From Caldifarciminota bacterium (GTDB lineage Bacteria > Hydrothermota > Tepidihabitantia > SM23-42), in NCBI GenBank assembly GCA_027026255.1, contig JALVOT010000015.1:1-64000 (forward strand): a stretch of 64,000 bases of DNA. The letters run 5' to 3'. Each line of letters opens with the position of its first letter. Position 1 is the stretch's first letter. The position numbers and the translations under genes were made by a program. Of the stretch, positions 1 through 64,000 are shown piece by piece. The notes beneath the pieces are model-generated. The model saw nothing but the letters and a program-made list of their open reading frames with translations, was not told the DNA's origin and searched no databases.

Positions 1-183
1 GAAGTGAAATTGACGGTATATAATCTGTTTGGGCAAAAGGTAAAAACGCTGGTTTCTGAAAAACAGTCTGCTGGGAAATATAAGGTATATTTTGATGCAT
101 CGGGTCTGGCCAGCGGTGTTTATTTTTGCAAATTGGAGGCTGCAGGTTACACCGCTTCAAAGCGGCTTTTGTTAATCAAGTGA
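1..183 (+). CDS. C-terminal sorting-domain tail of a secreted protein (5' end outside window)
   Basis: The frame is open from base 1 to a TGA at 181-183 and gives 60 residues. The translation has the pattern of the Por/type IX secretion C-terminal domain: a VYNLFGQKV strand, then a GKYKVYFDASGLASGVYF stretch, then a basic strand ending in LLLIK. In known proteins this is a short beta-sandwich tail that directs the protein through the outer membrane or anchors it there. The body of the protein lies before the window, so its activity cannot be stated. The same type of tail ends the proteins at 10316-12504 and 14706-17030. Confidence 0.8.
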   Translation, partial: EVKLTVYNLFGQKVKTLVSEKQSAGKYKVYFDASGLASGVYFCKLEAAGYTASKRLLLIK

Positions 184-233
184 CAAACAGGGAAAAATCA
201 TGCAAACAACGGAAAAACAGGCCATTGCACGGC

Positions 234-250
234 ATTTTGTAAAACAAAAT
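234..250. repeat. Small A/T hairpin (ATTTTGT-AAA-ACAAAAT)
   Basis: A perfect 7-bp inverted repeat with a 3-nt loop lies between the upstream stop codon and the larger inverted repeat. It has little GC and no T-run, so it is a poor terminator. It may belong to the adjoining repeat element. Low certainty of function. Confidence 0.35.
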
Positions 251-342
251 AGGGTCAAATCTCGACTTTAGACATTTTTTTCTTTTGAACTTTTCGGCTA
301 TTATCTTTTGCGGTTATTTGTCCAATGTCGAGATTTGACCCT
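251..342. repeat. 92-bp element bounded by 24-bp inverted repeats (MITE/REP-like)
   Basis: The left arm is 251-274 and the right arm 319-342. The outer 16 bp (AGGGTCAAATCTCGAC and its complement) pair perfectly, and 22 of 24 bp match over the whole arm. The 44 bp between them are AT-rich and non-coding. Non-autonomous elements mobilised by IS200/REP-associated tyrosine transposases often have such long imperfect hairpins. No transposase is present here, so mobility is inferred from structure only. Confidence 0.55.
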
Positions 343-360
343 GAGTATGCCGGATTACCC

Positions 361-388
361 TTGACATTTTATGAATATTAACTATAAT
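361..388 (+). promoter_or_regulatory. Sigma-70-type promoter for the fibronectin-III lipoprotein
   Basis: TTGACA at 361-366 and TATAAT at 383-388 are both perfect consensus boxes with a 16-bp spacer. The transcript would carry a leader of about 80 nt with a clear AGGAGG before the start at 474. I recognise no riboswitch in the leader. Confidence 0.75.
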
Positions 389-473
389 TTTATAGTTGTT
401 TTGAAAGGGGGTGATAGCGGAAAAGAAAAAAGGTTATTTTGGGCAAGTAATATAGAACAGAAAGGAGGAAATA

Positions 474-1301
474 ATGAAGAAACTGATTCTTGCTGGATTA
501 ACAATTGCCCTGATGTTTATTATTGGTTGTGGCGGTGCTGCGTTACTGCAGGCACCAAAGATTACCGGAGTGGTTGCGGATTCCAATTCCGTAACATTAA
601 CCTGGGAAGCAGATACGACAATTGAGAATGATACTGATTTTCAGGGTTACAATGTCTATGTCTCTACGGATTCAACCGAACTTCTGGTTTCCGATGGTGA
701 GAATTTGAACAAATTCAATGCAACAGTAATAACCGGTAATACCTATACGGTTACCGGTTTGAGTAAGGATACTGTTTACTATTTTCAGGTGCGGACGGTA
801 AATACCGATGATAAGGTGGGAGATTATAATACTGATGTGCCCTATGTCCAGATGTCACCGAGACCTGGATATGTAATTGGACAGTTGACTATGGAAATTA
901 GTAGCGCGGATTCAAATGAAACCGGTTGTGCATTAAGGTTTGAGACCGGTGAGGTTCTTGATGAGGTGAATGGTGAATTTCCTAATGCCGATGTCTTTGC
1001 GGATAAGGTTGATGCCGACAGTGCCCAGCTTGTTACGGCAAGTGCTCGAACCAATGGAAGGAGCACATTAATTGCAAAGCTTGACACAACCGTTTATTCG
1101 TATGATAACTGGGATTTCAGTGGATATACATTTGGTAATGATGACCGACAGGTGATTAGGATAAATGATCTATTACTCTGTAAGACCGAAGAAGGCAATT
1201 ATGTGAAGGTTTTGATTCAGGATGTTGATCTTACCAACAATACAGTGAGTCTGAAATTTGCCTACCAGAATCTTGCTGATTATCCATATCTCTCTCCATA
1301 A
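474..1301 (+). CDS. Fibronectin type III-domain lipoprotein
   Basis: The 275-residue product starts with MKK, a hydrophobic stretch and a lipobox ending at Cys19 (MFIIGC), so it should be cut by signal peptidase II and lipid-anchored. Residues about 27-125 read as one fibronectin type III domain (SVTLTWEA near the front, YNVYVSTD, then TVTGLSKDTVYYFQVRTVN). The remaining ~150 residues have no family I recognise. The start is set by AAAGGAGG 6 nt before the ATG. A longer overlapping reading from 371 in another frame is a shadow. It is a single-gene unit between its own promoter and a strong terminator. It is probably a cell-surface protein; binding partners are unknown. Confidence 0.85.
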   Translation: MKKLILAGLTIALMFIIGCGGAALLQAPKITGVVADSNSVTLTWEADTTIENDTDFQGYNVYVSTDSTELLVSDGENLNKFNATVITGNTYTVTGLSKDTVYYFQVRTVNTDDKVGDYNTDVPYVQMSPRPGYVIGQLTMEISSADSNETGCALRFETGEVLDEVNGEFPNADVFADKVDADSAQLVTASARTNGRSTLIAKLDTTVYSYDNWDFSGYTFGNDDRQVIRINDLLLCKTEEGNYVKVLIQDVDLTNNTVSLKFAYQNLADYPYLSP

Positions 1302-1319
1302 TCTGGATAGATAAACTCT

Positions 1320-1348
1320 GGGGGTGACATTGATGTCACCCCCTTTTT
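1320..1348 (+). terminator. Intrinsic terminator of the lipoprotein gene
   Basis: A perfect 11-bp stem (GGGGGTGACAT / ATGTCACCCCC, 2-nt loop) is followed by TTTTT. It works for the + strand only. The last codons and stop of the convergent cutA gene lie inside the hairpin arm. Confidence 0.9.
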
Positions 1349-1671
1349 GTTTGAACACATTCTTCTATCCAGTCAAGATATGGTTTATATCCTTTTTCTA
1401 TTGACCAGGAAATGATTTCTGGAACTTCATAGGGATGATGCTGTTTTATAAGTTTCTCTAATTTTTTATAATTCGCCTTTTTTGTTTTTATAAAGGCACC
1501 ATATTCAGCGGAATGTTCAATTTTTCCCTTCCAGCGATAGATTGAGGATATTTTAAATATATTGGCGCAGGCGATAATTTTTTTATGAATTAATAAATTT
1601 ATTATTTTTTTTGCTGAATTGAGATTGGGGAATGTGGTATAGATAATAATAAATGTTTTATCTGATTTCAT
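1336..1671 (-). CDS. cutA: CutA1-like divalent cation tolerance protein
   Basis: The product is 111 residues, the usual length for CutA1, a small trimeric ferredoxin-like-fold protein tied to tolerance of copper and other divalent metals. The sequence keeps the family pattern: a first strand with YTTFPN, ACANIF in the middle, the strand around YRWKGKI, then HPYEVPEIISW and a final helix ending near WIEECV. The start chosen is the ATG at 1671. It overlaps the mgtE stop as TAATG and has GGAGG just upstream inside mgtE. A start four codons earlier lacks that spacing. It is translationally coupled to mgtE, so the pair may act together in divalent-metal handling. Confidence 0.88.
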   Translation of the reverse strand: MKSDKTFIIIYTTFPNLNSAKKIINLLIHKKIIACANIFKISSIYRWKGKIEHSAEYGAFIKTKKANYKKLEKLIKQHHPYEVPEIISWSIEKGYKPYLDWIEECVQTKRG

Positions 1672-3011
1672 TATAACCTCCACAGCAGTATCATCGTTAT
1701 ATTGAAATAGATAAGCAGCGTGGTGGAATCAAGAATTGTGGTAATCAGGGGTCCGGACATCAAGGCTGGGTCAACCCCGAGTTTTTTAAATACAATAGGC
1801 AGAATACCACCCAGGGATGTTGCGATTACAATTGCTACAATCATTGCCACAGCAACCGTAAAGCCGAGCATTATATCACCCTGGAGTATAAATGCCCGAA
1901 GTGCGGTTATAAATCCAGCAATGATACCGGTAAGGATTCCAATTAAAAATTCTTTACGCACTACCCGCCAGAGGTCGGCAAGTTTTATTTCTCCGGTGGC
2001 AAGTCCGCGTACGACAAATGTTGCCGCCTGGGTTCCTGCGCTGCCACTGGTATTCATCAGTATGGGAATGAAGAAACTGAGTGTAACGAGGTTGGAAAAG
2101 AGAAATGAATAATACTCTAAGATTGTGCCAGAAATGAATCCGGCCAAAGAGAGGATTATCAACCAGATTACTCTTTTTTTGGCGATGGAAAAGGCACTTG
2201 CCGACATATACTGTTCCGGGGCCTCTGATGCACCAAATCGAAAGATGTCCTCGGTTGCCTCTTCTTCAATAACATCCAGGACATCATCAGCAGTAATAAC
2301 TCCCTTCATCCTGCCCAATGTATCTAAGACCGGGAGTGAAACCTCATCATATTTTTCAAAGACCTTTGACACTTCCTCCTGGTCCATATCCAAATTTACG
2401 CTGACAAAGTGTTTATTCATTACTCTGTCAACCTTACGATTTGGACTTGTTGTAAGCAGGTCCTTTAAGGGAATAATTCCTTTCAGACGATTAACCTTAT
2501 CAACGACATATATATTCTGTATAAAATCGATATCCTTTGCTTTAGTTCTGACAATTTTTAATACCTGCCCGATTGTAATATTCTCAGGCACAGTAATATA
2601 GTCGGTGGTCATTAAACCACCTGCAGTATTCTTTTTGTATGCAAGTAGTTCGCGTGCCTTTACCTGTTCTCCTTCTTCAAGTAATGGAATGAGGTCTTCT
2701 ACTTCTTCTTTGGGAAGAAGGGCGAAGAAGTCGGTTCGGTCATCAGGCGACATTTCATTAAGAATCGCCTTTTTCTTTTCCGGGGATAGAACCTTGAGTA
2801 ATTCCAGTTTGAACTTATCATCAAGAAATTCAAATATATCAGCAGCAAATTTTGTATCTAAGGAGTTGAACAGGGTCAGTCTTTCTTCAGGAGTTAACTC
2901 GGGCCAGGTCTCGGCAATGTCAGCCGGTTCAAAATATGATATTACCTTTCGAATTGTCCTTTTCTTCCTGCTGGCAATAAGTTCTCTTATTTCGGGTAAT
3001 ATAAATCGCAT
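1671..3011 (-). CDS. mgtE: MgtE-type magnesium transporter
   Basis: The 446-residue protein has the full MgtE architecture. An N-terminal superhelical domain (about 1-125, including SPDDRTDFFALLP) is followed by two CBS domains (about 130-250, starting at AGGLMTTDYITVPE) and five membrane helices (about 280-446). The helices contain the signature stretches NTSGSAGTQAAT and the glycine-rich SLGGILPI. In the family, cytosolic Mg2+ binding to the N/CBS domains closes the channel. The ATG lies 5 nt after a -10 box with no Shine-Dalgarno, so the mRNA appears leaderless. The gene is divergent from selA and followed by coupled cutA. Confidence 0.95.
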   Translation of the reverse strand: MRFILPEIRELIASRKKRTIRKVISYFEPADIAETWPELTPEERLTLFNSLDTKFAADIFEFLDDKFKLELLKVLSPEKKKAILNEMSPDDRTDFFALLPKEEVEDLIPLLEEGEQVKARELLAYKKNTAGGLMTTDYITVPENITIGQVLKIVRTKAKDIDFIQNIYVVDKVNRLKGIIPLKDLLTTSPNRKVDRVMNKHFVSVNLDMDQEEVSKVFEKYDEVSLPVLDTLGRMKGVITADDVLDVIEEEATEDIFRFGASEAPEQYMSASAFSIAKKRVIWLIILSLAGFISGTILEYYSFLFSNLVTLSFFIPILMNTSGSAGTQAATFVVRGLATGEIKLADLWRVVRKEFLIGILTGIIAGFITALRAFILQGDIMLGFTVAVAMIVAIVIATSLGGILPIVFKKLGVDPALMSGPLITTILDSTTLLIYFNITMILLWRL

Positions 3012-3016
3012 TATTT

Positions 3017-3044
3017 AGTTTATCCTAAAATTTGTATTAGTCAA
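3017..3044 (-). promoter_or_regulatory. Promoter of mgtE-cutA (leaderless)
   Basis: On the minus strand, TTGACT (3039-3044) and TAAACT (3017-3022) are separated by 16 bp. The ATG of mgtE follows after only 5 nt, with no ribosome-binding site. Confidence 0.6.
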
Positions 3045-3073
3045 GGCGGCTGAGAATTTTTTAGACCCGGAAC

Positions 3074-3101
3074 TTGACATTATAAAAAGATTAATTATAA
3101 T
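3074..3101 (+). promoter_or_regulatory. Promoter of selA-selB (leaderless)
   Basis: TTGACA (3074-3079) and TATAAT (3096-3101) are both perfect, with a 16-bp spacer. The selA ATG is at 3107, only 5 nt past the -10 box, so transcription should begin at or next to the start codon. Confidence 0.75.
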
Positions 3102-3106
3102 CTGGT

Positions 3107-4498
3107 ATGAATAAAAATGAAATTCTGAGGCAGATTCCCTCGGTTGATACGATATTAAACTGGCCTGAGATTACAGATTATGCATCAAACATAAGTAATT
3201 TATATTTAGCCGACCTCGTGCGAAAAATCGTGGATGAATTTAGAAAAAAGATTGGTGCCGGTAAAGATTTGAAGATCGCTGATTTGAAATCAGATATCCT
3301 TAATCAATTGAAGGAATTGACCGAGCCGTACTTCTGCTATGCAATTAATGGGCTGGGTATTATTCTCCATACGGGCCTGGGGCGGGCACCATTTGCAAGG
3401 GGCATAGATAATGCACTGTTTTCAGTCGCCCAGGGGTATTCCCGTTTGCAGATTGATGATGAGGGTCGGCGGGCGGATCGCTACCAAAAGATTAATCTTC
3501 TTTTGCAGATTTTAACCGGGGCAGAGGGTGGAATCATTGTTAATAATAACGCCGGGGCAACTCTTTTGATATTAAACGAACTGGCAAAAGGCAGGGAAGT
3601 AATTGTTTCCCGGGGACAGCTTGTTGAGATTGGCGGTTCGTTCAGGATTCCGGAAATTATGGCTCAGAGCGGTGCGATTATGCGTGAGGTGGGCACAACC
3701 AATCGTACCCATCTCAGGGATTATGAATCGGCAATAAACGAAAATACCGCGGCAATTTTGCGTGTTCACCAATCCAATTATCAGATAAGGGGTTTCACCA
3801 AAGAGGTGTCTTTGACAGAACTTATACAACTTGGCAAGAAATATAACCTTCCTGTGATTGATGATTTAGGGAGTGGTGCATTGGTTGACCTTTCAAAATA
3901 TGGTTTACCAAAGGAACCCCTTATTCAAGAGAGTATCAAGGCCGGCGCCGATATTGTCTGCTTCAGCGGTGATAAACTTATCGGCGGTCCCCAGTGTGGT
4001 ATTATTATCGGCAGGGATAAGTATATTAAGGCGATTAAGAAAAATCCCCTTACCCGGGCATTGCGCTGTGATAAACTTACGAATGTTGCTTTAGAGGCGA
4101 CGCTCAGGGTCTTTCTTTTGCCGGAGCAGGAGATAGTTAAGGAACATACTGTATTTAAGATAATCTTAAAACCGCTTAATTTAATAAAGAAGCAGGCAGC
4201 TCGATGTGCCCGGATATTAAAGAAGAAATTTGGAAAGCGTTTAGAGGCCAGGGTGCGTTCAGACTTTTCAGAGACCGGTGGTGGTTCATTAAGCACCGAG
4301 CAATTACCGACATATATTGTTGCGGTGAGGGTGAAAAAGATTTCGGTTTCACAACTGGCACGAAGGTTGCGTCGGTATAGGGTCCCTGTTTTCGGCAGAA
4401 TTTCTGAAGATGAATATATCCTTGATTTTCGCACGATTTTACCGGGTGAGGAAAAGATTATCATTAAGGCGTTTGAGGAAATTCTGGGTAATGAATAA
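3107..4498 (+). CDS. selA: L-seryl-tRNA(Sec) selenium transferase
   Basis: SelA converts Ser-tRNA(Sec) to Sec-tRNA(Sec) with selenophosphate, using pyridoxal phosphate. The 463-residue length matches bacterial SelA. The N-terminal domain (IPSVDTIL) is followed by INGLGIILHTGLGRAP, the NNNAGATLL region and EVGTTNRTH. The PLP lysine is K290 in the motif FSGDKLIGGPQ. The ETGGGS stretch near 389 is also conserved. The next gene is selB, overlapping by 8 nt, and tRNA-Sec is 2 kb downstream. Together they form a compact selenocysteine-insertion cassette. The selenophosphate synthetase gene selD is not in the window. Confidence 0.97.
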   Translation: MNKNEILRQIPSVDTILNWPEITDYASNISNLYLADLVRKIVDEFRKKIGAGKDLKIADLKSDILNQLKELTEPYFCYAINGLGIILHTGLGRAPFARGIDNALFSVAQGYSRLQIDDEGRRADRYQKINLLLQILTGAEGGIIVNNNAGATLLILNELAKGREVIVSRGQLVEIGGSFRIPEIMAQSGAIMREVGTTNRTHLRDYESAINENTAAILRVHQSNYQIRGFTKEVSLTELIQLGKKYNLPVIDDLGSGALVDLSKYGLPKEPLIQESIKAGADIVCFSGDKLIGGPQCGIIIGRDKYIKAIKKNPLTRALRCDKLTNVALEATLRVFLLPEQEIVKEHTVFKIILKPLNLIKKQAARCARILKKKFGKRLEARVRSDFSETGGGSLSTEQLPTYIVAVRVKKISVSQLARRLRRYRVPVFGRISEDEYILDFRTILPGEEKIIIKAFEEILGNE

Positions 4499-6401
4499 AA
4501 GGCATATTGTAATCGGTACTGCCGGCCATATTGATCATGGTAAGAGTGCTTTGATAAAGAAACTCACCGGTGTTGACCCGGATCGATTAAAAGAAGAGAA
4601 GGAACGTGGAATGACCACCGACCTCGGTTTTGCATTTTATGGTGATAATGCTACAATCATTGATGTCCCGGGCCATGAAAAATTCGTGCGTCATATGGTT
4701 GCTGGAGCAAGCACCATAGATTTTGTATTATTTGTTATCGCGTCTGATGACGGTGTAATGCCCCAGACGATTGAACATCTTGATATTTTGAAATTGCTTG
4801 CGATAAAAAAGGGGCTGGTGGTAATAACCAAAAAAGATTTAGTTGAAGAAGCACGGGTTGAGGCGGTGAAACAAGAAGTGCGTGAACTTATGAAGAATAC
4901 TTTTCTTGAAGAAGCGCCGATTATTGCGGTTTCCAATCTTACCGGAGAGGGTATCGATGAGGTGAAAAAATGGTTGGATGACCTTATAACAAAGGTTAAG
5001 GCAAAAAAGGATCGGGGAATATTTCGATTATTTATTGACAGAGCTTTTATCATTAAAGGTTTTGGCACGATAGTTGCTGGAACCGTGCTTTCCGGAAGGA
5101 TAAAGGTGGGGGATACCCTTGAATTGCTGCCTTTGAAGAAAAAGGTTAAGGTGAGGGGACTCGAGGTTCATAATAAAAAGGTTCAGGAGGTAGGTACCGG
5201 GTTTCGCTGTGCCTTGAATATTATCGGAGCAGAGAAACAGACAATTTCAAGGGGGGATGTTCTTGCCCAACCTGGATTTTATGAACCTTCAAATTTTTTA
5301 AATGCTTCTCTATATCTTTTGTATTCGGCAGGTAAACCATTAAAGAGTTTTACACGACTCAGGGTACATCTTGGCACCAAAGAAATATTGGGCAGGGTGG
5401 TGATTCTTGAACAAAAGGAGTTATCACCTGGAGAAAAGGCGATGGTTCAATTCCGTTTAGAAAGTCCGGTCGTGAGTGATGTGAATGATCGATATGTGAT
5501 AAGAACTTATTCACCTCAGAGGACGATTGGCGGTGGGGTCATTATTGAACCCAAGGCAGTAAAGGTAAAGGGGTTTGACGAAAAATTGATTCAGCATCTT
5601 CAAAGGATTGAGGCTGCAGAGCCGGTGGTTATGGTTGAAGAGAATCTGCTGCTCAATTTTGAACTGCCAAGAAAGGTTGATGAAATCAGTTATGAGCTTA
5701 ATCTGGATCGGTCTGAAGTAAATGATTTAATTGCTCAATTGATAAAAGATAAAAAGATTATCTGTATTGATAAAAAACGCAGTCTGTATTATCACCGGGA
5801 GAATTATGAGAAATTAAAGAAGATTATTCTTGAAAATCTTGCCGAGTATCATAAAAAGAATCCAGCCCATATCGGTATGTCCCAGCAGATGTTACTCAAA
5901 AAGATTAGTCCGGGTCTTGATAAGAGCCTTTTGAATTTTACCCTTTGGGGACTGGCTGAGGAGAAGAAGGTGAGGCTCAGCGGTGATAAGGTCTGTCTAT
6001 TTGATTTTGCAGTAAAACTTGAGCCAGTATTGGACCGAATGGCAAAGGCGATTGAGGATATTTATCTTAAGACGGGTTATAAAACACCAGGTTATGATGA
6101 ACTTAAAATGCGCGGGCTTGGTCCGGAAAAGGCTTTAAAACAGGTTTATCAATATCTGCTTGATTCTGGAGTTCTTATCCAGGTTGGTGAGGCAAGGGTA
6201 TTCCATAGAAAGTATGTTGAAGATGCTGAAAGGCGATTGGTAGAGTTTTTACGCAGCCATAATGAAATCAGGGTTTCTCAGTTCAGGGATTTAATTGGGG
6301 CGACCCGAAAATATGCGCTTCCCCTTTTAGTCTATTTTGATACAAATAATGTTACAATAAAGAGAGGAGAGGTAAGGGTGCTGGGGCAGAAATACCGCTA
6401 A
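4491..6401 (+). CDS. selB: Selenocysteine-specific elongation factor SelB
   Basis: SelB carries Sec-tRNA to the ribosome at UGA codons marked by a SECIS hairpin. The start at ATG 4491 ([19 protein letters not shown]) puts the P-loop GHIDHGKS at residues 12-19. An upstream in-frame start at 4410 would add 27 basic residues that do not belong to the family. The order is: GTPase domain with DVPGHEKF and an unusual TKKD in place of NKxD; EF-Tu-like domains 2-3 ([16 protein letters not shown] and further); and a C-terminal half of winged-helix repeats to residue 636, which bind the SECIS RNA. It overlaps selA by 8 nt, so translation is coupled. Confidence 0.96.
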
Positions 6402-6507
6402 TTACCTCAGTCCATCCGGTTGCTTCGGTTGAAATTCTTATGAGTTTAATGTTTTCCCCTGTGGGTTAAAAACAGATACAAGGCGGAAGTGGAAAGGAAT
6501 TAAAGAT

Positions 6508-6601
6508 TGGCGGAGGCGTGTAGGAATCGAACCTACCGTCCCCCTTTCGAAGGACACCTGGATTTGAAGTCCAGTAGGCACACCAGCACCTATCCGCCTC
6601 C
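6508..6601 (-). tRNA. selC: tRNA-Sec (anticodon UCA), with encoded CCA
   Basis: The transcript starts GGAGGCGG at 6601. A long D stem (TAGGTGC/GTGCCTA with two G-U pairs, 4-nt loop) is followed by anticodon arm CTGGA-CTTCAAA-TCCAG with UCA, then a long variable arm (GTCC..GGAC core), the T arm GTAGG-TTCGATT-CCTAC and a 3' end CGCCTCC-G-CCA. The length is 94 nt, like other bacterial tRNA-Sec. The first seven acceptor pairs are perfect. The eighth position, where bacterial tRNA-Sec usually has an extra pair, is G opposite A. It reads towards selB from its own promoter. Confidence 0.96.
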
Positions 6602-6610
6602 AGCATCTTA

Positions 6611-6638
6611 ATTTTAATTAAAATAGTTAAAAAGTCAA
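6611..6638 (-). promoter_or_regulatory. Promoter of tRNA-Sec
   Basis: On the minus strand, TTGACT (6633-6638) and TAAAAT (6611-6616) are separated by 16 bp. The -10 box ends 9 nt before the mature tRNA 5' end, so the primary transcript has almost no 5' trailer. Confidence 0.65.
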
Positions 6639-7000
6639 TGGTGATGCATTGATTAATACATTCAGGTGTAAATTGGGTATATTGCTGTGCACCCATTGGT
6701 GCATCACTTCCCTTTTATCAATATTGTGCATCTATAATTCAGCATGGAACGGGATTAGCGGATTAGGGTAAGCAAAGTTTTAAAATTTCGAGAGATTAGA
6801 TTGCCCTTAAAAATAATATGAGGATTGAGTTTGTGTTCTATAATATCACGGGTTAAAAGGTATAAAATTGGCGGGGACAAAGTGCTGTTGTGAACAGAAA
6901 ACAGATGATGAAGGCAGCCGTGATTTCCAGCTGGTTTATATTTTCCTATTTATCGATTGGATGATTAGAATAAGGTTGTAAAGCGTTGGTAGTATTCTTT
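6639..7000. other. Intergenic gap without a recognised gene
   Basis: No reading frame with a recognisable family is seen on either strand. There is a short inverted repeat, GTGATGCA near 6640 and TGCATCAC near 6701. No terminator is evident after cdaA. Confidence 0.4.
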
Positions 7001-7756
7001 TTAAGTCTTTAGAATACGCTGCATTGAGCGGTGCAGGATTTCAATATCCACCTTGGTGACCAATTTGCCCTGATAGGCAAATGATATATAACCGGTCTCT
7101 TCTGATACCACAATACAAAGGGCATCGGTCTGTTCACTAATCCCCAGCGCCGCACGGTGCCTCAGGCCATAGCGATCTCCTAAATCAGGATTTTCACTTA
7201 ATGGTAGAACACATCCGGCCGCAGCAATCTTATCTTCCTGTATAACACAGGCACCATCGTGAAGCGGGGTGTCGGGAAAGAATATCGTCCTTAATAAAGA
7301 AGAGTTTACCTGGGCATCGATTCTAACCCCTGTTTCAATAATATCATTAAGCCCATCATTGTTCTGGATTAAAATTAAGGCACCGATATTTTCTTCTGAC
7401 ATTCTTTTGACCGCATCCAATATTTCATCAAAAACTGCGCTTTGTTCAACTTTTAAAAAGAATTTGACCGGACGCTGTCGGCCGATACGGGCTAAGGCAT
7501 TTCTTATCTCTGGTTGAAAGACAATAACAAAGGCAACGACCCAGATTGTTAAGATTGAATTCATAATCCAGGAGAGTGCCTTGAGGTCAAGCCAGCGGGC
7601 AATAAAGGAGATTACAAAGAATATGACCAGGCCGACAAGGATTGAGGTGGCCTTGGTGCCTTTGATGAATTTAAAGAATGCATATAAAAGTATTGTCACA
7701 ACTATAATATCGATAATATCAATACCACGCAGCGGCAGGAATCCAAAGAGTTTCAT
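7001..7756 (-). CDS. cdaA: Diadenylate cyclase, CdaA type (c-di-AMP synthase)
   Basis: The enzyme makes cyclic di-AMP from two ATP. The 251-residue product has three N-terminal membrane helices (about 10-85), a short linker and a DAC domain. The DAC motifs are DGA at 167-169 and RHR at 199-201, both needed for catalysis in the family. The ATG overlaps the folP stop as ATGA, so it is translated from the folP transcript. A folP-cdaA pairing is seen in other bacteria. YbbR/CdaR, the usual regulator gene after cdaA, is missing; the following 360 bp hold nothing I can identify as its remnant. Confidence 0.93.
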   Translation of the reverse strand: MKLFGFLPLRGIDIIDIIVVTILLYAFFKFIKGTKATSILVGLVIFFVISFIARWLDLKALSWIMNSILTIWVVAFVIVFQPEIRNALARIGRQRPVKFFLKVEQSAVFDEILDAVKRMSEENIGALILIQNNDGLNDIIETGVRIDAQVNSSLLRTIFFPDTPLHDGACVIQEDKIAAAGCVLPLSENPDLGDRYGLRHRAALGISEQTDALCIVVSEETGYISFAYQGKLVTKVDIEILHRSMQRILKT

Positions 7757-8928
7757 CTCACAATCCTGTCAATTAAAAGGGCGACCTTTTTTGCCGGTTT
7801 AACATCATGCATTCTGATGATATCAGCGCCGTTTTTTATGAGCAGGGCTTCAACCCCGAGGGTGCCTTCAAGCCTCTGCTCAACTGAAAGATTAAATGGT
7901 ATGCCGATAAAAGATTTTCTTGAATGGCCAACAAGTATTGGACGATTCAGGGACTTGAATTCTTTAAGACGGCGAATGATTTCATAGTTGTCTTCAAGCC
8001 TCTTACCAAAACCCAGCCCGGGGTCTATTATTATCCTCTCCGGTTCAATACCAGATTGAAGCGCGAAGTCTATTCTTTTTCTCAAATAGTTATATATTTC
8101 GTCCATCAAATCATCATAATAGGGGTTTTTTTGCATTGTCCTTGGGGTTCCTTTGATGTGCATAATAACAACTCCAACCTTATTCCTGGCGACTATCCTG
8201 GCGAGTCTTTTATCAAAGCTCAGGCCGGATATATCGTTTATGATACTGGCACCTTCTTTTATGGCAAATTCAGCTACCCCTGCCTTATATGTATCAATAG
8301 ATATTGGAATCTTAAATTTTTTTACAATTCCAGGTAGAATTTTTTTGAGTCTTGCAATCTCTTCTTTTTCATCAACCCTTAGGGCACCGGGTCGGGTCGA
8401 TTCTGCCCCAATATCGATGAAATCCGCACCCGCTTTAATCATATCCTGGATTGTCTTTTCAATCTGAAATAAATCAGTAAATCTGCTTCCCGGATAGAAT
8501 GAATCCGGGGTGATATTGATAACGCCCATAATCAGGGTGCGGTTGAGTTTAATGTTTTTGTTTTTGATACGCAGAACAGGTTTTCGGGATTGGTTGATAA
8601 ATTTTGATAGTTGCTGATGAAGGTTTTTCAGGAGGGGCTGTTTTCTGAGCCGGGTAATAATTTTATCAATTTCTCTGTGGTTTGCAAAGAGGATTGCATT
8701 GAATCTTTTATTTTTACGACATTCATATACATCCCTGGGAATGGCGAGGTCGGCGCCGGACAGAAGTGCTGTTTGCTTTAGGATATTTGCCTGGGCAGTG
8801 CTCAGGTTGTCGATTTTGATAATATGATAATTTAATTTTTTCATAAAGATATTGTATGCCCGGGGATCCAGCTTCAATTTTTTAAATTCCTGTAAGGCAC
8901 ATTTTTTGTTAAGTATAAGCAAACGCAT
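7753..8928 (-). CDS. folP: Dihydropteroate synthase
   Basis: DHPS joins p-aminobenzoate to dihydropterin pyrophosphate in folate synthesis. The 391-residue protein is longer than the ~280-residue core because about 125 N-terminal residues, rich in Lys/Asn, precede the TIM barrel. This extended form is known in some anaerobes and archaea. The core begins MGVINITPDSF and contains GADFIDIGAEST(R)PG, SIDTYKAGVAE, INDISG, VVIMHIKGTP, DPGLGFGK and VGHSRKSFIG, the normal substrate and phosphate-binding motifs. The ATG is 5 nt after the -10 box with no Shine-Dalgarno, so the mRNA is likely leaderless. cdaA follows with ATGA overlap. Confidence 0.95.
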   Translation of the reverse strand: MRLLILNKKCALQEFKKLKLDPRAYNIFMKKLNYHIIKIDNLSTAQANILKQTALLSGADLAIPRDVYECRKNKRFNAILFANHREIDKIITRLRKQPLLKNLHQQLSKFINQSRKPVLRIKNKNIKLNRTLIMGVINITPDSFYPGSRFTDLFQIEKTIQDMIKAGADFIDIGAESTRPGALRVDEKEEIARLKKILPGIVKKFKIPISIDTYKAGVAEFAIKEGASIINDISGLSFDKRLARIVARNKVGVVIMHIKGTPRTMQKNPYYDDLMDEIYNYLRKRIDFALQSGIEPERIIIDPGLGFGKRLEDNYEIIRRLKEFKSLNRPILVGHSRKSFIGIPFNLSVEQRLEGTLGVEALLIKNGADIIRMHDVKPAKKVALLIDRIVR

Positions 8929-8933
8929 AATTT

Positions 8934-8962
8934 ATTATATATATAAATGGTGTTTAAGTCAA
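8934..8962 (-). promoter_or_regulatory. Promoter of folP-cdaA (leaderless)
   Basis: On the minus strand, TTGACT (8957-8962) and TATAAT (8934-8939) are separated by 17 bp. The folP ATG is 5 nt downstream. Confidence 0.65.
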
Positions 8963-8993
8963 TAAGAATGGCTGTGTTTTCAAAAACGAACAC

Positions 8994-9021
8994 TTGACAT
9001 ATTGCAAATTTTTTATATAAT
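8994..9021 (+). promoter_or_regulatory. Promoter of the M23 peptidase gene (leaderless)
   Basis: TTGACA (8994-8999) and TATAAT (9016-9021) are perfect, with a 16-bp spacer. The ATG at 9030 is 8 nt downstream and has no Shine-Dalgarno. Confidence 0.75.
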
Positions 9022-9029
9022 CTCATCCT

Positions 9030-9953
9030 ATGGCAAATTTTGTTGATATAATTCTTGTTTCGAAAAGTCGTAATTTTTTCCGCAGTATTAGACTCTCAAC
9101 CGGTCTGACGATTGTGGGTATAATAATATTTGCATTAATTTTTATCTCAACCGTTGTTCTTTCTATCTATAATATTCACCGGGCATATTCCTCGGTTGAA
9201 TTCAGGTATCAGGAAAATGAGAATAAACAATTATTGAGAAAATTGGATTCATTAGAGCATTATTTGAGTTTGAGCGAATCAAAATTTAATCAATATATCG
9301 TCCAGGATATCCGGGAACGGACATACTGGCAGATGGCTTATATCCATCCCGATGTCTGGTCAATGGGTATCGGTGGTAAGAAGTATAAGCCCATTAATAA
9401 AACAGTTTCTGAACATATCAACCGCAAACTTAATGAAATCTATGAAACACTTGATATATTAAAGGGTAAATATATGTTAAGAAAGTCAAGTCTTGTCCAG
9501 CTTTATCAGAAGCAAAACAAGGAGTTTCAACTCTGGTCTCATATTCCATCAATTAATCCGATTCCGGGCCGTAGAATCGGTTCTGGTTTTGGTTATCGTG
9601 TTGACCCTATTGATAAGAAGACGATTAGAATGCACTGGGGTGTAGATATTGGAGCGCCTAAGGGGACATTGATTTATGCAACCGCCGATGGTGTTGTTTC
9701 ATATGTGGGCTGGAATCACGGATATGGTTTGATGGTTGATATTGACCACGGGTATGGATTTCGAACCCGATATGCCCATTGCAGTAGTGTCTGTGTAAAG
9801 GTGGGCGATGTCGTAAAACGGGGCCAGGCAATTGCCCGGGTCGGAAATACAGGACGAACCACCTGTCCTCATCTTCATTATGAGGTGCATGTCTCCGGAG
9901 TGAAAGTTAATCCGGTAAAATATATTACCGTTGCCGCGACCATAACTGACTGA
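9030..9953 (+). CDS. M23-family peptidoglycan peptidase, membrane-anchored
   Basis: The 307-residue protein has a short cytoplasmic N-terminus, one membrane helix (about 25-47), a coiled-coil-like middle (about 50-170) and a LytM/M23 zinc endopeptidase domain. The metal site is visible: H202 and D206 in HWGVDIG, and the HLH motif at 281-283 in CPHLHYEVHV. The domain also has the typical GYRVDP and YAHCSS stretches. All catalytic residues are present, so it should cut peptide cross-links in the cell wall or act in cell shape or division. It is monocistronic and leaderless. Confidence 0.93.
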   Translation: MANFVDIILVSKSRNFFRSIRLSTGLTIVGIIIFALIFISTVVLSIYNIHRAYSSVEFRYQENENKQLLRKLDSLEHYLSLSESKFNQYIVQDIRERTYWQMAYIHPDVWSMGIGGKKYKPINKTVSEHINRKLNEIYETLDILKGKYMLRKSSLVQLYQKQNKEFQLWSHIPSINPIPGRRIGSGFGYRVDPIDKKTIRMHWGVDIGAPKGTLIYATADGVVSYVGWNHGYGLMVDIDHGYGFRTRYAHCSSVCVKVGDVVKRGQAIARVGNTGRTTCPHLHYEVHVSGVKVNPVKYITVAATITD

Positions 9954-10268
9954 GATTTTTATTTATTCTCTTTTAACATCAGGCCTTTAATTTAACAAAT
10001 CTGTTCAAGCAACAGAGACTCGTTCAATATTTCCTGATAATGATACACACAGTTTCTGTCGCCCGGGGAACTTTGATACCTTTATGTTATTATGGAAAAA
10101 CTATATCGGTACTGCAGACATCCGCATCGACGGCAAGTATTACAAATAACCTGGTATCGGCTGGAGCCGTTCAGAATTTCCGGATGGTTAATGGTTATCT
10201 ATGCTTGGTGAATCATCATCGACGGCTATCTTTATAGTTTTGGTAATCCGGATTCGTTCTCTGGATAC
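9954..10268 (+). other. Intergenic gap with a possible decayed coding fragment
   Basis: A stretch near 10005-10150 reads SVQATETRSIFPDND, then FDTFMLLWKNYIG and DIRIDGKYYK before a stop. A second piece, PGIGWSRSEFPDG, follows it. The codon use looks coding but no start or family is recognised. A 65-residue frame at 10040-10237 overlaps it in another frame and looks spurious. Confidence 0.25.
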
Positions 10269-10296
10269 TTGATTTTATAAGGAATATTGTTATAAT
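10269..10296 (+). promoter_or_regulatory. Promoter of the BNR-repeat protein gene
   Basis: TTGATT (10269-10274) and TATAAT (10291-10296) are separated by 16 bp. The start at 10316 is preceded by AAGGAGG, so this unit has a short leader with a Shine-Dalgarno. An ATG at 10301 also follows the -10 box closely and is in frame. Confidence 0.6.
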
Positions 10297-10315
10297 ATAT
10301 ATGAAGGAGGTAAAT

Positions 10316-12504
10316 ATGCAGGGTTTGATTGTTCTCTTTATGCTGGGCATATCTGTTCCGAGCCCGTTTAAAAAAGCGCGGGAACTTCAAACAAACCAGT
10401 ACTTATATCAAAAATATGAAATAATTAATAACCAATCGGCAAATCCCTGGACCTGGACTTTCGTTGGACCTGAAGGCGGTGATATTTTGTGGGTGGTGAG
10501 CCATCGCAATTCAAGCGGCGCGGCCCTTGCCTATCAATCGAGGATGTGTGGCGCACGACAGACGGCGGGGCGAATTGGGAGCTTGTGTTACCCGAATGCT
10601 GGCCTCAGGGAGGAGTGATGTTGACACCAACGACTGGTATTGTAGTTGATGGTGATGATGAGGTTTTGATAACCTCGGATGCCGGACAAAATTGGTCACA
10701 GGTTCTTAACTGTCATAATTTTCATACCGCTACCTTTGATGTCATTGATACCGTTATTTATGTTGTGGATAGTTTTCCACTTCGGGTGTGGCAGAGCACA
10801 AATTCCGGCTTGACCTGGCAGTTAAAAGGGATGGTTAATTCCGCATATCTGGATAATGCTGATGTGATTGCTCACATACCGGAAGAACCGAACTGGCTAT
10901 GGTTAATCGGACACCGTGGCACAAATGATACCATTGCATATATTTTAAATTCACAGGACTATGGTGCAACCTGGACATTTATTGATACAATCATTGCTGA
11001 TGATATTACTGATTTCCAGCAGGATCCATGGCATAGAGGACATACAATGCTCTGTACTGACTACGGTATATATCAGGCATCATCACGAACCGGTCCCTGG
11101 ACCTTAATGACAGAAGCATTCATTGATGGTATTTATAAGCCTGTAGATATTGAGTTTATTGGTAATGATACAATTCTTGTTTCCAGTATTCTGAATCCCG
11201 GTATCTTTATAGGGGTGTATAATTCCGGAGTCTGGAACTTTAATCGGGTTGAGAATCGCGAGGTTTGCAGTAAGATGTCTTGTGGCGGCACAAATACATT
11301 CTACTGTGGGAGTTTGGGGCAGGGTGTATTCAAGTCCACGGATAACGGTCAGTCCTGGAATATTCAGAAAAATAATCTTTATGCCCAGGCACTTATCAGT
11401 CGCGGCGCAGCAAGTCAAATTCCTGATTCCACTCTGTATTTTATTGATTTTGGCGGTAATGTCTATCGCACCTCTGATTGGGGTGTAAACTGGACTGCAC
11501 TGCAAAATTTTCTCTCTTATGGTTATGCTGTTGAGACCGCACCATTTGACCCCAATTTTGTGATTGTCTCGGCATTGAACATTGCGGTTGTTGGAACTAC
11601 TATGACTCATTATACAATCTATACATCCACTGATGCCGGGGCAAGTTGGAATCCGGTCGATTCTACTTATAATGCCTCGGATTTCGCTGTTTGTAGTAAT
11701 CCCAATATTATTGTGGGAATCGTGGATACATTCTTGATTCGTTCTGATTCCGGAGGCCGTAATTTTACACCGGTTTTGGAAAATGCGCATTCCTTTATTA
11801 ATTTGGCGGGAATTGATACGCTCTTTGTGACAACTTATGAATCCACCTATGTGAGTACTGATCAGGGTGTAACCTGGTCTCCTTTGCTGGGTTATGGCGG
11901 CGAGGTTGCTTATGATAATACACGGCAGTTACTTTACATCGCAGGAGATAATCTCTACCGATACGACCTCAAATCAGGGATTCTTGATAGTTTACGATAT
12001 AATGCAGTTAGCGTTTCGGTTTCTCCCAATGGTAACCTCTATTTTCTTGGTAAAACCGATACCCTGCGTATTGTTCGTTCATTTGATGGTGGTAATACTG
12101 TGAGGGATGAAATATTCCCGGTACAATTTTCTATGGGCGGTTTGATTGCTGGAGATGATGGCGTATTCTGCTATCGGGCATTTCGCGGTTTCTGGGTGAG
12201 TAATGATGTTTCCGGGATTATGGATTATCAAAAGGATTTACCCGGCGGCAGGACCTTTTTCGCTCCTACGATAATCAGGCGGGGAACTGCACTAAAGCTC
12301 TATTTTGAGATTGATAAACCGCTCGATCTCAGACTTGACCTTTATGATGTTAGTGGTCGATTGGTTAAAGAGATATTCAGGGGCAAAATTGAACCCGGGC
12401 GTCATACCATTGAATATGCAACCCGGGACCTTTCCTGTGGAATCTATTTTCTTTCTATTGATAATACCTCCGGAGTTCAGGTTTTAAAACAGGTTATTTA
12501 TTAA
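10316..12504 (+). CDS. Secreted photosystem/BNR-repeat protein with sorting tail; one frameshift
   Basis: The reading begins MQGLIVLFMLGI (signal-like) and runs in one frame to TFVGPEGGDILWVVSHRN. It then continues only in another frame from about 10530 with SIEDVWRTTDGGANWE to the stop at 12504. The join matches the usual family run (GPEGG..., then VWRTTDGGATW), so one base appears to be missing near 10520-10540. The main part contains many repeats of the SxDxGxTW type (TSDAGQNW, STNSGLTW, STDNGQSW, STDAGASW, STDQGVTW), the signature of sortilin/BNR-like beta-propellers. It ends in a sorting tail (LYDVSGRLVKEIF ... GIYFLSI). It is probably an exported surface protein of unknown binding. The shift is either a real mutation or a sequencing error. 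Confidence 0.8.
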
Positions 12505-12522
12505 AAAAGGAAGATCAAAATT

Positions 12523-13509
12523 ATGAAAAAAATTGCTGTTTTAGGTGCAACCGGATTGGTTGGAGAAACGCTTATTAAGGTTTTAGAACAGAGAAACTTT
12601 CCGGTGAAGCAACTCTATCCATTTGCATCAGAGAGGAGTGAAGGCAGGACTGTTGTCTTTAAGGATGAGGAGTTTGATGTTATCTCAGATATTGATGAGT
12701 TTATTGATGATGTGGATTTGGTATTTGGATGTCTTGACGCTGAACTGAGTCGTGAAATCATACCAAAATTTAATGGGAAGGCGGTGGTTATCGACAACTC
12801 GAATGCATTTCGTATGAACCCTGAGGTGCCCTTAGTTGTGCCTGAGGTCAACCCGGATGCGATAAATGACCATAAAGGTCTCATTGTCAATCCCAACTGT
12901 TCAACGATTCAGATGGTTGTTGCCCTGGGTCCGCTGCATCGGGCATCCAAGATTAAAAGAATTTTTGCTGCGACATATCAATCGGTCTCCGGCTATGGTC
13001 GGGATGCAGTTGAGGAATTGGAGTATGAAAATGAATTTCTCGGTTTACATGAAGATATCAATGATATTGATGATAGTCCTTTTCCATTTGCGATTGGTAA
13101 TAATCTGATTCCTCATATCGGCGAATTTTTTGAGAATGGTTACACAAGGGAAGAGTTGAAGATGGTGGATGAAACAAGGAAGATACTGCAGGATGATTCG
13201 ATTCTGGTGAGTGCGACCTGCGTTCGGGTTCCGGTATATATCGGTCATAGTGAGGCGATATCTGTCGAATTTGAAAAGCCATTGAGTGTTGCTGAAGCAG
13301 AGGAAATACTAAGCAGTGCCGCGGGTGTGAAATTATTTAAAGATAATAAATATCCGATGCCCCGGGATGTTGTGGGTAAGGGTGAAGTTTTTGTAGGAAG
13401 ATTGAGAAAGGATACCGCCTTTGAGAATGGTCTGGCGATGTGGGTGGTTGCCGATAATTTACTCAAGGGTGCTGCCCTGAATGCCGTGCAGATTGCGGAG
13501 ATGCTGTAG
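12523..13509 (+). CDS. asd: Aspartate-semialdehyde dehydrogenase
   Basis: The enzyme reduces aspartyl phosphate to aspartate semialdehyde with NADPH, feeding lysine/diaminopimelate, threonine and methionine synthesis. The 328-residue length fits. The NADP fold begins AVLGATGLVG. The catalytic cysteine is C126 in NPNCSTIQ. The later motifs TYQSVSGYG and RVPVYIGHSEAI (with the acid-base His) are present. A Shine-Dalgarno (GGAAG) precedes the ATG. It follows the BNR gene by 18 nt and is 2 nt before the DUF401 gene, so the three may be co-transcribed by chance of position. Confidence 0.95.
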   Translation: MKKIAVLGATGLVGETLIKVLEQRNFPVKQLYPFASERSEGRTVVFKDEEFDVISDIDEFIDDVDLVFGCLDAELSREIIPKFNGKAVVIDNSNAFRMNPEVPLVVPEVNPDAINDHKGLIVNPNCSTIQMVVALGPLHRASKIKRIFAATYQSVSGYGRDAVEELEYENEFLGLHEDINDIDDSPFPFAIGNNLIPHIGEFFENGYTREELKMVDETRKILQDDSILVSATCVRVPVYIGHSEAISVEFEKPLSVAEAEEILSSAAGVKLFKDNKYPMPRDVVGKGEVFVGRLRKDTAFENGLAMWVVADNLLKGAALNAVQIAEML

Positions 13510-13511
13510 GC

Positions 13512-14681
13512 TTGATTGGCCTGATAGTCTCCCTGGTTTTCATCCTGGTCCTTTCCCGTAAGAGCCTTCCTCTGGCACTGGTATTGGGTGCAGTCGTCCT
13601 TGGTATATTTACCCTGCCGGTATCATTGATGCTTGAAAAAATCTATCTTACCATTACCGACCTTTCTATTATTTTTCTCGCCCTGGCGATGGGTGTGATT
13701 CCACTCATTGGTGGAACAATGAAGCATAGCGGACAGATTGATGATTTGGTTAATAATCTGCGTATTGGCAAGAAAGGTCTGCTTGCCCTTTCTCCGGCAA
13801 TAATGGGGTTGTTGCCGATGCCTGGGGGTGCACTTTTATCCGCCCCGATTCTGGAAAAGGGCGGTGAGGATGTGCCTTCGGATCTGAAGGTGGCAATTAA
13901 TGATTGGTTTCGCCATCTCTTTGTAATGATTTATCCTCTGAGTTCAGCGCTCATCGCTTCGGCAAAGATGTCCGGGATGAGTGTCTATTCAGCGATGCTC
14001 TATCTCTTTCCGACATTTTTCTTTGCCCTTTTTCTCGGTATAATATTCTTTATCAGAAGGGTTGAAGGAAAGATTATCTATCCAGAACGTTTTCAGCTGA
14101 ACAGGTTGTTACTTCCGCTTTTTATTATCCTCATCGCCCCGGTCTTTGATTTTTTGATAAAGAGTTTGCATATCTTTAAGATTAAAGAGATTGCAACGCT
14201 TTCGGGTGTTTTAATCGCCCTGGTTTTATCCATCGTCCTGAGTCAGAGTCGGCTTGATTTTAAAAAAATTATTGGGGAGATGAAGCCCTATAATTTTTTC
14301 TTTATTATTATTGGAATGTTTCTGTTTTTAAATATCTTTAAATCTACAAATGCCGTCGAGATGATTGCCGCAATACCCCTGCCGATTGCCACCCTCGGTG
14401 TGGTGGTCGGTTTTCTTCTCGGTTTTGCTACTGGGCGGGTGCTTTTACCGGCTTCAATCATCCTCCCGGTTTATTTGACCCAGGCATCGATTACCCCGGC
14501 GTCCTTTGCCCTGATATATACTGCAATCTTTTTCGGCTATGTCATTTCTCCGGTGCATCCCTGTGTTGGTGTTTCCCTTGTTTATTTTAAGGTTTCCTTA
14601 AAAAATTTCTTCCGACTTTTGGCATTACCCACTGCCATCATCTTCTGTCTTACCCTTTTTCTGTCATTTGTTCTGAAATGA
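13512..14681 (+). CDS. DUF401-family membrane permease
   Basis: This 389-residue protein is almost all membrane, with about 10-11 hydrophobic helices. It contains the glycine/proline-rich stretches LLPMPGGALLSAP and SPVHPCVGVSL that mark the DUF401 family, a group related to gluconate/citrate-type carriers with no established substrate. The start is a TTG at 13512, 2 nt after the asd stop, with GGAG inside the asd end. No ATG exists near the expected N-terminus. It may export or import a small organic acid or amino acid, but the substrate cannot be read from sequence. Position after asd hints at amino-acid metabolism. Confidence 0.8.
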   Translation: MIGLIVSLVFILVLSRKSLPLALVLGAVVLGIFTLPVSLMLEKIYLTITDLSIIFLALAMGVIPLIGGTMKHSGQIDDLVNNLRIGKKGLLALSPAIMGLLPMPGGALLSAPILEKGGEDVPSDLKVAINDWFRHLFVMIYPLSSALIASAKMSGMSVYSAMLYLFPTFFFALFLGIIFFIRRVEGKIIYPERFQLNRLLLPLFIILIAPVFDFLIKSLHIFKIKEIATLSGVLIALVLSIVLSQSRLDFKKIIGEMKPYNFFFIIIGMFLFLNIFKSTNAVEMIAAIPLPIATLGVVVGFLLGFATGRVLLPASIILPVYLTQASITPASFALIYTAIFFGYVISPVHPCVGVSLVYFKVSLKNFFRLLALPTAIIFCLTLFLSFVLK

Positions 14682-14694
14682 AAATTTTGTAGAT

Positions 14695-14700
14695 TATAAT
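14695..14700 (+). promoter_or_regulatory. -10 box before the C39-like protein gene
   Basis: TATAAT lies 5 nt before the ATG at 14706. The -35 region (around 14672-14678) matches consensus poorly. By analogy with the other units this would be a leaderless start. Confidence 0.45.
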
Positions 14701-14705
14701 TATTT

Positions 14706-17030
14706 ATGTTCTGTCTGTTATTAATAATAATGGGTGTTCAGTCAATTCAGTGTTTGATAAATCCAAAATTTTCTGCTTATGGTATTGTGGTTACGGATAA
14801 CCGGTATTCTTCACTATATTTGATAAAAGGTAATCATCTGGAGAAACTTGTATCAGGTCCGGGTTGCGGTCGATATTATACTTTATCAAAAGACGGCAGA
14901 TTTATCGGTTTTAAGTTGATATCTGAAGATGGTAGTCAGGTTCCGGTAATCTATGACATAATTAATAATAAGATTGACAGTCTTTTTCAACCCCGGTTTC
15001 AGGTTGGTCAGGTCAGTTTTGACCTTGAAGGCCGGTGTGCCTTTACGATTGGGAATCAGCTTGTTGTGATGTGTGATGATTTTATAAAAAGATATCCGCT
15101 GAGTAACTATGCAAATATTGCTCCGATTTCTCCGGATGGTGGATATGTTGTTTTTAATGACGCATCAGATCAGCTCTGGCTATTCAATCTTTCCGATAAT
15201 AAAAAAATTTGTATTACCGATCATAAACAGGGATATCTTTATCCGGTCTGGTCAAATGATTCACGATTCATCGCCTATACATCAATGGATGGTTTTATTA
15301 AGGTTTATGATATATATTATAAAAAGAGATATAACCTCGGCAAAGGGATGGGATATTCCTGGACATTTGATAATAAACATCTTATATTCTATACTACAGA
15401 ATCGGATGGTCATAGATTGCTCAAATCCGAACTTTTTCTGGAAAGATACGATGGGAGGGAAAGGATACAGCTGACTGCGACTGATGATATCTTTGAGATG
15501 AATCCCGGGTTTTACGCCCGGGATAAGATTATCTTTGATTCTTATAAGAATGGAGAGATATGGACGGGCCGGATAAAGGATAATCAGCTGATTGGTCTGA
15601 AAAAGGTTTTTGGTTCTTGTGATACTTTCAAGATAAATTATTACGATGTAAAATATACCGGTTGTCGGGCTGGTTCACTTGATGTTCCATATTTACATCA
15701 GGTTTATGATGTTCCGGATTGGTTTGATGGGCACTGGGCATGTGCACCGACAACTGCAATGATGGGTATTGCCTTTTATTATAGGTTGCCTTTTTGGGAT
15801 TGTCGGTGTTCTTCACCAGGTGGCCATATCAGTCATTATGGAAGATATATATGCGAGCGTTATCACTATTATGAGATTGATTATAATCTCCAGGCACAGG
15901 ACCCTTCAGGCAACCGGGCTCAAGGCGGTTATGGATATATGTGGTATGATACCAATCGTCCGTATACCCAGATGGCATTATATTTGTCAAATCATGGGTT
16001 GAATTCCTGGCGTGATGATTCACCAACATTTAATGAAACAACCGATGAGCTGAATGCTGGTTATCCTTATGGTATGTGTGTCGGGCTTACCCAGGCAGGC
16101 CATCTGGTGCTTGCGGTTGGTTGTGTATCTGGTCGGCATATCCTTATCTTTAATGACCCCTATGGTAATAAGAATACCCCTGGTTATCCAAGTTATGATG
16201 GTAAGTATGCACGCTATGATTGGCCAGGATATAATAATGGCTATGAAAATCTTAATTATGTCTACTGGACAGTGGGGATGAGGGGAGTGCTGGAACCTTT
16301 AACAGATACGATTGTTGATGACCTCCAATTTAATGGTGGTTTTTATTTAAATACTAATGCCCCTTCGTCAATGAAGTTCTGGCGGGATAGGGAACCTGGC
16401 TTTCGTCACCACTTCTGGTGGACATACACCACCGCAGTATTAACTGAAGATACCTGTTATGCAATCTGGACGCCGGTTTTAGAAGAGTCGGGTGACTATG
16501 AAGTTTTCTCTTATATCCCCGGGAATGATGCTAATGCTGCAACTGCACGATATCAGGTATTTCATAAAGACGGTGTTGATACTGTAGTATTGAATCAGGC
16601 AGATTATAATGATGAATGGGCGTCTCTTGGTGTCTATCCTTTTGATACTGCGGGTGGTTATGTTTATCTCGGTGATGGAACCGGGATTCAGGGTGAGCAC
16701 ATCGGGTTTGATGCGATGAGATGGAGTTTCAAGGGAAGCGGAGTTGTTCAAAAAAGAGGCGGCGGATTTGCTTATGCAGTTTCTCTATATCCCCAGCCTG
16801 CTAAAAAAGTGATTCATCTGCGATTCAATTCCAGAAGGGTATGTGATTTATCAACCGCGTTGTTTGATATTACCGGAAGATGTCTCTACCAGGAAGATAG
16901 AACAACGGTCGGCCCGGGCTTGCAGGTGATTAACCTTTCTTATCCAGAAATTCCTTGCGGGGTTTATCTGCTCAGGATTTCACTTGAGCATAAAGATATA
17001 TTCAAGAAAATTGTCTTTATCGATAAATAG
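14706..17030 (+). CDS. Secreted protein: propeller-like N-half, C39-type peptidase-like domain, golvesin-like domain, sorting tail
   Basis: The 774-residue protein starts with a short signal-like hydrophobic stretch. Residues about 20-300 look like a TolB/WD40-type propeller (SPDGGYVVFNDASDQLWLFN, YPVWSNDSRFIAYTS). About 325-500 resembles a C39_2 cysteine peptidase: the nucleophile candidate is C346 in GHWACAPTTAMM, the His candidate H466 in AGHLVLAVG, followed by IFNDPYGN. About 590-680 matches the golvesin/Xly-type beta domain (GDYEVFSYIP, ARYQVFHKDG, NQADYNDEWASLG). The end is a sorting tail (LFDITGRCLY ... GVYLLRIS). It is likely an outer-surface or secreted cysteine peptidase. Activity is inferred from the Cys/His pair only. 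Confidence 0.8.
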   Translation: MFCLLLIIMGVQSIQCLINPKFSAYGIVVTDNRYSSLYLIKGNHLEKLVSGPGCGRYYTLSKDGRFIGFKLISEDGSQVPVIYDIINNKIDSLFQPRFQVGQVSFDLEGRCAFTIGNQLVVMCDDFIKRYPLSNYANIAPISPDGGYVVFNDASDQLWLFNLSDNKKICITDHKQGYLYPVWSNDSRFIAYTSMDGFIKVYDIYYKKRYNLGKGMGYSWTFDNKHLIFYTTESDGHRLLKSELFLERYDGRERIQLTATDDIFEMNPGFYARDKIIFDSYKNGEIWTGRIKDNQLIGLKKVFGSCDTFKINYYDVKYTGCRAGSLDVPYLHQVYDVPDWFDGHWACAPTTAMMGIAFYYRLPFWDCRCSSPGGHISHYGRYICERYHYYEIDYNLQAQDPSGNRAQGGYGYMWYDTNRPYTQMALYLSNHGLNSWRDDSPTFNETTDELNAGYPYGMCVGLTQAGHLVLAVGCVSGRHILIFNDPYGNKNTPGYPSYDGKYARYDWPGYNNGYENLNYVYWTVGMRGVLEPLTDTIVDDLQFNGGFYLNTNAPSSMKFWRDREPGFRHHFWWTYTTAVLTEDTCYAIWTPVLEESGDYEVFSYIPGNDANAATARYQVFHKDGVDTVVLNQADYNDEWASLGVYPFDTAGGYVYLGDGTGIQGEHIGFDAMRWSFKGSGVVQKRGGGFAYAVSLYPQPAKKVIHLRFNSRRVCDLSTALFDITGRCLYQEDRTTVGPGLQVINLSYPEIPCGVYLLRISLEHKDIFKKIVFIDK

Positions 17031-17319
17031 ATGAAACTCGGAGTTTTGTGTGACAGCCATTCTTTTATAAAAAAATCTAAACCAGGCGATTGATTATCTT
17101 CAAAGACTCGGGGCCGGGATTATAATTCATCTCGACGACAATGAAGTGCTGTAGAAAAAGCAGTTGGTTTATGTTGTGTTGTATGGACATACCCATATAC
17201 CTGATATAAAATGGAATAATTCATAGCTGCCAGTATGTGCAGTAAATGCTGGATTTGATGGGTTGTTGGAACAGGCGATTGGTGTTGTCGTTACGGTATT
17301 GAATGATGAAGAATATTAA
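17031..17319 (+). pseudogene. Decayed YfcE/MJ0936-type metallophosphoesterase
   Basis: The wreck opens MKLGVLCDSHSF, as in YfcE-type phosphodiesterases (usually MKIGVISDTHG), directly after the previous stop. The middle is deleted and frameshifted. The end is recognisable in one frame: VVLYGHTHIPDIKW with the GHTH metal motif, an in-frame TAG, then VNAGFDGLLEQAIGVVV and a final TAA at 17317-17319. Active enzymes are about 155-180 residues; less than 100 codons remain. It is a clear pseudogene. Confidence 0.8.
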
Positions 17320-17323
17320 TAAA

Positions 17324-18823
17324 TCAGTTCAAACTGATTATAAGCTGATATAAAGAACGCACACCAAATCCCGTTCCGCCTTCCGGGGTATAGAAGTCTT
17401 CTTCTTCAGCCATTTCCTTGCCGGCGATATCAATATGGAGCCATATAGCATCTTCAACAAATTCTTTTAAGAATATTCCTGCAGTAATCGTATGTGCCTT
17501 TCTGCCTCCGGAATTTTTGATATCTGCTACATCACTCTCAATCTGTTTTGCATATTCTTCAAAGAGCGGTAATTCCCAAAATTTTTCTCCGGTCGAGTTG
17601 CTGATTTTTAATAATCGGTTGATAAGCCCCGGGTTATTACCCATTATTGCTGCGGTAAGGTCACCAAATGTCACCACACAGCCGCCAGTAAGGGTTGCAA
17701 TGTCAATGATATATTTTGCCCCTTTATTCTGACTGTAGCAGATTGCATCGGCAAGGGTCAGCCGGCCTTCAGCATCGGTTGAGATGATTTCAATGGCCTT
17801 ATTGTTCATCGCCCGAACAATATCACCAGGCCTTGAGGCGGTTCTGGAAGGCAGGTTTTCTACCGCCGGGAGGATTGTCAACAGATTGACCTTTGCACCG
17901 ACCCGGGCTAAGGCAAGGGTTGTGCCCAATACTGCAGCCCCACCTGCCATATCACCCTTCATCGTTTCCATCCCCTTAGCAGGTTTGAGTGAGATGCCTC
18001 CAGAATCAAAGGTTACGGTTTTACCGATTAATGCGGTGAGTGGTTTTTTTGAATTTTTTATCCTCAGGCTGATAAAATACGGTTCATTACTACTGCCCTG
18101 GGCAACTGAAAGAAGCGCGCCCATCTTGAGTTTTTTTAATTCAGGTCTGCGCAGCGCCTTTACCTCGATTGCCTTGCTCAATTTTAATTTTTTGATATAG
18201 TCGTTGATGCGCAAAAAAAGTCTTTCGGGGGTAAGGTTATTAGCGGGTTCATTGATTAAATCCCGGGCAATATTCTGAGATTCCGCAAGAATTTTACCCA
18301 ACCCAGTTCCCTTTTTAATCGCCTTTATTCGATCTTTATTCGATTCAATGATTGAAAATTGTGTTGGTTCAATATCATCGGGTCTATTTTTATATTCCTT
18401 GAATTTATAGATTCCCAGGATGGTCCCTTCAATGATCGCCTGGCTTGCCTCAGCAAAATCTATGTCTTTTAGGTCGGTTCCATAAATGACTGTGCCGATA
18501 CTTTTTGCCTTTGATTTTAATGCCTTTTTTATTGCCGCACCTGCCGCCTTTCTAATCGTATCCAGATTGAATTTTGTCTTTTCCCCCAAACCGAGCACCA
18601 TCACCCTTCTTGCGGGAATTTTATTGAATGTATGAAAGACCACGGTTTCACCCAGTTTGCCTGTAATCTCCTGATGATTTATCATGTCGGTTATTATCCC
18701 CTGCAATACCTTATCGAGTATTGTAGTATGACCCCGGGGTTGTTTCATACCTTCAAAGTGGCTAACAATCAAAATATCACCATCAAAATCGCATATCGGT
18801 TTATTTAATATTTTTATATCCAT
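17324..18823 (-). CDS. pepA: Leucyl aminopeptidase (M17, PepA)
   Basis: PepA is a two-metal hexameric exopeptidase that removes N-terminal residues from peptides. The 499-residue product has the N-terminal macro-like domain and the catalytic domain, with KTVTFDSGGISLKPA (metal/Lys), MKGDMAGGAA and the signature STDAEGRLTLADA. The start is taken at ATG 18823 (MDIKILNK). The -10 box ends 6 nt upstream, and the earlier in-frame ATG at 18838 overlaps the -10 box and so cannot be transcribed. There is no Shine-Dalgarno; the mRNA appears leaderless. It probably supports peptide fermentation together with iorAB and hutU nearby. Confidence 0.95.
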   Translation of the reverse strand: MDIKILNKPICDFDGDILIVSHFEGMKQPRGHTTILDKVLQGIITDMINHQEITGKLGETVVFHTFNKIPARRVMVLGLGEKTKFNLDTIRKAAGAAIKKALKSKAKSIGTVIYGTDLKDIDFAEASQAIIEGTILGIYKFKEYKNRPDDIEPTQFSIIESNKDRIKAIKKGTGLGKILAESQNIARDLINEPANNLTPERLFLRINDYIKKLKLSKAIEVKALRRPELKKLKMGALLSVAQGSSNEPYFISLRIKNSKKPLTALIGKTVTFDSGGISLKPAKGMETMKGDMAGGAAVLGTTLALARVGAKVNLLTILPAVENLPSRTASRPGDIVRAMNNKAIEIISTDAEGRLTLADAICYSQNKGAKYIIDIATLTGGCVVTFGDLTAAIMGNNPGLINRLLKISNSTGEKFWELPLFEEYAKQIESDVADIKNSGGRKAHTITAGIFLKEFVEDAIWLHIDIAGKEMAEEEDFYTPEGGTGFGVRSLYQLIISLN

Positions 18824-18829
18824 AATATG

Positions 18830-18857
18830 AGTATACACGGATGGGACTGAATGTCAA
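18830..18857 (-). promoter_or_regulatory. Promoter of pepA (leaderless)
   Basis: On the minus strand, TTGACA (18852-18857) and TATACT (18830-18835) are separated by 16 bp, ending 6 nt before the ATG at 18823. Confidence 0.7.
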
Positions 18858-18995
18858 TTGATTTTGAAACTGAATTCTGCTATCAATATTCTTGAGATTT
18901 TCGGTCCTCTGTTTGGTGCATAAGGGACCGCAGTTTCTCAGGTGTCCCAATTTCCTGTGTTTTAATTACCGCGCGTTTTGTAAAACCAGAATTGT

Positions 18996-19023
18996 TGACT
19001 TTTTATCTTTTTTAATTAACATT
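18996..19023 (+). promoter_or_regulatory. Probable promoter of buk
   Basis: TTGACT (18996-19001) and TAACAT (19018-19023) have a 16-bp spacer. The -10 match is weak. The buk ATG at 19040 has a strong AAGGAGG 5 nt upstream. Confidence 0.45.
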
Positions 19024-19039
19024 ACAAAAAGGAGGTGCG

Positions 19040-20113
19040 ATGGCATTTAATATTCTGGTTATCAATCCTGGTGCTGGTTCAACAAGAGTTGCATTATACA
19101 AGAATAATACCCCGCTCATTGAAGAAAATATAAGGCATCGGCCTGAAGAACTTTTAAAATTTAAGCATATAATTGAGCAATATTCATTCAGAAAAGATAA
19201 GGTGATGGAGTTGTTAAAATTAAAGGGGGTTGATTTAAATAGTATTGATGCGGTTGTCGGCAGGGGAGGACCTTTTAAACCTCTGGTAAGCGGAACATAT
19301 CTGGTGAATGAAAAACTAATTAATGATATAAAATCTGGTAATTACCAATCTGACCATCCTTCCCTTCTCGGTGTAATGATTGCCCAAGAGATTGCCCGGG
19401 CATTGAAGATTAATGCCTATTTTGTTGACCCTGTTTCAGTGGATGAATTCTGGGAACTTTCAAGATTTTCCGGTTTGAAAGGGATAAGGCGTAAGGCATT
19501 GAGTCATGCCTTGAATATTCGGATGGTGGCAAAGAAGACAGCCGAAGAACTGAATAGACCATATAAAGATTGTAATTTTATTATTGTGCATTTAGGAACC
19601 GGAATTACTGTTGCAGCGCATCTTAAAGGGAGACAGGTTGATTCTTCAAATGCCAATGAGGACGGGCCATTTTCACCCCAGCGCACTGGTGCATTACCTA
19701 CAATTCCTCTGGTAAAATTGTGTCTTAGTAAAGATTATCGATATAATGATTTAAAGACCATACTTAATCGTAAGGGTGGTTTATTATCTTATCTGGGAAC
19801 CGATGATATTGAAGAGGTTGAAAAACGGATTGCTCGCGGTGATAAAGAGGCGAAACTTGTCTATGATGCAATGGTTTATCAAATTGCAAAGGAGGTTGGA
19901 GCATATGCGGTGGTTTTAAAGGGTTATATTGATGCCATTATCATCACCGGCGGCATTGCCCATTCAAAGGGGTTTGTTAATGAACTTAAGCAGTGGATTG
20001 GGTTTTTGTGTCATAAGATTTTTGTCTTTCCCGGTGAAGGGGAGATGGATGCCCTGGCACTCGGGGTATTGAGGGTGCTTAAAAACGAAGAAGAGGTTAA
20101 GATTTATGATTAG
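19040..20113 (+). CDS. buk: Butyrate kinase (or branched-chain carboxylate kinase)
   Basis: The family transfers phosphate between acyl phosphates and ADP/ATP, making ATP at the end of butyrate or branched-chain acid fermentation. The 357-residue product has the ASKHA fold: phosphate-binding NPGAGSTRVALY at the start, VGRGGPF, SHALNIR, the FIIVHLGTGITVAAH loop, and ITGGIAHSKGF near the end. The start is set by AAGGAGG. The usual partner, phosphate butyryltransferase, is not next to it. Nearby iorAB suggests that CoA esters from amino acid breakdown supply the acyl phosphate. Substrate chain length cannot be read from sequence. Confidence 0.92.
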   Translation: MAFNILVINPGAGSTRVALYKNNTPLIEENIRHRPEELLKFKHIIEQYSFRKDKVMELLKLKGVDLNSIDAVVGRGGPFKPLVSGTYLVNEKLINDIKSGNYQSDHPSLLGVMIAQEIARALKINAYFVDPVSVDEFWELSRFSGLKGIRRKALSHALNIRMVAKKTAEELNRPYKDCNFIIVHLGTGITVAAHLKGRQVDSSNANEDGPFSPQRTGALPTIPLVKLCLSKDYRYNDLKTILNRKGGLLSYLGTDDIEEVEKRIARGDKEAKLVYDAMVYQIAKEVGAYAVVLKGYIDAIIITGGIAHSKGFVNELKQWIGFLCHKIFVFPGEGEMDALALGVLRVLKNEEEVKIYD

Positions 20114-20226
20114 AACCTTATTTGAAATTAATAAAGTAATCATTGATAAAAAAGCGTCTAAAAGTAAGTTGTGGATGGAGGGGGTTGTTGGTTTTTCAGT
20201 TATCCCGGGTTTTATGTTTTTTTAAT
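20107..20226 (+). CDS. Possible 39-residue ORF, perhaps a gene stub
   Basis: The frame starts at an ATG that overlaps the buk stop by 7 nt and reads MIRTLFEINKVIIDKK, then a hydrophobic end (VIPGFMFF) and TAA. A coupled start is plausible, but no family is recognised. It may be the remains of a lost gene that once followed buk. Confidence 0.3.
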
Positions 20227-20284
20227 CGGAATATCTATGTTATCGGTATAATTTAGTTATAATCCCGGGATGCTCTTCAAATAA

Positions 20285-20312
20285 TTGACACCAGCGAATT
20301 TTTGGGTATAAT
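20285..20312 (+). promoter_or_regulatory. Strong promoter upstream of iorAB
   Basis: TTGACA (20285-20290) and TATAAT (20307-20312) are perfect, with a 16-bp spacer. The first ATG after it (20319) is only 6 nt away and opens a 36-codon frame. iorA itself begins 254 nt downstream of the -10 box. Confidence 0.75.
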
Positions 20313-20318
20313 AGAGTG

Positions 20319-20429
20319 ATGTTTAAGATATTTAAATTGAATCATTCCCGTCTATCTTGCATTAGCGATGCATATTTTTTAAAACGAAAAAGAGGAATTG
20401 ATGAAAACAACGGTGAACATGAAATTTGA
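20319..20429 (+). CDS. Possible leaderless 36-residue ORF
   Basis: The frame begins MFKIFKLNHSRLSC exactly where this window's leaderless genes start, 6 nt past the -10 box. It ends at a TGA at 20427-20429. It could be a leader peptide of iorAB or the stub of a lost gene. No family is recognised. Confidence 0.3.
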   Translation: MFKIFKLNHSRLSCISDAYFLKRKRGIDENNGEHEI

Positions 20430-20556
20430 TAAACTGCTACAGTTTTTTCAGAGGCGGTTTTTTCGGGCAGCAAATCTGAGAAAGAGACTGGATATACCGG
20501 CACGATTGCACAAAAAAAGCGAATTTTTCAGTTTTACTGGTTCTCATAAGGAATAA
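20401..20556 (+). CDS. Small basic ORF of 51 residues upstream of iorA
   Basis: The ATG at 20401 has GAGG 5-6 nt upstream. The product is basic (MKTTVNMKFDKLLQFFQ, then RRFFRAANLRKRLD) and ends 10 nt before the iorA start, a spacing like a coupled operon gene. It overlaps the 36-residue ORF in another frame, so at most one of the two is likely real. No family is recognised. Confidence 0.35.
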   Translation: MKTTVNMKFDKLLQFFQRRFFRAANLRKRLDIPARLHKKSEFFSFTGSHKE

Positions 20557-20566
20557 AGCAAGAATA

Positions 20567-22303
20567 ATGAAAACTTTATTACTTGGTAATGAAGCAGTGG
20601 CGAGGGGTGCCTGGGAGGGGGGATGTAATGTTGCTACGGCATATCCGGGAACCCCGTCCACCGAAATATTGGAAAACATCAATAGATATTCTGAAATCTA
20701 TACTGAATGGTCGGTTAATGAGAAGGTTGCCTTAGAGGTTGCGGCTGGAGCCTGTTTTGTCGGAGCAAGGGTGCTTGTGGCGATGAAACATGTCGGTTTG
20801 AATGTTGCTGCTGATCCGATGTTCTCAATGGGTTATTCAGGTGTTACCGGAGGATTTATTATTGTCTCGGCTGATGATCCGGGAATGTGGTCATCCCAGA
20901 ATGAACAGGATAACCGGTATTACGCAAGGCATGCCAAGATAGCGGTATTAGAGCCGTCTGATTCCAATGAGGCAAAGTTATTTACTGTTTTGGGCTTTGA
21001 AATATCGGAGAAACTGGATACTCCAATTCTCCTGAGATTGACAACCCGAATTTGCCATTCTCTTGGTGTGGTTGAATTGGGAAAACGTAAGGAACATAAT
21101 GTCGGGGCTTATGTCCGGGATACAAAGAAACGTCTTTTACTTCCCATCCATGCACGATTAAGGCATATCATTGTAGAGAAACGTTTGCAAAAACTAAAAT
21201 CATATAGTGACCGATTCAAATATAACCGGATTGAGTGGGGTGGAAAAAAACTCGGGATTATTACATCAGGTATTGCATATCAGTATGCGCGCGAGGTATT
21301 TCCTGAAGCAAGTTTTTTGAAATTGTCCCTTACCTTTCCTCTGCCTGAGAAATTGATTAAAAGGTTTAGCCGTGCCGTAAAGAAGATAATCGTTGTTGAA
21401 GAGGGGGAGCCGATTATTGAGAATGAACTTAAGGCAATGGGTATTAAGGTCATCGGTAAAGAGAAGATACCGATATGTGGGGAACTTACTCCAGAAATCA
21501 TCAGGGATAGTTTTGCTGAAAAGAAGAGGTCTTATCCTAAGAAAAAGATGCCTCTCCGGCCACCGGTTCTATGTCCAGGTTGTCCACACCGGGGGGTCTT
21601 TTATATTATAAATAAACTTAAACTTACTGCGACCGGGGATATCGGCTGTTATACACTTGGTGCCTTACCACCCCTTAATGCAATGGATACCTGTATCTGT
21701 ATGGGTGCCTCGGTTACCAATGCCCAGGGACTGGAAAGGGCCGGAGGCAGGGAATTTAGCAAGAAGGTTGTTGCGGTAATCGGTGATTCAACATTCTTTC
21801 ATTCAGGAATCACCGGGCTTGTCAATGCGGTCTATAATAAGGCAAATCTGAATCTTTTAATTCTGGATAATTCTACCACGGCAATGACCGGACATCAACC
21901 CCATCCAGGGACCGGTAAACTTGCCAAAGGCAGTGCAGGTAAAAGGGTGCTGCCTGAAGAGATTGTGCGGGGCTGCGGTGTGGAAATGGTTAGGATTGGT
22001 GATCCCAATAATTTAAAGGAGACAGAGACATTGATAAAAGAGGCTGTTAATTTTGATGGTGTGTCGGTTATAGTCTTCCGGCGTCCCTGTGCCTTATTGG
22101 TAAAGCCTTCTCAGCCCTATTGGATTGACCCGGAAAAGTGTATCGGTTGTCAACTCTGTTTGAAGATTGGTTGTCCAGCAATAGGCCTGAAATTTCCCGA
22201 TGATCGGGAAAAACCTCTGGCCGTCATTGATGAAGTATTATGTGTTGGTTGTGGATTGTGTGTTCAGGTATGTCCCAGGGATGCAATTACTAACAAGAGA
22301 TGA
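20567..22303 (+). CDS. iorA: Indolepyruvate:ferredoxin oxidoreductase alpha subunit
   Basis: IorA decarboxylates aryl-pyruvates to aryl-acetyl-CoA and reduces ferredoxin, part of aromatic amino acid fermentation. The 578-residue length is normal. The N-terminal pyrimidine-binding domain has NEAVARGAWEGG and TAYPGTPSTE. The ThDP domain has RPPVLCPGCPHRG, TGDIGCYTLGALPP, the GDSTFFHSGITG metal loop and ILDNSTTAMTG. Two [4Fe-4S] motifs end the protein (CIGCQLCLKIGCP and CVGCGLCVQVCP). iorB follows, overlapping by 4 nt. Confidence 0.96.
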   Translation: MKTLLLGNEAVARGAWEGGCNVATAYPGTPSTEILENINRYSEIYTEWSVNEKVALEVAAGACFVGARVLVAMKHVGLNVAADPMFSMGYSGVTGGFIIVSADDPGMWSSQNEQDNRYYARHAKIAVLEPSDSNEAKLFTVLGFEISEKLDTPILLRLTTRICHSLGVVELGKRKEHNVGAYVRDTKKRLLLPIHARLRHIIVEKRLQKLKSYSDRFKYNRIEWGGKKLGIITSGIAYQYAREVFPEASFLKLSLTFPLPEKLIKRFSRAVKKIIVVEEGEPIIENELKAMGIKVIGKEKIPICGELTPEIIRDSFAEKKRSYPKKKMPLRPPVLCPGCPHRGVFYIINKLKLTATGDIGCYTLGALPPLNAMDTCICMGASVTNAQGLERAGGREFSKKVVAVIGDSTFFHSGITGLVNAVYNKANLNLLILDNSTTAMTGHQPHPGTGKLAKGSAGKRVLPEEIVRGCGVEMVRIGDPNNLKETETLIKEAVNFDGVSVIVFRRPCALLVKPSQPYWIDPEKCIGCQLCLKIGCPAIGLKFPDDREKPLAVIDEVLCVGCGLCVQVCPRDAITNKR

Positions 22304-22881
22304 AGAATAATAATAAAAATATTGTAATCTGCGGTGTCGGTGGTCAGGGTATCATCCTTGCTTCGAATGTCCTCTGTTACACCGCTTTTCTTGAAGGGTA
22401 TGATGTCAAAAAGAGTGAGGTGCATGGAATGGCACAGCGGGGCGGCAGTGTTATTACCCATGTCCGATTTGGTAAGAAGATATATTCTCCGCTGATTGAA
22501 AAGGGCGGGGCGGATTTTATACTTGCCTTTGAGAAATTGGAGGCATTACGATATGCAGATTATCTTGATAAGAATGGGGTGATTATCGTTAACAACCGTG
22601 AGATTGTCCCTGTTTCGGTCCTTGTCGGTTCAGAAAAATATCCGGTTGATATTAACAAAAAACTCAAAAGATACAGAAAAGCATATCTTGTTGATGCCGA
22701 AGACACTGCCAGGAGTCTTAAAAATTTTCGCGTTGTAAATATTATACTACTCGGTTTTCTCGCCCGATTTTTAAAATTCAAAAGGCAATCCTGGTATGAG
22801 TCGATTAAAAAATATGTGAAGCAGAAGTTTGTTGATTTAAACATTGAGGCTTTTAATCAGGGTATTTCTTTAAATCGGTAG
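22300..22881 (+). CDS. iorB: Indolepyruvate:ferredoxin oxidoreductase beta subunit
   Basis: The 193-residue product is the gamma-type domain that binds the CoA/ThDP side of the alpha subunit. It starts IVICGVGGQGIILASNVL and has SEVHGMAQRGGSV, both typical. The ATG overlaps the iorA stop as ATGA, giving coupled 1:1 translation. The two subunits form the alpha2-beta2 enzyme. Confidence 0.95.
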   Translation: MKNNNKNIVICGVGGQGIILASNVLCYTAFLEGYDVKKSEVHGMAQRGGSVITHVRFGKKIYSPLIEKGGADFILAFEKLEALRYADYLDKNGVIIVNNREIVPVSVLVGSEKYPVDINKKLKRYRKAYLVDAEDTARSLKNFRVVNIILLGFLARFLKFKRQSWYESIKKYVKQKFVDLNIEAFNQGISLNR

Positions 22882-22906
22882 GATGCTTTTGCCGGATGAA
22901 GCGATA

Positions 22907-22934
22907 TTGATATCAGCAATGTCCGGGTTATAAT
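22907..22934 (+). promoter_or_regulatory. Promoter of recO (leaderless)
   Basis: TTGATA (22907-22912) and TATAAT (22929-22934) are separated by 16 bp. The recO start codon GTG is at 22940, 5 nt past the -10 box. Confidence 0.65.
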
Positions 22935-22939
22935 GAATT

Positions 22940-23671
22940 GTGCCTCAGATTGTTAAGACCTCCGGTTTTATTCTAAAGACAATTCCATTTAAGGAATCAA
23001 GTCTGATTGTTTCGGTGTTAACAAGTCGTGCCGGTCGCATAAAAGTTCTGGTAAAGGGTGCAAGAAGACCGCGGAGTAAGTTCTGCGGTACAATGGAACC
23101 ATTCAATCTTGATGAAATCATCTATTACAAAAAAGAGACAAAGGAAATCTATACACTCAGCGATGCCGTTGTCTTAGACCATTTTGAAGACCTGCGGATT
23201 AATCCAGAAAAGGTTAACGGTGCATCGGTACTGTGTGAGTTTTTTGAAAAATCATTGGCGTTGGAACAACCGGGTTATTCTGCATATACCTTGCTTTATG
23301 AGTTTCTTAAAAGGCTGCGGAAAACTTCAGAAGAATTGATTAAGCCCCTTGTTCTTATCTATTTGTTTAATGGTCTTCGTATCAGTGGTTTGATGCCTTA
23401 TCTGGAATGTTGCGTGTGTTGTAAACGGGCAATCGAACCGGATAAAAGTGTCCAGTTGAGTATTTCGGCAGGTGGTGTTGTCTGCCCGGGAGACTATGAT
23501 GATACTGTAGTATCTGTAAGCTGGCAAACATATCAGACCCTGGTAAAGATTTATAAAAATAAAAAAATTCAATACTCCCGGAAGATATTTGAAGAAATTG
23601 AAGGATTTCTTAATGCTTATATATATTTCCACTTGAACAACCTGGTGCTCAATTCATTAAAGTATCTATAA
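22940..23671 (+). CDS. recO: DNA repair protein RecO
   Basis: RecO helps load RecA at gapped DNA in the RecFOR pathway. The 243-residue product begins with an OB fold (VKTSGFILKTIPFKESSLIV, LVKGARRPRSKF) followed by a helical domain. A zinc-site candidate is CCVCCKRA with the later Cys in GGVVCPGD. The start is a GTG at 22940. No Shine-Dalgarno is present and the promoter -10 box ends 5 nt before it, so the message is probably leaderless. A decayed gene follows directly. Confidence 0.92.
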   Translation: MPQIVKTSGFILKTIPFKESSLIVSVLTSRAGRIKVLVKGARRPRSKFCGTMEPFNLDEIIYYKKETKEIYTLSDAVVLDHFEDLRINPEKVNGASVLCEFFEKSLALEQPGYSAYTLLYEFLKRLRKTSEELIKPLVLIYLFNGLRISGLMPYLECCVCCKRAIEPDKSVQLSISAGGVVCPGDYDDTVVSVSWQTYQTLVKIYKNKKIQYSRKIFEEIEGFLNAYIYFHLNNLVLNSLKYL

Positions 23672-23892
23672 AGAATATTCTTCTTACCGACAGACCGGTT
23701 TCCGGTTTGATTGAGCAATCCGGATTCAGGGTGGGAAGGTATTTGGAATATCTTCAATTGAAAAGGGAATCGAAGAAGGGAAGATTATTATTGATGAGAT
23801 TGGGAAGGCGGAATTTTTCTTTGAGTTATTCAGAAGATTGCACTTGAGGCACTCGATGCATCTGGCAACCAGAATATGCTGTCCGGATGAAT
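23668..23892 (+). pseudogene. Decayed THEP1-type nucleoside-triphosphatase
   Basis: Fragments in shifting frames match the THEP1 NTPase order: KNILLTDRP (the family has NILLTGRPGVGKTT, so the P-loop is destroyed), KIIIDEIGKAEFF (Walker B region, normally IDEIGKMELF), then in another frame KIALEALDASGNQNMLSG and a stop. The first codon is now ATA at 23668-23670, overlapping the recO TAA. A single G-to-A change of an original ATGA overlap would explain both. It is a recent wreck of an operon partner of recO. Confidence 0.75.
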
Positions 23893-23907
23893 CTGGAAGA
23901 GAGCGGC

Positions 23908-25245
23908 TTAAAAATTATATCTTACCTGAAAGAGGAGTTCCTTATTATCGCTGATTTTGCCGAATTTTGTGTTTGAACCGCCCTGGATTATTCGGGTGCC
24001 GATTGTAATCCGGGCGTTATCCATTGGTTGATAGCTGATTTGTGGTGCATAAACAAAGGCGAGATTATTTTTCCGGTCTTTGAAATCCTTGATCTCAAGG
24101 CTGCTATTGAGGGGTGAAATCTTTATTCGGTCACCAAAGAAAGAATATTCTGAGCCAATAAAGAGGTAGTCTTCTAAATTGTCTGCTCCCCTTTCTCCGG
24201 TGAAACCATGAAGATACTGGATGTTTATATAGAATCCATTTTTGAATGTGTAGTCAGCACCGAGCAGATATCGTGCATAAATACTATTGTCGAGTATTAC
24301 CGAATCTGTAATGCCCATACCCAGTTGTGACAGGTCCATCCTCTGGGTTACTTTTTCAGGATAGTAGATGGCAAGTTCTGACCAGATTCCAACATCACCA
24401 ATCGCCCCGGCAGCATCTGCTCCGAAAATATGCATATGCGGATAGAACAGTTCACTTCTCAGATTTACCTTTCCGGTGGTCGGGTCCGGAGAAAAAATTA
24501 GTTTCTGACTGATCGGCAGGTCATCTCTTCCATAGAGATAACTGAGGCTTATGTCATAACCGAACACGGTATTGCCAAGTTTGAGACCGAACTTAGAACT
24601 GTTTTTTAGATTATTCTCAGGCAGTATTACAGAATCGGTAATCTCACCCGGTTCCAGACCGGCTGGTAAATCAATGGCTGGAACCAGGGCATTTTTCCAT
24701 TCACCGGTGGGCAGAACGCCGGGCGTAAAAATAGGTATGAAGATTGCATTCAGGGTATAGTTACCAAGATAGATGCTTGCGCATACGCCATCAGAGCTCA
24801 GATGTCGACCATAATCCCAGATATCCTCAAGGTCGTTGGGATTGACATTGTCGGTTGGATTTACCTTATCACCACTACCCCAGGCGATACGCTGTCGGCC
24901 AATCCTGAGGTCGATATTTTTCAGAAGAAAACCGTAGAGGTCGATATACGCCGAACGCAGTTCCATATCAAAAGGGCTGAGTTTATCTCGATTACCAAGG
25001 TCGGCACTGTTTTTGACAGATGGAAAACCCAGGGAACGGAACCAGAAATTCGTGTAGAAGTGTGCCCGGTTAAAGGGCTTTAATTCTGCAGTTAGATTTA
25101 AGCGGTATTCACGCCAGGAAAAGTCATAGTCGTTGATTAACTGAAGGCGGTTATCGGTCTGGAGATAACCGTTCCAATCTATTTTTGCACCCTGGGCAAG
25201 GGAGATTAACCCCATACCCAGTATGATTGCAATAAAATGCTTCAT
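23908..25245 (-). CDS. Outer-membrane beta-barrel protein (DUF1302/alginate-porin-like)
   Basis: The 445-residue protein has a cleavable signal peptide (MKHFIAIILGMGLISLAQGA) and a mature part of alternating strands, starting KIDWNGYLQTDNR and ending LLFQVRYNF. A C-terminal aromatic residue is typical of Bam-inserted barrels. Motifs such as LRIGRQRIAWGSGDKVNPTD occur in DUF1302-type proteins, which are encoded with RND exporters. It is the last gene of a TetR-RND-LolA-like operon. I infer that it is the outer-membrane partner of a lipid or hydrophobic-compound export path. GGAGGTAAATA precedes the ATG. Confidence 0.8.
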   Translation of the reverse strand: MKHFIAIILGMGLISLAQGAKIDWNGYLQTDNRLQLINDYDFSWREYRLNLTAELKPFNRAHFYTNFWFRSLGFPSVKNSADLGNRDKLSPFDMELRSAYIDLYGFLLKNIDLRIGRQRIAWGSGDKVNPTDNVNPNDLEDIWDYGRHLSSDGVCASIYLGNYTLNAIFIPIFTPGVLPTGEWKNALVPAIDLPAGLEPGEITDSVILPENNLKNSSKFGLKLGNTVFGYDISLSYLYGRDDLPISQKLIFSPDPTTGKVNLRSELFYPHMHIFGADAAGAIGDVGIWSELAIYYPEKVTQRMDLSQLGMGITDSVILDNSIYARYLLGADYTFKNGFYINIQYLHGFTGERGADNLEDYLFIGSEYSFFGDRIKISPLNSSLEIKDFKDRKNNLAFVYAPQISYQPMDNARITIGTRIIQGGSNTKFGKISDNKELLFQVRYNF

Positions 25246-25257
25246 TATTTACCTCCT

Positions 25258-26004
25258 TTATCTTTTTAAATATCTTTTTGTGAATATATTGTCGGATAGC
25301 CCGGAATTGAATTTTGCATCTTTTATAGATATCACGGTCGTATGTTTAGTCTTTAAATTTTCCATTGTAGATTTCCGGGCAATCCAACAGCCGTCGATCT
25401 TTTCAATCGCTTCCCGGGTCAGGATTTTTATTAATTTATTTTTCTTGTTGTAGTATTCAATGCGGGTGGGGAAAAATTTGTCTTTCAGAACCCAGATTTT
25501 TAAACTGCCGTAGCCGGTTTTTATATTCTCTTTTGGTTTTAATTGTAGTATGTAGTAGTCGTTATTATCTTCAAGCAGTTCGGGTTGCCATTTTTCATTA
25601 TAGTTTATCGCCTCCATATCCTCATAGGTCATATCGGTTCCCGCAAATCGATTATTTTTGATGTGCCCGGCGATGCGTCTTACCTTCTGGAAGGCAGGGA
25701 GATACAGATACATTTTACCGTTGGGGAGGGATAGAAATCCGATGCCGCGCTGGTCTGCTGGAGCAAGGAATTTAGTCATTCTTTTGTTGTTTCCTTTTTG
25801 ATACATCACAATCTCCCGTATCTTTTCATCACCATTCCTATCGATTAATTTTAATTCCATAGTTATCTTCTGGTCTAAAGGACCATTGATTACTTTATCC
25901 ACCCGGTCCATAATATCTGAGGCGGTGGGTTTTTGCCCGAATTGAAGGCCGGGTAGAAGAAGTATTGCGCTGGTAAAGATGATTGTTTTGAATTTATTTT
26001 GCAT
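25258..26004 (-). CDS. LolA-like outer membrane lipoprotein-sorting family protein
   Basis: The 248-residue protein has an N-terminal signal peptide (cleavage after about residue 23, GLQFGQ) and a periplasmic domain of the family annotated as outer membrane lipoprotein-sorting protein (LolA/LolB-like fold). Typical stretches are RMTKFLAPADQRGIGFLS, MYLYLPAFQKVRRI and FAGTDMTYEDME. In other genomes this family pairs with MMPL/RND exporters and a DUF1302 barrel, as here. The likely role is to carry a lipid-like cargo across the periplasm. The ATG overlaps the RND stop (TAATG) with AAGGAGG inside the RND gene end. Confidence 0.82.
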   Translation of the reverse strand: MQNKFKTIIFTSAILLLPGLQFGQKPTASDIMDRVDKVINGPLDQKITMELKLIDRNGDEKIREIVMYQKGNNKRMTKFLAPADQRGIGFLSLPNGKMYLYLPAFQKVRRIAGHIKNNRFAGTDMTYEDMEAINYNEKWQPELLEDNNDYYILQLKPKENIKTGYGSLKIWVLKDKFFPTRIEYYNKKNKLIKILTREAIEKIDGCWIARKSTMENLKTKHTTVISIKDAKFNSGLSDNIFTKRYLKR

Positions 26005-28271
26005 TATTGCCTCCTTTTATTTATTAAAATTATTATTGACGGTAATATTAATAGGGCACCGATTCCAGCACCGAGCATTGTAATTGCCACCAGGATACCA
26101 AATCTCTGTAAGGGGATTAATTGGGCGAAGACCAATGCCAGAAAACCGAGGATTACGGCAAGGTCATTTATGAATATTGCCTTACCCGTAGTGCGTAGTG
26201 TATTGATTACTGCCTGGTTAATATCATTAGCCCTTTTTCTTTCTTTGAGAAAACGGTGAAAAAGATGGATTGAGTAATCGATTCCGATACCGATGGATAT
26301 ACTGCCGACAAGCACAGTAGCAATATCAAGGGGGATCTTTGTATAACCCATAAATCCGAAGATTGTAATCAAAGAGAAGACGATGGGCAGCAGCCCAATA
26401 AATCCATAAGACAGAGAGCGCATCATTAGAACAAGAATGATGAATACTGCAATAATTGCGATGAGCAGACTCTGAACCAGGCTTTTCTTTATACTGAGGT
26501 CGAGTTTGCAGTGGATTGATGGCATACCAGTAAGATAGAAATGGGTGCCGGGGCCGTTTATATTCGAGAGATATTTATTGATTGCCTGGACAACCTGATG
26601 TACCCGCTGGGTTTTGAGCCCGCTGCTTAAGGTTGCCTGAATTACCGCTTCAGTTCTGTCGCTGTTTATCAACTGCTCTATTACCTCTTCACTTTCAAGT
26701 AGAAAGAAGAGGTTTGACACCTTTGCCTCATCCTGAGGGATTTTTCTTCCTTCACCCATCACCTCATTCATCCATGCGATGAGGTCGGCAATTGATTGTG
26801 TATTATGGATATCCGGGAATGAATCAAGGAAGGATTCTAATTTTTTTATTTTTCTCAGAGTCGCTGGATCCTTAATATTCCCTTTGACCAATATCTGGAT
26901 TGGGGTTGAACCACCGAATTTTTCTGCGATTACCTTTTCCGTGTGTCGAAAATCGGTCTCCGGTTTGAAATAATTCAGGATATCAACCTTACGTTCAATT
27001 TTTGGTATGCCAAGGCTTGCGATTATTATTAACAATATACCGCATATTAAGATTGTCTTGTATTTTTTTATAATAAATGGACCAGGATTTATAATAATTC
27101 CGGTTTTTGTCTTTTTCTTCTCTTTTGGGTTTATCCAGTAAATCAGACCGGGAATAAAGGTGAGAGAGATAATAAGTGAAAACAGAATACCCAGACTACA
27201 GAAGATGCCAAAGTCTTTGATTGCGGTAAGGTATGAGCCCAGGATAAATGATGAGAATCCGAGTATTGTAGTTGCACTGGCGAGGATTACCGGTAGTGTA
27301 ACACTACTTAAGGCGTCTATCGATCTCTGTAATCGGTTCTTTTTAGTATCCCTTTCCATAAAATGGCTGATGACATGGATTCCATAGGCACTGCCCACGG
27401 CAAATAGAATTACAGGAATGATATCCGAGATAATAGTTATAGGAATATGTAAAAGTGCCATTATCGCCAAGGTCCAGGTTGTGCTGAGCAGGACCGATAA
27501 GATTGGCAGAATAACGCGGAAGAGATTCTGGAATCCGATAGTAAGGGCAAAAAGGATAAATATCATCACCAGAGGGATGAGAAGTTTCAAATCCCTGATA
27601 ATCATATCACTGATACCAACCATTAAAAATGGCTGGCCACCATAATAAACCTTTTCATTTAAGTTAAGTTTTTCAACGGTTTTTTTTAACCGACGCGCGG
27701 TCTTCATCTGGTCTGTTTCACGGTTTAATCGGCAGATTATTATTGTTTCTTTTGCATCTAAGGATACAAGGTTTTTCCGGTACATATCCCTGGAAAGGGT
27801 ATAGGCTTTAAGTTTTTTGAGTTCGGCTCGGGTGCCGGGCGGATTTTCGGTGTCGATTAATGGTCCGATTTCAAGCCCTTCATCGGTCATTTTTATATTT
27901 AATATATTGGTCAAACTTGTGACAGATTGCACACCTTCGAGATTTTGAAACTGTTCCGTGAGTTGGGCGATATGGTTAAGGGTCTTTAAATTGAATACAT
28001 CATCGGTCTCAAGCACAATCATTGCAATTAGATTTCCGCCGTATTCTTTTCCTATATAATCAAAGAGTTTAATCAGCGAATCATTTTTCGGCATATAGGA
28101 CATAATATCGGGCTGGGTCTGGATGTCTTTGATAAAGAATCCGAGAAAGGCGGTGAGTATTATGGTGCCAATTACAATTACCTTGTGGTTATTCAAAACC
28201 ACTGAGGCAAATTTCTGGATTATCCCCTTCTGGAATATTTGACTATTTTGGTCTTTTGGTCGATAATGCAT
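26004..28271 (-). CDS. RND/MMPL-superfamily exporter
   Basis: The 755-residue inner-membrane protein has the two-fold RND layout. One helix near residue 35 is followed by a periplasmic loop to about 200, then six helices to about 390 (ILFAVGSAYGIHVISHFMER). A second helix near 405, a second loop and a final helix bundle to 755 (VLVGSISIGIGIDYSIHLFHRF) complete it. The paired GSAYGIH and GIGIDYSIH motifs are those of MMPL-like exporters driven by the proton gradient. It is repressed, I infer, by the TetR protein encoded upstream. The substrate is unknown; sterol-, hopanoid- or lipid-type cargo is usual for relatives. Confidence 0.88.
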   Translation of the reverse strand: MHYRPKDQNSQIFQKGIIQKFASVVLNNHKVIVIGTIILTAFLGFFIKDIQTQPDIMSYMPKNDSLIKLFDYIGKEYGGNLIAMIVLETDDVFNLKTLNHIAQLTEQFQNLEGVQSVTSLTNILNIKMTDEGLEIGPLIDTENPPGTRAELKKLKAYTLSRDMYRKNLVSLDAKETIIICRLNRETDQMKTARRLKKTVEKLNLNEKVYYGGQPFLMVGISDMIIRDLKLLIPLVMIFILFALTIGFQNLFRVILPILSVLLSTTWTLAIMALLHIPITIISDIIPVILFAVGSAYGIHVISHFMERDTKKNRLQRSIDALSSVTLPVILASATTILGFSSFILGSYLTAIKDFGIFCSLGILFSLIISLTFIPGLIYWINPKEKKKTKTGIIINPGPFIIKKYKTILICGILLIIIASLGIPKIERKVDILNYFKPETDFRHTEKVIAEKFGGSTPIQILVKGNIKDPATLRKIKKLESFLDSFPDIHNTQSIADLIAWMNEVMGEGRKIPQDEAKVSNLFFLLESEEVIEQLINSDRTEAVIQATLSSGLKTQRVHQVVQAINKYLSNINGPGTHFYLTGMPSIHCKLDLSIKKSLVQSLLIAIIAVFIILVLMMRSLSYGFIGLLPIVFSLITIFGFMGYTKIPLDIATVLVGSISIGIGIDYSIHLFHRFLKERKRANDINQAVINTLRTTGKAIFINDLAVILGFLALVFAQLIPLQRFGILVAITMLGAGIGALLILPSIIILINKRRQ

Positions 28272-28280
28272 AAAATTTTT

Positions 28281-28865
28281 TTATCTCCTTTTTATACCGT
28301 TAAAAAGCAAATCAAATAAGGTGTCGATGTTTCTGTTCAGTTTTTTAATATCCTTTTCTGTTGCCCAGTGGTATTCGAGTCCTTTCATTCCTACCACAAT
28401 CGTGAATGCGGTAAGGTCGAGGTCATCAATTTCAAATATTTTTTTTTCAATACCCTGTTTGAGTATCGATTTTATCGTTTCAATCTCAAAGGAATCAAAT
28501 TGGCTTCTAAATTTCTGGATGAATTTGTAGTTTTCCAAATATTCATCCTGGAATGCACTATAGACATTGGCGAGGCGGTTCAGTGCATTCATCCTCGCCT
28601 TGAAATAGGTGCGTAGTTTATCCGTAGGAAGTTTTTCCCGGGCGATTGCATTTAGGATCTCTGATTTCAAAATATTCCCTTCTCTTTTAATGACTGCCTT
28701 AAAGATATCTTCCTTGCTGGAAAAATAATGGTAGAGTGAACTCTTCGCCCGATTATTCGCCTTTGCAATATCCTCCATTGTCGCCTTGCGCAGGCCATAG
28801 CGGGCAAAGATTTTAACCGCCGATTCAATAATCTGGTCGCGGATATCTTTAGTGCCTTCGGGCAT
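28281..28865 (-). CDS. TetR/AcrR-family transcriptional regulator
   Basis: The 194-residue protein has an N-terminal TetR helix-turn-helix (IFARYGLRKATMEDIAKANN, then KSSLYHYFSSKEDIF) and a helical ligand domain. It is the first gene of the exporter operon and 9 nt from the RND gene. A 13-bp palindrome in its own leader is a good operator candidate, so I infer autorepression released by the exported compound. The ATG at 28865 is fixed by an in-frame TAA two codons upstream. The ribosome-binding site is only a G-run. Confidence 0.9.
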   Translation of the reverse strand: MPEGTKDIRDQIIESAVKIFARYGLRKATMEDIAKANNRAKSSLYHYFSSKEDIFKAVIKREGNILKSEILNAIAREKLPTDKLRTYFKARMNALNRLANVYSAFQDEYLENYKFIQKFRSQFDSFEIETIKSILKQGIEKKIFEIDDLDLTAFTIVVGMKGLEYHWATEKDIKKLNRNIDTLFDLLFNGIKRR

Positions 28866-28911
28866 AATTTACCCCCATAAAATTTTCGACTAAATTAGTC
28901 AAATGTTTCAT
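28849..28911 (-). CDS. Possible leaderless 20-residue leader peptide ahead of tetR
   Basis: An ATG at 28911 lies 6 nt after the -10 box, as in the window's leaderless genes. It opens MKHLTNLVENFMGVNYARRH, which stops at TAA 28849-28851, overlapping the tetR start in another frame. It could couple translation to tetR, which has a weak ribosome-binding site. No homology is claimed. Confidence 0.35.
   Translation of the reverse strand: MKHLTNLVENFMGVNYARRH
28888..28900. promoter_or_regulatory. Candidate TetR operator
   Basis: GACTAAATTAGTC is a perfect 13-bp palindrome, 18 bp downstream of the -10 box of the tetR promoter and 23 bp before the tetR ATG. The position would block transcription if bound. 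Confidence 0.5.
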
Positions 28912-28917
28912 TGTCTA

Positions 28918-28945
28918 ATTATATTCAAAATTTAACCTCTGTCAA
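28918..28945 (-). promoter_or_regulatory. Promoter of the tetR-RND-LolA-barrel operon
   Basis: On the minus strand, TTGACA (28940-28945) and TATAAT (28918-28923) are perfect, with a 16-bp spacer. Confidence 0.75.
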
Positions 28946-28959
28946 GGGGTAAAATAACA

Positions 28960-29982
28960 TCAGCAAATTTCTTCAATGATTCCACCGCCCAGGACCAGGT
29001 CATCTTCATAAAAGACCACAGATTGTCCCGGGGTGATTGCCCATTGGGGTTTTTTAAAAGTAACCTTTATCCGTCCGTTTTTCAAAGGGGTGATTCGCGC
29101 CGGGGCAAGGGGTGCCGTATATCTTATCTTTGCCTGAACCATCCTTTTATTGAGTCGGTTAAATGGAATAAGATTTATATCTCCGGCAATAAATTCTGAT
29201 TTATAAACATCCTTTTTTTCTCCAACATATAAGGCATTTTTTTTCGGGTCTATCTTTATGATATAATAAGGCTGTTTATGGCTGATACCAATACCCCGGC
29301 GCTGGCCCCAGGTATAAAAAAAGATACCCTTATGCTGACCAATTATTCTGCCATCTTTGTTGATTATTGGCCCAGGCCTTTCGGGCAGTTTTTTTTTAAG
29401 AAATGTTGCACAGTCAGTATCCGGAAGAAAGCAGGCATCCTGACTCTTTTTCCTCTTCGCAGTGGGAAGTTTAAACTTTTTGGCAATGTGGCGCACCTCT
29501 TCTTTTGTGTATCGGCCAAGGGGCAGGATGGTTCGGGCAAGCTGTGTTTGTGTAAGGCGATAAAGAAAATAGGATTGTTCGTTTTTATCGCGCCCCTTTT
29601 TTAAAAGAAATCTTTTATTATTTTCTTCAACCCGTGCATAATGGCCGGTGGCAATGCGATCAAATCCGAGTTCTAAAGCCTTATTAAGAAAGAGTTCAAA
29701 TTTTATATAACGATTGCACAGGATACAGGGATTTGGTGTTCGGCCCTGATTATATTCTTCTATAAAATTTTCAATTATGATTTTTTTATATTGGGTGGTG
29801 AAATCGAAGCAGTGAAATGGAATTTTTATTTTCTTTGCTACCCGGCGGGCAAATTCAATATCTTTATCGGTAACACCCTGAAACACCATAATTGCTGCTT
29901 CGACTTCATAGCCTTCTTTTTTTAAAAGAAAGGCAGCTGTTGATGAGTCAACCCCACCACTCAGGGCAAGAAGGATTTGCAT
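28960..29982 (-). CDS. mnmA: tRNA-specific 2-thiouridylase
   Basis: MnmA puts sulfur on U34 of Lys, Glu and Gln tRNAs. The 340-residue product has the PP-loop ALSGGVDSS at residues about 6-14, the first catalytic Cys in TPNPCILCNRYIKF, the ATGHYAR motif, and the second Cys in SQDACFLPD. It ends with the beta-barrel domain (RRGIGIS, GGGIIEEIC). It starts 15 nt after the hutU stop, with AAGG before the ATG, so both are probably on one transcript although their roles are unrelated. Confidence 0.94.
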   Translation of the reverse strand: MQILLALSGGVDSSTAAFLLKKEGYEVEAAIMVFQGVTDKDIEFARRVAKKIKIPFHCFDFTTQYKKIIIENFIEEYNQGRTPNPCILCNRYIKFELFLNKALELGFDRIATGHYARVEENNKRFLLKKGRDKNEQSYFLYRLTQTQLARTILPLGRYTKEEVRHIAKKFKLPTAKRKKSQDACFLPDTDCATFLKKKLPERPGPIINKDGRIIGQHKGIFFYTWGQRRGIGISHKQPYYIIKIDPKKNALYVGEKKDVYKSEFIAGDINLIPFNRLNKRMVQAKIRYTAPLAPARITPLKNGRIKVTFKKPQWAITPGQSVVFYEDDLVLGGGIIEEIC

Positions 29983-29997
29983 CAGAGCCTTTTTGCT

Positions 29998-31677
29998 CTA
30001 TTTTTCCATTGGTATCTTGATACCCTTTTTTCGGGCTACTTCAATTGCCTTTTCATAACCGGCATCATAGTGCCGGGCGACTCCTATACCCGGGTCATTG
30101 GTGAGAACCCGTTCAATTCTTTTATCCATATCCCTGGTTCCATCACAAACCAGAACCTGACCAGCATGGATTGAATAGCCGATACCCACACCACCGCCGT
30201 GGTGGATGGAGACCCAGGAGGCACCAGATGCTGTATTGAGCAAGCCATTGAGGATGGGCCAATCAGCAATCGCATCCGAGCCGTCAAGCATACTTTCGGT
30301 TTCCCGATAGGGTGAAGCAACCGAACCGGTATCAAGATGATCCCGTCCAATAACAATGGGTGCCTTTAGTTCACCATCTCTTACCATCTGATTTATCTTA
30401 AGACCCAATTTATCCCTTTCTCCATAACCGAGCCACATAATTCTTGCGGGCAGTCCCTGGAATGATATTTTTTTCTGAGCAAGTTTTATCCACCTTTTGA
30501 TTGCCGGGTCATCACCAAACATCTTTAAAACCAATTCATCGGTCTTATAGATATCTTCCTTGTCTCCAGAAAGGGCGGCCCATCTGAATGGACCTTTGCC
30601 TTCACAGAAAAGTGGTCGGATATATTCAGGAACAAATCCTGGTATCACAAATGGATTTTCAACTCCGGCACGTTTTGCCTGACCACGGATATTGTTGCCG
30701 TAGTCAAAGGTGATTGCACCCTTCTTTTGCATTTCAATCATCGCCTCAACCTGTCTGGCAATTGATTCTAATGCCCGTTTTTTATACTCTTCAGGATTTG
30801 TGCTGCGTAGGTGAAGGGCGTCTTCTAAACTCATTCCTCCGGGAACATAGCCATTCAATTCATCATGGGCTGATGTCTGATCTGTAAGAATATCAGGGAT
30901 TATTCCCCGGCGCACCAGTTCGGGTTCAATATCTGAGGTATTGCCGACCAGACCAACCGAGAGGGGCTTTTTCTCTTTTACTGCATCAAAGACGAGTTCC
31001 AATGCCTTGTCAAGGTCATCAACCATTACATCACAGAAGCCCTGGTCAATGCGTCTTTTTATCCGTGCGGGATCGACCTCAATATCAAGAATTACACCTT
31101 CATTCATTGTTACTGCAAGGGGCTGGGCACCACTCATTGCACCCATCCCACCGGTGAGAACCCATTTACCTTTTAGAGAACCTTTAAAATGCCTTTTTGC
31201 GCAGGCAGCAAGGGTTTCATAGGTACCCTGAATAATCCCCTGGGTTCCAATATAGACCCAGGACCCGGCAGTCATCTGCCCATACATTATCAAACCCAGG
31301 GCCTCAAGTTTTCTGAAGTAATCCCAGTTTGCCCAGGCTGGAACCAATAATGAATTGGCGATTAGAACCCGGGGTGCATATTCAAATGTTTTAAAGACCC
31401 CGACCGGTTTACCGGACTGGATTAGAAGGGTTTCATCATTTTCCAGTTCTTTTAATGTCTTTACAATTCTATGATAGCATTCCCAATTTCTTGCTGCCCT
31501 GCCGCTTCCGCCGTAAACAATCAACTCTTCAGGTCTTTCTGCAACATCAGGGTCCAGATTATTTTGAAGCATTCTTAAGGCTGCCTCTTGTTGCCATCCC
31601 TTACAGCTGATTTCAGTTCCGCGCGGGGCAGAAATAGGTTTATAAACATATTCTTTCATCGTTTTAGTTTTTTTCAT
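29998..31677 (-). CDS. hutU: Urocanate hydratase
   Basis: Urocanase turns urocanate into imidazolone propionate in histidine breakdown, using tightly bound NAD+. The 559-residue length is normal. The NAD-binding and active-site motifs are present: [53 protein letters not shown], and near the end [16 protein letters not shown]. No hutH, hutI or other histidine-utilisation gene is in the window, so the pathway cannot be confirmed here. The ATG has AAGGAGG upstream and its own promoter. Confidence 0.96.
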
Positions 31678-31703
31678 TAAACCTCCTTGTTCTATTTTGT
31701 TCT

Positions 31704-31731
31704 ATTTTAGCAATAAATTGAGGATAGTCAA
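31704..31731 (-). promoter_or_regulatory. Promoter of hutU-mnmA
   Basis: On the minus strand, TTGACT (31726-31731) and TAAAAT (31704-31709) are separated by 16 bp. The transcript has a leader of about 20 nt with a Shine-Dalgarno. Confidence 0.6.
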
Positions 31732-31739
31732 GATAAAAT

Positions 31740-31981
31740 CGAGGGAGATTGTGCGATTCTGATTTCAGGGACATCGTATTTGCATAAAATATTATATCTT
31801 AAAATACCGCTAAATTAACCCAATTTTTATATCTTTGCGGTTGTTGGAATATCGAGGTGCAGGATGCAGGGACAACAAAAATATCATCTGATTTGCTGTT
31901 TTATGGCTTGGATATCCTGATCAATCGTAATGATTTTGTAATTATCTTTTGAAATAAAATCTTTTGCCTTCAATCCCTGTA
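31740..31981. other. Intergenic gap with a possible minus-strand coding remnant
   Basis: On the minus strand about 31884-31985 reads KSIQGLKAKDFISKDNYK, then IITIDQDIQAIKQQIR and TGA, with coding-like character but no start and no recognised family. The rest shows nothing I can name. Confidence 0.2.
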
Positions 31982-32009
31982 TTGACTTGTTTGCAAATTT
32001 GTATATAAT
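31982..32009 (+). promoter_or_regulatory. Promoter of the HEAT-cysS-efp operon (leaderless)
   Basis: TTGACT (31982-31987) and TATAAT (32004-32009) have a 16-bp spacer. The ATG at 32017 is 7 nt past the -10 box, with no Shine-Dalgarno. Confidence 0.7.
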
Positions 32010-32016
32010 TCGTTTA

Positions 32017-33000
32017 ATGAAGTGGCTGTTATTACTGAATTTTCTGCTGCTTTTTTTGACCTGCGGCACTCCACCGCGTGAGAGGGCATTGCAGATTTTA
32101 AATAGTGGTATTAAGGACAGTTCAGTTGTTATCCGGGTCAATGCGGCAAAGGGACTTAAGGAAATCGGTGATAGCCGGGGTATTGAGGTGCTTTATAAGA
32201 TACTGCAGGGGGAGGATGAAGATGGTATTATTGCAGCCCTGAACGCTCTTTATGACCTGCAGGAAAAGAGGTTCTCACTCTTAGTTGTAAATTTAATCAA
32301 AGATGCTAATCCTCTGGTTAGAACTGAGGCATATCGGGTGGTTGCCCGGCTTTCGCAGCCCGAGGTGAAACAGATTCTCATTAATGGAACCAGGGACCAT
32401 ATTGTGAGCATCAGGAGAATTGCATATCAGGGATTGGCTCAATTTAATGATGAGAAGGTTATCCGGGCCGGTCTTTCTGATCCCGACCCATTGGTCAGGA
32501 TCGAATCCGCAAGGTCTTTAGGATTATGCGGGGAAAATGGGATGGGGAATTTTATAAAGAAAGAGTTGAAGTTGATGAATCCTGAAGTCTGGTCAAGGGG
32601 TGTGATTTGTCTTGCCGAGCTTAAGGATACTTCATCCCTCGGTTTTATCAAAAAACTTCTTTTTGATACACCCTGGGATTTGAAACTCAGTGCATGCGAG
32701 GCGCTTTTAATGCTTAATAATGATTCTGGAAATGAGATTTTAAAACAGGCGCTTAAATCCGATGACCCGTTTGTCCGAATTAAGGCAGTGGAAATACTGA
32801 AGCGGTATCCACTCCCGGAATTTTTTGAACCGCTTAAACAGGCAACCCAGGATGAATATATAAATGTTTCGATCGGGGCAATTGATGACCTGCGTCACTA
32901 TCATAAAAAGGAATTAAAGAAATTATTTGTTCAACTTTTAGATGCCCCCAACCCTCTGGTGAGGATTGCCGCAGCGGTTGCATATCTTAAGGCGGAATAA
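32017..33000 (+). CDS. HEAT-repeat lipoprotein
   Basis: The start is the ATG at 32017, immediately after the promoter. An in-frame upstream start at 31987 lies inside the promoter. The 327-residue product begins MKWLLLLNFLLLFLTC with a lipobox Cys at 16. The rest is a run of HEAT/PBS-lyase-type helical repeats of about 30 residues (DSSVVIRVNAAKGLKEIGD, DANPLVRTEAYRVVARL, DPDPLVRIESARSLG, SDDPFVRIKAVEIL, APNPLVRIAAAVAYL). Such solenoids bind proteins, so I infer an envelope scaffold. The stop overlaps the cysS start as TAATG. Confidence 0.88.
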   Translation: MKWLLLLNFLLLFLTCGTPPRERALQILNSGIKDSSVVIRVNAAKGLKEIGDSRGIEVLYKILQGEDEDGIIAALNALYDLQEKRFSLLVVNLIKDANPLVRTEAYRVVARLSQPEVKQILINGTRDHIVSIRRIAYQGLAQFNDEKVIRAGLSDPDPLVRIESARSLGLCGENGMGNFIKKELKLMNPEVWSRGVICLAELKDTSSLGFIKKLLFDTPWDLKLSACEALLMLNNDSGNEILKQALKSDDPFVRIKAVEILKRYPLPEFFEPLKQATQDEYINVSIGAIDDLRHYHKKELKKLFVQLLDAPNPLVRIAAAVAYLKAE

Positions 33001-34475
33001 TGGGATTAAGATTTTTAAATACACTTTCCGGTAAATTGGAAAATTTCAAACCTATAAATAATGGAGAGGTGGGAATCTACAGTTGTGGTATGACAGTTCA
33101 GGGACCGCCTCATATCGGTCATATCCGCGCTGCACTTAATCGTGATGTCCTTGTGCGCTGGCTTAAATATCTCGGTTATAAGGTAACGAGTGTTGAAAAT
33201 TTTACTGATGTTGATGATAAGATTATTCAAAAACAGAAAGCATATAAAAAAGATTGGCGGATAATCGCTCAGGAGAATATTGATAAATATTTGCAGGTCT
33301 GTGACCAGCTGAATATTGAAAGGGCAACGGTCTATCCCAGGGCATCCCAGCATATTGAAGAAATTATTAATCTGGTTCAGGGACTTGTTGATAAGGGGTA
33401 TGGATATGAAAAGAAAGGCGATGTCTATTATCGGGTGAGAAATTTTACCACCTACGGTAGGCTATCCAAAAAGAGTATTGATGAATTAAAGTCTGGAGTT
33501 CGGATTGAACCGAGTGAAGAGAAAGATGACCCATTAGATTTCGCCCTCTGGAAGGCGGCAAAGGCGGACGAGCCCTTCTGGTTCAGTCCCTGGGGAAAAG
33601 GAAGACCAGGATGGCATATTGAATGTTCTGCGATGTCAATGCATTATCTCGGTAAGACGCTTGATATCCATACCGGGGGTGAAGATTTAATCTTTCCCCA
33701 TCATGAGAATGAGATCGCCCAATCCGAGGCGGCAACGGGTCAACAATTTGTGCGCTACTGGCTTCACACCGGTTGGGTTACCCTTGGTGGTGAAAAGATG
33801 TCAAAATCTACCGGCCATTTTCTCCTTATTGATGAACTTTTAAAGGAGTATCGTCCCAATGTGGTAAGATTATATCTTTTAAAGACCCATTATAGAAATC
33901 AGATTGAATTTTCCCGGGCACGGCTTGATGAGGCAAAATCGGCATATTTACGGATTCAGACCTTTCTCAGTAGTTTTAAGGAATTGCCTGATATTGAGAA
34001 ACCATTAATGCTTGAGGAATTTTCTGAGGCGATGAATGATGATCTTAATACGCCCAGGGTATTGGGCATTATCTATGATTTAATAAAGAAGGGCTATGAG
34101 ACTTCGGATATTGATATCGCCTGTACTGTAAAGTATTATTTGAGGATATTGGGATTTCGGGATGAATCAACCGAGCCGCCGTTTGAATCGGTCTCTGTTA
34201 CTTTAAAGGAAATAATAAAAAAATTGGAAGATGATGGTCGTCAAAATATACTTGATGAGATAAAAGATGAACTCTGGAAGATGTATGGAAATTTCAGGCG
34301 TGCCGGGGATGTCTTTCCCGGGATGGTGGATTTGATTCTTCGGATAAGGAATATATTAAGAAAGGAAAAAGATTATTCATTTGCAGATTATATCAGGTCA
34401 CGGCTTGCAGATACGGGTATTCAGATTCAGGATATTAATCTTGATAAAAGTACCTATAGATTGGAGGTGCGATGA
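33000..34475 (+). CDS. cysS: Cysteinyl-tRNA synthetase
   Basis: CysRS charges tRNA-Cys. The 491-residue class I enzyme has the HIGH motif in GPPHIGHIRAAL and the zinc Cys in SCGMTVQG and WHIECSAM, then HTGGEDLIFPHHENEIAQ, and KMSKS in GGEKMSKSTGHF. The C-terminal DALR-type helical domain is complete. It sits in a leaderless operon with the HEAT lipoprotein (1-nt overlap) and efp (4-nt overlap), so it is translated by coupling. Confidence 0.97.
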   Translation: MGLRFLNTLSGKLENFKPINNGEVGIYSCGMTVQGPPHIGHIRAALNRDVLVRWLKYLGYKVTSVENFTDVDDKIIQKQKAYKKDWRIIAQENIDKYLQVCDQLNIERATVYPRASQHIEEIINLVQGLVDKGYGYEKKGDVYYRVRNFTTYGRLSKKSIDELKSGVRIEPSEEKDDPLDFALWKAAKADEPFWFSPWGKGRPGWHIECSAMSMHYLGKTLDIHTGGEDLIFPHHENEIAQSEAATGQQFVRYWLHTGWVTLGGEKMSKSTGHFLLIDELLKEYRPNVVRLYLLKTHYRNQIEFSRARLDEAKSAYLRIQTFLSSFKELPDIEKPLMLEEFSEAMNDDLNTPRVLGIIYDLIKKGYETSDIDIACTVKYYLRILGFRDESTEPPFESVSVTLKEIIKKLEDDGRQNILDEIKDELWKMYGNFRRAGDVFPGMVDLILRIRNILRKEKDYSFADYIRSRLADTGIQIQDINLDKSTYRLEVR

Positions 34476-35029
34476 TTAATGCTACTCAGATTAGAAAGGG
34501 GATGCTCATCAAACTTGATGGCGTTCCATATGTTGTTTTAAATGCGACACATATTACACCGGGTAAGGGACGGGCATATATGCAGTGTGTGATAAGAAAT
34601 CTCCAAACCGGACTTTCCCGGGATATAAGATTTCGTTCTAATGACCGTGTTGAAAAGGCTGAGGTGGAAGAGATAGATATGGAATATATCTATAATTCCG
34701 ACAATATCTATTATTTTATGGACCTTGAGTCCTATGAGCAGATTCCAATCGATGCAGAACTTATCGGTGAATCAAGGAAATTTCTTCAGCCGAATATCAG
34801 GGTCCGGGTGAGATTCTATGAAGGCAAGCCACTTGGTATTATTCTTCCCAAGTATGTAATTCTGAAGGTTGTTGATACCCAGGCACATATCAAGGATGCA
34901 ACTGCCCAGGCGCAGATGAAACCGGCAAGGCTTGAAGGTGACCATAACTGTCAGGTTCCTCCGTTTATTGAGGTCGGGGATTTGATAAAAGTAAATACCG
35001 AGACCGGTGAATATGTTGAGCGGGTTTAG
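34472..35029 (+). CDS. efp: Elongation factor P
   Basis: EF-P relieves ribosome stalling at proline runs. The 185-residue length and three beta domains are typical. The modification-site lysine lies in ITPGKGRAYMQC (the usual PGKG loop), so a Lys-type modification could occur; no modifying enzyme is in the window. The C-terminal domain has VKVNTETGEY. The start overlaps the cysS end as ATGA, with GGAGG inside cysS. Confidence 0.97.
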   Translation: MINATQIRKGMLIKLDGVPYVVLNATHITPGKGRAYMQCVIRNLQTGLSRDIRFRSNDRVEKAEVEEIDMEYIYNSDNIYYFMDLESYEQIPIDAELIGESRKFLQPNIRVRVRFYEGKPLGIILPKYVILKVVDTQAHIKDATAQAQMKPARLEGDHNCQVPPFIEVGDLIKVNTETGEYVERV

Positions 35030-35085
35030 AATTACATTAAGTTCTTTGTTAAAAGATTTTGCCTTTTGGGGCAAAAGGAGGTATT

Positions 35086-35469
35086 ATGTCTAAGGATTTA
35101 CAAGAAACAATAAGAGAGGTTGCGGAAAAGATTCCTGGTTGTCGTTATGTCAGCCTTGTTGGTTATGACGGCATAACCGTCACCCAGTATATAATTGAAG
35201 CGAATTTTGATGTCAGCCTTTATGATGCTGAAGTTTCATCAATTATGCTGGCATCCAGGGAAGTAAGGAAGAGCCTTGAATTGGGTATTGATAAAGAGTT
35301 GATCTGGTTGACCGAAAATTCATTTTTTATCATCCATCCATTGAGTGAAGAGTATTTTATCTATGCCTGTCTTAAGTCCTCGGATTCAAGCCCTGGTGTG
35401 GCAAGGATTACATTAAACAAGGCAAAGCCGGAGATTAAGAAGATTATATATCCTGAATCTGGTTTGTAG
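35086..35469 (+). CDS. Roadblock/LC7-domain protein
   Basis: The start is the ATG at 35086 with AAAGGAGG 5 nt upstream. The upstream in-frame start at 35059 lacks one. The 127-residue product has one roadblock/LC7 fold: an N-terminal helix (LQETIREVAEKIPG), strands CRYVSLVGYDGITVTQY, a central helix (EVSSIMLASREVRKSL), and strands around ELIWLTENSFFIIHPL. In bacteria such proteins usually regulate small Ras-like GTPases of the MglA type. No GTPase is encoded next to it. Its place between efp and comEC may be only operonic. Confidence 0.75.
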   Translation: MSKDLQETIREVAEKIPGCRYVSLVGYDGITVTQYIIEANFDVSLYDAEVSSIMLASREVRKSLELGIDKELIWLTENSFFIIHPLSEEYFIYACLKSSDSSPGVARITLNKAKPEIKKIIYPESGL

Positions 35470-35494
35470 ATTTCTCGCAGTAGCGGGAGGATAG

Positions 35495-37363
35495 ATAAAA
35501 AAATTAGGCATTGGGATTCTTGGTGCCTTAGCAGCTGGTATTATATTTCAAAATTTAATTGAACCCCGGTTGCCCATTAATATTCTTTTTTGTATTTTTG
35601 CCTTAATATTATCTTTTTTTAGAAAAGATTTTCTTTTTTTGGCTGTTGGACTTTTAAGCGCTATTAATACTTCTTTATGCCGACCGCTTAATCTTCCGGA
35701 CATAAAACGGGATATAAGATTTCTGGGTGTCGTAACCGGTGAAGAGTACTATCCGGATTATAAAAAACTCTTTATTAATATAGATAAAATTTTATTAAAG
35801 AGTGATACAATTGATTATCGCATTCCCGTGGAATTTTTCTCTTATCAGAAAGGGACAATGCTTGGTAAAAGGGTGATTATCAAGGGCAGGATTAGGCCGT
35901 ATAAAAATTTTGTTTTCCATAATCTCCTTACCGGTTCAATCATTGGTTCTTATCCGGATAAAAATATTTTACATCAATTATTTTTTAACATCCGAAGTTA
36001 TATTGAGGGATTATTTAAGAGAATCTTCGCACCCCAGGATTATGATATTGCGACAGGCCTGGTGCTTGGCGGGAGCGGTCGTCTGAGTAAACCGGTAAAA
36101 GAAGTTTTCAGAAGAGCCGGGGTTTTACATATCCTGGCGGTTTCCGGATTGCATGTCGGTTTTGTGATTGCATTTCTGGGTATGATTCTTATCTTTATCC
36201 CGGTGGACAATCGGATAAAATTTCTCATAATTATTGTTGGCCTTTTTATCTATGCCGGTATCATCGGATTTCGGCCGAGCGTATGCCGGGCTGGTATAAT
36301 GGCATTTCTTTTCGGTCTGGGATTGGTGCTGCAGAGAAATGTTGAACCACTTCATATCATAAATATTACTGCGATGGCATTTTTAACGGTTAACCCTATG
36401 CTTTTGTTTGATGTCGGAACAGAACTTTCATTTTCTGCTGTATATGGTATTATTATTTTATATCCGGAATTAGAAAAACATTTCATCAGTAAGATTGAGA
36501 ACCGTTTTATTAAAGCAATAATTTCAATAATGGCGGTCTCCCTTTCTGCTCAGCTCTTTGCGCTTCCATTGATAAGTTTCTATTTCCATAAGATTCCTAC
36601 ACTGGCGGTATTTTCCAATGTCCTGATTGTTCCTCTGGTATCAGTAATTATCTTTATGCTGTATATATCTGTTTTTGTCAGTTTAATCTGGATGCCATTT
36701 GTGCATATCCTTGCATTCTTTATTTCTCAATTAATTTTTATTTTGCTTTATGTCGGTAGATTTTTCGCCTCAGTACCGGGTTCGGTTCTTTATGTTACGA
36801 TATCACCAATAATTCTTCTTTCTTACTACCTGCTCTTTTTCAAAAGGACCTGCTTTCCGGGTATTGTTATTATAACCTCATTTCTGATTATTTTTTCTGT
36901 AGCTTCATTCGGTGATAAAATTATTATAAAACATTATTCCCGGGGCCTGTTAATTACTACACCTGTAAGGGAGAATATCTTTATTGCCAAAGGTAGTGGC
37001 GGTGTGCGAGCAGCAACATTTCTTGATTATCAGGGGCTTGAAGAACTGGATTATCTGATTGCAGCGAGAAGGTTCTATCGGGTAAAAAAGAGATTTGTTA
37101 AGGCGGTTGACCCATTACATTTCAAACACTTGAAACTCGGTCGACTGCGGATTCTATTATCGCGTAATTTCAGGGTGGAATTTAATGGTAGGACGATTTT
37201 CCAGGAACGGAATGATGGCGATAATTTTAAAACCGGATGGATTGAGTATATAGTCAGCGATGGAAACCGCATCTACAAATTTAATGTCTCACCAGTGAAT
37301 TCGATATTCAATCATTTGTTGACGGAACTCAAACTTCTCCGGGGGCTATTTTTAACAACTTGA
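35495..37363 (+). CDS. comEC: ComEC/Rec2-type DNA-uptake channel with degenerate C-terminal domain
   Basis: The core carries the competence motif VLHILAVSGLHVGFV and FRPSVCRAGIMAF with many membrane helices, preceded by an OB-like domain (FLGVVTGEEYYPDYK). ComEC forms the inner-membrane channel for single-stranded DNA in transformation. The frame is open back to a TAG at 35492-35494. The extra N-terminal residues (KLGIGILGALAAGIIFQN) look like a genuine first membrane helix, but no ATG/GTG/TTG precedes it. ATA at 35495, behind GGGAGG, is the best start. Otherwise TTG 35570 would be used. The last ~150 residues resemble a metallo-beta-lactamase fold (FLDYQGLEELDYLIAA) but lack the HxHxDH metal site. 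Confidence 0.8.
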   Translation: MKKLGIGILGALAAGIIFQNLIEPRLPINILFCIFALILSFFRKDFLFLAVGLLSAINTSLCRPLNLPDIKRDIRFLGVVTGEEYYPDYKKLFINIDKILLKSDTIDYRIPVEFFSYQKGTMLGKRVIIKGRIRPYKNFVFHNLLTGSIIGSYPDKNILHQLFFNIRSYIEGLFKRIFAPQDYDIATGLVLGGSGRLSKPVKEVFRRAGVLHILAVSGLHVGFVIAFLGMILIFIPVDNRIKFLIIIVGLFIYAGIIGFRPSVCRAGIMAFLFGLGLVLQRNVEPLHIINITAMAFLTVNPMLLFDVGTELSFSAVYGIIILYPELEKHFISKIENRFIKAIISIMAVSLSAQLFALPLISFYFHKIPTLAVFSNVLIVPLVSVIIFMLYISVFVSLIWMPFVHILAFFISQLIFILLYVGRFFASVPGSVLYVTISPIILLSYYLLFFKRTCFPGIVIITSFLIIFSVASFGDKIIIKHYSRGLLITTPVRENIFIAKGSGGVRAATFLDYQGLEELDYLIAARRFYRVKKRFVKAVDPLHFKHLKLGRLRILLSRNFRVEFNGRTIFQERNDGDNFKTGWIEYIVSDGNRIYKFNVSPVNSIFNHLLTELKLLRGLFLTT

Positions 37364-37491
37364 TATTCGCATCAGGATATCTATAGTTTAATTTTGGTGT
37401 ATGGCTGAGAAGGTATTGTAGATTGCACACCATTATGGAATAAAGAATACACATATCGGTAATATCCGGTTTTCGAAATAGCATTCATTTA

Positions 37492-37519
37492 TTGACCTTT
37501 TTTGAATTTATGATATACT
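37492..37519 (+). promoter_or_regulatory. Promoter of the flippase gene (near-leaderless)
   Basis: TTGACC (37492-37497) and TATACT (37514-37519) have a 16-bp spacer. The ATG at 37529 is 9 nt past the -10 box. Confidence 0.65.
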
Positions 37520-37528
37520 CTGTTGAAT

Positions 37529-38923
37529 ATGAAAAGATTATCAAAAAATTTTATTGCTCTATTTGTCAGTGATATTGTTGTTAAAATACTTGGTTTTGTT
37601 GCTACAGTATATATTGCGCGCGTCCTTGATATTTCGGGATTTGGACTTATCAGTTATGGGGTGGCGTTTTTAAATTATATATTGCTTTTTTGTAACCCCG
37701 GGCTTACTACAATTGGTGTGCGCGAGATTGCAAAGGATATCCAGCATAGTAAGATCATTGGCGAAGTTATCGGAATCAGGACATCCCTTTCGCTTATTAT
37801 ATTTTTATTATTTGGTATCGGATTGATTCTTGCGCCGGGCAGTGCATTAACGAAAAAAATAATATTCTTTTATGCACTTTGTATGTTTCCTGCATCCTTT
37901 TTATTGGAATTTGTGTTTCAGGGTAGACAGGAGATGGAATTTATCGGTATCGGGAGGATAATACAGTATGGTGTTTATCTTTTTCTGCTGTTCTTTTTAC
38001 TGAAAAGCAGCGGTGATATCCTTATGGTGCCGATTTCATTCCTGATCGGATATTCGGCGGTCACATTATTTTTGTTATTTGCCTTTCTCAAGAGATATAA
38101 ATCCTTCTATTTTTCATTTCGGAATTGGCGTGCGTTGTTTGCAACGGCGATTCCGGTTGGTATGGCAACGGCACTTAATCAGATTTCTGTAAATCTGCCG
38201 GCAATTATACTCGGTATCTTTCATAGTAAATCAGAGGTCGGAGTGTTTACTGCGGGATTGAAAATCATTGTGGTTTTTTTAATCATTGAAAGGGTTTTTT
38301 ATTACATCTTCTTTCCCATCATCGCCCAGCAGTATAGCCAGGCACCTGAAAAACTAAGTCGAAGTTTCAGTTTTATGATACGCATAATATTTGCTATTAC
38401 GGTTCCGGTTTTATTCGGCGGACTTATTTTGAGCTCAAGGATAATTGTCGGTATCTATGGCCCAGCTTTTGCCCGAGCCGCCGGCGTCTTTTCCATTCTC
38501 CTTTTCTATTTTTTCCTTTCTCCATTGAATACAATTCTCGGTTATGGACTTGTTGCCCTTGATAAAGAACGGCTGTTTTTTCGGATAATTACGATAAGCT
38601 CGGTTGTAAATTTTCTGTCTCTTTTTATCCTGGGTATATATTATCAGGCCGCCGGGGCGGCGATTGGTCTTATTATCGGAGAGGTAATCGGGGTAATTTT
38701 GATGTATCGCACACTGCGTAGATATGTGAGATTTTCTTTTTTAGGCTCAGTTGTGAAAGCTCTGCCGGCGGGTTTTCTTATGCTGATTTTGTTATATATA
38801 TTTAGAGGATTGAATATAGTTTTTCTTATTATTATGAGTGCGGTTATTTATGGGTTTGTATTTTATCTTACGGGTGGTGTATCCAGTGAGGAGTTGAGAT
38901 TTTTAAAAAAATCTTTGAAATAA
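37529..38923 (+). CDS. Polysaccharide flippase (Wzx/MATE-like)
   Basis: The 464-residue protein is an integral membrane protein with about 12-14 helices of the polysaccharide biosynthesis/MOP type. Features are LFVSDIVVKILGFVATVYIARVL at the start, the FGLISYGVAF motif, a helix pair with GLTTIGVREIAK, and LYGPAFARAAGV-like residues in the second half (IYGPAFARAAG). Such proteins flip lipid-linked sugar units across the inner membrane. No glycosyltransferase is next to it, so the sugar is unknown. Start ATG 37529; an alternative TTG two codons upstream overlaps the expected transcription start. Confidence 0.88.
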   Translation: MKRLSKNFIALFVSDIVVKILGFVATVYIARVLDISGFGLISYGVAFLNYILLFCNPGLTTIGVREIAKDIQHSKIIGEVIGIRTSLSLIIFLLFGIGLILAPGSALTKKIIFFYALCMFPASFLLEFVFQGRQEMEFIGIGRIIQYGVYLFLLFFLLKSSGDILMVPISFLIGYSAVTLFLLFAFLKRYKSFYFSFRNWRALFATAIPVGMATALNQISVNLPAIILGIFHSKSEVGVFTAGLKIIVVFLIIERVFYYIFFPIIAQQYSQAPEKLSRSFSFMIRIIFAITVPVLFGGLILSSRIIVGIYGPAFARAAGVFSILLFYFFLSPLNTILGYGLVALDKERLFFRIITISSVVNFLSLFILGIYYQAAGAAIGLIIGEVIGVILMYRTLRRYVRFSFLGSVVKALPAGFLMLILLYIFRGLNIVFLIIMSAVIYGFVFYLTGGVSSEELRFLKKSLK

Positions 38924-39006
38924 AAAAGCTGTACGACCGCCTTTTTTTATCTTTTTTTTAAAACAAATTAAGAAAAACCGTGTAGATAATTCAGATATCA
39001 GATTGC

Positions 39007-39034
39007 TTGACTTATTGATTAATATCAATATAAT
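39007..39034 (+). promoter_or_regulatory. Promoter of the aldehyde dehydrogenase-aminotransferase operon
   Basis: TTGACT (39007-39012) and TATAAT (39029-39034) have a 16-bp spacer. The leader of about 50 nt ends with AGGAGG before the ATG at 39090. Confidence 0.7.
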
Positions 39035-39089
39035 GGATAAATATAGAAATTTTCTATTTTCAACCTAAAAATCACAAACAGGAGGTTAT

Positions 39090-40586
39090 ATGAAGGAATA
39101 CAGAAATTTTATTGATGGGAAACTTGTGCCTTCAAATTCAGGTCGGACATTTGAAAATCGTAATCCCGCAAACTGGGATGAGGTTGTCGGGGTTTTTCCC
39201 AGGTCAACGGCTGAGGATGTAGAGAAGGCAATCGAATCGGCAAAAAAGGCTTATAAGAAATGGCGTCAGATTCCCTGGCCCAAACGTTCCGAAATTATGC
39301 GCCGGGCTGCCGAGATTATGATTCAGAAGAAAGAAGAACTCGCAAGGTTGATGACCAGAGAGATGGGTAAGGTGATTAAAGAAACACGAGGCGATGTCCA
39401 GGAAGGTATTGATACCGCATTATATGCTTCAATCCAGGGAAGGAAGTATTTCGGTTATACGGTTCCCTCTGAGTTGTCAAATAAAAGTTGTATGACAAAG
39501 AGGGAGCCACTTGGTGTCTGGGGACTTATTACGCCCTGGAATTTTCCTATTGCGATTCCTTCCTGGAAGATATTTCCCTGTTTATTGAGTGGTAATACTG
39601 CGGTCATTAAGCCGGCGACCTATACCCCGGCGTCAGTAGGTGAATTAGCAGGTATCTTACAGGAGGCAGGTGTTCCGGATGGTGTTTTGAATGTTGTTTA
39701 TGGAGGCGGGGGAGAGGTTGGTGAGGCGCTTCTAAATCATCCTGATATTGTCGGTATTTCATTCACCGGTTCTTCTGAGATTGGTCGGAGAATCGGTGAG
39801 GTTTGTGGAAAGAGACTGAAGCGTTGTTCATTAGAACTGGGGGGAAAGAATGGTCAGGTTGTGCTCAAGGATGCAGACCTGGAACTGGCAATTGAAGGTG
39901 TGCTCTGGGGAGCATTTGGAACAACCGGCCAGCGCTGCACGGCTACCTCAAGGTTGATTATAGAAGAACCGATATATGATGAATTTATCGCCCGGCTAAA
40001 AGAGAGGGCTGAAAAGTTGAAATTGGGTGATGGACTTGATGAGATGATCGATGTCGGTCCATTGGTGAGTGAGGCACAGCGCGAAACCGTCCATTCCTAT
40101 GTGGAGATCGGCAAAAAAGAAGGTGCAAATCTGATTACCGGCGGTGAGTCATATACTGAAGGGGAATGTGCAAAGGGCTGGTTTTATAGACCGACAATCT
40201 TTATTGATGTTAAACCACAGATGCGTATTGCCCGGGAAGAGATTTTTGGACCGGTTCTTTCGGTATTAAAGGCGAAAAATTTTGAGGAGGCGATTGAGAT
40301 ACTTAATGGAACCTCATATGGATTATCTTCAAGTATCTATACGAAGGATTTGAATAAGGCACATAAGGCAATAGAACTTGCAGAAACCGGTATTGTCTAT
40401 ATTAATGCCCCGACCATTGGTGCGGAATGTCATCTTCCCTTTGGCGGTATGAAGAATACGGGAAACGGCCATCGTGAAGGCGGCTGGACTGCATATGAAA
40501 TATTTACTGAAGTGAAAACAGTCTACATTGATTATTCAGGTGCTTTACAAAAGGCACAGATTGATACCTGGGATAATAGGGATTGA
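39090..40586 (+). CDS. NAD(P)-dependent aldehyde dehydrogenase (semialdehyde type)
   Basis: The enzyme oxidises an aldehyde to an acid. The 498-residue length is normal. Motifs are PWNFPIAIP, the FTGSSEIG nucleotide loop, the general base Glu in LELGGKN, the nucleophile Cys in TTGQRCTAT, and EIFGPVLSV. The C-terminal [27 protein letters not shown] region is most like aminoadipate-semialdehyde and 2,5-dioxovalerate dehydrogenases. The next gene, 3 nt away, is a class III aminotransferase. I infer that the pair degrades an omega-amino acid or lysine-type substrate through its semialdehyde. Confidence 0.92.
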
Positions 40587-40589
40587 ACT

Positions 40590-41942
40590 ATGGCACAAAA
40601 AAGAAAAAGGGGCAGATTACCAATAATCAAAACTGAGTTGCCAGGACCACGAGCCCGGCAGATTTTGCGTCAGGATCAGAAATATGTTTCTTCCTCATAT
40701 ACCAGGGCATATCCTGTGGTTATAGATAAGGGAGATGGGGTATGGGTTATGGATGTTGACGGTAACCGATTTCTCGATTTTACTGCGGGAATCGGCGTGC
40801 TTTCAACCGGACATTGCCATCCTGAAATTGTTAAGGTTATAAATAAACAGGCATCGCGATTTCTTCATATGTCAGGGACCGATTTTTATTATAAGGTACA
40901 GAGCTGGCTTGCTGAAAAACTTGCCGAGATTGTTCCCGGGGCAAAGAATAAGAAGGTATTTTTTGCCAATACCGGAACTGAGGCGGTTGAATGTGCAATG
41001 AAGCTTGCTCGTTATCACACCCGAAGGCAGAGGTTTATCGCCTTTATCGGTGCATTCCACGGCCGCACCCTGGGCTCTCTTTCTCTCACCGCATCCAAGG
41101 CTGTTCAGCGGCGTTATTTCAGCCCTTTGGTTTCTGGAGTGTATCATGTGCCTTATGCATACTGTTTTCGGTGTATGTTTCACCTTCAATATCCATCCTG
41201 TAATATGGAGTGCGTGAGATACATTGACGAGGTCATTTTTAAAAAGGTTGTGCCGCCGGAAGATGTCGCCGCGATATTTGTTGAACCAATCCAGGGAGAA
41301 GGTGGCTATATCGTACCACCGCCGCTCTTTCTCACGCATTTAAGAAGACTCTGCAATAAGTATGATATTCTTCTGGTTGATGATGAGGTTCAGGCCGGTA
41401 TGGGCAGAACCGGCAGGATGTTTGCGATTGAACATTTTAAAGCCAAGGCAGATATCTACTGCATTGCCAAGGGGATTGCATCGGGTTTACCCTTGGGTGC
41501 ATGCGTGGCACAAAGCGGAATAATGAACTGGCCACCGGGTTCTCATGCCTCAACATTCGGTGGAAATCCTGTTGCCTGTGCTGCAGCATTAAAGACAATT
41601 GAACTACTGGAAAATGGTTTGATTGAGAATGCAGAAAAACTTGGTCAGATTGCCCTGGAAAGGCTGAAGGAGTTAAAGCAGCGTTATGATTTTATTGGTG
41701 ATGTAAGAGGAAAGGGATTGATGCTTGGAATTGAACTTGTTGGTGATGCAATTACCAAAGAGCCAGTTTCGGATAAACGGGATGCGGTTGTATATGAGGC
41801 GTTCAAACAGGGTCTGCTGTTACTGGGTGCCGGTGAGAGTACAGTTCGTCTGATACCCCCCCTGGTGCTGAATGAATCAGAATTACATCTGGGGCTTGAT
41901 ATATTCGTCAGGGTGATTAAAAAGATTTTTAAAAGGTCTTAA
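40590..41942 (+). CDS. Class III PLP aminotransferase (GABA/ornithine aminotransferase or amino acid racemase type)
   Basis: The 450-residue fold-type I enzyme has DFTAGIGVLSTGHCHP, FFANTGTEAVECAMKLAR, GAFHGRT, EPIQGEGGY, LLVDDEVQAGMGRTG, the PLP lysine in CIAKGIASGLPLG and SHASTFGGNP. A cysteine-bearing insert (YCFRCMFHLQYPSC) is like the archaeal/thermophile branch, some members of which are broad amino acid racemases. Paired with the upstream semialdehyde dehydrogenase, transamination of an omega-amino acid is the better guess. A strong terminator follows. Confidence 0.88.
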   Translation: MAQKRKRGRLPIIKTELPGPRARQILRQDQKYVSSSYTRAYPVVIDKGDGVWVMDVDGNRFLDFTAGIGVLSTGHCHPEIVKVINKQASRFLHMSGTDFYYKVQSWLAEKLAEIVPGAKNKKVFFANTGTEAVECAMKLARYHTRRQRFIAFIGAFHGRTLGSLSLTASKAVQRRYFSPLVSGVYHVPYAYCFRCMFHLQYPSCNMECVRYIDEVIFKKVVPPEDVAAIFVEPIQGEGGYIVPPPLFLTHLRRLCNKYDILLVDDEVQAGMGRTGRMFAIEHFKAKADIYCIAKGIASGLPLGACVAQSGIMNWPPGSHASTFGGNPVACAAALKTIELLENGLIENAEKLGQIALERLKELKQRYDFIGDVRGKGLMLGIELVGDAITKEPVSDKRDAVVYEAFKQGLLLLGAGESTVRLIPPLVLNESELHLGLDIFVRVIKKIFKRS

Positions 41943-41945
41943 TAA

Positions 41946-41972
41946 AAAAAGGGGGCTGATGCCCCCTTTTTA
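41946..41972. terminator. Bidirectional intrinsic terminator
   Basis: AAAAA-GGGGGC-TGAT-GCCCCC-TTTTT is symmetric. It ends the aminotransferase operon on the + strand and the convergent lipoprotein gene on the - strand. Confidence 0.92.
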
Positions 41973-41987
41973 TTTTTTTTGTTATTT

Positions 41988-42479
41988 TTAATAACTGGGC
42001 ATTAGATAGATTCCAAACCAGACATCGGTTGTATCAATGCTTTTAAAATACTCATCCATAACAACAAAGTGGAGTATTGCTTTTGCTGATTGAAGGTGTT
42101 TTGTGGATAAATATCGACGCACAGTGTCGAGCGGAAGATTTACATTTAATAATTTGAATGTATCCACAGCTTCCGGATTTGTTATACCTTTAATTTTTGC
42201 ATAGATTGCCAGTGGTTCAGCAGGGCCAAATATATAATTACCGTTTTTATCATAATATTCCCAGATCAATTCCTTTAGATAGCAATCAACTGAATTTTTC
42301 GCAACAAAATCAATTTCATCAATGACTGCATAATGTGTAGAATCACCTGTATGTGTATACCAACCCATTGGATGTATATAGGTGATTTCAACATCCGGTT
42401 TCAGCTTTGCTGATTCCTTTGCATAGTCACATGCAATAAAGACCATCATAATAGCCAGAATTACCAGAATTTTTTTCAT
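41988..42479 (-). CDS. Small lipoprotein of unknown function
   Basis: The start is the ATG at 42479, because AAAGGAGG lies just before it. An in-frame ATG at 42497 sits upstream of that Shine-Dalgarno. The 163-residue product begins MKKILVILAIMMVFIAC, with a lipobox Cys at 17. The mature part is rich in strands (ITYIHPMGWYTHTGD, LKELIWEYYDKNGNYIFGP, FVVMDEYFKSIDTTDVWFG) and resembles an Ig-like beta sandwich, but I cannot name the family. It is monocistronic, with its own promoter. Confidence 0.75.
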   Translation of the reverse strand: MKKILVILAIMMVFIACDYAKESAKLKPDVEITYIHPMGWYTHTGDSTHYAVIDEIDFVAKNSVDCYLKELIWEYYDKNGNYIFGPAEPLAIYAKIKGITNPEAVDTFKLLNVNLPLDTVRRYLSTKHLQSAKAILHFVVMDEYFKSIDTTDVWFGIYLMPSY

Positions 42480-42506
42480 CGTTCCTCCTTTTCTCATATC
42501 ATAACA

Positions 42507-42534
42507 ATTCTATTCAATATTTTTAATTTGTCAA
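42507..42534 (-). promoter_or_regulatory. Promoter of the small lipoprotein
   Basis: On the minus strand, TTGACA (42529-42534) and TAGAAT (42507-42512) are separated by 16 bp. Confidence 0.65.
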
Positions 42535-42692
42535 GGGGTAAAAATGCTGACTCCTCTCCACTTTTTGTCTTGATTTTTGTGAGAGGCGAAAGATATTTCA
42601 TAATATTTTTTCAATTTCTGTTTCAGGCTCAGTAATACTATCCGGAGATTTTATCTGCAGATAAATTTCGGGCGGCAGACTCTGAATCAAAA

Positions 42693-42708
42693 TATCTACT
42701 TATAGATA
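42693..42708 (-). terminator. Weak A/T hairpin after the redox operon
   Basis: On the minus strand a 6-bp stem (TATCTA-TAAG-TAGATA) is followed by TTTT, 45 nt after the gamma-subunit stop. It is low in GC, so termination is uncertain. Nothing else is seen in 42535-42752. Confidence 0.35.
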
Positions 42709-42752
42709 CTTACGGTGTTAAATATTGAAATTTTTGTCTAAGTGTAATATGA

Positions 42753-43295
42753 CTAAGCTGGCTTTTTTAAGTTTTTGCCGTAGGTGTAGCCCTTTTCAAA
42801 TGCCTTCAGGTTGAGAGGAATCGCCTTTTCCGGAACAGAATCCGGGATTGCCTTTTTCATCGCTTCGGGGCTTACAACATCGGTGATTGCAGTAAAGAAG
42901 CCGAGCATTACTACATTGGCCACAATTTTTATTCCCAGTTCTTCAGCAAATCTTGTTGCCGGGATGGCGAATGTTGTGTTCACCCTATCCGACTTTGGTT
43001 TTACAAGGTCTTCATCATAAAGAAGAATTCCGTTTTCTTTGAGTTCAGATTCAAATTTATCATACCCGGCCTGGGACATTGCAACTAAGATGTCTGATTT
43101 TGTAACATAGGGATATAGTACCTTTGTTTCTGCAACAACAAGCTGGGAACTGCAGGCACCGCCGCGGGCTTCAGGTCCGAACGATTGATTCATTGTGGCA
43201 AATTTATTGTCATAGATAGAGGCAGCTTTACCGACAATAATCCCGGAACGAATAATACCCTGGCCTCCATATCCGGCAAATCTTATTTCAAACAT
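42753..43295 (-). CDS. 2-oxoacid:ferredoxin oxidoreductase gamma subunit
   Basis: The 180-residue protein is the gamma-type subunit that helps bind CoA. Motifs are IRFAGYGGQGIIRSG at the start and NQSFGPEARGGACSSQLV. The start is ATG 43295 with AAGGAAGG about 8 nt upstream. A GTG three codons earlier sits directly on that Shine-Dalgarno. It is the last gene of the redox operon and follows the degenerate beta subunit by 1 nt. Only one gamma gene serves the two alpha/beta pairs. Confidence 0.92.
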   Translation of the reverse strand: MFEIRFAGYGGQGIIRSGIIVGKAASIYDNKFATMNQSFGPEARGGACSSQLVVAETKVLYPYVTKSDILVAMSQAGYDKFESELKENGILLYDEDLVKPKSDRVNTTFAIPATRFAEELGIKIVANVVMLGFFTAITDVVSPEAMKKAIPDSVPEKAIPLNLKAFEKGYTYGKNLKKPA

Positions 43296-43296
43296 C

Positions 43297-44073
43297 CTAT
43301 TCACCTTCCTTTTTTGGTTCTGCTACCGCCCCTGAATAGGGGATGAATTTATCACCCAAAACCCTGGTAAGCTGGGCATTATATGTGTCGAGATAGGTAG
43401 GTCTTTCTAATGTAGTGAATCTTCCAATAATAATCTTTTGATCGTTTCTGATTTCTGTTTCCCTTGGTTCAATTCCCTCTTTTATTTCTGAATTTTCATA
43501 GTAGAAGTTTAATAAACTCGATTCAATTTTATCAATGCCCTGATAGTAATTTAATCCCGGCGCCAACACCTCAATTACTGATAGTCCATTTTTCTGAAGT
43601 GCTTCGGTTATCGATTTTGCCAGTTCATCGGTATGAAGGGCAGTCCAGCGCGCCGTATAGACCGCACCGCAGGAATTTGCAAGATGTGGGATATTAAAGG
43701 GCTCTTCAAATGTGGAATAGGCGGAAAATTTTGTGGTAGTTTCTGGTGCGGATTTATGGGCAATTTCCCGATATATAAAACTGTTGATGCAGATGACGGT
43801 TAGTTCCATATTTCTTCGTCCGGCATGAACAAGATGATTACCACCCAGGGTGATCAGATCACCGATTATTGGAATTACCTTTAATGATGGATTGGTAAGT
43901 TTCAGTCCGGTGCCAAAGGCAACTGCCCGACCTCGATTGGTATGGAAATAATCCACGCCAAGATATTTTATATCCTCGGGCCGAAATGGAATATCCGATG
44001 TTATTGAAATCTTTTGTGGGTTTATACCCGATTCTTTAATCCCATTTGCCAGTGTTTCAATAAATGTACTCAT
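43297..44073 (-). CDS. Degenerate 2-oxoacid:ferredoxin oxidoreductase beta-like subunit
   Basis: Residues are numbered here with the five-residue longer TTG frame from 44088 for comparison; the chosen start is ATG 44073, overlapping the alpha stop as ATGA. The protein aligns along its length with the beta subunit at 45301-46155 (FHTNRGRAVAFGTGLKL, GGNHLVHAGRRN, FNIPHLANSCGAVYTARWTALH) but has lost the working parts. There is no CPGC at the N-terminus. GIGC is replaced by DIPF. SPC is replaced by APG. The ThDP-metal motif SGDGD is now PIIGD, and NNFIYAMTGGQ is now NSFIYREIAHK. It cannot hold the [4Fe-4S] cluster and probably not ThDP-Mg. It is intact and in a tight operon, so a structural role is inferred. 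Confidence 0.85.
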   Translation of the reverse strand: MSTFIETLANGIKESGINPQKISITSDIPFRPEDIKYLGVDYFHTNRGRAVAFGTGLKLTNPSLKVIPIIGDLITLGGNHLVHAGRRNMELTVICINSFIYREIAHKSAPETTTKFSAYSTFEEPFNIPHLANSCGAVYTARWTALHTDELAKSITEALQKNGLSVIEVLAPGLNYYQGIDKIESSLLNFYYENSEIKEGIEPRETEIRNDQKIIIGRFTTLERPTYLDTYNAQLTRVLGDKFIPYSGAVAEPKKEGE

Positions 44074-45311
44074 TCCTTTGCACTCCAATTTCCTTCAAAG
44101 ACCAATTTTTCTAACCTTGTCTTGAATTCAATGATACCTTCGGATTTTTTCTCCTTTTGTGCACCCAGTTCGATAGCATCACAGATATCCTGGGGATTGT
44201 GAACGCCCGCACCACCGTGGGGAACAAGCACAACATTGGCTTTTCCATCACAACACCTTTCTATCTCAAAGACAATCTGTCCATAATTGATTTCCGGAAC
44301 CACAAATGCCTTGACTCGATTTGCCAGTTCTCTAATCTTTTCATCGGGAAACGGCCAGACCGTAACAAGCCTGAGATTTCCGACCTTGATACCTTTTTCC
44401 CGCGCCATATCAATCCCTTTTATTGCTACCCTTGAGGATATGCCGTAGGAGACAACCACTACTTCGCAGTTTTCAGTTTCTTCTTCTTTCAGTTCAATAA
44501 TCTTATCTTTATTTTTTTGAATTTTATCGATAAGCCTTTTAAGATATATTCCCCTTGGTTCATCCTTTTTAACAGGATAGCCCTTTTCATTATGGGCAAG
44601 TCCGCTGATGAATAGATTCAGACCATCCCCGGCTTTTGCAATCTGGGGGATGAGGTCGGAGCCAGGTTTAAATGGTAGATATTCTTCCGCCGACCCCTTA
44701 TAGAAGTTTCTGGGTTCAATCTCAATTTCATCAGCTGCCGGGATGACAACCTTTTCTGTCATATGACCAACACATTCATCCGCCATAATCATTACAGGGC
44801 AGCGGTATTTCTCGGCAAGGTTGAATGCCTTGATTGTATAATCGAACATTTCCTGGGGAGAATCCGGGGAAATCGCAATGATTTCATAATCACCATGTGA
44901 ACCCCAGCGTGACTGCATCATATCTGCCTGACCGGTTTTGGTCGGTACCCCTGTAGATGGGCCACCCCGCTGAACATTTAGCAGGACAAAAGGTGTTTCA
45001 AGCATTGCCCCGTATCCGATTGTTTCCATCATCAATGAATAGCCGGGTCCTGATGTAATCGTCATCGCCTTGGCTCCTCCCCAGGCAGCACCTAAAACTG
45101 CGGCAATAGAAGCGAGTTCATCTTCCATCTGGATGAAGATTGCCCCGGCTTTTGGTGCGACACGGGCAAATGCCTCGGCGGCTTCAGTAGAAGGGGTAAT
45201 CGGATAGCCAGCAATAAATTTGCATCCTGCAGCCAATGCACCCCAGCCGGCAGCGACATCACCGTCAATATAATAGACACCGGTAAGAACTGATTTTGGA
45301 TCAGCCTTCAT
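44070..45311 (-). CDS. 2-oxoacid:ferredoxin oxidoreductase alpha subunit, canonical
   Basis: The 413-residue protein holds the pyrimidine-binding and transketolase C-terminal-like domains of a KorA/VorA-type alpha subunit. The substrate-pocket motif GYPITPSTE is intact (T39), as is QRGGPSTGVPT (S119, T120). These are the residues that contact the 2-oxoacid in the family. GSHGDYEII and the EINYGQIVFEIERC stretch are also present. GGAGAGG precedes the ATG, which overlaps the preceding beta gene by 11 nt. The 2-oxoacid (2-oxoglutarate or a branched-chain type) cannot be told from sequence. Confidence 0.93.
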   Translation of the reverse strand: MKADPKSVLTGVYYIDGDVAAGWGALAAGCKFIAGYPITPSTEAAEAFARVAPKAGAIFIQMEDELASIAAVLGAAWGGAKAMTITSGPGYSLMMETIGYGAMLETPFVLLNVQRGGPSTGVPTKTGQADMMQSRWGSHGDYEIIAISPDSPQEMFDYTIKAFNLAEKYRCPVMIMADECVGHMTEKVVIPAADEIEIEPRNFYKGSAEEYLPFKPGSDLIPQIAKAGDGLNLFISGLAHNEKGYPVKKDEPRGIYLKRLIDKIQKNKDKIIELKEEETENCEVVVVSYGISSRVAIKGIDMAREKGIKVGNLRLVTVWPFPDEKIRELANRVKAFVVPEINYGQIVFEIERCCDGKANVVLVPHGGAGVHNPQDICDAIELGAQKEKKSEGIIEFKTRLEKLVFEGNWSAKE

Positions 45312-46155
45312 TGTCCTCTCCTTTTATCTGAGTGCGCCATTTATTGTAACGTTCCGTATAACTTGGTCTTTCCCGATCGACAAATTTACCGCAGATAATA
45401 TTCGATTGGAACGGGATATCAAGATTTTTTGTATTCTCACCATGTCGGATTTCTGCATTGGTATGATAGAACCTCATCATATCGATTCCATCCCCCAGAC
45501 GATTAATCCGGGAGTAATACTGGGCACAGGGTGATATAACTTCAATCAAAGAAAATCCTGTTTTATGCAATGCCTCAACTATGGAGGTTGCCAATCTGCG
45601 CACATGGAGTGCAGTCCAGCGTGCAACATAGACCGCACCTGCAGAATCAGCAATATAGGGAATATTGAATGGCGGTTCAACACATCCGTAAGGTGAAGTG
45701 GTGGCATAGGCGGTAAGTGGGGTGGTCGGGGCAACCTGACCACCGGTCATCGCATAGATGAAGTTATTTACACAAATCACAACCATATCAATATTTCTTC
45801 GTGCGGCATGGATAAAGTGATTTCCACCGATTGCAAGCAGGTCTCCATCACCGGAAAAGACGATGACCTTTAAATTAGGATTTGCCAGTTTAATACCGGT
45901 TGCAAATGGAATAGCCCGACCATGGGTTGTGTGGAATGAGTCAAGTTTCACATAACCTGCTACCCTTCCGGTGCAGCCAATGCCGGAAACAATGCAGACA
46001 TTATTTAAGTCAACCTGTGCCTTATCAAGTGCTGCGGCAAGGGTGGTAACTGCAATGCCGATACCACAACCCGGACACCAGATATGGGGTAGTCGGTCCA
46101 TCCGGAGAAGATTCTCCATCGGATGGTAGGTATTCCTTGTGGTTAATGTTTCCAT
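45301..46155 (-). CDS. 2-oxoacid:ferredoxin oxidoreductase beta subunit, catalytic
   Basis: The 284-residue protein has all parts needed for activity. The four Cys of the [4Fe-4S] cluster are C27 and C30 in WCPGCG, C61 in GIGCTGR and C210 in ISPC. The ThDP-Mg motif is GDGD at 102-105 with NN at 130-131 (NNFIYAMTGGQ). It is the only gene in this operon that can carry the ThDP chemistry. Its own operon neighbour on the 5' side is the altered alpha subunit, and the canonical alpha follows on the 3' side. Confidence 0.94.
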   Translation of the reverse strand: METLTTRNTYHPMENLLRMDRLPHIWCPGCGIGIAVTTLAAALDKAQVDLNNVCIVSGIGCTGRVAGYVKLDSFHTTHGRAIPFATGIKLANPNLKVIVFSGDGDLLAIGGNHFIHAARRNIDMVVICVNNFIYAMTGGQVAPTTPLTAYATTSPYGCVEPPFNIPYIADSAGAVYVARWTALHVRRLATSIVEALHKTGFSLIEVISPCAQYYSRINRLGDGIDMMRFYHTNAEIRHGENTKNLDIPFQSNIICGKFVDRERPSYTERYNKWRTQIKGEDNEG

Positions 46156-46170
46156 AATGATACCTTTTTT

Positions 46171-47370
46171 TTATTTTGGAGCATATTCAATAATTCCTTC
46201 TTTTTTACTATTTTCCCTGGATGCCTGAATAATTGCATTTAATATGTCATCGGAATTTTCAACACCCTTTTCACCGTGGGTAACAAATATTGTGTTTGCA
46301 TTCCCCTGACTGCATCTCTGGATTTCATAAACGAGCTGGCCATAATTCATCTCAACCGCGACAAATGCCTTTGCCTTTCTGGAAAGTTCCCGGACGCGAT
46401 TTTCAGCAAAGGGCCAGATTGTATCGAGTTTTAATAAACCGGTTTTTATCCCTTGCTCTCTTGCCTTTTGTTGTGCCTGTTTTGCTGCTGAGAAACTTGA
46501 ACCATAGGCAATAACTATAATCTCAGCATCTTCGGTTGCCAGTTCTTGAAAGCGGACAATCTTTTCTGCATAATTTCGAATCTTTCGGACCAGGGGATGA
46601 ACATTAAATTCCTGACATTCTTCATTCATTATCGGATAGCCCCGTTCATCATGGGTCAGACCTGTAACATGGAATTTATATCCAGCCCCGATGTCAACAA
46701 GCCTGGGGATAAGGTCTTCATCCCTTTTAAAGGGTAGATATTTTTCCTGGGGACCATCATAATATCGTCTCGGTTCAAGTTTGATATCCTCGGCGCGGGG
46801 GATTGTAACATCGGATTTCAGATTGACTAAATAACCATCGGTGAGAACAACTACAGGAACCCGGTAATGTTCAGAAAAGTTGAATGCCTTAATCATAAAA
46901 TCAAAGATTTCCTGAACCGTGGAAGGCGCAAGGCCAATTATTTCATAGTCACCATGAGAACCCCATCTTGATTGGAAGATATCACCCTGGGCCGGTGCAG
47001 TTGGTATGCCGTGCCCTGGTCCGACCCGCTGAACATCAACGATGACACAGGGTGTTTCAAGCATCACCCCGAGTCCCATATGTTCCATCATCAAAGAGAG
47101 TCCCGGTCCTGAAGTAACGGTCATAGACCTCCTTCCGGTCCAGGATGCACCAAGCACTGCAGCCAGTGCAGATATCTCATCCTCCATCTGGACATATACT
47201 GCATCCAGGGTCTTTGCCCGCTCTAAAAAATAGTTACTTATCTCAATCGCCGGTTCAATGGGATACATACCAAGGAATCGGCATCCAGCCGAGATTGCCC
47301 CTTCAACACAGGCTTGACTTCCACTTAATTGATGGGTCCCGGTTTTTAATGAATCTTTTGGCGGCTTCAT
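46171..47370 (-). CDS. 2-oxoacid:ferredoxin oxidoreductase alpha-like subunit with altered substrate motifs
   Basis: The 399-residue protein aligns closely with the canonical alpha subunit at 44070-45311, with identical numbering through the first 130 residues. Two pocket motifs differ: YPITPSTE is YPIEPAIE (Glu at 39 in place of Thr), and GGPSTGVPT is VGPGHGIPT (G119, H120). The rest (VTSGPGLSLMMEHMG, SRWGSHGDYEI, EMNYGQLVYEIQRC) is conserved. It could be a structural partner or accept a different substrate. It starts 6 nt after the flavoprotein gene. Confidence 0.88.
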   Translation of the reverse strand: MKPPKDSLKTGTHQLSGSQACVEGAISAGCRFLGMYPIEPAIEISNYFLERAKTLDAVYVQMEDEISALAAVLGASWTGRRSMTVTSGPGLSLMMEHMGLGVMLETPCVIVDVQRVGPGHGIPTAPAQGDIFQSRWGSHGDYEIIGLAPSTVQEIFDFMIKAFNFSEHYRVPVVVLTDGYLVNLKSDVTIPRAEDIKLEPRRYYDGPQEKYLPFKRDEDLIPRLVDIGAGYKFHVTGLTHDERGYPIMNEECQEFNVHPLVRKIRNYAEKIVRFQELATEDAEIIVIAYGSSFSAAKQAQQKAREQGIKTGLLKLDTIWPFAENRVRELSRKAKAFVAVEMNYGQLVYEIQRCSQGNANTIFVTHGEKGVENSDDILNAIIQASRENSKKEGIIEYAPK

Positions 47371-47376
47371 CGGTCT

Positions 47377-49035
47377 TTAAAATATGTCAATTATACGGGC
47401 TAAAGCGGCCCGGCCTCGATAATCGGGTAAGAGAATCGGTGCGCGTCTTTCAGGTTTAATCCCTGCCTCATTAAGCATATCAATATATTTTTTAACATGT
47501 TCCAAGGTAATGTTTCCGGTTTCAGTATGGGTTTTGACATATTCAGCAGCATTTATTCCTGCCCTTCTACCAAAGACAAGACAGTCAAGGGTAGAATTGC
47601 CCATTAAACGATTCTTTCCGTGCACACCACCAGATACCTCTCCAGCAACCCAGAGGCCTTCAACATTTGTCCTTCCCCAGGGGTCGGTTTCTACCCCGCC
47701 ATTTTGGTAGTGCAGGGTAGGAAATACCAATACCGGATCCTTTGACATGTCAATACCATTTCTTTTGTACAGACGGGTCATTCCGGGAAAAGCCCGGGCA
47801 AGATAGCCCTTACCATTTTTAATATCAATAAGCGGCGTATCAAGCCAGATTCCTCTTAATCCGGTTGGTGTGGTAATCCCTTTGTTTCTCACATAACACT
47901 CTCGAATAAATGATGCGGCTTCAACATCCCGGGGTTCGAGTGGGAAGACAAATGCTTCACCATCAACATTCACTGGTTGGGCACCACTGCTGCGAAGTTT
48001 CTCAGTAAGCAGATAACCGACAATCTGAATTGGATAGGCAGCACCGGTTGGGTGGTATTGCACTGTATCAATATCCCGCAATTTTACACCGACCCGATAG
48101 GCAAGTACCGGACCATCAAATGTTGCACCATAATGATTTGTTGTTGGAAAACCCCGGATATGAAGTCTTCCAAATCCTCCGGTCGCCAGAATCGTTGCCT
48201 TGGCACGAACAATTTTGTATTCGCCGGTCTCCAAATTCCATAAAATCGCTCCGGTTACTTTATTATTATCATCGGTAAGCAGTTCAATTGCCGGATACTG
48301 CTCCAGACAGAGGATCTGCCGATTCCTGAATTCATCCCTGATTACCCTTAACTCTTCCAAACCGGTGTAGTCGCGGCAGGAATGCATACGTTTTATAGAA
48401 GTTCCACCACCCCATTTTTCCACCAGTTCACCATTCTCTTCACGGTCAAAGATGGCACCCATTTCAATCAACCATTTGATAATAAATGGAGCGTCTTCAA
48501 CCAGGGCACGCACAACATCCGGTTTGTTGGCAAAGTGACCGCCTCCTATTGTATCAAGATAATGGCGCTGGACTGAATCGATTTCCCGGTCTGCAGCCTG
48601 GGTTCCGCCTTCAGCCATAATGGAATTGGCATCGCCGTGCCGAAGTTTGTTAACAAGAAGAATTTTATCACTTGGTACACCACTATTATTCGCCCATAGT
48701 GCGGCAGATGTTCCGGCAAGCCCGCCGCCAATAATTAAGATATCGGTCTCATAGTCTATTTTTGAGAGATCGGTTTTGCCGGGGTCAATTAAGGGATATG
48801 CCTCAAGTAGATCGACGACCTCATTGGGGCCAATATCACCTTTGTTGGGCCCTATTGTGATCACCCTTTTTCCACCCGGGGCATAGTCAGGATGGACCTT
48901 AAGGACTTCTTCCTGTTCCTGTCTGGACATTGCCGGCGGCGTATAGTTGATTCTGCTTGATCTTGTCTTTTCAACCTTTTCAATAAGTTTTCTCATATAT
49001 TCAGGATATCCATCGATCAATTTAATCTCAGCCAT
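47377..49035 (-). CDS. Fumarate reductase/succinate dehydrogenase-like flavoprotein
   Basis: The 552-residue protein has about 95 extra N-terminal residues, then the FAD fold GGGLAGTSAA at 103-112. Catalytic-domain motifs of the FrdA/SdhA family follow: MAEGGTQAA, QYHPTGAAYP, LLTEKLRSSG, LHYQNGG, VAGEVSGGVHGKNRLMGNSTLD and VFGRRAG. The residue where FrdA bears covalent FAD is Asn137, not His, so FAD should be non-covalent. The C-terminal helical domain is almost absent (about 45 residues after RRAG). The neighbouring FrdB-like and HdrB genes suggest a thiol:fumarate reductase (TfrA)-like role, oxidising a dithiol or taking electrons from Hdr to reduce fumarate. This is inference. Confidence 0.85.
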   Translation of the reverse strand: MAEIKLIDGYPEYMRKLIEKVEKTRSSRINYTPPAMSRQEQEEVLKVHPDYAPGGKRVITIGPNKGDIGPNEVVDLLEAYPLIDPGKTDLSKIDYETDILIIGGGLAGTSAALWANNSGVPSDKILLVNKLRHGDANSIMAEGGTQAADREIDSVQRHYLDTIGGGHFANKPDVVRALVEDAPFIIKWLIEMGAIFDREENGELVEKWGGGTSIKRMHSCRDYTGLEELRVIRDEFRNRQILCLEQYPAIELLTDDNNKVTGAILWNLETGEYKIVRAKATILATGGFGRLHIRGFPTTNHYGATFDGPVLAYRVGVKLRDIDTVQYHPTGAAYPIQIVGYLLTEKLRSSGAQPVNVDGEAFVFPLEPRDVEAASFIRECYVRNKGITTPTGLRGIWLDTPLIDIKNGKGYLARAFPGMTRLYKRNGIDMSKDPVLVFPTLHYQNGGVETDPWGRTNVEGLWVAGEVSGGVHGKNRLMGNSTLDCLVFGRRAGINAAEYVKTHTETGNITLEHVKKYIDMLNEAGIKPERRAPILLPDYRGRAALARIIDIF

Positions 49036-49049
49036 TTTTACTCCTTTCT

Positions 49050-49805
49050 TTAATCTGGTTCCCGCTGGCGCTCTGCATACATCTTTTCCAGCTCTTCCCT
49101 TGATTTACTTGTGATAGTATCCATCGCCTCTTTGAATTTTCCCTTTTCAATCTCCTCAACCCGTTTTTTTAGATGTTTGGGCATAGTCAGACCATATCGA
49201 CCATACATTCTTCTTCCTAATTGGGCGACATGATACTGGACGATTTCTGCTGGACACCTGATTGCACACATACCACACTGGATGCAGTCAAATGAATCAT
49301 CGGCAACAGCTTCAAAATCACCCCGGATTGCCGACTGCACATAGTCCATCACCTCTAAATCCTGGGGGCAGGACTTTGTGCAGGTGTTGCAGGATACACA
49401 CCTGGCAACCTCAGGATAGTATTTTATAAATACCGAGGCATCATAGGGTTCTTTGGTGATGTCATATATCGCCTTTTCTGCAGGTGAGAAAGGAATCTGT
49501 ACCAAATACATTCCATCTTCAACCCTGGTTTGACAGGCTAAATCCGCCTGAAGTTTATATTCACCTGCTCTTCGGTAGATTGTAGCACAGGCACCACAAT
49601 GGCCCTGTCTGCATCCAACACTTCGGAGTAGTCGATAGCCAGCATATTCAATTGCCGTAAGGATTGTTAAATCTGCAGGAACCCTATAGCCTTTTCCCAT
49701 TATATAGATTGTGACCCAATCCTTGATATCCTTTTCATCAACCCCGGTGGTTACAGGACGATTTGCCTCGGCAATTCTTTCCATAATGTTGGTTTTCTCT
49801 TCCAT
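49050..49805 (-). CDS. Fumarate reductase/succinate dehydrogenase-like iron-sulfur protein
   Basis: The 251-residue protein has a [2Fe-2S] domain (GCRQGHCGACATIY and a later Cys in DLACQTRV). A two-cluster helical domain follows (CVSCNTCTKSCPQ and CIQCGMCAIRCPA). The layout is FrdB/SdhB-like, but the second motif set has the full CxxCxxC-CP spacing of two [4Fe-4S] clusters. The tail (about 200-251) is charged. In methanogen thiol:fumarate reductase, TfrB fuses this part to an HdrB-like part. Here the two are separate genes with a 13-nt gap. Confidence 0.9.
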   Translation of the reverse strand: MEEKTNIMERIAEANRPVTTGVDEKDIKDWVTIYIMGKGYRVPADLTILTAIEYAGYRLLRSVGCRQGHCGACATIYRRAGEYKLQADLACQTRVEDGMYLVQIPFSPAEKAIYDITKEPYDASVFIKYYPEVARCVSCNTCTKSCPQDLEVMDYVQSAIRGDFEAVADDSFDCIQCGMCAIRCPAEIVQYHVAQLGRRMYGRYGLTMPKHLKKRVEEIEKGKFKEAMDTITSKSREELEKMYAERQREPD

Positions 49806-49818
49806 ATTTTTTTTCTCC

Positions 49819-50715
49819 TTACTTTATAAGTCCCTTTTTCTTGAGCAGGGGTTTAGGATCCACATAATTCTGGTTAAAACCAAAGGTTTTATTATCAAGG
49901 CCGAAGGCAACCGCAATTAGTTGTGTAATGTAGAATACAGGCATCTGCTGGAAATCAGGATGGTTTTTTAGTACCTCTTTTTGGCGTGTATCAAGATTGA
50001 AGGCGCATAGGGGACAGCAGGTTGTTATCGCCTCGGCTCCTTCCTGTTGGGCATGACCCAGAATATTATAAGCAAGTTCCGCCACCTTTTCTTTATTATT
50101 AACGGTTTGATAACTTCCGCAACATACCTTTTTATAGGGATTGTCAATCACCTCAGCGCCGAGTGCCTCAAGCAGGTCCTTCTGGATTGTTGGATCCTCC
50201 GGGTCATCAATACCTACCTCTATGGGTCTTAATATCATACATCCATAATATGGGGCAACCCTTAGATTCTTTAAAGGATTTTTTGCTTTCGCCTTCAACT
50301 TATCAAAACCGATTTCTTTTAATAATTCTAATAATTGAATCACTTCAATCTCGGCACGGTAATCCTTTTCTCGATACATTAAGTCATTTATTTTTTTTAG
50401 GTCTTCAGTATTTTCCTTAACACGCAGGTTACTTCTTTTCAGTGTATTAAAACACATTGAACAGAGGGTAAGGACACGTTTTTCATCTTCTATCTGACCA
50501 TTTTCTATCATTTCCTGAACCCGGATTAGATTTCTTATTGGTGCGACATGATGAATTAAGTCATCAGCGGTTAAGGAGAATACAGTGCCGCAGCAGGTCC
50601 ACCTCGGCAATTCGACCATTTCAATGCCCAGTTCCCGGGCGATTGCGATTGCTGAGGTTTCAAAATTTTTTGCAGTTGTTTTTAAGGTGCACCCAGGATA
50701 ATAAGCAATTTTCAA
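49819..50715 (-). CDS. hdrB: Heterodisulfide reductase subunit B-like (two CCG domains)
   Basis: The 298-residue protein has two complete CCG (cysteine-rich) domains. The first contains YYPGCTLK, WTCCGTVF and LCSMCFNTL; the second YYGCMILRP, VCCGSYQT and TTCCPLCAFNL. In methanogen HdrB these hold noncubane [4Fe-4S] clusters that cleave a disulfide. This bacterium should lack CoM-S-S-CoB, so the acceptor is either another disulfide or, by TfrB analogy, electrons pass to the flavoprotein. It sits between hdrC and the FrdB-like gene. Confidence 0.93.
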   Translation of the reverse strand: MKIAYYPGCTLKTTAKNFETSAIAIARELGIEMVELPRWTCCGTVFSLTADDLIHHVAPIRNLIRVQEMIENGQIEDEKRVLTLCSMCFNTLKRSNLRVKENTEDLKKINDLMYREKDYRAEIEVIQLLELLKEIGFDKLKAKAKNPLKNLRVAPYYGCMILRPIEVGIDDPEDPTIQKDLLEALGAEVIDNPYKKVCCGSYQTVNNKEKVAELAYNILGHAQQEGAEAITTCCPLCAFNLDTRQKEVLKNHPDFQQMPVFYITQLIAVAFGLDNKTFGFNQNYVDPKPLLKKKGLIK

Positions 50716-50724
50716 TTCACACCC

Positions 50725-51126
50725 CTATCCGGTAAATTTTCGACAGGCACTTACAATTGCAATCTGAGGAAGGGAAACAAGTTCATATTTGGGGATTTTC
50801 TTTATTTCGACATAGTCAAGCGCCTTTCTCAGATATACCTGTCTTAATGCTTCAGCAACCTTGGAGACATCAAGGTTGCGGGGACATCGGACTGTGCAGC
50901 TGTAACAGGAGGCGCATACCCATATTGCTTTGCTATTTAATACATCCAGATCACCCAATTGGACCATCCTCATTATCTGTGATGGTGTAATGTCCATATC
51001 CGCCACCATAGGACAGGAACCAGAGCAGGTTCCGCACTGTTCACAAAGGGTTATGTCCTGATCAGCCAGTTCATTAATCTTTTTCAGAAATTTGATATTC
51101 TCTGAGGTGATGACAAGTTTCTTCAT
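50725..51126 (-). CDS. hdrC: Heterodisulfide reductase subunit C-like
   Basis: The 133-residue ferredoxin-like protein has two [4Fe-4S] motifs, CEQCGTCSGSCPM and CASCYSCTVRCPR, with the ITPSQIMRMVQLGD helix typical of HdrC. It is shorter than the ~180 residues of many HdrC. The stop is a TAG, so the short end is not a hidden selenocysteine. It overlaps mvhD by 4 nt. It passes electrons between HdrA and HdrB. Confidence 0.93.
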   Translation of the reverse strand: MKKLVITSENIKFLKKINELADQDITLCEQCGTCSGSCPMVADMDITPSQIMRMVQLGDLDVLNSKAIWVCASCYSCTVRCPRNLDVSKVAEALRQVYLRKALDYVEIKKIPKYELVSLPQIAIVSACRKFTG

Positions 51127-51545
51127 TGCTTAGAAACCTCCTTCTTGAGTGGTCCGAGTTTTTCAATCTCATTGATGAATTCATTGACAACTTTCTGAAA
51201 TTTGCCACCCTCATTTGCGGAAATCCATTCCAGCCTGACACGCTCAGGTTCGATACCAAGACTGCTTAATAGACTCTTAAGCAGGATTATTCTCCTTAAA
51301 GTTTTATAATTGCCATCCACATAATGACAATCTCCAGGATGACAACCAGCAACCAGTATACCCCAGGCACCACGGTCAAATGCTTCCAAGATCAGTTCCA
51401 GGTCAATCCGACTTGAACACATACTTCTGATAATTCTAAAATGGGGCTTCATCTGAAGTCTTGATGTTCCTGCAGCATCAGCCCCAGCATAAGAACACCA
51501 GTTGCAGCAGAAAGCAATTACTTTTGGTTCGTTATTGTCTTTCAT
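51123..51545 (-). CDS. mvhD: MvhD/HdrD-type [2Fe-2S] electron-transfer subunit
   Basis: The 140-residue protein has the MvhD signatures FCCNWCSYAGADAAGTSRL, MCSSRIDLELI and GCHPGDCHYVDGNYK. All are Cys; none of the positions that can be selenocysteine in methanogen VhuD is UGA here. MvhD normally links HdrA to a hydrogenase or formate dehydrogenase. No such catalytic subunits are in this operon, so it may join the OFOR or another donor. It is coupled on both sides by 4-nt overlaps. Confidence 0.93.
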   Translation of the reverse strand: MKDNNEPKVIAFCCNWCSYAGADAAGTSRLQMKPHFRIIRSMCSSRIDLELILEAFDRGAWGILVAGCHPGDCHYVDGNYKTLRRIILLKSLLSSLGIEPERVRLEWISANEGGKFQKVVNEFINEIEKLGPLKKEVSKQ

Positions 51546-53494
51546 GATACCTCCTCACCCAGAGCCGCACTGAGCATTGCGTGAAGTTGTGGCGTCATAA
51601 ACCAGCGCTGTTGTTGTGCTCCGGATGGACAGGCAGCAACGCAGGCACCACAACCCTGGCACACGACCTCATTTACCCTGGAAACCCGTTTTCCCTGTTT
51701 TAATTCAATGGTAATCGCATCATAGGGGCAGACCCCGGCACAGATACCACAGCCACTGCAAAGTTCTTCATCAACAAATGCGGTAATCGGGTCAACCTCA
51801 AATTCACCTTTATTCATCAATCGAATGGCACGGGCAGCAGCAGCACTTGCCTGGGCAACAGTGTCCGGAATATCTTTGGGACCCTGGGCGCAGCCACAGA
51901 TGAAGACTCCATCGGCAAGTGTATCAACCGGTCGGAACTTTGGATGTGCTTCCTGGAGCCATCCTCCAGGACTCTTAATTAGTCTCAGGGTATCAGCGAT
52001 CTTTAGTGTTCCTGGACTTGGTCTTAAACCGACCGAGAGGACAACCAGATCAAATTCCGATTCAATAATATCCCTGGTTAAGGTATCTTCAACCTTTAAT
52101 GTTACCTTATTTGTGCGTTTGTCCTCGTGGAGTTCAGCAACCCGTCCTCGAATAAATTTAACCCCGGTGCGTTGTGCCCTTTTATAATATTCTTCAAATC
52201 CTTTTCCATAGGCACGCAAGTCAATATAGAAGACATAGACATCCCTTTTCGGGTCGGCTCGTTTTAAGAGCTGAGATAGTTTTGTCGCATACATACAGCA
52301 GATTCGGGAACAGTATTCATTGCCTACCAGTTCATCCCGGGAACCAACACACTGAATAAATGCAATGCGTTTACCAATCGGTCTTAATGATGTTCCTTCA
52401 GCTTCAAGTGAAATAAGTCGTTCCAAATCCAGGGCAGTGATAATATTCTTGCTCCGGGCAAATTCGTAGACCTTCTTTTTTCTGGGGTCAAAGATTTCAT
52501 ATCCGGTAGCGACGATAATCGTATCTACCGTGAAGTTAAGACGTTCAGGTTTCTGATCATAATTTATTGCTCCGGGGTCACAGACATCATAACATTTACT
52601 GCAGGCAAGGGGGAATAGTCCAAGACAGGTTTTATCATCAAGCACATAGGAATGAGGGACTGCAATCGGGTTGGGAAGATATATCGCCTTTCGAGAACTC
52701 AGGCCTTCATCGTGTTCATTCGGCACCACCACTGGACAAACCTCAGCACACTTATCGCAGGCAGTGCATTTACTGGTATCTACATATCGTGGTTTTTTTA
52801 CAGCCACAACATCATAATTCCCCAGGAATCCGCTGATACTTTCGATTTCAGTATTGGTGAGAAGTTCGATATTTGGATTAGCCGGGACATCAGCCATTTT
52901 TGGCGAGAGGATACAGGCTGCACAGTCTTCAGTGGGAAAGGTCCTTGACAATTTTACCATCTTACCGCCGATAGATGGTTCTTTTTCAACCAGGTAGACC
53001 TTAAAACCTGCATCTCCGAGGTCTAAAGCAGCCTGAATACCAGCGATGCCTGCTCCAATAACCAAAACCCTTTTTCCGATTGGTGAGGTCTTTTTCTCTA
53101 AGGGTTCATCCAATCTTGCCTTGGCAATTGCCATTCGGACAATATCTTTTGCTTTTTTTGTGGCATATTCTGGTTCATAGTAATGGGGCCAGGAGCATTG
53201 TTCTCGAATATTTGCCATCTCCATTACATAAGGAGATAAGCCGGCTTTTTCAACCGTACCCATAAAGGTTCTTCCATGGAATTGTGGAGAGCAGGCAGCG
53301 ATTACCACCTTGTCAAGGTTATGTTCTTTTATGTCGTCCACGAGCATCTTCCGGGCAACATCAGAGCACATATGGGCATGCTCTTTAACCAGAACAACAT
53401 CACCCTGCTGCTCGGCAAATTTCATCACCCTTTTGATGTCTACGACCTCAGAAATGTTTCCACCGCAATGGCAGACATAAACCCCAATTTTCAT
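51542..53494 (-). CDS. hdrA: Heterodisulfide reductase subunit A (flavin, bifurcation module)
   Basis: HdrA is the FAD protein that splits electron pairs in Hdr complexes. The 650-residue product has the N-terminal VCHCGGNISEVVD domain and an FAD-binding thioredoxin-reductase-like core (VLVIGAGIAGIQAALDLGDAG). An inserted cluster region follows (TFPTEDCAACILSPKM, CTACDKCAEVCP), with the second flavin region (GLRPSPGTL, FICGCAQGPKDI) and two C-terminal [4Fe-4S] motifs (CSGCGICAGVCP, CQGCGACVAACP). It has a separate promoter just upstream, 136 nt from the ferredoxin gene. All Cys are encoded as Cys. Confidence 0.95.
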   Translation of the reverse strand: MKIGVYVCHCGGNISEVVDIKRVMKFAEQQGDVVLVKEHAHMCSDVARKMLVDDIKEHNLDKVVIAACSPQFHGRTFMGTVEKAGLSPYVMEMANIREQCSWPHYYEPEYATKKAKDIVRMAIAKARLDEPLEKKTSPIGKRVLVIGAGIAGIQAALDLGDAGFKVYLVEKEPSIGGKMVKLSRTFPTEDCAACILSPKMADVPANPNIELLTNTEIESISGFLGNYDVVAVKKPRYVDTSKCTACDKCAEVCPVVVPNEHDEGLSSRKAIYLPNPIAVPHSYVLDDKTCLGLFPLACSKCYDVCDPGAINYDQKPERLNFTVDTIIVATGYEIFDPRKKKVYEFARSKNIITALDLERLISLEAEGTSLRPIGKRIAFIQCVGSRDELVGNEYCSRICCMYATKLSQLLKRADPKRDVYVFYIDLRAYGKGFEEYYKRAQRTGVKFIRGRVAELHEDKRTNKVTLKVEDTLTRDIIESEFDLVVLSVGLRPSPGTLKIADTLRLIKSPGGWLQEAHPKFRPVDTLADGVFICGCAQGPKDIPDTVAQASAAAARAIRLMNKGEFEVDPITAFVDEELCSGCGICAGVCPYDAITIELKQGKRVSRVNEVVCQGCGACVAACPSGAQQQRWFMTPQLHAMLSAALGEEVS

Positions 53495-53598
53495 AATCTT
53501 CTCCTATTGACTAAAATATCAAAAAAAATTGCCTTCTGACCATCACTTTTCCGCCGGGCAGTAGTTTTTCCTGTTTTCAGATTATAATTTAGGTTTTT
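53495..53598 (-). other. hdrA mRNA leader
   Basis: About 95 nt lie between the hdrA -10 box and the ATG. They contain a GC-rich patch (GCCCGGCGG), a short TGCC...GGCA pairing and a run of eight T on the minus strand, then GGAG before the ATG. The T-run after a possible stem could be an attenuator, but the stem is weak and I recognise no riboswitch class. Confidence 0.25.
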
Positions 53599-53626
53599 AT
53601 TATATTCGAAATGTTGCAATTGTCAA
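53599..53626 (-). promoter_or_regulatory. Internal promoter for hdrA and the rest of the redox operon
   Basis: On the minus strand, TTGACA (53621-53626) and TATAAT (53599-53604) are perfect, with a 16-bp spacer. It begins 4 nt past the end of the ferredoxin gene. Confidence 0.75.
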
Positions 53627-53629
53627 TAA

Positions 53630-53908
53630 TTAATGAACCGGCGTCTTTGCATCTTCTTTTTTGGTTACATAAATCGCGAATTCTGGACAGAGCATTTCAC
53701 ATAAATGACATTCTGCGCAGTTATCAGGATTTTTTATTCGGGGTGGATGATAGCCCTTGATATTAAATTCTTCTGAAAGTTCTAAAACATCACGTGGACA
53801 ATATTCTATGCAGAAACTGCATCCCTTGCATCTATCCTTGATAATATGGACCTCACCTATGACGACATTTATCTTATCAGCATCAAGTGGTTTTCTTTGA
53901 AAAATCAT
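53630..53908 (-). CDS. Ferredoxin-type delta subunit of the 2-oxoacid oxidoreductase
   Basis: The 92-residue protein has two [4Fe-4S] motifs, CKGCSFCIEYCP and CAECHLCEMLCP, in the layout of KorD/VorD delta subunits (with the RDVLELSEEFN linker and a GYHPPRI stretch). It opens the redox operon, far from the other OFOR subunits at the 3' end, with its own promoter and AAGGAGCG before the ATG. It probably carries electrons from the OFOR beta cluster to HdrA. Confidence 0.9.
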   Translation of the reverse strand: MIFQRKPLDADKINVVIGEVHIIKDRCKGCSFCIEYCPRDVLELSEEFNIKGYHPPRIKNPDNCAECHLCEMLCPEFAIYVTKKEDAKTPVH

Positions 53909-53930
53909 AATCGCTCCTTATTACGATATA

Positions 53931-53958
53931 ATTATATAAATTTTGAACGGAAAGTCAA
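53931..53958 (-). promoter_or_regulatory. Promoter of the ferredoxin gene and redox operon
   Basis: On the minus strand, TTGACT (53953-53958) and TATAAT (53931-53936) are separated by 16 bp. A leader of about 20 nt with AAGGAG follows. Confidence 0.75.
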
Positions 53959-53993
53959 TAGAAAATTGCAAAAAAGCAATAGGGTTGACAATT

Positions 53994-54160
53994 TACATTT
54001 TAAAAAACAGGAATAAAAAGTTGTGCTTTTTCTCAGTGATGTTGATTTTATTACTTTTGGATTTAGGGATTTTTTAGGATTTAAAAAATATGATGCGGCA
54101 GTTACTGTAATCTATTTTAAATTAAGCCCTCAGTTGAATCAAAAGAAGGGGAACGAATAA
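53994..54160 (+). other. Intergenic stretch, unassigned
   Basis: A partly open frame reads FGFRDFLGFKKYDAAVTVIYF and stops. It may belong to the same decayed locus as the next two features, but no family is recognised. Confidence 0.2.
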
Positions 54161-54164
54161 ATCA

Positions 54165-54360
54165 AGAACTTTTTTTAATATTCCATACCTTGCCTAAATC
54201 AGTGGTGCAGAATATATCGCCCGCTGGTCTGTGCTTAATAGCCGGCGTTTTGTTCTATCCTTTGAAACATAATACATTTAGTGTGATTGAGGTGATATCT
54301 CCCTGTTTGATGTATCTTAAGAAGTACCAGCATATTGAAACATCGATTGAAAGGATGTAT
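54165..54360 (+). pseudogene. Decayed OFOR beta subunit fragment
   Basis: In shifting frames the + strand reads NIPYLA, a stop, then GAEYIARWSVLNSRRFVLSFE, a stop, and FSVIEVISPCLMYLKK with a final helix. These match in order the C-terminal third of the intact beta subunit at 45301-46155 (NIPYIADSAGAVYVARWTALH, GFSLIEVISPC). It is a third, dead beta-type copy just outside the redox operon and on the opposite strand. Confidence 0.75.
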
Positions 54361-54386
54361 CTTTATAAAAGATGCTGCTGTTGATA

Positions 54387-54711
54387 ATGAAGCTTGGTGA
54401 GCCGGATAAGAGTGGTCGTCCCAGGCCGATAAAGATTCCGGGTAGCGAATTTATTATGGAACTTGATACGGTTGTTGAGGTATTGGGAATAAGACCAAAC
54501 CGACTTTTCCTTGATAAGGTGCCGGGTTTTGAAAGAACCAGATGGGAGACATTAGAGGTTGATGAAAAACTTGAGACCAGTATTAAGGGTGTCTTTGCAG
54601 GGGGGGGATGCAATAAGGGGAAATGCTACAGTAATTCTTGCCCTTGGTGATGGAAGGAAGGCAGCAGAATCAATTCATAAATATATTACTTCAAAGCTTG
54701 ACTTCACATAA
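54387..54711 (+). pseudogene. C-terminal fragment of a GltD/NfnB-like NADPH oxidoreductase
   Basis: The fragment reads MKLGEPDKSGRPRPIKIPG, VVEVLGIRPN, and TSIKGVFAGG. After a run of eight G (54600-54607) it continues in another frame as DAIRGNATVILALGDG and RKAAESIHKYI to TAA 54709-54711. This is the end of a glutamate-synthase small-subunit-like flavoprotein. One extra G breaks the frame and the first ~350 residues are missing. The tamB promoter -35 box lies in its last codons. Confidence 0.8.
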
Positions 54712-54726
54712 AAAAAATACTATAAT
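54698..54726 (+). promoter_or_regulatory. Promoter of tamB-tamA (leaderless)
   Basis: TTGACT (54698-54703) and TATAAT (54721-54726) have a 17-bp spacer. The tamB ATG at 54733 is 6 nt past the -10 box. The -35 box overlaps the end of the GltD-like pseudogene. Confidence 0.65.
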
Positions 54727-54732
54727 CAATTA

Positions 54733-57700
54733 ATGCCAAAATGGTTGATAATTATTTTGATTGTCGTTTCACTTGGGATTATTATCTTTGTCAGTGCGGG
54801 TTTACCATTAACCCTCAAGTTTGTTAAAGCAAAGATTGAATCAGGGCTTACCAGGACGATTGGCAGACCTGTAGATATTCATAAATTAAGGGGGAATCTT
54901 TTCTATTCGGTGAGGATTGAAGGGTTTAAAATCAAAGACCTGGGCAGAATAGAAAGGATTGAATGTTCGTATAATTTATTTAAACTTATAAATAAAGAGA
55001 TTCATATTAATAGACTTTTTGTTTCCGGTATTGATATCGATATCAATCAGGTGATTGATTTAAAAGAGAGATTGGCCAGCAGGAAAGAGACCGAACCGCA
55101 GGCTGAAGTATTTACGCTTTATATCGGTAATTTAGAAATTTCAGATACTGAGTTTTTCGGTATTTTTAATGACAAGAAGTTTTCTGCTAATGTTGTTACT
55201 GAGGCAAAGGTTGCTGAGGATTTTCTGATTCTGAGAAGGCTTTTAATAAAATCCCACCACTCAAAGATTTTAATCGACGGTAAGATCTCGCTTAAACAGG
55301 GTGAGATTAATCTGAATTATAGTCTAAATATCCTGCTTGATGATTTTGTCCCGGGTGGATTGAGCGGCAGGGTTGATGCCTGTGGCCGGGTTATGGGTGA
55401 TGCACAGCATCCGAGGGTCTTTAATGAATCCAGATTTATAATTGGAAATAAGAATGCAAGATATCAGGGCCGACTTGGTCTGGAATGGGCGATGCCCTTA
55501 TTAGATAGTCTGAGCCTGAATTTAGATATTAATGGTTCTAATATTTTGTCTGAAGCAAAGGATGTAGCATTCCTGAACTGGGATCTGAGTTTAAAAATCT
55601 TAAATCAAGAAATTTCCGCGCGGTTCAATTCCAATTACGGCAGGGTTGATGTCGATGGTGCTTTAAAAGGTGTGATAAAGGAACCGGAATTTTGCGGAAA
55701 ACTGAAGGGCGGATTCTTTTATAAAGGGCTGAATCCAAAATTTTATGGTCAATTAGATTATAAGGATAACAGGATTACTGTTTCCGATTTCCGTTTGCAG
55801 GATAAGGGTATTGATATTATATTCGACTGTTTGGTGGATACCAAAATGGATAATCAGTTAAGGGCAGACCTTCTTATTGCGTGCTCCGACTTAAAGATTT
55901 TTGCGCCATTGATTAAGAACGCACCGAATATCGAAGGCGGTTTTGATATTAATGCCCGTATCAGGGGAACGATGGAAAGACCCGATGCCCGTGCCCGATT
56001 TATTGGCCGCAATCTTAAGATTGAAAACGAAGAGATTAAAAATATCGGGGCGGTTTTTTTGTATAAAGATCGGGCAATAGTAGTAAAGAACGGTCTAATC
56101 AATTCTTCACGCGGTCCGATTGTCTTTTATGCAGGATATGATATCGATAATCAGGTCATAAAAGGTTACCTGCGCAGTCCAGGAGTTTCTTTAGGACCTT
56201 TCGAGGTTTTTGGCACCGATACCATCCCGGTTCAAGGCAGGTTCGGCTTTGATATAGATTTTTGGGGTAAGCTATTCAACCCTGAAGTTAGCGGCAAGTT
56301 TCTCTTCTCGGAATTTCAGTATGATACACTAAGGTTTGACCCGTACAATTTGAGATTTAATCTCAAGGATAGCACACTAAAATTTTTCTTCAATAATAAT
56401 ATAAAAAGTTTTCTTGTTGATGGTGTTTTTGATATAAGAGAATCTTATCCCTTCAAGATTAAGTTAAGTTTAAATCATTTTGACCTTACTCCATATATTA
56501 TTGATGCGGATACCGCCTATCTATGCGGCGATATTGATATTAAGGGTGATGTTGATCATCCTGAAGATATTACCGGGGTTGTGCAGATTGATACAGTGAA
56601 TTTTCTTATGGCAAAGACCAAGGTGAAATCACTTGGTGCGATTCTTATCGGTCTGAGAAATCAGCGAGTCGATTTTGACAATTTCCATCTTCTGGTTCAG
56701 GACCAGCCCATAAAGATTAAAGGCACAATTCCAATGCTGTCTGATGCAGAGGATATGAATCTCAGCCTTTCATCTGAAGAGATAGAACTTTCTGACCTTG
56801 TTGAGTTTTTCCCTCAAAAACCAAAGGTTCAGGGAAGGCTCAAGTTTGGCGTTAATATTACCGGAAGTATCAATATGCCCGAAATAGATGGGTCTTTGAA
56901 TTTTGCGAATATCAGATATCAGGAACCAGGTATTCGGGTCGATTCGGTTGATGGCAAAATCTCATTTCAAAATCAGAGGATATCGATTGATTATATAAAG
57001 GGTAATATAAATAATGGTAATTTTCATATCGGTGGTTTTGTTGATATAAAGGGCAGGGCGGTTGATACAATGTCGGTTGGTATTGAGTTCAACAAGATTG
57101 ATTTTGATGTCAGGGATTTCGGTTCTGTTCTCTTTACTGCCCGGGTTAATTCTTTTGCCCATAATGATACATTCTATATTGACGGCAATGTTGTGGTGGA
57201 CCGGGCACTCTATTGTGAACCATTTAATCTACAGAAGATTGTAAATCTTTTGACCTCGGTAAACCGTCCACCTTCTAAAGAATTGAAAGTTTTAAAGAGG
57301 ATATATTGTAATATCGGAGTTTCATCCCGGGATGGAGTTAAGATTTCCAATAATATCGCCAATGTAGATATGGGATTGAACCTCCAGATTAAGGGCTATG
57401 CCTCACGATTGAATGTTTCCGGAGTTATCAATACCAGGGAAAGTGGATATATCAGGTATCTGGGCCGGGAATTTGAAATCATTGATGCGGTTATCAGGTT
57501 TGACAATCCCTATGAGATAGACCCGGAAATCAGTCTTGATGCATCCCATATTATTACTTATCAGGATATCGATTATGAAATATTTATGCATCTTAAAGGC
57601 ACAACCAAAAAATGGCATCTCCGGCTCGATTCCCGACCCCCGATTCCTGAGCCCGATATTGTCAGTCTTCTGGTTACGGGAAAGAGAAGACCGCAACTGA

Positions 57701-58044
57701 ACATCTCGTCTGCACTAAAGAATATTGAACTGGATAAGGCGGGTAAGGAATATGCAGTCGGTCTTGTCCGGGGGACGATTGAAAGGAATGTTGAAAAGAC
57801 CCTTAACTTAGAGAATTTCACAATTAAAGGGGATCTTATTGAACCCAGGATGCTCCATTTCGGTTTTGAGAGGAAGATTGGTCCACGCCTGAAATTGATA
57901 TACTGGTCAGGTATTGAGGTCTGGGAATTACAGAGTATCGGATTAAATTATGACCTTAATAAAAATATTTCTATCTTTACGCTGCACGATCAGGAATCGA
58001 TGAATTCCAGTATAGATTTTGATATCCATTTTAAATTTCGATGA
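54733..58044 (+). CDS. tamB: TamB/AsmA-like translocation and assembly protein
   Basis: The 1103-residue protein has one N-terminal membrane helix (about 5-27) and a very long periplasmic beta-rich body with AsmA/DUF490-type repeats (SGRVDACGRVMGD, GGFDINARIRGTMERP, CGDIDIKGDVDHPEDITG, GRLKFGVNITGSINMPEIDG). The C-terminal DUF490 region has GYIRYLGREFEIIDAVIRFDNP, PDIVSLLVTGK and GLNYDLNKNISIF. Such proteins bridge the periplasm as a hydrophobic groove for lipid transport and barrel assembly. It overlaps the TamA-like gene as ATGA. Confidence 0.9.
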   Translation: MPKWLIIILIVVSLGIIIFVSAGLPLTLKFVKAKIESGLTRTIGRPVDIHKLRGNLFYSVRIEGFKIKDLGRIERIECSYNLFKLINKEIHINRLFVSGIDIDINQVIDLKERLASRKETEPQAEVFTLYIGNLEISDTEFFGIFNDKKFSANVVTEAKVAEDFLILRRLLIKSHHSKILIDGKISLKQGEINLNYSLNILLDDFVPGGLSGRVDACGRVMGDAQHPRVFNESRFIIGNKNARYQGRLGLEWAMPLLDSLSLNLDINGSNILSEAKDVAFLNWDLSLKILNQEISARFNSNYGRVDVDGALKGVIKEPEFCGKLKGGFFYKGLNPKFYGQLDYKDNRITVSDFRLQDKGIDIIFDCLVDTKMDNQLRADLLIACSDLKIFAPLIKNAPNIEGGFDINARIRGTMERPDARARFIGRNLKIENEEIKNIGAVFLYKDRAIVVKNGLINSSRGPIVFYAGYDIDNQVIKGYLRSPGVSLGPFEVFGTDTIPVQGRFGFDIDFWGKLFNPEVSGKFLFSEFQYDTLRFDPYNLRFNLKDSTLKFFFNNNIKSFLVDGVFDIRESYPFKIKLSLNHFDLTPYIIDADTAYLCGDIDIKGDVDHPEDITGVVQIDTVNFLMAKTKVKSLGAILIGLRNQRVDFDNFHLLVQDQPIKIKGTIPMLSDAEDMNLSLSSEEIELSDLVEFFPQKPKVQGRLKFGVNITGSINMPEIDGSLNFANIRYQEPGIRVDSVDGKISFQNQRISIDYIKGNINNGNFHIGGFVDIKGRAVDTMSVGIEFNKIDFDVRDFGSVLFTARVNSFAHNDTFYIDGNVVVDRALYCEPFNLQKIVNLLTSVNRPPSKELKVLKRIYCNIGVSSRDGVKISNNIANVDMGLNLQIKGYASRLNVSGVINTRESGYIRYLGREFEIIDAVIRFDNPYEIDPEISLDASHIITYQDIDYEIFMHLKGTTKKWHLRLDSRPPIPEPDIVSLLVTGKRRPQLNISSALKNIELDKAGKEYAVGLVRGTIERNVEKTLNLENFTIKGDLIEPRMLHFGFERKIGPRLKLIYWSGIEVWELQSIGLNYDLNKNISIFTLHDQESMNSSIDFDIHFKFR

Positions 58045-59747
58045 TTATAATACTATTATTCTTGAATGGTTTAGATTTTACGGTATCAAATATCGACATC
58101 AAGGGTAATAATTATATCAGCACGAAGAAGATTCATCAGGTTATGTTGACCCGCACCCCGGCGTTTTTTCGCAAGGGTATCTTTAATAAGACAATATTTG
58201 ATGGTGACATTGAGGCGATAAAAGGGCTCTATCGGTTTAATGGTTTTCTTGAACCTGGGGTTGAATATAGACTGGACTTTGATAGCCTGAATAAGAAGGT
58301 TGATATTTTTATAAAGATTTCCGAGGGTGAGCAGACCATCGTGCAGAGCATAAATTTTGCAGGAAATAAGATTTTTTCTGATGATTATTTAAAGTCCAGA
58401 TTGACCCTTCAGCCTGAGATGCCATTTAATGAGAAACTCATTGATGCCGATATCTATATTATTATTTCAATCTATGATAAAGAGGGTTATACAGATGTAG
58501 CAGTAATCCCAGAAAAGAGGATTGATGCACATCAGGCATCCATCACATATAATATTTCTGAAGGTGTAAAACAGTATATTGAGGACATTGAGATTACCGG
58601 ACTTGAATTGACCAGGAAGGAGCTGGTGAAAAAGATATGCAGGTTAACCCCTGGTAATATATTCAGGTATACAGACCTTTTAAAGGCGGAGCAGCGACTC
58701 TATGACCTCGGGATATTCAGTTCGATCCGCACCCGGGTGCGTCCGGGTGCGGATTCTTCCAAGAAAATTCTTGAGTTTATCCTTACGGAAAAAGAACCGA
58801 TTATATTAAATCTCCGTTTGGGTTATGGAACCCGGGACTATCTAAGGGCGGGGATGGGTTTTACCCATCTTAATATGTTCGGCAGGGCATGGCAGGGAAA
58901 AGCTGATACAAAATTGAGCTTTGCAGAATTTCGGCTTGGTTCAGCAGTAACCGTGCCCAATTTTATTTTCTATGGTCTGCGCAATAAACTCGGCACATTT
59001 GTTCAGTGGAAAGAGGGTATCGGTTACTGGACAAGGTCTGTGGGTGGTTATGATGAGACCAGTGTCTCTTTTTTAAAGACCCGGGGGACAATAAGATATG
59101 ACCTGAATAATGTGCGCACCCATTTTTCCGCATCTGATAGTATAACCAATGATTGGGTTCAGGGATTGAGGCTCAATCTGGTCCAGGATAACAGGGATGA
59201 CCCGTTCAATCCTATGACCGGGACATATCTTAATATGGTTTTTGAGACGAATGGTATATTTATGCCGGGAGATGTGAATCTGGTTAAGGGGAGTTTTCGG
59301 GTCAGTAAGTTTCTGCCCTATCACCGATTTGTATCGGCATTTTCTTTTAAACTTGGTCTGGCACAGGAGATTTCACCTTCGGCTGAGGTGCCGGTATATA
59401 AGCGATTCTATTGTGGCGGAACATCGTCGGTAAGGGGTTATAGAGAAGGGGAGGTTGGTCCAAAGGACCAATCTGGTAATTTCCTTGGTGGTAAGATCCT
59501 GGCTGAGGGTTCTTTTGAATTGAGATTTCCTGTTTATAAGGTTCTGGGTGGAGTGATTTTTATTGATGCAGGAAATGTCTGGTCCGATTATAAGAATTTA
59601 GATTTTATGCTGCGCTCGGGTATGGGTGCGGGTCTAAGATTGAAAACACCGCTCGGCAGTATTCGACTTGATTATGGATTGAAGATTAGACCGCGCCGTG
59701 GTGAATCTTCAGGTGAGTGGCATTTTGCCATTGGTGAGGCTTTCTGA
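58041..59747 (+). CDS. tamA: TamA/BamA-family outer membrane protein
   Basis: The 568-residue Omp85 protein has a short hydrophobic start followed by POTRA domains (FTVSNIDIKGNNYISTKKI, VQSINFAGNKIFSDDYL, IEDIEITGLELTRKELV) and a 16-strand-type barrel beginning about residue 255 (LNLRLGYGTRDYLRAG). The Omp85 motif GTSSVRGYREGEVGP is present, and the end is FAIGEAF with a terminal Phe. Its 4-nt overlap with tamB and its size support TamA rather than BamA. The start ATG lies within the tamB stop. The next gene is convergent, with 1 nt between the stops. Confidence 0.9.
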   Translation: MIIILLFLNGLDFTVSNIDIKGNNYISTKKIHQVMLTRTPAFFRKGIFNKTIFDGDIEAIKGLYRFNGFLEPGVEYRLDFDSLNKKVDIFIKISEGEQTIVQSINFAGNKIFSDDYLKSRLTLQPEMPFNEKLIDADIYIIISIYDKEGYTDVAVIPEKRIDAHQASITYNISEGVKQYIEDIEITGLELTRKELVKKICRLTPGNIFRYTDLLKAEQRLYDLGIFSSIRTRVRPGADSSKKILEFILTEKEPIILNLRLGYGTRDYLRAGMGFTHLNMFGRAWQGKADTKLSFAEFRLGSAVTVPNFIFYGLRNKLGTFVQWKEGIGYWTRSVGGYDETSVSFLKTRGTIRYDLNNVRTHFSASDSITNDWVQGLRLNLVQDNRDDPFNPMTGTYLNMVFETNGIFMPGDVNLVKGSFRVSKFLPYHRFVSAFSFKLGLAQEISPSAEVPVYKRFYCGGTSSVRGYREGEVGPKDQSGNFLGGKILAEGSFELRFPVYKVLGGVIFIDAGNVWSDYKNLDFMLRSGMGAGLRLKTPLGSIRLDYGLKIRPRRGESSGEWHFAIGEAF

Positions 59748-59748
59748 T

Positions 59749-60915
59749 TCAGAGATTGATTTTGCCTTCGGTATTATCTGAGCCAAAGCGGACAAAGTAG
59801 TTTATAAATTCCCTGATAAAGATTACTACTGGTATGGCAAGAATCAGACCCCAGAATCCATATACCACACCGCCTAAGATAAGGGCAATCATTACGATGA
59901 TTGGATGGAGCCTTGATGCCTTGCCGATTATTATCGGTCCTAAATAGAGGTTTTCCAGAAGTTGTTCCCCGGCATAGACAGCGACAATCTTTAATACTGC
60001 GGTCAGGGGTTCCGGACTGGCAAACCCGATGATTAAGGCGGGAATAAAACTGAGGATATATCCGATATTGGGGATTAAATTACAGATGCCGGCAACAATG
60101 CCGAGCAGGAGATAATATTTTATTCCTAATATCCATAAGGAGAAACCCACGATTGCACCAACACAGAGCATCAGGATTATCTGACCCCGGAAGAATCTTG
60201 CCATTGCCATATTGAGCCTTTTAAGAAATTCACTTATCCTGGTCTGCTCCCCGGGATTGAAAAGTGTTTTTATATATCCGGAGAATTTTTCCCGGTCCGC
60301 AAGGATAAGATATGTGGTAAGTGGAATTATGATGATATTATAGATGATTGTAATGATGCCGGTGATGGTGCGACCTACCTGGGCAATGGTTTTGAAGATT
60401 CCTCCAACCAGATTGCTCAATTGCTGGGTAAGAAAATTCGGGTCAATAGCAAAACCAAACTGAACAAGCTGGGCGATGACATTGTTGAAGAAGTCCTGGA
60501 GTTTTTGGAAGATGTCAGGAAGTTTTTGCAGCAGGATTTGGATTTCACTCACAAGCCCGGATATAATCAAAAAGACAATCAAAGGGAAGATTGCAATTAA
60601 GGGAAGAAGGATGCTCAATATTGCAAGGGGTCTTGGGATGCGTTTTTTTTCTAATATATCAATCAGGGGAGCAAGAATATAGGCAAGTCCGATTCCGATA
60701 ATAAATGGAATCAAAAGAACAAAATAGTGGAATATTACATATAATATAAACAAAAGTATGCATAAGAGGAATGTGGGACGGGTATTCTTTTCTTTTCTGT
60801 ATGGATAGAGCATCACCACCGCAATCACAATCAACCAGATTGGTGCGAAGGTTTTTGAGATAATAATAAAGGCCGCAATGATTGCTATTGTGAGATAGAG
60901 GACTACATTATGCAT
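59749..60915 (-). CDS. AI-2E transporter-family permease
   Basis: The 388-residue membrane protein has about eight helices and the AI-2E/PerM family features: IPFIIGIGLAYILAPLIDILEKKRIPR, a long periplasmic helical loop (about 115-190), then GICNLIPNIGYILSFIPALIIG, ENLYLGPIIIGKASRLHP and a final GLILAIPVVIFIREF. Family members include sodium/proton antiporters and proposed autoinducer-2 exporters, so the substrate is not certain. The ATG is 7 nt past the -10 box; the mRNA seems leaderless. Confidence 0.9.
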   Translation of the reverse strand: MHNVVLYLTIAIIAAFIIISKTFAPIWLIVIAVVMLYPYRKEKNTRPTFLLCILLFILYVIFHYFVLLIPFIIGIGLAYILAPLIDILEKKRIPRPLAILSILLPLIAIFPLIVFLIISGLVSEIQILLQKLPDIFQKLQDFFNNVIAQLVQFGFAIDPNFLTQQLSNLVGGIFKTIAQVGRTITGIITIIYNIIIIPLTTYLILADREKFSGYIKTLFNPGEQTRISEFLKRLNMAMARFFRGQIILMLCVGAIVGFSLWILGIKYYLLLGIVAGICNLIPNIGYILSFIPALIIGFASPEPLTAVLKIVAVYAGEQLLENLYLGPIIIGKASRLHPIIVMIALILGGVVYGFWGLILAIPVVIFIREFINYFVRFGSDNTEGKINL

Positions 60916-60922
60916 TAAGTTA

Positions 60923-60950
60923 ATTTTATTTACAATTTTCTAAAAGTCAA
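60923..60950 (-). promoter_or_regulatory. Promoter of the AI-2E-family permease (leaderless)
   Basis: On the minus strand, TTGACT (60945-60950) and TAAAAT (60923-60928) are separated by 16 bp. Confidence 0.6.
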
Positions 60951-61302
60951 TGATTAATACTGTTAACTCCTTACCGGTTCAGCTGTTCTGTATCCACCGT
61001 TTTATCGGTTTTAGGTGCGTATTTACTTTGCCCGGTGTAAACTCCGCGAAGCATTTCAATCAGACAGACTAAATGAATCAAAAAACCGGGATTATTTGTT
61101 TCGTTCCGAGTCTTTAAAATGACAAATTCTTTAAGGTCGCCCTGAATCTATTTTTTCCGTCAGCCTGATTCTCTGAGTTTTGATTACGGTGCGTAGCGTA
61201 TTTTGTGCCGCAAGAAGTGCCTTCATTAAAGTGCCGGTATTTATTACAGCAAAGCGTTTTTTATTCAGTGCCAGCGAACGACTTATCGGACGAAATTTCT
61301 CC
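60951..61302 (-). other. Intergenic gap with possible decayed coding fragments
   Basis: On the minus strand two short open pieces look coding: one reads RPISRSLALNKKRFAVINTG and then LMKALLAAQNTLRTVIKTQ, the other NNPGFLIHLVCLIEMLRG and VYTGQSKYAPKT. Neither has a start nor a family I can name. They follow the alpha-2-macroglobulin gene. Confidence 0.25.
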
Positions 61303-64000
61303 TTACAGCTTCACCTTCATTTCAATCGGCGGTTCAACTCCCTGGTTATTTGTATTGTAATATTCATAGACACGGGATGAGCTGACCTTGGCACGGATCG
61401 GATACTTTGCCCTTAGATGATACGCAAATTTCACCGGTTTATTGGAAGAGACCTTATCAAGATAGATGATAAGTTGTCTTGGTGTGATAGTGTATTTCTG
61501 AATCTTTTTGCCGACGAGTTCATCCAGATCCGGTGTCTGCACCTCAAATCCTGGTGGAATACCAAGGTCAACCATTACAAGCTGGGCGGTTCCCTGTCGG
61601 CGCAGTTTGATTTGAACATCAACCTTGACCAGGTCGTTTATTCTCAGTTCGGTGCGGTCATAATCAACCGCAATCTCAAAACCAGGAATCTGAGGTCTGG
61701 GCACAATCTTCCAGGGCAGATAATAACTCTGGCAGATTTCATATAAGAAGTTTCCTTTGCCCTCAAGAGCAATCTCAATCCTGTTTTTCTGTTTTAACCC
61801 TTCATTCAGATCAATTTGATGCATTAAATCGGCATTTTCTTTATTAACCTTCAATCTCTTTATCTCTTTGCCGTTCATCGTTACAATCACGCGGGCATCG
61901 ATATCTTCAGTCATACCACCGAGTGCAGCAACCAGGGCGCGCAAACAGATTACAGTTCCCTGGGTTGTATGCCACATCCCAGATGCATTTTTGGACCGAA
62001 TAAGATAGGTAAGTGCCCTGGTGGCGATATCACTGAATTTTCCGGATTTTACAAGGGCATAGGCAGCAAGGCCGGTCGCCTCTATATCTGCCCCTTTACC
62101 CTTAGAAAATGTAATCGATGGAATGTCTGATTCCCACCAGACTGCATCATCTTTTTCCTTTGCCATACCAATAAGTTTTTTCAGCACCTTAACCGTAATC
62201 TTGGATTTCGGCTGGTTGGCGACAAATGCATTGGCAACCAGGGCAAGCATATATGGGTCCTTTGCAGCATTTAAATTCTTTTCAAGGAATGATAAGCCCC
62301 TGGTTATTGATTGGTCTGATTCACCAATTTCACCCAGACTCCACAAAATATATGCTGTAGGAAGAATCTCATTTTTCTGAATCTTTGACCAGGATTCAGC
62401 ATGCAGATACTGTTTATCCGGAGACCAGGAACCATCTTTATTCTGCTTTGATTTGAGCCAGTTTGCAGTCCTCTGGATTAATCGTTCATCAATTTCGTGG
62501 ACCTTTGCCATATCATTGAATTCCATCAGACCATAAGCGGTCAGCACCTTATTTGCCGGGGCGTCACCAAACCAGGAGAATCCTCCGCCCTCGACCTCAA
62601 AAGAGAGCAGTCTCTGATAACCAAGGCTGATATATTCTTCAGCAGTCATTTCAATGTCCGGTTTTATCTGCTCGGTCTGCCTCAGATAATTGAGAATCAG
62701 AATATTGGGGTAGGTTACTGATGAGGTCTGTTCAAAACAGCCATATGGAACCCTTAAAAGTTTATCAAGGCCTTCAACCACCTGGGAGAAGATTCCCGGA
62801 TACAATTTTAAGATCAATGAGTTTGCCTCAGGGATTGCATCCTCAGGGAATGAAATTTCTTTGACGATATTTTTGCTGAGTCGGTCTGAGATGATATTTT
62901 CAAACCGCTTGCCGTCAGGAAGGACCTGGATTCTTCTCTTTATTGCATCGGACTTTGTTTCGCCATAAGCCTTTACAAGTATTGTGAAGTTACCAATCTT
63001 TTTCACCCGAATTGGAAAATAGGCGACACTCACCTCATCTTTTTTTAACTCTTTGGTTATCTCATCCTGGTTCAGGATATCAAACCAATCTTCAGGTTGT
63101 AGTGCAAGTTTTATCTTCTGGTTATGGGGTAGATAATTATAGATTGCGACCGGGATTGATATCTCATCACCCTGAGTAAGTGCTACAGGCAGGTCAATGT
63201 CGATAAAGAAGTCCTGAAATACCCGAATCCGGGATGCAGTAGAACCGAGTTCACCGTTCATTGATGAGGCAAATGAACTGACCCGCCAGGTCGTGATTGC
63301 ATCAGGCATTGTAAGGGAAAGGTCTGCCTTGCCATCAGTACCGGTAATGAGTGCCGGCTCAAATATGAATGTCTCAGGAAAGAATTCCCTGATTCTTGGT
63401 TCTTCTTTTGCCGGTCTAATCTTCCGTTTTGTCTTGTCTTCGGATTTTACAGGTCCAGGCACTGCCGCATTCACCTTTAATGCCGGTGCTACCAGCATCT
63501 CTTCCTTGGCAAGGACGCCTCTTCCAGCTCTAAATCCTCCGGGCCATCTCTTTAAATCATCTTCAGTATCAAATACACCATCGGGTCCTGCACTCGCAAT
63601 CTGGAAGTAGTAGAAGTATTCTTCAGGACAGGTAATCTTATATCTTCTTCCCCAGGGGTCTTTGATGTCCTTTTCATTTAATAACTTTTCTTCTATTAAT
63701 GTTGCAATCGCATTTCTGGTTCTGGGGTATTCATTATGTTTTGAATGGTATTTGTTGAGCGCCTTATAGATTTTATCCCTTGTGTCAGTCAGTCTTTTGT
63801 AGTATGCTTTAATAATTTTTTTATTAACATTCTGGGGTGTAGTATAGTTTACAGGGAATGGATTTTTAGGCACGAGTGTTGAAAACATTACATTCTCAAT
63901 CCTCGGATTAATCTCTGGTTTTTCAACAATCTCAATCGGGGTGAATCCGTGAATCTCATATCGCGGTTTTAAAATCTGCTTTTCCAGCAAGAAATATACC
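61303..64000 (-). CDS. Bacterial alpha-2-macroglobulin-like protein (5' end outside window)
   Basis: The frame is open to base 64000 and continues beyond, so the N-terminal MG domains are missing. About 900 residues are seen. A bait/linker region (KRKIRPAKEEPRIREFFPETF) is followed by the A2M domain start ALITGTDGKADLSLTMPDAITTWRV, the thioester motif PYGCFEQTSS, and the alpha/alpha-toroid thioester domain (GGGFSWFGDAPANKVLTAYGLMEF, LKSKQNKDGSWSP). The C-terminal receptor-type beta domain ends RVYEYYNTNNQGVEPP. The Cys-x-x-Gln pair is kept, so covalent protease trapping in the periplasm or on the surface is expected. A small inserted segment near the 5' side resembles a type II secretion pseudopilin-like C-terminal stretch (KDPWGRRYKITCPEEYFYY, GPDGVFDTEDDLKRW). 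The PBP1C partner gene is not visible. Confidence 0.88.
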   Translation of the reverse strand, partial: VYFLLEKQILKPRYEIHGFTPIEIVEKPEINPRIENVMFSTLVPKNPFPVNYTTPQNVNKKIIKAYYKRLTDTRDKIYKALNKYHSKHNEYPRTRNAIATLIEEKLLNEKDIKDPWGRRYKITCPEEYFYYFQIASAGPDGVFDTEDDLKRWPGGFRAGRGVLAKEEMLVAPALKVNAAVPGPVKSEDKTKRKIRPAKEEPRIREFFPETFIFEPALITGTDGKADLSLTMPDAITTWRVSSFASSMNGELGSTASRIRVFQDFFIDIDLPVALTQGDEISIPVAIYNYLPHNQKIKLALQPEDWFDILNQDEITKELKKDEVSVAYFPIRVKKIGNFTILVKAYGETKSDAIKRRIQVLPDGKRFENIISDRLSKNIVKEISFPEDAIPEANSLILKLYPGIFSQVVEGLDKLLRVPYGCFEQTSSVTYPNILILNYLRQTEQIKPDIEMTAEEYISLGYQRLLSFEVEGGGFSWFGDAPANKVLTAYGLMEFNDMAKVHEIDERLIQRTANWLKSKQNKDGSWSPDKQYLHAESWSKIQKNEILPTAYILWSLGEIGESDQSITRGLSFLEKNLNAAKDPYMLALVANAFVANQPKSKITVKVLKKLIGMAKEKDDAVWWESDIPSITFSKGKGADIEATGLAAYALVKSGKFSDIATRALTYLIRSKNASGMWHTTQGTVICLRALVAALGGMTEDIDARVIVTMNGKEIKRLKVNKENADLMHQIDLNEGLKQKNRIEIALEGKGNFLYEICQSYYLPWKIVPRPQIPGFEIAVDYDRTELRINDLVKVDVQIKLRRQGTAQLVMVDLGIPPGFEVQTPDLDELVGKKIQKYTITPRQLIIYLDKVSSNKPVKFAYHLRAKYPIRAKVSSSRVYEYYNTNNQGVEPPIEMKVKL

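Follow-up and report, generated by a model that had tools for sequence, protein, structure and literature searches.

2-Oxoacid:ferredoxin oxidoreductases (OFORs) are common enzymes of anaerobic carbon metabolism. ThDP enzymes, OFORs included, are dimers with two active sites, and whether these sites react alternately is a long-standing question. The closest solved relatives by sequence of the proteins described here are the four-subunit 2-oxoglutarate:ferredoxin oxidoreductase (OorDABC/KorABCD type) of H. pylori (8ys5) and the alpha chain of a 2-keto acid:ferredoxin oxidoreductase (1yd7). The catalytic residues have been assigned in the StOFORs of Sulfolobus tokodaii, dimers with two sites about 16 Å apart (PMC5020499). 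In StOFOR1, two essential residues, Thr256 and Arg344, hold the carboxylate of the substrate, Thr349 lies near the methyl group (T349L is neutral, and DaPFOR has Leu there), Glu294 activates ThDP, and Mg is bound in beta by a GDG motif and an Asn (PMC5020499). Asp468 of one protomer reaches into the pocket of the other, and a D468A mutant loses 2-oxoglutarate activity (PMC5020499).

Here we describe an OFOR locus in a 64,000-nucleotide stretch of DNA from a Caldifarciminota bacterium (the window; contig JALVOT010000015.1). Like the OorDABC/KorABCD enzymes, it encodes alpha (domains I-II), beta (VI), gamma (III) and ferredoxin subunits, and alpha2 and beta1 together have the full set of catalytic motifs. 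However, the usual enzyme of this type is encoded by a single alpha and a single beta gene and has two identical sites, whereas this locus contains two divergent genes of each kind with reciprocal motif loss, in the order alpha1-beta1-alpha2-beta2-gamma (Table 1). StOFOR1 and StOFOR2 share the fold and the pocket residues and are the source of our Thr256, Arg344, Thr349, Asp468′ and Lys49 assignments, but they are (alpha-beta)2 with equivalent sites and an alpha fused to a gamma-like domain (PMC5020499). Both alphas score far above the Pfam cut-offs for POR_N and PFOR_II. The gamma (PF01558) and 2x[4Fe-4S] delta subunits are present, the latter with an OGOR_delta match below cut-off, and in many relatives the ferredoxin-subunit gene lies immediately upstream of the OFOR genes.

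Table 1. Positions of the OFOR genes, their diagnostic motifs and the upstream genes in the window.
Feature	Position	Strand	Basis
alpha1, KorA-like, 399 aa	46171..47370	-	POR_N + PFOR_II; YPIEP/GPGHG; own clade, support 100
Degenerate YPITP of alpha1 (YPIEP, Thr39 to Glu)	47251..47265	-	translation
Degenerate GPSTG of alpha1 (GPGHG)	47008..47022	-	translation
alpha1 loop HVTGLTHDERGYPIMNE, residues 234-250	46621..46671	-	proposed counterpart of the loop that carries Asp468′ across protomers in StOFOR1 (PMC5020499)
beta1, KorB-like, 284 aa, ThDP/Mg and [4Fe-4S] motifs intact	45301..46155	-	TPP_enzyme_C; CPGCG, SGDGD
beta1 cluster motif CPGCG	46063..46077	-	
beta1 Mg-ThDP motif SGDGD	45841..45855	-	
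alpha2, KorA-like, 413 aa	44070..45311	-	pocket intact (YPITP, R115, GPSTG); trans loop decayed
alpha2 YPITP	45192..45206	-	translation
beta2, KorB-like, 263 aa, putative pseudo-subunit	43297..44088	-	motif losses; predicted fold
beta2 ThDP/Mg motif, site of 2-residue deletion (IGDLITLGGN)	43837..43866	-	
gamma, KorC-like, single copy	42753..43304	-	POR PF01558
2x[4Fe-4S] ferredoxin subunit, OorD/KorD-like	53630..53908	-	OGOR_delta is best NCBIfam match, below cut-off; Fer4
HdrA-MvhD-HdrC-HdrB-TfrB-SdhA(TfrA)-like genes	47377..53494	-	co-directional, upstream of OFOR quartet

Reciprocal motif losses in the alpha and beta subunits

An earlier note on this DNA had read YPIEP and GPGHG in alpha1 in place of YPITP and GPSTG, with the standard residues kept by alpha2 at positions 39 and 119-120. 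Translating the window bears out both observations, with identical numbering in the two proteins; these are 47% identical in a gap-free alignment across residues 1-396, so the positions are equivalent. By alignment, positions 39, 115, 120, 65 and 238 in these two proteins correspond to Thr256, Arg344, Thr349, Glu294 and Asp468 of StOFOR1. The premise that the altered residues line the substrate pocket holds for Thr39 (Thr256, essential) and for the location of T120 (Thr349, beside the substrate methyl) (PMC5020499). The loss of GPSTG is by itself weak evidence, since StOFOR1 tolerates T349L and the corresponding residue of DaPFOR is Leu.

In the alignment, Thr39 and T120 are each found in 0/23 alpha1, 22/22 alpha2 and 26/26 single-copy alphas. 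The 25 readable alpha1 sequences never have Thr at position 39, where V, E, P, I, A, M or Q occurs, nor Ser-Thr at 119-120. The carboxylate-binding Arg115 is present in the window alpha1 and missing from 7 of 23; alpha2 retains 39, 115 and 120 throughout. Fitch counting gives 28 changes at pocket residues 39, 115, 119 and 120 in alpha1 and 0 in alpha2. The ThDP-activating Glu65 is kept in all 23 alpha1 sequences. A distant alpha1 in a Latescibacterota MAG (L113, starting at 821) has YPIRP, the oxalate oxidoreductase motif, in an otherwise degenerate context.

The trio E39/G119/H120 is thus not conserved across orthologues, where its residues drift (E39 occurs in just 3/23). Because Glu39 and His120 are unconserved, we read the change in alpha1 as loss of the pocket and not as a new fixed specificity, and this drift, with the loss of Arg115, tells against the suggestion of the earlier note that the substrate differs. 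Its other suggestion, a withdrawal of alpha1 from catalysis, is half right: the 2-oxoacid pocket of alpha1 is gone, but alpha1 alone retains the loop that would reach across the protomers and so probably serves catalysis in trans. The change goes beyond chance or sequencing error, since all 25 orthologues lack the standard residues, every alpha2 and single-copy alpha has Thr at 39 and 120, and purifying selection acts on alpha1 as well as on beta2.

The complementary losses, on which the earlier note does not comment, are in beta2, which is N-terminally shorter, lacks CPGCG, has GDGD reduced to GD by a two-residue deletion, and shows SGIGC changed to SDIPF, HGR to RGR and ISPC to APG. CxxCG, GDGD and the fourth Cys are missing in 24/24 beta2 sequences and present in beta1 and the single-copy betas. 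Among the traits of KOR/OGOR-type OFORs, YPITP and the Arg344 equivalent are found in alpha2, with alpha1 departing at YPIEP, and the GDG...N Mg-ThDP motif with four cluster cysteines is found in beta1 and in none of the 24 beta2. The broken-pocket alpha1 gene adjoins the intact beta1 gene, and the intact alpha2 gene adjoins the broken beta2 gene. At the gene level neither adjacent pair holds all the motifs, the combination of alpha2 with beta1 alone does, and the two equivalent sites of a symmetric dimer are not found. The beta2 monomer is predicted to fold as an OFOR beta (pLDDT 83.4, pTM 0.85; best PDB matches of the model are OFOR beta chains), and its orthologues share about 55 invariant columns, including R52-G53-R54, N84-H85, R91-R92-N93 and W148. 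The alpha1 monomer model, of low confidence at residues 76-141 and 203-247, was left unused. We also considered a salt bridge between alpha1 Glu39 and the new basic loop residues of beta2 and set it aside, given E39 in only 3/23 and mutual information between alpha1 and beta2 pocket residues that was dominated by phylogeny.

Distribution and history of the quartet

In a survey of 147 genomes of the phylum of the window, and of the loci around the matches, two arrangements were found, Fd-alpha-beta-gamma and Fd-alpha1-beta1-alpha2-beta2-gamma. The scan was then extended to one genome per GTDB species. The reciprocal-loss pattern occurs in some 30 genomes from several phyla, always with alpha2 and beta1 intact, and the wider scan added MAGs assigned to WOR-3/Stahlbacteria, Cloacimonadota, Armatimonadetes, Latescibacterota and Phycisphaerae, although some of these labels may be wrong. 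The order of the quartet is fixed, with one gamma gene. A degenerate beta2 is always accompanied by alpha1 where the contig extends far enough, and the 46 scanned loci without beta2 contain intact betas only (degenerate beta in 0/46). A further KOR-like alpha (44-48% identity) is encoded by 6 of 7 relatives checked and is absent from G012 (97% complete), where no second enzyme of this type seems to accompany the asymmetric one.

A quick tree method was applied to 71 alphas and 68 betas. Here alpha1 and alpha2 each form a clade with support 100; the node uniting the two has support 95 and lies within the single-copy alphas. Likewise, beta1 (98) and beta2 (100) fall within the single-copy betas. 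The trees show a single tandem alpha-beta duplication followed by reciprocal decay, with the quartet inherited as a unit from then on, as judged from these sequences, and probably transferred between phyla. Well-diverged pairs of alpha1 and of beta2 have dN/dS of about 0.06-0.13, indicating purifying selection. Both evolve faster than their partners (beta2 1148 changes, beta1 715; alpha1 1695 vs alpha2 1170 over the whole protein).

A proposed one-site enzyme and its alternatives

We propose, with a probability of roughly 70%, that the locus encodes a tandem-duplicated, reciprocally decayed OFOR of the four-subunit type that would assemble as an alpha1-beta1-alpha2-beta2 heterotetramer with one composite site. 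The sequences show one tandem duplication of an alpha-beta gene pair, after which the copies decayed reciprocally: alpha1 lost the 2-oxoacid pocket, and beta2 would have lost ThDP/Mg binding and the proximal [4Fe-4S] cluster. To the single site, beta1 would supply ThDP, Mg and the cluster and alpha2 the Thr/Arg/Thr substrate pocket, and alpha1 would send loop 234-250 across the twofold into the alpha2-beta1 site. The alpha1-beta2 pair would be a vestigial site with a structural role, and gamma and the ferredoxin subunit would join the heterotetramer. That all four paralogues are obligate, with the one site drawing on beta1 cofactors, alpha2 pocket and alpha1 loop together, appears probable, if slightly less so. 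Homo-assemblies of alpha1-beta1 or alpha2-beta2 would be dead, because only alpha2 with beta1 can form a working site. The invariant Glu65 of alpha1 counts against a purely vestigial site, except if the residue acts structurally or as a proton relay. The reciprocal losses and their universality, the single duplication, the purifying selection and the reciprocal loop retention are read directly from the sequences, and from these we infer the assembly, its single-site stoichiometry, the substrate and any benefit. In the literature searched, mostly outside subscription journals, no asymmetric OFOR and none with reciprocal pseudo-subunits is described.

The substrate is probably 2-oxoglutarate, because the nearest families are 2-oxoglutarate types, with matches below or near the curated cut-offs, and the neighbouring genes are of TCA type. 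StOFOR1 requires Lys49 for 2-oxoglutarate, but a K49R variant favoured pyruvate (PMC5020499), and the residue of beta1 aligned with Lys49 is an Arg, R64.

The loop 234-250 was examined since the asymmetric-tetramer model had predicted its reciprocal retention: if alpha2-beta1 is the live site, the trans loop must come from alpha1, and the loop of alpha2 faces the dead site. The identification of the alpha1 loop with the StOFOR1 Asp468′ loop is proposed from one published structure and the alignment. Around position 238 the sequence is nearly unchanged in alpha1 and single-copy alphas (HVTGLTHDxRGYP), and in alpha2 it has decayed, with H234 changed to Tyr, T239 variable and indels after 248 in some lineages. 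Fitch changes at residues 234-241 number 1 in alpha1 and 29 in alpha2, although alpha1 is the faster-evolving protein overall. These counts and those for the pocket take tree-inferred changes as independent, so that the differences are strong and the p-values approximate. Residues 234-261 are the stretch of the entire protein in which retention is most biased towards alpha1. This pattern speaks against both a symmetric (alpha2-beta1)2 enzyme and two separate enzymes, because both predict otherwise.

The symmetric arrangement, in which (alpha2-beta1)2 does the work and alpha1 and beta2 stay outside the catalytic tetramer with roles in assembly, regulation or docking, would account for the presence of all classical catalytic motifs in alpha2 and beta1, and the products of the duplicated genes need not be equally abundant. 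We nevertheless consider it unlikely, as it needs the alpha2 loop for the neighbouring site and this is the loop that decayed, the one in alpha1 being frozen; additionally, the fixed operon order and universal co-occurrence favour a fixed stoichiometry.

It is also quite unlikely that alpha1-beta1 is a separate enzyme for another substrate with a specificity set by E39, G119 and H120. Such an enzyme would have an intact beta1 and the Glu65 of alpha1, and oxalate oxidoreductase, with Arg in place of the YPITP Thr, sets a precedent (PMC5020499). However, the supposed specificity residues are unconserved in alpha1 orthologues and Arg115 is lost in 7 of 23, a strictly conserved alpha2 pocket would be left with a beta2 predicted to be unable to bind ThDP, and the loss of the alpha2 trans loop is unexplained.

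An asymmetric tetramer in which the alpha1-beta2 interface is regulatory, binding another cofactor or ligand such as CoA or an allosteric effector, is doubtful to a similar degree: beta2 does retain many invariant residues, but most of them are common to beta1 and may be fold residues, and no ligand motif was recognised. Finally, the faster evolution of alpha1 and beta2 and apparent stops in some MAG matches could suggest decaying pseudogenes, a reading that we rejected as highly improbable given the low dN/dS, the open frames, the gene order conserved across some 30 genomes and several phyla and the invariant beta2 columns.

Genomic setting and comparison with known systems

The Hdr/Tfr genes upstream of the quartet likely form an electron-transfer and fumarate/succinate module, and their association with the OFOR is seen as co-orientation and adjacency of genes. 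In rTCA clusters of tubeworm symbionts and Thioflavicoccus, korABCD is interspersed with tfrAB and hdr genes, and an electron-bifurcating supercomplex was proposed (PMC6315080, PMC11636981). Those clusters have flx genes and not a lone MvhD, and a korABCD described as ordinary, with no mention of an alpha/beta duplicate in the text consulted (PMC6315080, PMC11636981). A tie between the asymmetry and the Hdr/Tfr module was considered and rejected, as the module is absent from many duplicated loci and, in genome G084, stands beside an ordinary, unduplicated alpha-beta-gamma set. The G084 operon (L080, 5822-15240) runs Fd-HdrA-MvhD-HdrC-HdrB-TfrB-SdhA, with an 80% identical HdrA, and ends in the single intact alpha-beta-gamma; its alpha groups with another family (G067), and possibly a symmetric set has replaced the asymmetric one in this genome.

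Several other features were observed in the window. The SdhA/TfrA-like flavoprotein (47377-49035, minus strand) is extended by about 90 residues at its N-terminus, and the match to its family stops near 431 of 568 profile positions, as if the usual C-terminal domain were missing. An eroded remnant divergent from the operon (54160-54711, plus strand) contains a piece resembling the C-terminus of a KOR beta (53% to beta1 over 30 aa), followed by what appears by eye to be a frameshifted GltD/SudA-like C-terminal piece. A tRNA-Sec with anticodon TCA (6508-6601, minus strand) suggests selenoprotein use in this genome.

If the one-site reading is true, a lineage with one site permanently off is a natural experiment on site communication. 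The quartet is also an example of reciprocal degeneration in two gene families simultaneously. Annotation pipelines would, on this reading, wrongly call half of these subunits catalytic KorA/KorB.

Oxalate oxidoreductase of Moorella resembles this system in that the YPITP Thr is replaced in an active OFOR. There the Arg of YPIRP is needed for oxalate; the window alpha1 has YPIEP, the alpha1 family shows no fixed replacement, and one beta here is predicted to be unable to bind ThDP. In serine palmitoyltransferase, SPTLC1/2 pair a catalytic and a pseudo-catalytic paralogue in each dimer, a case in which duplication and loss produced an obligate heteromer with fewer sites. Compared with SPTLC1/2, the decay seen here is reciprocal over two gene families, affecting the pocket in one alpha and the cofactors in the other beta.
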